DNA from: a virus
Reading direction: 5' to 3' (one strand)
Length of the DNA: 23,509 nt
Virus record (IMG/VR): IMGVR_UViG_3300047554_000048
Span: 1-23,509 of that record
Numbering within the stretch: position 1 is the first letter of the stretch; every line of letters starts with the position of its first letter. A program made the position numbers and the translations under genes. Of this stretch, positions 1 to 23,509 are shown one piece after another. Under the pieces are notes generated by a model, which was given only the letters and a program-made list of their open reading frames with translations, searched no databases and was not told the origin of the DNA.

Positions 1-149
1 ACCCTTACTTGCTCTTAAACAGCACAGCCGCTGAAGTAACATCTACAGATTACATCGACACATACAGCGCAGGGTTTGAACTTAGTTCAACTGCACCAGC
101 CGCTATCAATGCCTCTGGTGGCACATTCATATTTTTAGCAATTGCTTAA
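1..149 (+). CDS. C-terminal end of a tail fibre/tip-like protein (partial)
   Basis: An open frame enters from the left edge (codons in phase with base 3) and stops with TAA at 147-149, leaving 48 readable residues. It ends ASGGTFIFLAIA. The pattern of an N-A-S-G-G-T-(F/Y)-I-(F/Y) beta strand followed by a short hydrophobic end resembles the C-termini of large phage tail fibre or receptor-binding proteins (DUF7483-like). Position fits, because the next gene encodes a tail fibre assembly chaperone-like protein and lysis genes follow. The family assignment rests on a short segment and is tentative; that it is the end of a real gene is well supported. Confidence 0.55.
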   Translation, partial: PYLLLNSTAAEVTSTDYIDTYSAGFELSSTAPAAINASGGTFIFLAIA

Positions 150-158
150 AGGACTTAT

Positions 159-656
159 ATGCAAGTAAGAATTAGATCAACTGGTGCTGTAATGTATGAA
201 GCAGAATTTCGTGCATACACTAAAGCCAATGGTGGCCCATCATGGGAGACAACTACAACTGAAATCCTAGACAATCTAGGTGCTGATGTAGTCTTTGAAG
301 GCGCACAAGCTACAGGAGGTACTGTTTACCAATACTCTCAATCACAAGGTGTTGAGCAGATTGATGGTAAGTGGTACACAAAGTATGTGTTAGGCCCTAC
401 CTTTATCGATACTGTTGAGAATGGTGTAACTACTACAGCACTACAGCACGAAACTGCATACAAGGCTCAGAAGGATGCTGAACAAGCTAAGAGTGTTCGT
501 GCTACTCGTGATGAAAAACTCAAAGATAGTGACTGGACACAAGTAGCTGATGCGCCTGTTGATAAAGCTGCATGGGCTACATATCGTCAAGCCTTGCGTG
601 ATGTAACTGCGCAAGATGGATTTCCTTGGACAATCACTTGGCCTGAGAAACCATGA
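159..656 (+). CDS. Tail fibre assembly chaperone-like protein (Phage_tail_APC C-terminus)
   Basis: 165 residues, with AAGGA about 6 bases before the ATG. The N-terminal ~100 residues are beta-rich with no clear family. After a short charged helix (~105-120), residues ~117-165 carry the layout of the Phage_tail_APC family: R-D-E-K-L then DWTQVADAP, a W-x-x-Y-R-Q-A-L-R-D helix, and a final GFPWTITWPEKP. These proteins normally lie right behind the tail fibre gene and are thought to help fibre folding or attachment; the same order is seen here. It overlaps the holin gene by four bases (ATGA at 653-656), implying coupled translation. Family membership is seen in the motif; the precise role is inferred. 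Confidence 0.75.
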   Translation: MQVRIRSTGAVMYEAEFRAYTKANGGPSWETTTTEILDNLGADVVFEGAQATGGTVYQYSQSQGVEQIDGKWYTKYVLGPTFIDTVENGVTTTALQHETAYKAQKDAEQAKSVRATRDEKLKDSDWTQVADAPVDKAAWATYRQALRDVTAQDGFPWTITWPEKP

Positions 657-865
657 CAAACGAAGCAGTATCTACAAAAATAGCATCAGCAGCTACTTAT
701 GGTGGCTCTAGTGCAGCAGTAATCTTTGGTCTAACAGCTAACGAGTTTGCTGCTATTTCTGGTGTTGTGATTGCTATTTGTGGTCTATTGGTAAACATCT
801 ACTTTAAGCACCAACACTTAAAGATTGCAAAGAAGAACGCTAAACCTGACGAGCAAGAAAAATGA
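653..865 (+). CDS. Small holin, HP1/P2-like (Phage_holin_2_3 type)
   Basis: 70 residues. The layout is a short polar N-terminus, a glycine/serine/alanine-rich first hydrophobic stretch (~12-26), then an FAAISGVVIAICGLLVNIYF membrane segment (~32-51) and a basic tail (KHQHLKIAKKNAK). This is the arrangement of small class II holins that open the inner membrane so the endolysin can reach the cell wall. Location supports it: Rz/Rz1 spanins and a GH19 endolysin lie downstream on the same strand. It overlaps both neighbours by four bases. A generic small membrane protein is possible, but topology and context favour a holin. Confidence 0.72.
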   Translation: MTNEAVSTKIASAATYGGSSAAVIFGLTANEFAAISGVVIAICGLLVNIYFKHQHLKIAKKNAKPDEQEK

Positions 866-954
866 TGGATTGGGCTGAAGCATTTATTGCAGCAGCCTGT
901 GTTGTTTGTTTTGTGATATTTTGTAGTTACATCATAATCTGGGCGTTTCCATGA
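862..954 (+). CDS. 30-residue single-span membrane peptide
   Basis: A tiny frame opening with two ATG codons and joined to both neighbours by ATGA overlaps (862-865 and 951-954). Nearly all of the peptide is one hydrophobic segment (residues ~9-28) rich in Val, Ile, Phe and Cys, with an acidic N-terminus (MMDWAEAF). The double four-base overlap makes accidental openness unlikely and suggests translation by coupling from the holin gene. It may modulate the holin or be a lysis accessory protein, but nothing in the sequence shows function. Confidence 0.55.
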   Translation: MMDWAEAFIAAACVVCFVIFCSYIIIWAFP

Positions 955-1454
955 TTCCATTAGACCCAATAGCAGCATTAGATGGTTTACAAAAAGCCAT
1001 TGGGATGGTCAAGAAGGCTAGTAAGGTAGCCAATGACTTGGGTGGACTTGCGCCTATGCTTGGGCAGATGTTCAATGCCAAGAGCCAAGCTACTAAGGCA
1101 ATGCTTCATGCCAAGCGTGATAAGTCTGGTAGCAACATGGGTACGGCACTTCAGATTGAGATGGCCTTGGAACAAGCGAGGGCCTTTGAAGAAGAACTAA
1201 AGATGTTGTTCATGCAGACTGGCAAGATTGATGTATGGAACAAGATTAAGGCTCGTCAAGCTGAGATGGACAGAGATGATGCTAAAGAAATAGCAGCATT
1301 AAAAGCAGAGGAAAAAAAAGCCAAGCAAGCCGAGCAAGAGCAGATGGAGATGGTGGCTCTTATTGGAGGAATTGCGTTCGTAATTCTTCTCGTTGGTATC
1401 GGCATAAATGAATTGATGGATTTCTGTCAAGCAACTAAACGCTGTGGTCGATGA
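951..1454 (+). CDS. Phage protein with long helical region and C-terminal membrane segment
   Basis: 167 residues. An N-terminal helical part (1-60) with Gly/Ala/Met-rich stretches leads into a strongly charged coiled-coil-like helix (~75-132, rich in Glu, Lys and Ala), followed by one hydrophobic segment (~134-153, VALIGGIAFVILLVGIGI) and a short Cys-containing tail. The layout resembles proteins of unknown function often placed between tail and lysis genes in aquatic phages. A membrane-anchored role in lysis timing or DNA entry is possible but unproven. It overlaps both neighbours by four bases (951-954, 1451-1454). Confidence 0.7.
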   Translation: MIPLDPIAALDGLQKAIGMVKKASKVANDLGGLAPMLGQMFNAKSQATKAMLHAKRDKSGSNMGTALQIEMALEQARAFEEELKMLFMQTGKIDVWNKIKARQAEMDRDDAKEIAALKAEEKKAKQAEQEQMEMVALIGGIAFVILLVGIGINELMDFCQATKRCGR

Positions 1455-1603
1455 ATGAGTATCAGAAACAATTTGATACATTTCTTAAAGTATTTGTTCG
1501 CCTGTGTGTAGTTTGGTGGGTGCTTGGATTGCTACGCTTTTTGCCTGATGATTTGTCTGACAAGATAGTAAATAAGTTTCTTGCTTACTTAGGATTAGGA
1601 TGA
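1451..1603 (+). CDS. 50-residue membrane protein
   Basis: Starts in the ATGA overlap at 1451-1454 and ends in another (ATGA at 1600-1603). Its hydrophobic stretch (VFVRLCVVWWVLGLLRFL, residues ~14-31) should cross or lie on the membrane; the tail is amphipathic (DDLSDKIVNKFLAYLGLG). No family recognised. The unbroken chain of coupled starts and stops from 653 to 1776 is the main evidence that this is a gene. It may be a holin partner or antiholin, but that is only context. Confidence 0.5.
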   Translation: MNEYQKQFDTFLKVFVRLCVVWWVLGLLRFLPDDLSDKIVNKFLAYLGLG

Positions 1604-1776
1604 AAATATCAACTTATCAGAGCAATGCAATGATGCTCAGAGAATCACAAAGAGTATTGCATCAGCAGTATTTGGAATCTATGAAGCAATTGAATCTACA
1701 AGTTGATTACAGAAAGAAAGTTGAGCAGATAAAAACTCAATGGATAAAGCCTAACTCTGTGGATGTGTACGCATGA
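1600..1776 (+). CDS. 58-residue coiled-coil-like protein
   Basis: Coupled to both neighbours by four-base ATGA overlaps (1600-1603 and 1773-1776). The sequence is polar and helical, rich in Gln, Glu, Lys, Met and Tyr (SMKQLNLQVDYRKKVEQIK), without signal peptide or membrane span. No homologue recognised. It lies between a small membrane protein and a lipoprotein in the lysis region. Support is the start/stop geometry and continuous open frame rather than a known domain. Confidence 0.45.
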   Translation: MKISTYQSNAMMLRESQRVLHQQYLESMKQLNLQVDYRKKVEQIKTQWIKPNSVDVYA

Positions 1777-1976
1777 AATATTTACTGGTTGTTATAGCTT
1801 TTATGCTATCGGGCTGTGAAGACAGATACCGCTACAAGTGCCAGAATCCAGACTTCTTCCATGCAGAGGAATGTCAGAAGCCTAAGTGCTTATTTACTCA
1901 GCAATGCCCAGAATACTTAGTAGCACCAATCTTGGAGAAAAAAGTCAATGACGTCCAGCCAACACCAGAAAAATGA
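1773..1976 (+). CDS. Small cysteine-rich lipoprotein
   Basis: 67 residues. It begins with a bacterial lipoprotein signal peptide: positive N-terminus (MKY), hydrophobic core (LLVVIAFM) and lipobox LSGC at residues 12-15, so Cys15 would be lipidated after cleavage. The mature part has five further cysteines in a compact region (KCQNPDFFHAEECQKPKC, then FTQQCPEY), suggesting disulfides or metal binding. Such lipoproteins occur in phage lysis or superinfection-exclusion regions. A spanin role is less likely because a better Rz/Rz1 pair lies downstream. The next gene starts inside it (29-base overlap). Confidence 0.65.
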   Translation: MKYLLVVIAFMLSGCEDRYRYKCQNPDFFHAEECQKPKCLFTQQCPEYLVAPILEKKVNDVQPTPEK

Positions 1977-2484
1977 GCCATTGACAGCAGAAGCTATTGA
2001 AGTCCGAGTTTGGGGTTTTGTGGTTGTTGTTGTGACTTTGATTCTGTGCTTTATTGTGATTGCACTTTTGTACTCTGTGACATTTGTGACTCAACCAATC
2101 AAGAGCATGGCCCCGATTGACCAAGCCTATACCAAGATGCTGAACGACATTGTTCTGCTAATCGTAGGCGGTATCGGTGGTGTGATGACCAAGAGAGCAG
2201 TTGGCTCTGGTGCAAGGGCTTTAGGAGTGCCTCCAACTCCAGTACAGCCAATGTGTCAACCAATGGGTTATCAAGGCTCTATGAGTGGTTTTAACTCGTC
2301 CTATGCGCCTACGCAATCTGCGTATGGATTACCTAGCCAACCATTTGGTGCTATGCCTGTTTGGAAGAATCCAGAACTAGATGAATCGTGGACTCCTCCT
2401 CCTCCTCCGACTACGCCTCCAGATTTGCTAGAGGATGATGATGAGCGAGAGCAATTAGCACAAGCAAGAAAAGAGGCTGACTGA
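1948..2484 (+). CDS. Membrane protein with proline-rich cytoplasmic or periplasmic tail
   Basis: 178 residues. A strong hydrophobic segment (~21-47, rich in Val, Ile and Leu) is followed by a second (~67-80, DIVLLIVGGIGGVM). Residues 95-178 are flexible: Pro, Ser, Gln and Tyr-rich, with a run of prolines near 148 and an acidic end (LEDDDERE). The pair of membrane segments with the IVGGIGG motif recalls holin-like or virion-associated membrane proteins of aquatic phages. It overlaps the lipoprotein gene by 29 bases; the ATG at 1948 is the only usable start because the ATG at 1973 is out of frame and closes at once. One base is shared with the Rz start. Function unknown. Confidence 0.68.
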   Translation: MTSSQHQKNEPLTAEAIEVRVWGFVVVVVTLILCFIVIALLYSVTFVTQPIKSMAPIDQAYTKMLNDIVLLIVGGIGGVMTKRAVGSGARALGVPPTPVQPMCQPMGYQGSMSGFNSSYAPTQSAYGLPSQPFGAMPVWKNPELDESWTPPPPPTTPPDLLEDDDEREQLAQARKEAD

Positions 2485-2981
2485 TGTTTGGCATACCTTT
2501 ACCCTATATTGCAATAGCTGTAGTTATTGCTTTGTTTGGCAGTTATCGTGGTGGTTATCACTTTGGCTGGTCAGATAGGGATAAAGAGATGCAAATAGCC
2601 ATTGCCAAAAAGAATGAAGAAGCAAGGCAAACTGAGCAAAAGTTAACTGAAAAGCTAAACGAAAATGCAACCAAGTTACAGGAGACTACAAATGTCATCA
2701 ATCAAAAGCAAACTGCTCTTGATAGGGCTATTAGGGCTGGCAGGGTGCGCTTCCCAACCACCAGTTGTCCACAAGCCTCCACAAATTCCTCCATTGCCTC
2801 CACAAATACAGAAGCAACCAGTCAACCTGACAGACAGGCTGACACAGCTTCTGATGCCGAGCGAGAAACCCTCGCAGCCATCGCAGAAATAATAGCACAA
2901 GGGGACAAAAACACAGCAGCGTTAAATGCTTGTGTTGACTCGTATAACCAGATGAGAGATTTGTTAAATGGTAAGTCCTGA
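2484..2981 (+). CDS. Rz: Inner-membrane spanin (Rz-like)
   Basis: 165 residues. An N-terminal membrane anchor (~5-20, PLPYIAIAVVIALFGSY) is followed by a long polar helical periplasmic domain (~30-95, rich in Lys, Glu, Gln, Asn) and a C-terminal helical region with one cysteine (NACVDSYNQM). This is the type II signal-anchor plus coiled-coil layout of i-spanins, which join an outer-membrane lipoprotein to fuse the two membranes at the end of lysis. Diagnosis is strengthened by a complete Rz1-type lipoprotein gene nested in the +1 frame (2692-2892) and by the endolysin that follows. The last 14 bases overlap the endolysin start. Confidence 0.82.
   Translation: MFGIPLPYIAIAVVIALFGSYRGGYHFGWSDRDKEMQIAIAKKNEEARQTEQKLTEKLNENATKLQETTNVINQKQTALDRAIRAGRVRFPTTSCPQASTNSSIASTNTEATSQPDRQADTASDAERETLAAIAEIIAQGDKNTAALNACVDSYNQMRDLLNGKS
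2692..2892 (+). CDS. Rz1: Outer-membrane spanin lipoprotein embedded in Rz (Rz1-like)
   Basis: 66 residues read wholly inside the Rz gene in another frame. The start at 2692 is preferred over the ATG at 2665 because GGAG at 2681-2684 lies seven bases before it and the protein then opens as a normal lipoprotein: MSSIKSK, hydrophobic core, lipobox LAGC at 16-19, Cys19 lipidated. The mature part is short and proline-rich (QPPVVHKPPQIPPLPPQ), the hallmark of Rz1. It would be sorted to the outer membrane and pair with Rz. The nested arrangement is the one classically described for lambda Rz/Rz1. Confidence 0.87.
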   Translation: MSSIKSKLLLIGLLGLAGCASQPPVVHKPPQIPPLPPQIQKQPVNLTDRLTQLLMPSEKPSQPSQK

Positions 2982-3579
2982 CCAACTTAAAAAAATGCAC
3001 ATAGACCCATCTTTAGCAGATGCGTTTAATGAAACATTTGATAGATTCGGAATTAGCACACCTGTTCAGCAAGCAAGTTGGATTGGTCAATGTGGGCATG
3101 AGTGCGGTAACTTTAAGATACTTGAAGAAAACTTGATGTATCGTGCTGCTACGCTTTTGAAGTTGTTTCCTAGAACACCAAAACGAGCATGGGGTTTCAC
3201 ACCAGAAGAAGCTACTGCCTACGAGCGTCAACCACAGCGCATTGCCAACAGGATTTATGGCAATCGTATGGGAAACAGGGATGAGGCTAGTGGGGATGGT
3301 TGGCGTTTCAGAGGCTCTGGATTTCTCCAACTGACAGGCCACGCAAATTTCTTTCACGCAGGTAAAGCCTTGGGTGAAGACTTTGTTATGCAACCAGAGT
3401 TAGTCAGAACACCTAAATACGCTGCTATGACAGCAGGATGGTTCTGGCAGACACACAAGCTAAATCAGTATGCTGATAGCCGTGATTTTGTGATGATGAC
3501 TAAAAAGATAAATGGAGGCATCATTGGTTTGGATGACAGAATCAAACATATCAATCATGCCTTGGATATATTAAGCTGA
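2968..3579 (+). CDS. Endolysin, glycoside hydrolase family 19 (chitinase-like muramidase)
   Basis: 203 residues. The GH19 core is visible: SWIGQCGHECGNFK with Glu45 as likely acid catalyst, a second glutamate at 53-54 in LEENLMYRA, then the substrate-site block GDGWRFRGSGFLQLTGHANF (~110-129) and a late NGGIIGLDDR segment. Phage GH19 enzymes cut peptidoglycan during lysis. There is no signal peptide, so export would depend on the holin. The start overlaps Rz by 14 bases. The gene ends convergently with the minus-strand MazG-like gene, sharing 9 bases (3571-3579). Confidence 0.92.
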   Translation: MVSPDQLKKMHIDPSLADAFNETFDRFGISTPVQQASWIGQCGHECGNFKILEENLMYRAATLLKLFPRTPKRAWGFTPEEATAYERQPQRIANRIYGNRMGNRDEASGDGWRFRGSGFLQLTGHANFFHAGKALGEDFVMQPELVRTPKYAAMTAGWFWQTHKLNQYADSRDFVMMTKKINGGIIGLDDRIKHINHALDILS

Positions 3580-3879
3580 TTCTTTGACAAAGATTCCCTC
3601 TTTGGTCAGATAGCCTTTTCTATTTTTAATCTGCTCGTATGCGCCTTTAAAGCACTCTACGAGGTCTAAATCTGCACAGGCGCAACCCATGACTAGGGTA
3701 ACGAGAATATCTCCGTATGCGTCTTTCATTTCTTCTCTGTCGCCTTTAGCGATAGCAGCATATAACTCGTCTAGTTCTTCAAGCGTTTTCTTTGCTTGAG
3801 CAGCAGGAGTAGAGTTCTGCACAATTCCTCGTGCTTCGCCCCATTGTATGACTTTCATTTCAACATTTGCGTAACTCAT
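3571..3879 (-). CDS. MazG-like nucleotide pyrophosphohydrolase
   Basis: 102 residues on the minus strand, last gene of the leftward operon. The MazG signature is present: EELDE (Glu34, Glu35, Glu38) and, after a short loop, EMKDAYGD (Glu50, Asp53, Asp57). These acidic residues hold the metal that hydrolyses NTPs to NMP and pyrophosphate. Its length matches single-domain all-alpha NTP-PPases of phages, where they may clean nucleotide pools or lower host ppGpp. The start overlaps the upstream gene by four bases (3876-3879). Family call is strong; substrate unknown. Confidence 0.85.
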   Translation of the reverse strand: MSYANVEMKVIQWGEARGIVQNSTPAAQAKKTLEELDELYAAIAKGDREEMKDAYGDILVTLVMGCACADLDLVECFKGAYEQIKNRKGYLTKEGIFVKESA

Positions 3880-4193
3880 TTGATAGCTTTCATAATTCGT
3901 TGTTTTTTACCAGAGCGTCCCTCTTTAGTTCCAGTAATCTCAATGTAGCCTTTGTTTAACAAGGCACGATAGCGAGGAGTGATTGATGAGTAACGATGCT
4001 CTGGCAGAGCCTCCAGCACTTCATCTGAAATACACCCATCAGGAAAGCCCTTAATCGCCTCGTAGACGATTTGTTCTAGCTTGTTGGTATCAACTGCTTG
4101 CGCTGCTTCTACAGAGGTTTCTGGGCTGTCTTTTCGTGCCAACTTAAATGCTGGTGTTCCAAAGATTTTCTCAAAAGCACTTTTCATATCCAT
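3876..4193 (-). CDS. Winged-helix-like DNA-binding protein
   Basis: 105 residues. The N-terminal third is polar and probably flexible. Residues ~38-105 have winged-helix character: a helix (NKLEQIVYEAIKGFPDG), a turn with ISDEVLEALPEHRYSSITPRYRAL resembling helix-turn-recognition helix, then a basic wing (YIEITGTKEGRSGKKQRIM). Probably binds DNA as a regulator or replication/recombination accessory. Start ATG 4193 has AAAGGA about 6 bases upstream and is preferred over the second Met two codons later. An 84-base leader with possible stem-loops lies before it. Confidence 0.6.
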   Translation of the reverse strand: MDMKSAFEKIFGTPAFKLARKDSPETSVEAAQAVDTNKLEQIVYEAIKGFPDGCISDEVLEALPEHRYSSITPRYRALLNKGYIEITGTKEGRSGKKQRIMKAIK

Positions 4194-4206
4194 GATTTTC
4201 CTTTAG

Positions 4207-4254
4207 GTGAGGGCTACTCACATTCGTCCGACATTGCTGTCTGCTTTCGCCCTC
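4207..4254 (-). other. Leader with two mutually exclusive stem-loops before the winged-helix gene
   Basis: In the gap 4194-4277 two inverted repeats share bases: GTGAG/CTCAC (4207-4211 with 4217-4221, 5-base loop) and GAGGGC/GCCCTC (4209-4214 with 4249-4254, 34-base loop). They cannot form together. They lie just upstream of the ribosome-binding region of the 4193 start. No U-tract follows, so this is not a simple terminator. A translational control role is only a possibility. Confidence 0.3.
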
Positions 4255-4277
4255 GTAAACTTAAAATTCTGTTTTAG

Positions 4278-4526
4278 TCAAAATGGGAGGTCTGCATCGT
4301 ATTCTTGTTTAATACCTTTCTTTGGCTTATTCAAAGAAGCATCAGCGTTCTTACTTTTGACAGACAAAGACATAAATTTATTTCCATCTTTGCTTAATTT
4401 AATCCAAGCAGATAGCCAGTATTCTGTCCCATCTACATTGATAGACCCTTTGTAATCGGGAAACTTGGCATCGTCTTTGCGGTCATTCTTAAAGAGTGAG
4501 CCTCTGTTTGTATTATCGTATTCCAT
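4278..4526 (-). CDS. Small protein with SSB-like acidic tail, probable recombination accessory
   Basis: 82 residues. It begins MEYDNTNRGSLFKNDRK and contains an SINVDGTEYWLSAWIKLSKD-like beta-rich core with conserved Trp, resembling DUF736-like small proteins of phages and plasmids. It ends DADLPF, an acidic tail with a final Phe like the interaction tip of single-stranded DNA-binding proteins. It directly follows the annealing protein gene with a one-base gap, so a role in holding or delivering single-stranded DNA is a fair inference. No complete OB-fold motif can be confirmed by eye. Confidence 0.6.
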   Translation of the reverse strand: MEYDNTNRGSLFKNDRKDDAKFPDYKGSINVDGTEYWLSAWIKLSKDGNKFMSLSVKSKNADASLNKPKKGIKQEYDADLPF

Positions 4527-4527
4527 T

Positions 4528-5193
4528 TTATAACTCCTTGGCTTTCTTCAAAGCACTTCTTACTTTACTAGGAAGCAAAGTCCACAATGCTATTTTTTGT
4601 TCAGCATCTAGGTTCTCAGCTTCCAACTTCACCCAAGCTGTCTTAGGTTCTTCTTTATCGCAGAGAGCAATTAAATCAATTGCTAACTCTTTGAGATAAA
4701 TCTGTTCGTCTTCTGGGATGCTATCCATTGCACCTTGTGTTGGTGTAATTATTATCTTTTCTACTGGTGCATCATCATCTGGCAAGTCTTGACCAGCATA
4801 GATGTATAGCCCAAGTCCATGCAAGCCAAGTGCTTTGGTCATGCAGCGCATAATGGCTGTGTTAACCGCAAACGCATCACACTCAACCCGATACTCTTTG
4901 CCATACTTAGAAACTGCTGTATAGCCTTTTAATGGGATTGCTTTGTTGCTTGAGTCCATAACTGGCAACTGACAGGTCATTGGCTTGTCAAACATAGTAA
5001 CTGTCACCCAGACCATTGCTGTGCCGTTAATCTCCATGTAGCATTTTTCGCCAAACATCTCTACCTTGTAGGTGGCTTTAGGGTCTGCTTTGAGAGCCTC
5101 TGCCCATGCCCAAGCCCATGACAAATAGGTTAGGTTTTGTTTCTTTTCAGTATGCTCGTTAACATTTAACTTAAGTAGTGCTTCAATTGACAT
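4528..5193 (-). CDS. DUF1071-family single-strand annealing protein (Sak3-like recombinase)
   Basis: 221 residues. The N-terminus is typical of the DUF1071 family: a short leader, then LTYLSWAWAWAEALKADPKATY. A beta-rich part follows (VEMFGEKCYMEINGTAMVWV) and then the conserved VECDAFAVNTAIMRCMTKAL with HGLGLYIYAGQDLP (~105-137). Members act like Sak3/Rad52-type annealases, pairing complementary single strands during phage recombination and replication. The C-terminal ~70 residues are a variable helical domain. A GGAAGA site precedes the ATG. The small SSB-tailed protein follows immediately, and RusA lies on the opposite strand. Family confident; the Rad52-like mechanism comes from family knowledge. 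Confidence 0.83.
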   Translation of the reverse strand: MSIEALLKLNVNEHTEKKQNLTYLSWAWAWAEALKADPKATYKVEMFGEKCYMEINGTAMVWVTVTMFDKPMTCQLPVMDSSNKAIPLKGYTAVSKYGKEYRVECDAFAVNTAIMRCMTKALGLHGLGLYIYAGQDLPDDDAPVEKIIITPTQGAMDSIPEDEQIYLKELAIDLIALCDKEEPKTAWVKLEAENLDAEQKIALWTLLPSKVRSALKKAKEL

Positions 5194-5194
5194 T

Positions 5195-5368
5195 TCATTC
5201 TTCCTTTAAATATTCTTCAATCATTGCTTCTTTGTCTTCCTCGTATAAATCCTCGAAAGGTACGAAGTGGTTTTCTCCACAGCATGAGCCGTAGGTCTTA
5301 GGGTTGGTGCAGTAGCAGCAGTAAGTACCATGCGACAAGTCCTTGATAGCGTCTGCTCTGGTAATCAT
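5195..5368 (-). CDS. 57-residue cysteine-rich (possible zinc-binding) protein
   Basis: A short minus-strand frame from ATG at 5368 to TGA at 5195-5197, ending two bases before the annealing protein gene. The first half has Cys17, Cys18, Cys20, Cys29, Cys30 and His34 in the block GTYCCYCTNPKTYGSCCGE, enough for one zinc site. The second half is strongly acidic (FEDLYEEDKEAMIEEYLKEE). The start overlaps the upstream gene by four bases (5365-5368). No family recognised; small zinc-knuckle proteins are common in early phage operons, so a protein- or nucleic-acid-binding role is possible. Confidence 0.6.
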   Translation of the reverse strand: MITRADAIKDLSHGTYCCYCTNPKTYGSCCGENHFVPFEDLYEEDKEAMIEEYLKEE

Positions 5369-5520
5369 TGCAGTCTTTCAACATTCTTGGCTACAAGCCA
5401 TTTGTCACCTAGTCTGCGTACAGACTTCACCCATTGCTTTTGATAGGCTCTGATGACTTCTGGAGGTGCTTCATAGGTGCTGAATATCTTACGCACATGA
5501 GTTAAGAATCGTGTGTTCAT
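5365..5520 (-). CDS. 51-residue basic protein of unknown function
   Basis: Reads MNTRFLTHVRKIFSTYEAPP and ends with KSVRRLGDKWLVAKNVERLQ. It is basic, with a PPEVIRAYQKQWVKSVRRLGDKW block that looks like a short helical pair. It is joined by four-base overlaps to the genes on both sides (5365-5368 and 5517-5520), a strong sign of a translated unit. No domain recognised. Its place in the leftward early operon suggests a role during DNA replication, recombination or host takeover. Confidence 0.55.
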   Translation of the reverse strand: MNTRFLTHVRKIFSTYEAPPEVIRAYQKQWVKSVRRLGDKWLVAKNVERLQ

Positions 5521-5738
5521 GCTTCTTTTGCTTTTAAAACAAGTTTTTTAACTTTGTAAACAAATTTTTTAGATTTGCTATCTTTATTTTTGGCTACTGT
5601 TTTTGCTTCTTTTAATGTGTCAAATACACCACAAATTTGATATGCTGTGTGATATGCAATAAAAGATTGCCAAAGAAAACGATTGGTAATTTTGTGTCTT
5701 GTAACAAGATAAATTGTTATCACTATTACCCCCGCCAT
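5517..5738 (-). CDS. Small basic protein with N-terminal hydrophobic stretch
   Basis: 73 residues from ATG 5738. The core YLVTRHKITNRFLWQSF with a following GVFDTLKEAKTVAKN looks like a small mixed alpha/beta fold, and the C-terminus is very lysine-rich (KKFVYKVKKLVLKAKEA). The start is uncertain: an ATG at 5786 would give 89 residues but lies deep in the upstream gene, while a GTG at 5723 follows a G-rich stretch and would give 68. The frame overlaps the upstream membrane peptide by 13 bases. The gene is more AT-rich than its neighbours. No family recognised. Confidence 0.5.
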   Translation of the reverse strand: MAGVIVITIYLVTRHKITNRFLWQSFIAYHTAYQICGVFDTLKEAKTVAKNKDSKSKKFVYKVKKLVLKAKEA

Positions 5739-5818
5739 GCCAGCATTACGCCAATACCGCCAAAGATGATGACTGCCAATGTCCACTCAATCAGCGTTTG
5801 AATAATCTTACTTTTCAT
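5726..5818 (-). CDS. 30-residue membrane peptide, first gene of the leftward operon
   Basis: Runs from ATG 5818 to TAA at 5726-5728 on the minus strand. A good GGAG Shine-Dalgarno precedes it and the conserved leader of promoter P1 ends here, so it is the first translated frame of the leftward transcript. The peptide has a basic N-terminus (MKSKIIQ), one membrane span (LAVIIFGGIGVMLAW, ~14-28) and ends in RG. Function unknown; small inner-membrane peptides in early phage operons can act in exclusion or host membrane interference. Confidence 0.55.
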   Translation of the reverse strand: MKSKIIQTLIEWTLAVIIFGGIGVMLAWRG

Positions 5819-5825
5819 TTGGTTC

Positions 5826-5897
5826 TCCTTAAAGACCCTTGCGATCTGCTTGGGCTGAGATGAAGTATATCAAAGTAAACGATATGTTTACTAGGTG
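5826..5897 (-). promoter_or_regulatory. P1: operator, extended -10 promoter and conserved leader for the recombination operon
   Basis: Read on the minus strand. A perfect inverted repeat GTAAAC-N5-GTTTAC (5875-5891) is followed after exactly five bases (TTTGA) by TATACT (5864-5869), with TG giving an extended -10. No good -35 is visible, which fits an extended -10 promoter. The leader (5826-5857) contains CAGCCCAAGCA and TCGCAAGGGT before the Shine-Dalgarno. The whole block is closely similar to P3 near 8811. The operator lies where a bound repressor would block RNA polymerase; the nearby Cro-like protein is the obvious candidate. Confidence 0.72.
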
Positions 5898-5908
5898 ATT
5901 TCCCTTAG

Positions 5909-5936
5909 ATCAACAATTTGTTGACTTTGCTATACT
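5909..5936 (+). promoter_or_regulatory. P2: operator and extended -10 promoter of cro
   Basis: A 15-base perfect palindrome TCAACAA-T-TTGTTGA (5910-5924) sits in the same frame as the P1 operator (17-bp window 5909-5925) and is followed after five bases (TTTGC) by TATACT (5931-5936) with TG upstream (extended -10). Only six bases separate the -10 from the cro ATG, so transcription should begin at or next to the start codon. The site implies autoregulation by Cro. P1 and P2 are divergent and their operators lie 18 bases apart. Confidence 0.72.
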
Positions 5937-5942
5937 CCAAGG

Positions 5943-6095
5943 ATGGAAAAACAAACAGCTATCACACTTGCTGGCTCACAGAGTGAGCTTGCTCGTATCC
6001 TTGGCATAACTAGGGCAGCAGTCAACCATTGGAAGACTATTCCCTTGTTACGCCTCTATCAACTCAAAGAACTTAAACCAGAGTGGTTCAAATGA
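5943..6095 (+). CDS. cro: Cro-like transcriptional repressor
   Basis: 50 residues, sharing a four-base ATGA with the next gene. A helix-turn-helix is clear: SQSELARILGITRAAVNHWK (13-32), with the Q-x-E-L-A...G-I-T...V-x-x-W pattern of small Cro proteins, and a short C-terminal arm (RLYQLKELKPEWFK). It probably binds as a dimer to the 17-bp inverted repeats at 5875-5891, 5909-5925 and 8817-8833. No ribosome-binding site at normal distance precedes the ATG, and the -10 box ends six bases away, consistent with a leaderless message. No CI partner is visible in the window. Confidence 0.82.
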   Translation: MEKQTAITLAGSQSELARILGITRAAVNHWKTIPLLRLYQLKELKPEWFK

Positions 6096-6292
6096 AAAGC
6101 AGAATTAACTTTTACTTTGAAAACAAGTCATCAATGATGCTTCATTTGCAATTTGCGACAGAGAACGTCTCTTTGGAAGACTCATTGCATCAATTGATTT
6201 GGTATCACTTCTACAAAGACAGAGCGTCAAAAGTGTATTTTCAAATGACCCACAAAGAACGAGAAACACTCCACAAGTTAATGATCTTATGA
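6092..6292 (+). CDS. 66-residue protein of unknown function
   Basis: The start at 6092 is chosen because it overlaps the cro stop as ATGA; an in-frame ATG at 6083 would lie inside cro. The protein begins MKSRINFYFENKSSMMLHL and has an amphipathic pattern with aromatic residues (WYHFYKDRASKVYF), then a charged helical end (THKERETLHKLMIL). No domain recognised. It ends in a further ATGA overlap at 6289-6292. Operon position behind cro suggests an early function. Confidence 0.55.
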   Translation: MKSRINFYFENKSSMMLHLQFATENVSLEDSLHQLIWYHFYKDRASKVYFQMTHKERETLHKLMIL

Positions 6293-6636
6293 CCCAAGCA
6301 CAAGTTATCAAAGCCCTCCAGAATGGCTCACTCACATCTCACGAAGTAGCAAACCTTACTGGTATGCCACAAGCCACAGTCCTATGTACTGCCAAGACGC
6401 TACGCAAACAAGGTAGATTGACTACAGAGCAGGTCAAGGTAGGCAGACATTGGGTTGCTCAGTACACCTTGGCTGACCATGAGGTAGAAAAGCTAGACAG
6501 CAATGTAAAAATCATCTGTGGCATCAAGACCTATGGCATTTTCTCAAAGGCTGAATATGCCCAGATGAAGGCACAAGCTACTCGATTGCTTGGCAAACCT
6601 GCAAAAAAAGAAATCACAAATAATCAATTCATTTAA
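6289..6636 (+). CDS. Winged-helix DNA-binding protein, possible regulator
   Basis: 115 residues from ATG 6289, chosen for the four-base overlap with the preceding gene; the frame is open further upstream but would overlap deeply. The N-terminus has a helix-turn-helix: MTQAQVIKALQNGSLTSHEV, then ANLTGMPQATVLCTAKTL (~21-38), followed by a wing-like QGRLTTEQVKVGRHWVAQY (~41-59). The C-terminal half (~70-105) is a mixed domain with KTYGIFSKAEYAQMKAQATR. It may be a second transcription factor, for example a middle or late gene switch, or a replication accessory. DNA binding is well supported; target unknown. Confidence 0.65.
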   Translation: MTQAQVIKALQNGSLTSHEVANLTGMPQATVLCTAKTLRKQGRLTTEQVKVGRHWVAQYTLADHEVEKLDSNVKIICGIKTYGIFSKAEYAQMKAQATRLLGKPAKKEITNNQFI

Positions 6637-6683
6637 CTATACAGTAGGCTTTTTTAAGTTTACAATTATTTGAAACACGGCTA

Positions 6684-6723
6684 GGTACGAAGTCATGAGC
6701 GTACCGAAAAGGGTTCACCCTTT
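6684..6723 (+). other. Two tandem hairpins in the leader of the replication gene
   Basis: In the 136-base gap between 6636 and 6773 two perfect inverted repeats lie back to back: GGTACG/CGTACC (6684-6689 with 6700-6705, 10-base loop) and AAAGGG/CCCTTT (6708-6713 with 6718-6723, 4-base loop). No U-run follows the second stem, so this is not a standard terminator. It could be RNA structure controlling the replication gene, or DNA binding sites. The rest of the gap is AT-rich with no gene seen. Confidence 0.4.
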
Positions 6724-6772
6724 CCCCTGCCGATTGTTTCTCATCAAAGGGCGTTTTAAAGCGGTGAAAACT

Positions 6773-7543
6773 ATGCCAACTAGGTATTTAAAATCTGGTA
6801 TTCGTGACAGCGAATCCATCGAAAACTTATCTCCAATTGCTGAAAATCTTTACTATCGTTTACTGGTAACAGTTGATGATTTTGGGCGTTATGACGCTAG
6901 ACCAGCAATGATTAAGGCTGCTTGCTTTCCAATAAAAGATAGCATAAACGCAGCAAAAACTGAGGCTTTGCTTAAAGAACTTGCACAACATGGATTGATT
7001 GAAATCTATGTTGACAATGACAAGCCTTATTTGCAAATGACCAAGTGGGACAATGTTCCTCGTGCAAAAGAAAGCAAATACCCAACAAATCCGCACAATG
7101 CCATACAAGTGTATGCAGATGTATGCAACACACATACAGATGTACCTTTAACTAAAACAGAAACTAAAACAAAAACCGAAACTAAAACAATAGATGCGCC
7201 AGAAGGCGTTTCACAAGAAGTTTGGGATTCTTTTGTTAAACAAAGAAAAGTTGCTCGTGCTGTGATTACCGAAACTGTCATCAAGACAATTAGGTTTGAA
7301 GCTGAGAAGGCTGGCTGGACTCTTGAGAAAGCATTGGCAGAGTGTGCTGCTCGTGGATGGAGAGGATTTAAAGCTGATTGGGTAATGGCTAAACCTAATC
7401 CTGCTGACAACATCAGGCTCACAGTTCCTGCATCAAATGAGCCTGACCCTGCATTGTTAAAAATTAAACAAGATGAGAAAGTAACTCGTCCTCCAACACC
7501 TGAAGAACTTGCAATCTTTAATTCAATCAGGAGAAAAGCATGA
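6773..7543 (+). CDS. Phage replication protein (helicase-loader/initiator-like)
   Basis: 256 residues from ATG 6773; the frame is open to an ATG at 6695, but that one falls inside the first hairpin and homologues usually begin near MPTRYLKSGI. The N-terminal domain (~1-100) has the pattern of phage replisome-organizer winged helices: IRDSESIENLSPIAENLYYR, LLVTVDDFGRYDARP, MIKAACFPIKD. A linker of repeated Thr-Glu-Thr-Lys (~120-137) follows. The C-terminal region carries EVWDSFVKQRKVARAVITET and ECAARGWRGFKADWV, often seen at the end of phage initiators. It likely recruits the host helicase to the phage origin, as no helicase is encoded here. The origin itself was not identified. Confidence 0.72.
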   Translation: MPTRYLKSGIRDSESIENLSPIAENLYYRLLVTVDDFGRYDARPAMIKAACFPIKDSINAAKTEALLKELAQHGLIEIYVDNDKPYLQMTKWDNVPRAKESKYPTNPHNAIQVYADVCNTHTDVPLTKTETKTKTETKTIDAPEGVSQEVWDSFVKQRKVARAVITETVIKTIRFEAEKAGWTLEKALAECAARGWRGFKADWVMAKPNPADNIRLTVPASNEPDPALLKIKQDEKVTRPPTPEELAIFNSIRRKA

Positions 7544-7746
7544 ATTTTTTAGATTCTTACCCAACAGAGTTTTATGTTTCTGATGTTGGATATTTAGTTT
7601 TAAAACAAGAATGTTTTGGTTGTGGTTATGAAACACAATTTTTAATTACTCCTGAACAAACAAAAATTCTTATGAATTTATTGCCAGACTTGGTAAAACA
7701 ACAAACCGAAAGATGGACAGGGGTTTACTCTCCTTCTGACGAATGA
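7540..7746 (+). CDS. 68-residue CxxC-containing protein
   Basis: Overlaps the replication gene by four bases at the start (7540-7543) and the next gene by four at the end (7743-7746). The sequence has a single CFGCGYETQFLITPEQTKIL block (Cys25, Cys28) that resembles half of a zinc ribbon, then a helical LLPDLVKQQTERW segment. AT-rich compared with the genes further right. No family recognised; perhaps a small DNA- or protein-binding factor made together with the replication protein. Confidence 0.55.
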   Translation: MNFLDSYPTEFYVSDVGYLVLKQECFGCGYETQFLITPEQTKILMNLLPDLVKQQTERWTGVYSPSDE

Positions 7747-7862
7747 GCCACTACGAAGCAATGAAACTACTGGACAAGGTGCGTGAAGGCGTACCAGTAC
7801 CACTACACCTTATAAACAAAGCATTGGAATTAACTGGTGACTTACTCACGCAAGACGATTGA
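7743..7862 (+). CDS. 39-residue helical protein
   Basis: Starts in ATGA at 7743-7746 and stops with TGA at 7860-7862. It reads MSHYEAMKLLDKVREGVPVP followed by a helical HLINKALELTGDLLTQDD, a compact two-helix pattern. The coupled start and the balanced composition favour a real gene; function is unknown. The next gene opens inside it with a GTG (26-base overlap). Confidence 0.5.
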   Translation: MSHYEAMKLLDKVREGVPVPLHLINKALELTGDLLTQDD

Positions 7863-8049
7863 AAACCCAAACGATAGGGTAATTCTTGAGCAAGCAGAAG
7901 CAAGGGAACTCTATCGTGCTTGGCAATCTAGCAAAAACTCAAACCTGATTCGAGCAAGACTTGAACGAGCAGAACGAATCTATGGCTCTGGCTCACGAGA
8001 CAGAATCCGAGAATATATGGCACAAATGAGAGAAGGGACACTCGAATGA
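7837..8049 (+). CDS. 70-residue charged helical protein (GTG start)
   Basis: Starts with GTG at 7837, the only plausible start in the frame, with a GGA about eight bases upstream. The protein is almost entirely charged helix (VILEQAEARELYRAWQSSKN and LIRARLERAERIYGSGSRDR), with many arginines and glutamates, suggesting a coiled coil or helical bundle. It ends in a four-base overlap with the RusA gene (8046-8049). No family recognised; possibly a recombination or regulatory accessory. Confidence 0.55.
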   Translation: MTYSRKTIENPNDRVILEQAEARELYRAWQSSKNSNLIRARLERAERIYGSGSRDRIREYMAQMREGTLE

Positions 8050-8474
8050 CATTCATGGTCACATTTAAGGTTGATGGAAACCCTGTTGGAAAACAAAGAG
8101 CAAGGTATGTCAAACGTGGGAACTTTGTACAAACTTACACACCTGAAAAAACTAGAACTTACGAATCTTTGATTAAAGATGCAGCCATCGAAGCAATGGG
8201 AAGTTCCGAGCCACTAGAAACTCCAGTAACGCTTTATCTATATATCAGAGTACCTATGCCTAAGTCATACTCAAAAAAACGCATAGAGGCTTGTTTAAAT
8301 GGCTCTGAGCAACCAATAAAGAAGCCAGATGCCAGCAACATTCTGAAAAGCGTAGAAGATGGTATGAATTCTGTCGTTTACAAAGATGATTCGCAGATTG
8401 TGAATATCCATGTAACTAAGGTTTACTCAAGTCAAGCTGGTGTGGATATTTGCGTAAAGGAGTGCCTCCAATGA
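8046..8474 (+). CDS. rusA: RusA-family Holliday junction resolvase
   Basis: 142 residues. RusA features appear in order: an N-terminal strand with GNPVGKQRARYVKRG, then after ~90 residues the active-site block KKPDASNILKSVEDGMNSVV (~92-111) and YKDDSQIV (112-119). RusA dimers cut four-way junctions, here probably resolving recombination intermediates or branched DNA before packaging. The first acidic residue (Asp95) and the later Asp105, Asp114 and Asp115 are present, but the position usually Asp in KPDxDN is Ser97. It overlaps its neighbours by four bases on each side. Strong family call; activity of the serine variant uncertain. Confidence 0.88.
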   Translation: MTFMVTFKVDGNPVGKQRARYVKRGNFVQTYTPEKTRTYESLIKDAAIEAMGSSEPLETPVTLYLYIRVPMPKSYSKKRIEACLNGSEQPIKKPDASNILKSVEDGMNSVVYKDDSQIVNIHVTKVYSSQAGVDICVKECLQ

Positions 8475-8803
8475 AAGCACCTTACAAAGCTATTGAATTT
8501 ATTCTTGAGAACGCACCAAAGTATGCCCAAGCCAAGGCTCAAAGAGTCTATCTGGAGGAATTCAGAAAAACTAAGAAGGCTTTATTGATGAAAGATGCTT
8601 TAGTCAGAGGGATTGATTCTGCTGTGGCTCAAGAGCGTGAAGCCTATGCGCACCTTGAATATGCTGATTTACTCAAAGGATTGATGGTAGCCATCGAACA
8701 AGAAGAAACTCTAAAGTGGAAGCTGACTGCTGCCCAGATGAAGGCTGACATTTGGCGTTCTGAGCAAGCAAGTGAGCGTCTTGGCGTAAAAACAACCGAA
8801 TAA
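8471..8803 (+). CDS. Conserved phage protein, helical, unknown function
   Basis: 110 residues from ATG 8471, in the ATGA overlap with rusA and with AAGGAG about eight bases upstream; an earlier in-frame ATG at 8450 is less likely. The sequence is helical and charged: IEFILENAPKYAQAKAQRVY, LEEFRKTKKALLM, AQEREAYAHLEYADLLKGL, ending with WKLTAAQMKADIWRSEQASE. This combination recurs in many phages and prophages of Proteobacteria next to rusA or ninG-like genes, but no biochemical role is known to me. Last gene before the P3 promoter. Confidence 0.7.
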   Translation: MKAPYKAIEFILENAPKYAQAKAQRVYLEEFRKTKKALLMKDALVRGIDSAVAQEREAYAHLEYADLLKGLMVAIEQEETLKWKLTAAQMKADIWRSEQASERLGVKTTE

Positions 8804-8810
8804 GTATAAA

Positions 8811-8885
8811 CACCTAGTAAATATCTTGTTTAGTTTGCTATACAATCACTACAGCCCAAGCAATTCGCAAGGGTACTTTTAAGGA
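8811..8885 (+). promoter_or_regulatory. P3: third copy of the operator-promoter-leader module
   Basis: A 17-bp operator-like repeat GTAAAT-N5-GTTTAG (8817-8833, imperfect) is followed after five bases (TTTGC) by TATACA (8839-8844) with TG for an extended -10. The leader at 8851-8885 contains CAGCCCAAGCA, TCGCAAGGGT and AAGGA, matching the P1 leader except for a few substitutions and two one-base gaps. The upstream flank CACCTAG is also shared. It probably drives the operon from 8893 to the terminator at 11618, under the same repressor as P1 and P2. Confidence 0.72.
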
Positions 8886-8892
8886 TTAAGCA

Positions 8893-9150
8893 ATGAAATA
8901 CGAATTTGACACAACTGTTGGTGAAGGCTCTGTAGTGGTTACTGTTGTCATGGAATACGACACAGATTCAGAAGGCATCTATGGCGAGAACATTGAAGAA
9001 ATCTGGTTTGAAGGCAGAAACGTAATTGGTCTGTTCTCTGCTGAACAATACAAAGAACTTGAGATAGAAGGCTGTATGCGTCTTTCTAAACACATCTTGG
9101 ATGAAGCAGACCACTCTGCATCTGTTGACTACGACATGAGACACATTTGA
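8893..9150 (+). CDS. Acidic protein of unknown function
   Basis: 85 residues, first gene behind P3. Strongly acidic, with an opening beta-rich half (YEFDTTVGEGSVVVTVVMEY) and a later helical half (SAEQYKELEIEGCMRLSKHI). No catalytic or binding motif recognised. AAGGA at 8881-8885 is the ribosome-binding site. As the first gene of an early operon with a strong-looking promoter, an anti-host or DNA-mimic role could be imagined, but the sequence only shows acidity. Confidence 0.6.
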   Translation: MKYEFDTTVGEGSVVVTVVMEYDTDSEGIYGENIEEIWFEGRNVIGLFSAEQYKELEIEGCMRLSKHILDEADHSASVDYDMRHI

Positions 9151-9380
9151 TGACACAAGATGAAATCATTGAGATGGCTAAACAGGCAAACGCTGGAATG
9201 TTGCATGGCGGAGAATATTCATTATTTGGAACTGACGCAATTGAACGCTTTGCCAAGCTAGTAGCACAACATGAACGTGAGGCGTGTGCAAAGATTGCAG
9301 ACCAGTATGTTGGACAAGACTTAGAACATAACTTTTCTGCTTTGGTAGCACACAACATCCGAGCAAGGGGACAAGTATGA
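9150..9380 (+). CDS. 76-residue phage protein with an ERExCAKI helix
   Basis: ATG at 9150 shares one base with the previous stop; a TTG three bases earlier is a less likely alternative. It contains two helices: TQDEIIEMAKQANAGM, then AIERFAKLVAQHEREACAKI (~31-50). The FA-x-LV-x-x-(H/E)-E-R-E-x-C-A-K pattern is common at the ends of small, modular phage and prophage proteins of Proteobacteria, but I know no function. It ends in the ATGA overlap with the glutaredoxin gene. Confidence 0.62.
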   Translation: MTQDEIIEMAKQANAGMLHGGEYSLFGTDAIERFAKLVAQHEREACAKIADQYVGQDLEHNFSALVAHNIRARGQV

Positions 9381-9613
9381 ACATCACTATTTACAGTAAA
9401 TCTGGCTGCCCTAATTGCGTGACAGCCAAGTTATTGCTTCATGCTTTAAATCTTGAATACAAAGAAATAGACGTTGAGACTGGTGACAGGTTTGCTAACT
9501 TTGTTGCGAACTATCCAGATGCTCGTCAGATGCCCCAGATATTCATCAATGACCAAAGAGTAGGTGGTTTGGCAGGGTTACAGGCTGCTTTAAAGAAGTT
9601 AGGAATGACATGA
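9377..9613 (+). CDS. Glutaredoxin
   Basis: 78 residues, a full small glutaredoxin. The first strand (MNITIYSKSG) leads to the redox motif CPNC (Cys11, Cys14), then a helix (VTAKLLLHAL), YKEIDVETGD, the cis-proline block QMPQIFIND (Pro53) and GG at 63-64 in RVGGLAGLQ, which contacts glutathione. It would reduce disulfides in the cytoplasm, and in phages often supplies electrons to ribonucleotide reductase. No reductase gene is visible here, so it may serve the host enzyme or one outside the window. It overlaps both neighbours by four bases. Confidence 0.92.
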   Translation: MNITIYSKSGCPNCVTAKLLLHALNLEYKEIDVETGDRFANFVANYPDARQMPQIFINDQRVGGLAGLQAALKKLGMT

Positions 9614-10074
9614 AAGACGAAGCAACTCAAGAAAGAATTAAAGAACTTCTTGAATACCAAGATGGAAATCTATATTGGAAAACATCAAGAAAAAATTGGA
9701 TTAAGTCTGGTCAATTGGCTGGTTCTATTTCTTCAAATGGATACATAAATATTCGTATTGATAACAAGATGTATAAGGCTCATAGAATAATTTTTATGTA
9801 TCACCATGGTTTCTATCCTGAAATGGTTGACCATAGAAATGGTGTAAAAACAGACAACAGAATTGAAAATCTGCGTGCTTGTACTCGTTCTCAGAATTTA
9901 CAAAACAGACATCATCTTGATGGAAAACGAAATACTTATAAGAAAAATGGAAGATTTGGTGTAACTCTAACAATTAACAAAAAACAATTGCATCTTGGTT
10001 ATTTCGATACTCAAGAAAAAGCATCGCTTATTGCAAAAGAAGCAAGAAAACAATATTTTGGAGAGTTTGCATGA
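9610..10074 (+). CDS. HNH endonuclease with C-terminal AP2-like DNA-binding domain
   Basis: 154 residues. The N-terminal ~50 residues resemble the beta-rich lead (DGNLYWKTSR, GYINIRID) of phage HNH_3 homing-type enzymes. The HNH core follows: YKAHRIIFMYHHGFYPEMVD with HRNGVKTDNRIENLR (~57-95). Residues ~110-150 (NGRFGVTLTINKKQLHLGYF, then DTQEKASLIAKEARK) match an AP2-type DNA-binding domain. Such free-standing enzymes cut one site and spread by repair copying. Much more AT-rich than the following gene: the 60 bases at 9661-9720 hold about 32% G+C. Yet it is joined by ATGA overlaps on both sides, so it is well fitted into the operon. Confidence 0.86.
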   Translation: MKDEATQERIKELLEYQDGNLYWKTSRKNWIKSGQLAGSISSNGYINIRIDNKMYKAHRIIFMYHHGFYPEMVDHRNGVKTDNRIENLRACTRSQNLQNRHHLDGKRNTYKKNGRFGVTLTINKKQLHLGYFDTQEKASLIAKEARKQYFGEFA

Positions 10075-10568
10075 ACAAGGATACTGCGTTACGCCTTGCA
10101 TTGGAGGCGTTGGAGGATACGGTCAACGGTTGCATTTGCAGGAATTGCATAAATCAAGTTAAAACCATCACCGCCATTAAAGCCGCACTAGAAGCAAAGG
10201 ATGAGCCTGTGGTATGGAATGAAGGCGTGCCTGCAATGTTGCCGAAACAAAAAGAAGGTGAAACATTTATCGTGTCTTATGAACCAAAACTAGAAGCGAA
10301 GGATGAGCCTGTGCAGGAGCCTTGGGAATCCGAAATGCGTAATGAACTTGTCGCGCTTGGGTTTGATGGGCAGTGCCCCGAGAGCATTGGAATCACTCTC
10401 AAGAGATGGCGCGATGGCTATGCCGCAGCACAGCGCAAGCCGCTGACGGATGAGGAGATTCAAGACGCTTTGGAGGTTGAGTTTCTTGGGTCTGATTTAA
10501 AAAGGAATTGGCAAGACGACTTGCGGGTCGCCCAAGCCATCGAAGCCGCACACGGCATTAAGGGGTAA
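10071..10568 (+). CDS. Modular phage protein with LTDEEI motif, unknown function
   Basis: 165 residues. An N-terminal helix (DTALRLALEALEDTVNG) with CICRNC, then ITAIKAALEAKDEPVVWNEG, an internal near-duplicate KLEAKDEPVQEP, and at the end AAQRKPLTDEEIQDALEVEF. This block vocabulary is typical of poorly understood small proteins in phages and prophages of Comamonadaceae-like Burkholderiales and is a clue to host range. G+C content is clearly higher than around it (about 55-57% in the 60-base blocks at 10321 and 10381), suggesting recent acquisition. Start overlaps the HNH gene by four bases. No enzymatic motif seen. Confidence 0.62.
   Translation: MNKDTALRLALEALEDTVNGCICRNCINQVKTITAIKAALEAKDEPVVWNEGVPAMLPKQKEGETFIVSYEPKLEAKDEPVQEPWESEMRNELVALGFDGQCPESIGITLKRWRDGYAAAQRKPLTDEEIQDALEVEFLGSDLKRNWQDDLRVAQAIEAAHGIKG
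10187..10313 (+). repeat. In-frame 25-base direct repeat encoding LEAKDEPV
   Basis: Bases 10187-10211 recur at 10289-10313 with one mismatch (an A/G change). The 102-base offset equals 34 codons, so both copies are read in the same frame as LEAKDEPV. A related 21-base block encoding LTDEEIQ at 10443-10463 recurs with one mismatch at 10695-10715 in the next gene. The repeats show block duplication or exchange among small genes. Confidence 0.8.
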
Positions 10569-10571
10569 GAC

Positions 10572-10790
10572 ATGAGTAAATGCCAATGTGATTTAAGAAC
10601 CAAACTTGTAGGCGATGGATGCCGATACTGCAACGCTCAAGAGTACATAGATAAGTTGATTGAAGCGCTTGAAGAACAGCGCACATGGGTTGGGCTGACG
10701 GATGAGGAAATTCAATATTGCGTTGAACTCAAAAACCCAGAAGCAATTGCTGAAGAGGTTGAAGCCAAACTCAAGGAGAAGAACAGATGA
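10572..10790 (+). CDS. Small zinc-finger-like protein with LTDEEIQ motif
   Basis: 72 residues. Cys4, Cys6, Cys17 and Cys20 in MSKCQCDLRTKLVGDGCRYC could bind one zinc ion. A helical middle (QEYIDKLIEALEEQRTW) leads to VGLTDEEIQYCVELKNPE, sharing the LTDEEIQ block with the preceding gene, and an acidic/basic helical end (AEEVEAKLKEKNR). Function unknown. It ends in a four-base overlap with the next gene. Confidence 0.6.
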   Translation: MSKCQCDLRTKLVGDGCRYCNAQEYIDKLIEALEEQRTWVGLTDEEIQYCVELKNPEAIAEEVEAKLKEKNR

Positions 10791-10999
10791 GTAAAGGTTC
10801 AAGTCCAAGACCTTTTAAGGTAAGCAATGAAGAATACTCTAATCGATGGGATGCTATTTTTGGTAGAGACAATGAGAAAAAGAACAAAACGCAAAATGTG
10901 GAATCTGATCGATCCGATCCAACACGCAATAGTGGGGGCATCGATAACCCACAGGGAAAAGTTGGACAAGCTACGAATGATGGAGTACTCGGCACTTGA
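10787..10999 (+). CDS. Small phage protein (MSKGSxxRP family N-terminus) with overprinted tail
   Basis: 70 residues. The first ~35 residues, MSKGSSPRPFKVSNEEYSNR then WDAIFGRDNEKK, match a short protein family that many phages carry in this place and that usually ends soon after the IF(G/R) motif. Here the frame continues for about 35 more low-complexity polar residues (Asn, Asp, Ser, Gly), which coincide with the start of the next gene in another frame (10872-10999, 128-base overlap). The first half is likely real; whether the tail is functional is open. Start shares ATGA with the previous stop. Confidence 0.6.
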   Translation: MSKGSSPRPFKVSNEEYSNRWDAIFGRDNEKKNKTQNVESDRSDPTRNSGGIDNPQGKVGQATNDGVLGT

Positions 11000-11330
11000 G
11001 GCTATTACGAAGGGTAGTGGAACTATCCATGACTGGCGTACTCTAGTTGATGTACTAAACCTGTCAGAGTGCATGGGACGAGGAGGCATAGGTGGTGAAG
11101 TATTGCCAGTATGTAAAAAAGCACAAGATGCCCTCCATCAAGCTGCTATTCGCTATCAGGAAACCAAAAAGATGGGTTTAAGTGGTGAGGGTATCCAAGC
11201 CATCAGAGATTTAATTGAATATGCAGACTTACAGCAGTCCAGTATCCCAAGAAGTGAGTTTGAGAGATATATTCAGAAAACAAAAGACTACATTCGGTCA
11301 CATGGCGATAAGGTGGTAGAGATTGAATAA
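10872..11330 (+). CDS. Conserved phage protein of unknown function (MRKRTKRK family)
   Basis: 152 residues from ATG 10872; an in-frame ATG at 10827 is possible but related proteins begin MRK(K/R)TKRK. Highlights are WNLIDPIQHAIVGASIT, KLRMMEYSALEAITKGSGTI, DWRTLVDVLNLSECMGRGGI and DLIEYADLQQSSIPRSEFER, all in the order of a helical family widespread in Burkholderiales phages. Basic N-terminus and helical bundle suggest DNA or protein binding, but no function is established to my knowledge. It overlaps the previous gene by 128 bases and the next by 8. Confidence 0.72.
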   Translation: MRKRTKRKMWNLIDPIQHAIVGASITHREKLDKLRMMEYSALEAITKGSGTIHDWRTLVDVLNLSECMGRGGIGGEVLPVCKKAQDALHQAAIRYQETKKMGLSGEGIQAIRDLIEYADLQQSSIPRSEFERYIQKTKDYIRSHGDKVVEIE

Positions 11331-11580
11331 CAACCCAACCAAGCGTGAGAGACTGCACCTAGCAAGGATAAAAGAACTTCCTTGTGGTGTGTGTGGTCAG
11401 TCTGCGCCATCAGACGCACACCACATCAAACAGCATCACCAGTACTTATGTATTCCGCTTTGCAAGGACTGCCATCAGGGTAGCTTCAATGGAATTCATG
11501 GTCAGGCTAGGATTTGGTCAGTCTATAAACAGGACGAAATGTCGGTTTTAAACGAGACACTTGCAAAACTTATTGGATAA
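11323..11580 (+). CDS. HNH-type nuclease resembling phage recombination enhancement (Ref-like) nuclease
   Basis: 85 residues, starting with TTG at 11323, with AAGGTGG a few bases upstream. Zinc-ribbon/HNH residues are clear: Cys21-x2-Cys24, DAHHI (His33, His34), a second CIPLCKDCHQ with Cys47, Cys50 and His51, then NGIHG. This fits the RecA-dependent Ref-like nuclease group used in phage recombination; a DUF968 or NinG-like label is the alternative. It sits at the end of the early/middle operon, just before the terminator. RusA and the annealing protein suggest a shared pathway. Confidence 0.75.
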   Translation: MNNNPTKRERLHLARIKELPCGVCGQSAPSDAHHIKQHHQYLCIPLCKDCHQGSFNGIHGQARIWSVYKQDEMSVLNETLAKLIG

Positions 11581-11617
11581 GTTAAAGTGGTGACACCAAG
11601 TTGCCATTTGGTTTTCC

Positions 11618-11642
11618 GAGGGATTGAGTTCCCTCTTTTTTT
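11618..11642 (+). terminator. Rho-independent terminator ending the early/middle operon
   Basis: Perfect 6-bp stem GAGGGA/TCCCTC (11618-11623 with 11630-11635), loop TTGAGT, followed directly by seven T residues (11636-11642). It separates the early/middle genes from the packaging/head block. A weak promoter may lie between it and 11677 (TAGTAC or TACAAA near 11652-11660), but neither is convincing. Confidence 0.9.
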
Positions 11643-11676
11643 GTGCGAAAATAGTACAAACTCCATGAGGACAACC

Positions 11677-12177
11677 ATGTCTGGATTACTTGAGCCATCT
11701 GTAAAAATTGAGATTGAAATTCAAAGCCAAGAGAAGAAGGGCGAAGCCTGTCCAGTAGCGACAGGTGATATTGCTGTCAATCTTGAGAATCGTGAGAAGG
11801 CGATTGAGAAGGCGAACTATGGGCCAATGAATCCCAATGAAGCCAACATGACTTACTGGCGTGAGATCAGTAAAGCATGGAGAAACTCCCCAGAACAAGC
11901 CAAAAAGTCTCGTTGCGGTAACTGCGCTGCATTTATCCAAACTCCTAAGATGCTTGCTTGCATCGAATCAGGCTTGGATGACAGCGAGATGGACGCATGG
12001 GAAGTCATTGATGCTGGTGACTTAGGCTATTGTGAAGTGTTTGACTTTAAGTGTGCTTCCAAGAGGACTTGTGAGGCATGGATTAGTGGTGGGCCAATAA
12101 CCGAGGAAGAAAATCATGGGAACAACGAATCAACAGGCTCTGGAGATGATGCAGAAACTTATGCAGAAGAAGACTAA
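11677..12177 (+). CDS. Cysteine-rich phage protein, first gene of the late block
   Basis: 166 residues from ATG 11677, which has AGGA five bases upstream; an in-frame ATG at 11665 adds four residues. A variable acidic N-terminus (1-55) leads to NPNEANMTYWREISKAW and then four cysteine positions in order: SRCGNCAAF (~79-85), MLACIESGLDD (~93), LGYCEVFDFKCASKRTCEAW (~115-134). The C-x2-C...C...C...C...C layout is shared with proteins of unknown role that precede packaging genes in aquatic podoviruses; metal or iron-sulfur binding is likely. The tail is acidic and low complexity and overlaps the next gene by 62 bases. Confidence 0.68.
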   Translation: MSGLLEPSVKIEIEIQSQEKKGEACPVATGDIAVNLENREKAIEKANYGPMNPNEANMTYWREISKAWRNSPEQAKKSRCGNCAAFIQTPKMLACIESGLDDSEMDAWEVIDAGDLGYCEVFDFKCASKRTCEAWISGGPITEEENHGNNESTGSGDDAETYAEED

Positions 12178-12238
12178 ACCCATGCCCGAGCGTGGTGAGC
12201 GTACTGCAAAGAACAAAGCTAAGAAGCCTAAAAAATGA
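12116..12238 (+). CDS. 40-residue very basic protein
   Basis: ATG 12116 with GAGGAAG just upstream. The peptide is helical at first (TNQQALEMMQKLMQKK) then lysine/arginine-rich (RTAKNKAKKPKK). It overlaps the cysteine-rich gene by 62 bases in another frame and the next gene by four. Composition and the strong ribosome-binding site favour expression. Likely binds nucleic acid; function unknown. Confidence 0.5.
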   Translation: MGTTNQQALEMMQKLMQKKTKPMPERGERTAKNKAKKPKK

Positions 12239-12393
12239 ACGGCTTGTACGCTAACATTCATGCGAAACAAAAACGCATTGAAGCGCAAAAGGCTGCTGGA
12301 AAGACTCCAGAGCGTATGCGTAAGGTTGGCTCGAAAGGTGCGCCAACTGCGAGTGCGTTTAAGCAAGCAGCTAAGACTGCTAAAAAGAAATGA
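12235..12393 (+). CDS. 52-residue basic phage protein (MNGLYANIHAK family)
   Basis: Begins MNGLYANIHAKQKRIEAQK and continues KMRK-like (ERMRKVGSKGAPTASAFKQA) to a KTAKKK end. This sequence type recurs just upstream of the packaging genes in many phages of aquatic bacteria. Very rich in Lys, Arg, Ala. Both ends are four-base overlaps (12235-12238 and 12390-12393). It may bind DNA or act in assembly; no direct evidence. Confidence 0.65.
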   Translation: MNGLYANIHAKQKRIEAQKAAGKTPERMRKVGSKGAPTASAFKQAAKTAKKK

Positions 12394-12641
12394 TTAAGCG
12401 AGGCTCTGAGCAATTCTCAGGCTATAACAAGCCTAAGAGAACTCCTGACCATCCAACCAAGTCTCATGCTGTATTGGCTAAGTCTGGTGAGGATGTAAAG
12501 CTTATTCGCTTTGGTCAACAGGGCGTTAAAGGCTCTCCTGATGGCAGTAAGCGTAACGAAGCATTTAAGGCTCGTCATGCTGAGAATATTGCCAAGGGTA
12601 AGATGAGTGCAGCATATTGGGCTAACAAAGTGAAGTGGTGA
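12390..12641 (+). CDS. 83-residue basic phage protein (KARHAxNIxKGKMSAAYWANKVKW family)
   Basis: An N-terminal polar part (YNKPKRTPDHPTKSHAVLAK) is followed by LIRFGQQGVKGSP and the highly conserved end FKARHAENIAKGKMSAAYW with ANKVKW. Proteins with this end are widespread in aquatic tailed phages near the packaging or head genes, and function is unknown. Basic and rich in aromatic/His residues near the end, which could form a small folded nucleic-acid-binding domain. Coupled to the upstream gene by ATGA. Confidence 0.68.
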   Translation: MIKRGSEQFSGYNKPKRTPDHPTKSHAVLAKSGEDVKLIRFGQQGVKGSPDGSKRNEAFKARHAENIAKGKMSAAYWANKVKW

Positions 12642-12646
12642 CTAAC

Positions 12647-12811
12647 ATGAAAATGACAAAAGCTGGTCAGAAAAAAGTTGGCAAGGTGATGGGTGAGTAC
12701 AAAGAAGGTACTCTGCACTCTGGCAAAGGTGGCAAGGTTGTAAAGAGCCGTGACCAAGCTATTGCCATTGCTATGTCAGAAGCTGCTAAAAAGATGGGCA
12801 GGATGAAATAA
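12647..12811 (+). CDS. 54-residue basic protein, DUF6496-like
   Basis: Reads MKMTKAGQKKVGKVMGEYKE, then GTLHSGKGGKVVKSRDQAIA and an IAMSEAAKKMGRMK end. The order V-M-x-E-(Y/F)-K-E-G-T-L-H-S-G, then a basic stretch and Q-A-I-A-I-A-(L/M)-S-E-A, matches DUF6496, a small protein common in phages and some bacteria. Function unknown. It starts five bases after the previous stop and shares one base with the next start. Confidence 0.75.
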   Translation: MKMTKAGQKKVGKVMGEYKEGTLHSGKGGKVVKSRDQAIAIAMSEAAKKMGRMK

Positions 12812-14001
12812 TGGCAAGCCTTCTTGATTCCGCTTTAGGATGGATGCAAGACCCAAAACGCACTCAGCAATTGCAGGGTGTAGGTAAGGCAATCCAACAA
12901 GGTCTGCTGAACATCGAGCAGTCTGACAAGCGTTATCAAGATTTATATGACAAAGCCTTTGGTGATCCAAAAAGCCCATTCAAAGTAACAGACAAGAAAG
13001 CACTATCTCAGCTAACCGAAATGACCCAAAGTGGTCTGCTTGGCATGGCTGAAGTTGGTATGTTTGTTGGTGCTGGCTCTAAGGCATTTGACAAAGCTAT
13101 GGCTTTTACAGCGTCTAAGATGGAGAAGAAAGGCGCAACACCACAGGAAATCTGGAAAGAAACAGGTACTGTGCGTGGGCCTGATGGTCTGTGGAGACAA
13201 GAGATTAGCGATAAAGAAGCTATTGTCAAAGGTACTAAGCCATTTGGAGATGTAATTTTAGGCGCTTATGACAAAGGTGTTTTAAAAACTGCTAACCAGC
13301 CTAATAAAACCAATGTTCAAGATGTTTTTCAACATAATGCGCTTAAAGAAGCATATCCAGAGTTAATGGATATTGAAACACGAATGTTGCCTATAAGTTC
13401 TGATGCTCGTGGAACTCTTAGACAAGACATAATGAACAAACAGCCAGTTCTTGAAGTAAGAAAAGACTTATCACCAGAGGACGCTAGGTCAACAATGTTG
13501 CATGAGTTGCAACATGGAATTCAAGAATCTGAAGGTTTTGCTGCTGGTGGTAATGCAGAAACAATGGATAGATTGATTGGTAAGGCTAAAGAACGAGACT
13601 TTCTTATCAAACAATCAGATGAATGGAAGTCTGCAAATGACTTGGTAAACAATGTTTATGATAAGTATTTTGCAGGACAGTTGAATTTAGATGAATTAAA
13701 ACTTGCTGAAAAACAATTGCAAGAGCAATATCCAATTCTTAGAGAGCAAATAACTGCTTCTGATACAGCAAGAAAAATTGGCGATGACCCTGTAGATGCG
13801 TATAAACGACTAATGGGTGAAGCAGAGGCTAGGCTAACTCAAACACGAAGAAACCTAAGTCCAGAAGAAAGAAGACAGTATTTTCCTTTTGAGTACATGA
13901 ATTTTGAAAGAAATCCGTATGGATTGGATGTATCTCCAGAACAACTGTTAAACTTAGATACACGAGGAAACCTAATAGAAAAAGGTTTGCTAGGTCAGTA
14001 A
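12811..14001 (+). CDS. Zincin-like metallopeptidase protein with LPD23-like segment
   Basis: 396 residues. The N-terminal ~105 residues are helical and alanine/lysine-rich. Residues 108-134, GATPQEIWKETGTVRGPDGL then WRQEISD, resemble the LPD23 domain found in large polyvalent phage proteins. After a beta-rich stretch, residues 225-240 read RSTMLHELQHGIQESE: an HExxH zinc motif (His231, Glu232, His235), preceded by a helix and followed by EGFAAGGN. A third zinc ligand cannot be fixed by eye. The C-terminal ~130 residues are long charged helices. Such modules usually occur inside injected polyvalent proteins; here the gene stands alone before the terminase. Possible roles are head maturation or action on host proteins after entry. 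Confidence 0.75.
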   Translation: MASLLDSALGWMQDPKRTQQLQGVGKAIQQGLLNIEQSDKRYQDLYDKAFGDPKSPFKVTDKKALSQLTEMTQSGLLGMAEVGMFVGAGSKAFDKAMAFTASKMEKKGATPQEIWKETGTVRGPDGLWRQEISDKEAIVKGTKPFGDVILGAYDKGVLKTANQPNKTNVQDVFQHNALKEAYPELMDIETRMLPISSDARGTLRQDIMNKQPVLEVRKDLSPEDARSTMLHELQHGIQESEGFAAGGNAETMDRLIGKAKERDFLIKQSDEWKSANDLVNNVYDKYFAGQLNLDELKLAEKQLQEQYPILREQITASDTARKIGDDPVDAYKRLMGEAEARLTQTRRNLSPEERRQYFPFEYMNFERNPYGLDVSPEQLLNLDTRGNLIEKGLLGQ

Positions 14002-14043
14002 TTACTAACTTAACCTTGACCAACCCTAGAGGAGTCAAACACA

Positions 14044-14280
14044 ATGGCTGGAAGACCAATAAACAAACTACATCAAGAGGATGTGCGTAAGAAAATCCAA
14101 GTAAGTCAATTACTAAATGTCTTGCAAAATCATGCACTTGGTATAAGTGAAGACTTAAGTCCTACAAGGATGAAGGCAATAGAGATTCTGTTGCGTAAGT
14201 CTATGCCTGATATGGCATCTGTGACAGTAAGTGGAGACTCAGATCAACCACTTCAGCATATTGTCACATGGGCGAAATAA
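14044..14280 (+). CDS. terS: Terminase small subunit-like protein
   Basis: 78 residues, with AGAGGAG upstream. MAGRPINKLHQEDVRKKIQV then SQLLNVLQNHALGISEDLSP and RMKAIEILLRKSMPDMASV form the helical DNA-binding and oligomerisation pattern seen in short TerS proteins of P22-like and aquatic phages. The small subunit recognises phage DNA ends and regulates the motor. The call depends on sequence pattern plus the adjoining large subunit, which starts 13 bases inside it. It is shorter than most TerS proteins. Confidence 0.75.
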   Translation: MAGRPINKLHQEDVRKKIQVSQLLNVLQNHALGISEDLSPTRMKAIEILLRKSMPDMASVTVSGDSDQPLQHIVTWAK

Positions 14281-15530
14281 TCGAAATACCCTATAAGCCA
14301 AGAACACAACAGCTTGCTATCCATGACTTGATGGATGAGAAGCGTTTTGGTGTTGTTGTTGCTCACAGGCGCATGGGCAAGACTGTCTCTGCGATTAACC
14401 ACATCATCAAGGACGCTATCCTTAACCAAAAGGAAGCACCTAGATACGCCTATATAGCCCCGACATATGGACAAGCTAAGAGGGTAGCTTGGGATTATCT
14501 AGTGAAGTATGCAGACCCATTGGGAGGCTCTAGCAATATCTCAGAGTTGCGAGTTGACTTCTGGGGTAGGCGTATCCAGTTATATGGCTCTGACAATCCT
14601 GAAGCCTTGCGTGGTCAGTACTTTGATGGGGTAATCCTAGATGAGATTGGTGACCAGAATCCTAAGATTTGGACAGATATTATTAGACCTGCACTAGCCG
14701 ATAGAAAAGGATGGTGCTTATTTATCGGTACACCTAAAGGCCATAACCACTTCAAAGAACTGCGAGACAGGGCAGAAAAAGAAGAAGGTTGGGGATTGCT
14801 AGAGTTCAAAGCCTCTGAAACAGGGGTGGTTGATGAAACAGAACTGAAGGCTGCTCGTAATGAGATGGGCGAGGATAAGTTTCGCCAAGAGTTTGAATGT
14901 AGTTTTGACGCTGCTGTAGAAGGTTCGTACTATGGGCAAATCCTGAACGAACTGGAAGACAAGAAGCATATGCAAGAGATTCCCAGAGAGGAACTAAGCC
15001 GTACATTTACTGCTTGGGACTTGGGTATGGGTGACTCTACATCTATCTGGGTGGCTCAATTAGTGGGTACTGAGGTGCGCCTAATCGACTATTACGAGAA
15101 TCATGGCGTAGGACTAGACCACTATGTAAAGTGGATTCGAGATAACGACTACACAAAAGCAGAGCATATCTTGCCCCATGATGTAAGGGTTAGAGAGTTA
15201 GGTTCTGGAAAAAGCCGACTAGAGATGCTTGAGGAGGCAGGACTAGAGATAAAGATTGCGCCTCGTATGGGCTTAGATGATGGTATTCAAGCTGTTCGTA
15301 GGTTGCTTCCAAGGTGCTGGTTCAATGTACCAAAGGTGCAAACAGGTCTGAATTGCCTGAGAAACTACCGCAGAGACTACGATGAGAAGCGTAAGATTTT
15401 CTATGAAAGACCACTTCACGACTGGTCTTCTCATGGTTCTGACTCATTCCGATACTTAGCCCTTGGACTTGATGAAGGTCACAGTACATGGTCTAAGCCG
15501 ATTAACCAAACACCGAAATGGATTGTCTAA
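14268..15530 (+). CDS. terL: Terminase large subunit (packaging ATPase and nuclease)
   Basis: 420 residues. The ATPase N-domain has Walker A VVAHRRMGKT (~30-39), Walker B VILDE (122-126) and a coupling motif FIGTPKGHNHF (~152-162). The RNase H-like nuclease C-domain has FTAWDLGMGDSTSIW (Asp251), then HDVRVRELGSGKSRLEML and SHGSDSFRYLALGLDEG (Asp392). TerL drives DNA into the procapsid at the portal vertex and cuts the concatemer. Length and motifs match full enzymes. Start ATG 14268 lies inside terS with a 13-base overlap. Confidence 0.96.
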   Translation: MGEIIEIPYKPRTQQLAIHDLMDEKRFGVVVAHRRMGKTVSAINHIIKDAILNQKEAPRYAYIAPTYGQAKRVAWDYLVKYADPLGGSSNISELRVDFWGRRIQLYGSDNPEALRGQYFDGVILDEIGDQNPKIWTDIIRPALADRKGWCLFIGTPKGHNHFKELRDRAEKEEGWGLLEFKASETGVVDETELKAARNEMGEDKFRQEFECSFDAAVEGSYYGQILNELEDKKHMQEIPREELSRTFTAWDLGMGDSTSIWVAQLVGTEVRLIDYYENHGVGLDHYVKWIRDNDYTKAEHILPHDVRVRELGSGKSRLEMLEEAGLEIKIAPRMGLDDGIQAVRRLLPRCWFNVPKVQTGLNCLRNYRRDYDEKRKIFYERPLHDWSSHGSDSFRYLALGLDEGHSTWSKPINQTPKWIV

Positions 15531-15709
15531 TGTATTTAATGCCTCAAGGGGTAAATCTAGCCCCAAAAGTAAAAGAACTTGAAAAGCGTGTCGAACTGTT
15601 GGAAAATATGATAAAAGAGTTAAAATTGGACAAACCCCGAATGGGACGCCCTCCAAAGGACAAAAATGCAACAGAACGAACTGAAGTCAATCCTCCAAGC
15701 AGAGATTGA
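15530..15709 (+). CDS. Small coiled-coil protein with AT-hook-like motif
   Basis: 59 residues. The start at 15530 shares one base with the terL stop; an in-frame ATG at 15518 would lie inside terL. The middle is a heptad-like helix (APKVKELEKRVELLENMIKE), suggesting a coiled coil, followed by MGRPPKDKN, which resembles a minor-groove AT-hook (GRP core), then a polar tail. It sits between terminase and portal and overlaps the portal gene by 44 bases. A role in packaging or connector assembly is plausible but unproven. Confidence 0.62.
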   Translation: MYLMPQGVNLAPKVKELEKRVELLENMIKELKLDKPRMGRPPKDKNATERTEVNPPSRD

Positions 15710-17798
15710 TGATGCTATTGGCTACATTGAAACTGAGACTGTTGACCAGCGCAAACAGGCTCTGGAGGCGTATCTCAGACAGCCATATGGCAATGAGGTG
15801 GAGGGCAAGTCTCAGATTGTTACTGGAGAAGTAGCAGAAGCCATTGATGGCGCACTTCCTAGCTTAGTTCGTATCTTTACAGGATCAGACAATATCGTTG
15901 TCTTTGAGCCACAAGGCCCACAAGACGAGGCATCTGCAAAGCAAGCTACAGACTACTGCAATTGGGTCTTCACCAAGGACAATGCAGGTGTAGCTATTCT
16001 GCATGACTGGTTCAAAGATGCCTTGATGCAGAAGAACGGCATTGTTAAGGCTTATTGGGAAGACAAAGAAGACCTAACAAAAGAGCGTTACTTTGATCTG
16101 TCTGATGACGAATTGGCTATGCTGATGAGTGATGAGACGATGGAGATTGTCGAGCAAGATACGACAGAATTCCCAATCTTTGACCCAATGGGACAGCCAG
16201 TAGTAGACCCTATGGGTATGCCTGTCATGGGTTCTACGCACAATGTCGTAGTCCAAAAGCGTAAGAAATCAGGCAAAGTCACGATTGAGAATGTTCCTCC
16301 AGAGGAGTTCTTGATTAGCAAGAAGGCTCGTACTATTGCTGACAGCCCATTCGTAGCACATCGTCAGATGTTGACTCGTAGTGATCTGATTGCTATGGGC
16401 TTCAACAAGAAGCAAGTTGAATCCTTGCAGATGGATGATGCTCTAGCCTACACACCAGAGCGTGTTGCTCGTTATTCAGCAGGTGAGCAGCCTTACCAAG
16501 TCCAGACTGATGACCCTTCAATGCAAGAGATTGAAGTGTTCGAGTGTTATGTCAAAACTGATATGAATGGCAAAGGTGTTGCTACTCTGACTCAGGTTTT
16601 CTACGCTTCAAACGAGATTCTGCAAGACGAAAAAGGCAAGGAAATGATTGAGGAAGTGGACTATGTTCCTTTCCACTCAATCTGTCCTATCCCAATCCCA
16701 CACAAGTTCTTTGGTAACTCACTTGCTGATCGCACTACTGATCTGCAACTGATTAAGACCACTATCACTCGTCAGATGTTGGATAACTTATATCTGACAA
16801 ACAATGCACGAGTGGTTGCTGTTGAAGGTCAAGTAAACCTTGATGACTTGCTCACATCTACAGCAGGTGGTGTTATTCGTGCCAAGTCACAGGGTGCTGT
16901 GCAACAGTTGGTTGTGCAGAATGTGGCTCAAGCTGCTTTCCCAATGCTTCAGTACTTGGATACAGTCCAATCTAAGCGTACAGGCGTATCTGATGCTTCA
17001 CAGGGTTTAGACCCTGCTATCTTGCAAAACGTGACCGCTGCTGCTGTAGCTTCTATGCAACAAGCTGGCGCAGGTAAGATCGAACTAATGGCTCGTATCT
17101 TTGCTGAGACAGGCGTTAAGTCTTTGTTCCAAGGCATCTTGCATTTGCTGTGCAAGTACCAAGACAAGGCTCGTATGGTGCGTATGCGTGGCGAATTCGT
17201 AGAGTTTGACCCTAGAACGTGGGCTAACCAATATGATGTGTCTATCAATGTTGGTTTGGGTGCTGGAAATCGTCAAGAACAGATGGCTATGTTGTCAATG
17301 GTTCTGGCTAAACAAGAGCAGTTGATTGCTCAATACGGCCCTGCCAATCCCTACGTTTCCCCTGCTCAGTATCGTTCTACTTTGGGACGCATGGTTGAGA
17401 TTGCTGGCTTTAAGGATTCTTCTGAGTTCTACAAGCCAATCACACCAGAGCAAGACCAGATGCTCTCGAATCCTCCTCCACAAGAGCAACAGATGCCTCC
17501 AGAAGTACAGGCAATCATGGCTCGTACTCAAGCAGAGATTCAAGCTAACCAAGCCAAGGCACAAGCTGACATTCAGTTGAAGCAACAGCAGATGCAGATT
17601 GATACAGAGATGGCGCAACAGAAAGCTGCTGCTGAGATGCAGATGATGCGTGAGAAAGAATTGGCTAAGTTGCAACTTGAGCGTGAGAAACAACAGGCTT
17701 ACTTTGCAATGAAGCAACAAGAGTTTGAAGCAGAAGCCCAATTGAAAGCAATGAAGATTGGTGCTGGTATTACATCTAATGTAGAGATTAAAGGTTAA
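15666..17798 (+). CDS. Portal protein, P22/podovirus-like
   Basis: 710 residues, with AAAGGA just before the ATG. The N-terminal half includes VTGEVAEAIDGALPSLVRIF, TDYCNWVFTKDNAGVAILHD and WFKDALMQKNGIVKAYWED, blocks typical of large podoviral portals. Middle regions (PFHSICPIPIPHKFFGNSLA, then LIKTTITRQMLDNLYLTNNA) form the stem/wing. From about residue 600 the C-terminus is a long Gln/Ala/Met/Glu-rich coiled coil, like the P22 portal barrel. Twelve copies would form the DNA gate where TerL docks and the neck attaches. The location between terL and the head genes is canonical. Confidence 0.9.
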   Translation: MQQNELKSILQAEIDDAIGYIETETVDQRKQALEAYLRQPYGNEVEGKSQIVTGEVAEAIDGALPSLVRIFTGSDNIVVFEPQGPQDEASAKQATDYCNWVFTKDNAGVAILHDWFKDALMQKNGIVKAYWEDKEDLTKERYFDLSDDELAMLMSDETMEIVEQDTTEFPIFDPMGQPVVDPMGMPVMGSTHNVVVQKRKKSGKVTIENVPPEEFLISKKARTIADSPFVAHRQMLTRSDLIAMGFNKKQVESLQMDDALAYTPERVARYSAGEQPYQVQTDDPSMQEIEVFECYVKTDMNGKGVATLTQVFYASNEILQDEKGKEMIEEVDYVPFHSICPIPIPHKFFGNSLADRTTDLQLIKTTITRQMLDNLYLTNNARVVAVEGQVNLDDLLTSTAGGVIRAKSQGAVQQLVVQNVAQAAFPMLQYLDTVQSKRTGVSDASQGLDPAILQNVTAAAVASMQQAGAGKIELMARIFAETGVKSLFQGILHLLCKYQDKARMVRMRGEFVEFDPRTWANQYDVSINVGLGAGNRQEQMAMLSMVLAKQEQLIAQYGPANPYVSPAQYRSTLGRMVEIAGFKDSSEFYKPITPEQDQMLSNPPPQEQQMPPEVQAIMARTQAEIQANQAKAQADIQLKQQQMQIDTEMAQQKAAAEMQMMREKELAKLQLEREKQQAYFAMKQQEFEAEAQLKAMKIGAGITSNVEIKG

Positions 17799-17800
17799 TC

Positions 17801-20752
17801 ATGGCAATTTCTGATGCACTTGCTTGGCGGTTAAACAATGGTGGTACTGCTGATGACCTTTACAACGACATTCGTACATTCTTAGCGTCTAGTCCTGATG
17901 CTGCTGCTACTCAGGAAGCAATGCGTCAATATGGCATCTCTGGTGAGGATGTAGCTGCTGCAACTGGTGGTAAGTCAGGTGGTATTCTTGGTGGTAACAT
18001 CATGGCAGGTGCTAGTTGGAACAGTACCAATACAGCATTGCAAAACGCTTTAACCGAGGCTACTGGACAGCAAACAGCTAACTATGCTGTAGGTGGTTCT
18101 ACTACTGCTGACACTCTTAACCAACTTAATACATTCTTGGCAGGTGGTGGTCAGTTTGACCCTAATGCTACTGTTTACTTGCAAGCTGGTGGTGTTGACT
18201 TTATTACTGGTGTAGATAAAGGTGTTGTTAAAGACAATCTAAACCAGATCGTTAAGACTTTGGGTGACCAAGGTGTTAATGTTGTCTTGACTGGATCACC
18301 TTATGCTAAGTCTATTGATGATGTTATCAACAACAACTTTGATCCTAAAGTTGACCAGATTTTTAATGATGTTGCCAAAGCTAACTCTAATGTTGCTCTA
18401 GTTGGAACACAAGGCGAGATCCTCCAGAATAAAGCTTTATTAGTAGATGCCTTGCATACCAATGCTGAAGGCACAGCTATCTACAATCAGTCAGTTATTG
18501 ATGCTTTGTCTCAGTTTAAGAATGAAGTTCCATCTAGTACGCCACAAGCAATTGCTCAAGTACAGAAGACAAATACTGTAGATACAACTCCCCCAGTTAT
18601 TGTTCAGGCTGCTTCTAATCCCGTGGTTGCTCAGACATTGGCAACTACAGTTGCCACAACTCCTAGAGCAATTCCTACTGCTCGTGGTACTGTCATTGAA
18701 GGTGATGACATTGAAGAACAAATTGCTGGTGTTCCTCAAGTTGTTTATGAAACACGAGTAGACCCAAATAATAAAGCCAATTGGGAAACATACAATCCTA
18801 AGACTGGCGAAATTATTGACTCAGGTACATTTGCAGGTGGCGGTGACCAAGGCTTGTTAAGGGCTGCTGCACCTGTTATTGGTTTGGCTGCTTCTACAGT
18901 TGGTCTACCATTTATTACAAATTTGCTGAGTGGTGCAACAGGTCTGACAGGATCAGCTTTGTCTGGTGCTACAGGCGCAACCATTGGTGCTGGCACACAA
19001 GCTGTAACAGGTGGTAGCGCAGAGGATATTGCACGAGCAGCATTGCTTGGTGGTGGTGGCGCATTTTTAGGTAGTGAAGTAAATAATTATCTTAAATACC
19101 AAGATGTTCCTGTTGACTTTAATAACATGACGCAAGATCAGATTACTGATGCGCTTGATATTAACTTTAGGAATGACCTTGCTCGTGCAGGTTTGACAGA
19201 TGCTCAAATCAAAGGCTTTATTGCAAATCCTGCAAGTGTTTACGATGCAGCACAAGCAGTAACTACACCATCTGCTGTTTCTACACCAGTTACAGATAGT
19301 GGTACTGTTGCTATTACTGCGCCAACTACACCAACTTACAACACATTAAATACTGTTACAGGATTATTAACTCCTCCTACTGTTACTGTTGCTGCCCCTA
19401 AAGCTACGCAACAAGTTGACCAAGCAGTATTAGACCTAGTAAACAGCCAGTTAGCTACTAATGTTGCTACACCAGCAAATGTTCAAGTTACTGCACAAAA
19501 GCCAGTAACTAACCAAGACATTGTTAACTCAATTGTCGCTAGTTTGCCAACAACTACACCAACAACTACTCCTGTTGCACAACAAACGATTACTGCGCAA
19601 AAACCAGTCACAACACAAGACATTGTTAACGCTATTGTTGCTTCTACACCTGCTGTCACTACGCCTGTTACAACCCCTGTTACAACGCCAACTCAAACAA
19701 TTACTGCTCAGAAGCCAGTAACTGTACAAGAGGTAGTTAATGCAATTACAGCTACTTTACCTACAGTAACTCCTACTCAGGCTGCTACGATTGCTGAACA
19801 AGTGGTCACAAGCAATAGACCAGTAACCACTCAAGAAGTAGTAAACGCTATCACAGCGACATTACCAGCAGTTGTCACACCAACAGTAACAACTCCAACT
19901 GTTGCTGAGCAAGTGGTAACAGCGCAAAAACCTGTAACTACACAAGAAGTAGTTAATGCAATTACAGCTACTTTGCCTAATGTTACAAGCACACAAGCAC
20001 AGAACATTGCTCAACAAGTAATTACAAGTAATAAGCCTGTTACAACTCAAGAAGTAATTAACGCTATTACTGCTACATTGCCAACAACTACTGCTGTAAC
20101 AACATCTACTGTGCCAACACAGACTATTACAGCGCAAAAGCCAATTACAACCCAAGATGTTGTTAATGCCATTGTTGCTACAGTACCAACAACACCTACT
20201 ACAGTTCCAACTACAACTATTACTGCTCAGAAGCCATCTAGCATTACAGACGCTATTACGGCTGCAACTATTCCGTTGATTCAACCAAGTACACCATTAA
20301 CAGTTCCACAAGTAACTGCACAAACAACCACACCAACAGTTGACCCATTAAGGGCTGCTCAATTGGCTGTAACTACTGCTGGTCTGCTTAGTGCGGGTTC
20401 GGCTGCTTCTTCTGGTTCTGGTAGTACTCAATATCCAATTGTTCCTGTGCCTGAAAGTTGGGCAACTCCTCCAAAACCAAGTGTTGCGGCATATACGCCA
20501 TTAGCACCAATTGATTTTGGTAATCGTAATCTACTGATTGGCACTCAATGGGAGAAGTTTCTTAATCCTAACTATGGCAAAGTGCCAGAGCCTGTACAGT
20601 ACAACCAACCATCAAACTTGAGTTATAACGATTTGATGGGGATTTTGGGTAGCAAACAGGGTATGCCTCCTGCAAGCAGTTTGTCTATCAACGATATTAT
20701 TTCTGGAATACAAAACCAATATGGACAAGCACCTCGCAGCACAATGGGCTAA
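17801..20752 (+). CDS. Large virion-region protein: SGNH hydrolase-like domain plus Thr/Pro repeat region
   Basis: 983 residues, two bases after the portal stop. Residues ~1-60 form a small helical module (ALAWRLNNGGTADDLYNDIR). Residues ~60-235 have SGNH/GDSL-hydrolase architecture: GGNIMAGASW (Ser72), YAVGGST (Gly98-99), VYLQAGGVDFITG (Val132 where Asn is usual), VVLTGSPY, and DALHTNAEG (Asp216, His219). Residues ~350-430 are hydrophobic and Gly/Ala-rich, possibly membrane-interacting. Residues 561-826 hold about eight degenerate repeats with the core TAQKPVTTQ(D/E)(V/I)VNAI. The C-terminus (~880-983) is Pro/Tyr/Asn-rich. Position between portal and scaffold favours a structural or ejected protein; cell-surface deacylation is an alternative. 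Catalysis is uncertain. Confidence 0.7.
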   Translation: MAISDALAWRLNNGGTADDLYNDIRTFLASSPDAAATQEAMRQYGISGEDVAAATGGKSGGILGGNIMAGASWNSTNTALQNALTEATGQQTANYAVGGSTTADTLNQLNTFLAGGGQFDPNATVYLQAGGVDFITGVDKGVVKDNLNQIVKTLGDQGVNVVLTGSPYAKSIDDVINNNFDPKVDQIFNDVAKANSNVALVGTQGEILQNKALLVDALHTNAEGTAIYNQSVIDALSQFKNEVPSSTPQAIAQVQKTNTVDTTPPVIVQAASNPVVAQTLATTVATTPRAIPTARGTVIEGDDIEEQIAGVPQVVYETRVDPNNKANWETYNPKTGEIIDSGTFAGGGDQGLLRAAAPVIGLAASTVGLPFITNLLSGATGLTGSALSGATGATIGAGTQAVTGGSAEDIARAALLGGGGAFLGSEVNNYLKYQDVPVDFNNMTQDQITDALDINFRNDLARAGLTDAQIKGFIANPASVYDAAQAVTTPSAVSTPVTDSGTVAITAPTTPTYNTLNTVTGLLTPPTVTVAAPKATQQVDQAVLDLVNSQLATNVATPANVQVTAQKPVTNQDIVNSIVASLPTTTPTTTPVAQQTITAQKPVTTQDIVNAIVASTPAVTTPVTTPVTTPTQTITAQKPVTVQEVVNAITATLPTVTPTQAATIAEQVVTSNRPVTTQEVVNAITATLPAVVTPTVTTPTVAEQVVTAQKPVTTQEVVNAITATLPNVTSTQAQNIAQQVITSNKPVTTQEVINAITATLPTTTAVTTSTVPTQTITAQKPITTQDVVNAIVATVPTTPTTVPTTTITAQKPSSITDAITAATIPLIQPSTPLTVPQVTAQTTTPTVDPLRAAQLAVTTAGLLSAGSAASSGSGSTQYPIVPVPESWATPPKPSVAAYTPLAPIDFGNRNLLIGTQWEKFLNPNYGKVPEPVQYNQPSNLSYNDLMGILGSKQGMPPASSLSINDIISGIQNQYGQAPRSTMG
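19481..20275 (+). repeat. Degenerate tandem repeats (about 8 units, 31-38 codons each) in the 983-residue protein
   Basis: Unit starts, judged by the Q-x-x-T-(A/S) block, are at 19481, 19580, 19694, 19799, 19910, 20015, 20120 and 20213, with spacings of 99, 114, 105, 111, 105, 105 and 93 bases, all multiples of three. The core is TAQKPVTTQ(E/D)VVNAI(T/V)ATLP; units 4 and 6 carry TSNRP/TSNKP instead, and the last is the most diverged (TAQKPSSITDAI). Thr/Pro-rich linkers of variable length separate the cores. Confidence 0.88.
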
Positions 20753-20960
20753 AAACCTATTAAATGATGACTTTTTCAAAGAAGTCATAGATAATTTGAA
20801 AAAAGAGCAGATTAGTGTAATAATTAACACAAGTGCGGAAGAATCTGATAGGCGTGAAGACGCTTATAGGCACATCAAGACATTGGAACTGATTACAGGA
20901 CACCTAGAAGGTTTAGCCTCGGAAACTGTGATTAGAGAGAAGAAATGGAAAATTCTATAG
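20721..20960 (+). CDS. 79-residue helical protein between structural genes
   Basis: Starts inside the end of the 983-residue gene (32-base overlap). It reads MDKHLAAQWAKNLLNDDFFK, EVIDNLKKEQISVIINT, EESDRREDAYRHIKTLELIT. The WAKNLLND...F...L...Q...I pattern and the later R-E-x-A-Y are common to small proteins beside portal and scaffold genes of podovirus-like phages. All-helical and charged; probably an assembly or accessory protein. No enzymatic motif. A 52-base gap without a recognised site follows. Confidence 0.65.
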   Translation: MDKHLAAQWAKNLLNDDFFKEVIDNLKKEQISVIINTSAEESDRREDAYRHIKTLELITGHLEGLASETVIREKKWKIL

Positions 20961-21012
20961 TCTAACGACTATCCTCCGTCCAGAAGGTTTCTGGCGATTT
21001 TTGAGATGACAC

Positions 21013-21945
21013 ATGGAAAACACCAACCCACAAGGGAGTGAAAACCTAAATGTAAACCAAGCTGCTTCAGCATTTGAAGGCATGATGGGTGATTCCGAGG
21101 AAGCTGACAACAGCCAATCCGAAGGTCAACCAGAGTACCAACAAGAGGCTGATGAAGTTGAGTATTCTGAGGAGGAATCCGAGGAAGAACAGCCCAAGCC
21201 TAGATATAAAGTCAAGGCTGCTGGTGAGGAAGTTGAGGTAGAACTCGATGAACTTATCAAGGGTTATCAGCAAGGTACGGATTACACTAAAAAGTCTCAG
21301 GCTCTAGCTGAGCAACGTAAGGCAATTGAAGCCGAGCGTAATCATTTAGAGTATGTGAAACAAGAGCGACAGGCATATGCCCAGAAGTTGCAAGCGTTGG
21401 ATAGCTTCCTTACGCAGCAAAATCGGGGTGTGGACTTAGATGTTCTAAAGGAAACAGACCCTATCGGTTATGCGGTAGCGGTAGCTGAACAGAATCAGCG
21501 TGAGAAGCAGTTAGCAGTAGTCAGGCAAGAACAGCAACGCATTGCACAACAGCAACAAGCCGAGCAACAAGCCTCTTTGCAAAACCACTTACGTCAAGAA
21601 TCTGAAAAGCTAGTTAGTCTGATTCCTGAGTTGGCGACACCACAGGGTGATGCGGTTCGGAAACAAATCCGTGACTATGCGAAGTCTGTTGGTTGGACTG
21701 ACCAAGAACTCAGTTCTGTATATGACAGTCGTGCTGTGGTTTCTTTGTATAAAGCAATGAAGTATGAGCAACTTCAAAAGAGTAAGCCTGAAGTAACCAA
21801 GAAACTTCAAGCTGCCCCTAAGATGATGCGTTCTGGAACTTCTGCGCCTCCTGCAAGGAATTCACAAGATAAACAGGTAATGCAAAGGTTGCGTGAGACT
21901 GGTAAAGTCACAGACGCTGCCAAAGCATTTGAACGATTCTTTTAA
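21013..21945 (+). CDS. Capsid scaffolding protein
   Basis: 310 residues directly before the major capsid gene. The N-terminal ~60 residues are strongly acidic and disordered (EEADNSQSEGQPEYQQEADE), followed by YKVKAAGEEVEVELDELIKG, long Gln/Glu/Ala-rich coiled-coil stretches (~100-200, e.g. EQQRIAQQQQ-like), and a basic C-terminal region (ending RETGKVTDAAKAFERFF) that would contact the coat protein. This combination, together with its position, is typical of scaffolds that shape the procapsid and leave before DNA fills it. Confidence 0.87.
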   Translation: MENTNPQGSENLNVNQAASAFEGMMGDSEEADNSQSEGQPEYQQEADEVEYSEEESEEEQPKPRYKVKAAGEEVEVELDELIKGYQQGTDYTKKSQALAEQRKAIEAERNHLEYVKQERQAYAQKLQALDSFLTQQNRGVDLDVLKETDPIGYAVAVAEQNQREKQLAVVRQEQQRIAQQQQAEQQASLQNHLRQESEKLVSLIPELATPQGDAVRKQIRDYAKSVGWTDQELSSVYDSRAVVSLYKAMKYEQLQKSKPEVTKKLQAAPKMMRSGTSAPPARNSQDKQVMQRLRETGKVTDAAKAFERFF

Positions 21946-21960
21946 TTTTGGAGTTTTAAA

Positions 21961-22911
21961 ATGGCTACATATCAAACGTATACCGCTATTGGTCAGCGTG
22001 AAGACCTTTCGGATGTTATCTATAACATCAGCCCCACAGACACACCTTTCATGTCTTCCATTGGCAAGACAAAGGCTACTGCTGTGTATCACGAGTGGCA
22101 GACTGACAGCTTGGCTGCTGCTTCTTTGTCAAACTACGCAGTTGAGGGTGCAACAGCATCTGACGCTACTATGTCTCCAACAACTCGTGTTGGTAACCGC
22201 ACTCAGATTGCACAGAAAACTATCAAGATTTCTGGCACTTTGCAGAGCGTAGATAAGGCAGGCCGTAAATCTGAGAAAGCCTATCAACTGGCTAAAGCAT
22301 CGGCCGAGATTAAGCGTGACATGGAAACATCTTTGTTGAGCAACCAAGTTGCCTCCAATGGTGATTCTTCTACTGCTCGTAAATTGGGTGGTCTGCAAGC
22401 ATGGTTGAACAGCAACTATGATGGTGGTACTTCTGGTGTTGCTGGTGACTTGGGTACTACTGCTCGTACCAACGGCACAAACCGCACTTTCACAGAAGAC
22501 ATTTTGAAGACTGTCGTTAAAGAAGTTTACGCTTCTGGTGGCAATCCCAAAGTGTTGATGGTCAACCCTGCACACAAGCAATTGGTGTCAGCTTTTGCTG
22601 GTATCGCTGCACAGCGTTTCATGGCTCCATCTAACAGCCCCACAACAATCGTGGCCGCGGCCGATGTTTATATGAGCGATTTCGGTACAATTTCTGTTGT
22701 TCCCAACCGCTTTATGACTTCTACCAATAGCTGCGATGACACAGCGTTTATCGTTGACCCAGACATGGCTGCTGTAGCTTACCTGCGTCCCTTCCAGACC
22801 AACGAGTTGGCTGTGACTGGTGACAATGAGTCTACACAGTTGTTGGCTGAGTACACCTTGGAAGTTAAAAACCAAGCTGCACACGGCATTTTGGCTGACT
22901 TGACACCTTAA
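21961..22911 (+). CDS. Major capsid protein, SU10-like (DUF5309 family)
   Basis: 316 residues with GGAG upstream. It opens MATYQTYTAIGQREDLSDVI, YNISPTDTPFMSSIGKTKAT, then VYHEWQTDSLAAASLSNYAV, the conserved start of SU10_MCP/DUF5309 HK97-fold coat proteins. Later blocks include NRTQIAQKTIKISGT, DMETSLLSN, LGGLQAWL, VLMVNPAHKQLVSAFAG, and the end PFQTNELAVTGDNESTQLLA. It forms the icosahedral shell. The block uses C- and G-ending codons more than its neighbours, as often seen for highly expressed coat genes. A strong terminator follows, probably trimming the transcript. Confidence 0.94.
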   Translation: MATYQTYTAIGQREDLSDVIYNISPTDTPFMSSIGKTKATAVYHEWQTDSLAAASLSNYAVEGATASDATMSPTTRVGNRTQIAQKTIKISGTLQSVDKAGRKSEKAYQLAKASAEIKRDMETSLLSNQVASNGDSSTARKLGGLQAWLNSNYDGGTSGVAGDLGTTARTNGTNRTFTEDILKTVVKEVYASGGNPKVLMVNPAHKQLVSAFAGIAAQRFMAPSNSPTTIVAAADVYMSDFGTISVVPNRFMTSTNSCDDTAFIVDPDMAAVAYLRPFQTNELAVTGDNESTQLLAEYTLEVKNQAAHGILADLTP

Positions 22912-22926
22912 TCTAAGGTGACCTAA

Positions 22927-22965
22927 AAAATGCCTCAGACTAACCCTCTGGGGCATTTTCTTTTC
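22927..22965 (+). terminator. Strong intrinsic terminator after the major capsid gene
   Basis: A 13-bp stem pairs 22927-22939 (AAAATGCCTCAGA) with 22947-22959 (TCTGGGGCATTTT), with one G-T wobble and a 7-base loop, followed by a T-rich run to about 22965. The A-run before the stem would make it work on both strands. It likely limits read-through from the coat gene into the neck genes. Confidence 0.9.
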
Positions 22966-22974
22966 TAGTCAAAC

Positions 22975-22983
22975 TGATAGAAT
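22975..22983 (+). promoter_or_regulatory. Extended -10 promoter directly before the 22990 start codon
   Basis: TGA TAGAAT forms an extended -10 box, five of six matches to TATAAT. It lies just after the terminator and six bases before the ATG at 22990, the same spacing as at cro. No clear -35. It would restart transcription for the neck genes, with a start site at or beside the ATG. Confidence 0.5.
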
Positions 22984-22989
22984 TGCGCT

Positions 22990-23295
22990 ATGACAAACAT
23001 TAGAGAAACTGCTGTTCATGCTGATGGTGAGGGTGGAATTGTTATCCAAACTCGTCAAGATGTATCTGCCATTATTGAGCAGAATAAAAAGGAATATAAC
23101 TCCTTTGATGAACGAGCAAGATGGTCTGACAATTTGTTTGGCAACAAGGTTGCGTCTATTCCTTTGACTGTGATCGATGACCTTAACAAACAAGGCATCA
23201 TGCGTGGTTATGCTGTTTTGGATGACAAGCGTTTTGCTGCTTTTCTGAATGACCCAATGAATCGTGCATGGCGCACTAGAACAGGAGTTGTATGA
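22990..23295 (+). CDS. Conserved head/neck-region protein of unknown function
   Basis: 101 residues. It reads MTNIRETAVHADGEGGIVIQ, TRQDVSAIIEQNKKEYNSFD, then ASIPLTVIDDLNKQGIMRGY and DKRFAAFLNDPMNRAWRTRT. The late I-P-L...D-L-N-K-x-G...D-D-x-x-F-x-x-x-L-N-D-P-x-N-R-x-(F/W)-R-T pattern recurs in proteins found behind the coat gene of podovirus-like phages. It may help the neck or be a minor virion protein. The lack of a normal ribosome site and the -10 box next to the ATG suggest a leaderless message. Ends in ATGA with the next gene. Confidence 0.7.
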   Translation: MTNIRETAVHADGEGGIVIQTRQDVSAIIEQNKKEYNSFDERARWSDNLFGNKVASIPLTVIDDLNKQGIMRGYAVLDDKRFAAFLNDPMNRAWRTRTGVV

Positions 23296-23509
23296 GTTTT
23301 ACTACCTATGCTGAACTACAAACAACTATCGCAGGGTATTTGGCTCGTTCAGACCTGACCACACAGATTCCAGACTTTATTCGTTTGGCAGAGATTCGCT
23401 TGCGTAGAGACTTGCGTATTCGCCAGATGTTGAATTCAACTACGCTGACCTGCACTTCAGGTACAGCAACAGTCAGTATCCCTTCTGACTTCTTGGAAGT
23501 AAAAGATTT
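23292..23509 (+). CDS. Neck/tail adaptor protein, N-terminal part (gp4/SU10 adaptor-like; cut by window end)
   Basis: 72 complete codons are visible before the window ends. The sequence opens MSFTTYAELQTTIAGYLARS, then TTQIPDFIRLAEIRLRRDLR, followed by beta strands (TTLTCTSGTATVSIPSDFLE). The helix pair I-P-D-F-I-x-L-A-E-x-R-(L/I)-x-R-D-L-R is the signature of phage adaptor proteins that sit beneath the portal and start the tail (P22 gp4/SU10 adaptor type). The order coat, small protein, adaptor fits. Shares ATGA with the previous gene. Confidence 0.85.
   Translation, partial: MSFTTYAELQTTIAGYLARSDLTTQIPDFIRLAEIRLRRDLRIRQMLNSTTLTCTSGTATVSIPSDFLEVKD

Follow-up and report, generated by a model that had tools for sequence, protein, structure and literature searches.

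The window, the whole 23,509-nucleotide stretch analysed here (IMG/VR record IMGVR_UViG_3300047554_000048, positions 1 to 23,509), comes from an uncultured virus of bacteria and carries the early control region of what appears to be a non-integrating phage. To the left of its cro gene, on the minus strand, are genes for a 30-amino-acid (aa) membrane peptide, a Sak-type annealing protein, an SSB-like protein and MazG; to the right are genes for a winged-helix protein, a replication initiator and RusA. Three promoters are predicted, the left promoter (PL), Pcro and a third promoter (PC) located 2.9 kb downstream of Pcro, with the following features.

4528..5193, minus strand: Sak-type single-strand annealing protein of the left operon (Pfam SSAP_Sak, 1.4e-37)
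5726..5818, minus strand: first gene of the PL operon, for a predicted membrane peptide of 30 aa, MKSKIIQTLIEWTLAVIIFGGIGVMLAWRG; no other gene takes this place as often in relatives
5826..5857, minus strand: 5′ leader of the PL transcript, with hairpin CCC-AA-GC-AGATC-GC-AA-GGG and Shine–Dalgarno sequence
5864..5869, minus strand: −10 box TATACT of PL; TATACT in 23/26 nonredundant PL of relatives
5875..5891, minus strand: operator A, GTAAACATATCGTTTAC; 15-bp core dyad at 5876–5890, 10/10 against TMAAC-N5-GTTKA
5892..5907, no strand: dyad M, TAGGTGATTTCCCTTA, between A and B and common to the divergent PL and Pcro
5909..5925, plus strand: operator B, ATCAACAATTTGTTGAC; 15-bp core dyad at 5910–5924, the best dyad axis over nonredundant Pcro
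5931..5936, plus strand: −10 box TATACT of Pcro, extended, preceded by TTTGC
5943..6095, plus strand: cro, 50 aa, P22_Cro family, predicted leaderless (Pfam PF14549, 38.6 bits against a cut-off of 30.2)
8801..8816, no strand: dyad M upstream of PC, TAAGTATAAACACCTA
8817..8833, plus strand: operator C, GTAAATATCTTGTTTAG; core at 8818–8832, 9/10 against TMAAC-N5-GTTKA
8839..8844, plus strand: −10 box TATACA of PC, extended, preceded by TTTGC
8852..8885, plus strand: 5′ leader of the PC transcript, with hairpin CCC-AA-GC-AATTC-GC-AA-GGG, U-rich stretch and Shine–Dalgarno sequence AAGGA
8893..9150, plus strand: first gene of the PC operon (MKYEFDTTVGEG..., 85 aa); commonest PC first gene in relatives

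An earlier note on this DNA had described three units in which an inverted repeat stands exactly five bases before an extended −10 box, and we found all three at the coordinates and with the five-base link that it gave. Its motif for the repeat, GTAAAC-N5-GTTTAC or a close variant, fits unit A (minus strand; GTAAAC-ATATC-GTTTAC, TTTGA, TATACT; arm complementarity 6/6), but unit B (plus strand; ATCAAC-AATTT-GTTGAC, TTTGC, TATACT; 5/6) has a different arm sequence, with an inner 15 bp that forms the perfect dyad TCAAC-N5-GTTGA, and unit C (plus strand; GTAAAT-ATCTT-GTTTAG, TTTGC, TATACA; 4/6) is degenerate. A consensus scan gave no −35 match at PL, Pcro or PC, which are thus extended −10 promoters; all three have the TGN before a TATAAT-like −10 that is typical of this sigma-70 class (TTTGA or TTTGC, followed by TATACT or TATACA). 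The ‘fixed five-base link’ is in part the TG of the extended −10. The whole window contains three TTTGNTATACW boxes, each with an arm match of at least 4/6, compared with means of 0.16 boxes and 0.007 box-plus-dyad units (maximum, 1) in dinucleotide shuffles of the window (n = 300).

Scanning IMG/VR, we found at least 382 contigs that encode a close relative of the window Cro; 80 were fetched, with the remaining 302 cro loci outside the analysis, and the control region was readable in nearly all of the 80. Relatives have a type-C promoter 2.2–4.1 kb downstream of cro, with GTTTAG-TTTGCTATAC[TA] in 41/41 strict matches at PC. In 18 related records (30–37 kb), the core GTTTASTTTGCTATACW, allowing up to two mismatches, matched PL, Pcro and PC only, and a reversed control gave zero matches. 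One relative of about 34.6 kb (L171–L172, G007) has a 127-bp repeat at its ends that closes it, so it is essentially complete. Its structural genes (for a terminase-sized protein of 616 aa and proteins of 655 and 1580 aa) are unlike those of the window, whereas the early region is the same, suggesting that the early control region travels as a module. Hundreds of related viruses share the three-promoter plan and the leader hairpin described below.

The operator core across relatives is TMAAC-N5-GTTKA. Among 238 possible dyads, the axis at −26 comes first when 23 nonredundant Pcro are compared and takes ranks 1–3 at nonredundant PC; at nonredundant PL, it is only seventh. Most PL of P22_Cro-type relatives have a proximal half, GTTTA[GC], next to the −10 together with other half-sites (TTGACC or a second GTTTAG), without a palindrome. 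The symmetry and spacing that the earlier note saw as shared hold for the three promoters of the window, which have one operator type, but at PL the perfect 17-bp palindrome with its five-base link is peculiar to the clade of the window.

The spacing within the core is specific. Over all fetched loci (2.1 Mb) there are 133 distinct copies of T[AC]AAC-N5-GTT[GT]A, 83 of them within the 1.3% of bases that lie just upstream of PL-, Pcro- or PC-type promoters (1.8 expected); copies were made distinct by exact flanks only, and related copies inflate the counts, with the contrast between spacers unaffected. For six control spacers pooled (N2–N4 and N6–N8), 5/86 copies lie upstream of promoters, all five with N4. 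At PC and PL, conservation is much stronger in the proximal arm than in the distal one, and some of it may thus reflect RNA polymerase or a protein that binds half-sites. A good dyad is lacking at Pcro in several relatives (ACAACAAATAATTTC), and the clade of Cro proteins with IERSAVHQWK has lost the motif at PL and kept it at PC only. By eye, no covariation was seen between arm sequence and Cro recognition-helix residues within the P22-type group.

The 50-residue Cro-like protein predicted at 5943 in the earlier note is indeed a member of the P22_Cro family. It also passes the YdaS_toxin cut-off (33.8 against 30), and the closest protein of solved structure is P22 Cro (1rzs, E = 1.3e-5). Exactly one P22_Cro gene occurs in each of 19/19 records. 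In these records, some of which may be fragments, we found no match to Phage_integrase (PF00589) or to a Peptidase_S24 repressor, and no HTH_3 match over the cut-off; sub-threshold HTH_3 matches are Cro itself where listed. The lone Cro is therefore the likeliest regulator. We rejected a lambda-type CI/Cro lysis–lysogeny switch, because the 19 records have neither a CI-type repressor nor a PF00589 integrase. The distance from the Pcro −10 to the cro ATG is 5–6 nt in 81/81 cases (6 nt in the window), so cro should be leaderless.

Some relatives have a different small helix–turn–helix (HTH) protein in the cro position, which is YdaS-like (32.9 bits against a cut-off of 30 for one, weaker for others). 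A second scan provided 77 loci with this repressor. Their PL have the same operator core, with a score of 10/10 in 14/19 and 9/10 in the other five, and homologous sites among these loci have arms changed on both sides (TAAACATTTCGTTTA in L173 and TCAACATTTCGTTGA in L206). At the sensitivity used, no GTDB genome encodes the window Cro or holds the exact leader, and neither control region was found in INPHARED phages.

Upstream of each of the three promoters is a second dyad, M (TAGG-N7/8-CCTA-like), which the earlier note overlooked. In the window, M lies about 42–44 bp upstream of each predicted start and is imperfect (TAGG/CTTA and TAAG/CCTA). Beside a P22-type Cro, an M-type dyad occurs at 66/68 PL and 59/61 PC; beside a YdaS-like repressor, it occurs at 0/19 PL and 7/13 PC, and the exceptions look like recombinants. 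At PL, M follows the repressor type. Its axis falls close to −43 (Pcro) and −42.5 (PC); in most relatives, the PL copy lies at −53. The dyad might be an activator site or one more site for Cro.

We hypothesize that a lone P22-type Cro is a negative-feedback timer of three early promoters, acting through the 15-bp operators near −26, and we regard this as probable. The leftward PL, the rightward Pcro and PC would be read by host RNA polymerase, and a Cro dimer would most likely sit on the TMAAC-N5-GTTKA operator centred near −26 of each, blocking the polymerase. Early in infection all three would fire, PL expressing the recombination genes, Pcro expressing cro and the replication genes, and PC expressing accessory genes; accumulating Cro would then turn down all three promoters, its own included, and its level would stay low, with cro translated from a leaderless message. 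Such a circuit would time expression by negative feedback rather than switch between lysis and lysogeny. This reading is supported by the virtual absence of units from shuffled sequences, the promoter-restricted core, the N5-specific enrichment and the ranks of the −26 axis, as well as by the compensated arm changes (L173 and L206), the lone P22_Cro in 19/19 records and the way M tracks the repressor at PL. It is weakened by the poor distal arms at PC and PL, the Pcro without a dyad, the IERSAVHQWK clade and the failure of the arms to track the recognition helix. The one-repressor idea of the earlier note accordingly survives in part: a P22-type Cro lies beside the promoters in an arrangement that is kept in a large phage group, but the second dyad and the PL and PC leader formed no part of it.

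M could instead be the main site, at which Cro or another phage protein activates or represses from near −42, with the −26 palindrome as a weaker second operator, like OR2/OR3 at lambda PRM. The tight association of M with P22_Cro at PL and PC, its loss from PL beside YdaS-like repressors, its position at Pcro and PC and the missing −35 match, often seen in activator-dependent promoters, all suit this arrangement. We nevertheless think it unlikely, given that M is at −53 in most PL, that phages with YdaS-like repressors manage without it at PL, that it is imperfect in the window and that extended −10 promoters need no activator. A different phage or host protein might bind the sites and leave Cro to control something else; an obvious candidate is the winged-helix protein downstream of cro (HTH_5/IclR-like, 6289–6636), which looks conserved in relatives by eye. 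However, the Pcro site adjoins cro, as expected for an autoregulated repressor, a different repressor in the cro position goes with a changed PL control region, and the spacing and size suit a small HTH dimer, all of which makes another binder distinctly improbable.

Least probable is that GTTTAG-TTTGC-TATACW is a preferred promoter of the host RNA polymerase and the dyad a by-product of AT-rich sequence. Although GTTTAG is near-invariant as the proximal arm at PC while distal arms vary, the proximal arm at Pcro is variable (GTTGAT, GTTGAC, GTTAAC or GTAAAC), and some PC that have the dyad show AAAAC or AAATC as the link instead. Neither the N5-specific enrichment nor the matched arm changes would be explained by a promoter motif.

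The earlier account of shared promoter parts also missed a 5′ leader that is common to PL and PC and absent from Pcro. It follows the −10 after about six bases and reads CAGCCC...GGG...AAGGA; its 254 copies fall into 57 distinct versions, normally with two copies per genome. Four versions were folded and all four gave the same hairpin, in which an A-rich internal loop separates a CCC/GGG stem of 3–5 pairs from two inner pairs that close a five-base loop. The first inner pair is A-U in 29 versions, G-C in 23 and G-U in 5 (57/57 pair; shuffled mean, 45), and the second is C-G in 55 and A-U in 2 (57/57; shuffled mean, 53). The next outer pair is A-U, G-C or U-A (26/26 long forms pair; shuffled mean, 21), and the base next to the stem is G-U in 47 and A-C in 10. 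When 41 versions were aligned with MAFFT, pairing held in 91.5% of cells, compared with 78.4% when shuffled and 10–33% when slid, and all four variable pairs change on both sides, that is, the changes are compensatory. Rfam covariance models gave no match to 5826–5857 or 8852–8885 up to E = 1. We rejected a terminator or attenuator, because the stem is kept where the U-tract is absent, as it is in many versions (GGGCAATTAAGGA). We also set aside a DNA operator as the less likely reading, given that the AA/AA flanks lack complementarity and that Watson–Crick pairs give way to G-U. The PL and PC messages would thus begin with a conserved hairpin followed directly by a Shine–Dalgarno sequence, and the probable role of the leader is to shield the 5′ end or to favour translation.

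Genes of 23 families stand first after the leader; the one in the window PC operon (8893..9150) has no Pfam or PHROG match. At least seven families (MKLYGIN, MSKYFTN, MTKLFNADCY, MNTPSFSF, MTFTVTR, MTQVFKAY and MTNLNWM) lead the PL operon in some phages and the PC operon in others. Three more of an initial ten were dropped, their ‘PC’ cases being PL copies beside a YdaS-like repressor. The dual positions fit an exchange of cassettes through the shared leader, with direction and mechanism inferred. More tentatively, operator, promoter and leader might together form a portable expression socket, with one copy at PL and another at PC, across a large group of uncultured phages whose structural genes are unrelated. 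One repressor would then time the two copies, and the leader would constitute a new RNA family that affects the stability or translation of the message. As the sockets match, homologous recombination would allow accessory early genes to swap between the two positions and between phages. Uniform sockets of this kind could mark the sites of variable, probably host-facing early genes, and so aid the search for anti-defence and takeover genes in uncultured phages. The leader also offers a compact RNA with good covariation.

Leaders of the T7 gene 10 type have a hairpin at the 5′ end, right after the promoter, followed by a U-rich stretch and a ribosome-binding site. The leader described here is unrelated in sequence, and differs in its two-part stem, its conserved A-rich loops and its sigma-70-type promoter.

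The immunity regions of lambda and P22 resemble the window in having early promoters that diverge, leftward to recombination genes and rightward to cro and replication genes, a small HTH Cro and 15–17-bp dyads over the promoter. In contrast to lambda and P22, no CI or PF00589 integrase was found here, and hence no lysogeny switch; PL and Pcro are back to back, and a third promoter with the same operator and leader follows 2–4 kb downstream. As CI and integrase were sought and not found, the system would work like the Cro half of the lambda/P22 switch while falling outside the CI/Cro switch class. To our knowledge, Cro is known almost entirely as one half of a lysis–lysogeny switch. In the phage group described here, which counts 382 contigs or more by cro alone, lytic growth seems to be timed by a lone Cro, whose operators offer hundreds of natural variants for comparison, alongside a natural exchange of the repressor.

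A leaderless cro message, predicted in the window, has been mapped experimentally in PY54, where the mRNA starts at its own AUG (PMC4488713). However, PY54 is temperate, and its Cro binds a single operator, with no autorepression assumed (PMC4488713). Methylophilales phage Venkman EXVC282S (MT375522) and Caudoviricetes MW202481, with terminases 61–64% identical to that of the window, likewise have a Cro-like gene by Sak/ERF recombination and replication genes, and no annotated integrase or CI; papers on Venkman (PMC8163748, PMC9004378) make no mention of Cro. Their cro genes have ordinary leaders, and neither phage has any of the operators, promoter units or leader hairpins. An orphan Cro is therefore not new in itself, whereas the design of the units and their leader appears to be.

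The hairpin at the 5′ end of the transcripts from PL and PC, the left and third early promoters (window 5826–5857 and 8852–8885), is closed at its foot in the window and its relatives by G–U (47 versions) or A–C (10 versions), and never by G–C or A–U. This alternation gives the impression that a wobble shape is being retained.

In loci L173–L218 of the relatives, the position of cro is held by a small YdaS-like helix–turn–helix protein, the gene for which is also apparently leaderless (TATGATGCAACTATG). These loci have the same operator core (TMAAC-N5-GTTKA) at both PL and PC. Loci L075–L084 encode Cro variants with the recognition helix IERSAVHQWK; their PL differs (TACAAT, without the GTTTAG motif), and PC of the usual type is retained wherever it is visible.

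Two further features lie in the PL and cro operons:

5726–5818, minus strand: conserved, predicted 30-amino-acid membrane peptide (MKSKIIQ...MLAWRG) that opens the PL operon
6674–6751, plus strand: candidate int-alpA RNA, intergenic, flanked in the cro operon by the winged-helix gene and the gene for the replication initiator

The peptide is omitted from the six-frame list (at least 40 amino acids); about 29 relatives likewise encode it at the head of their PL operon. The RNA candidate scores 35.7 bits against the Rfam model, just under the gathering score of 35.8; relative L008 has an int-alpA match above that score (8882–8948), located elsewhere than in the window.

One relative (L171 and L172), closed by a 127-bp end repeat, has its early region in common with the window. 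Its structural genes are siphovirus-like, whereas the terminase of the window groups with podovirus-type phages.
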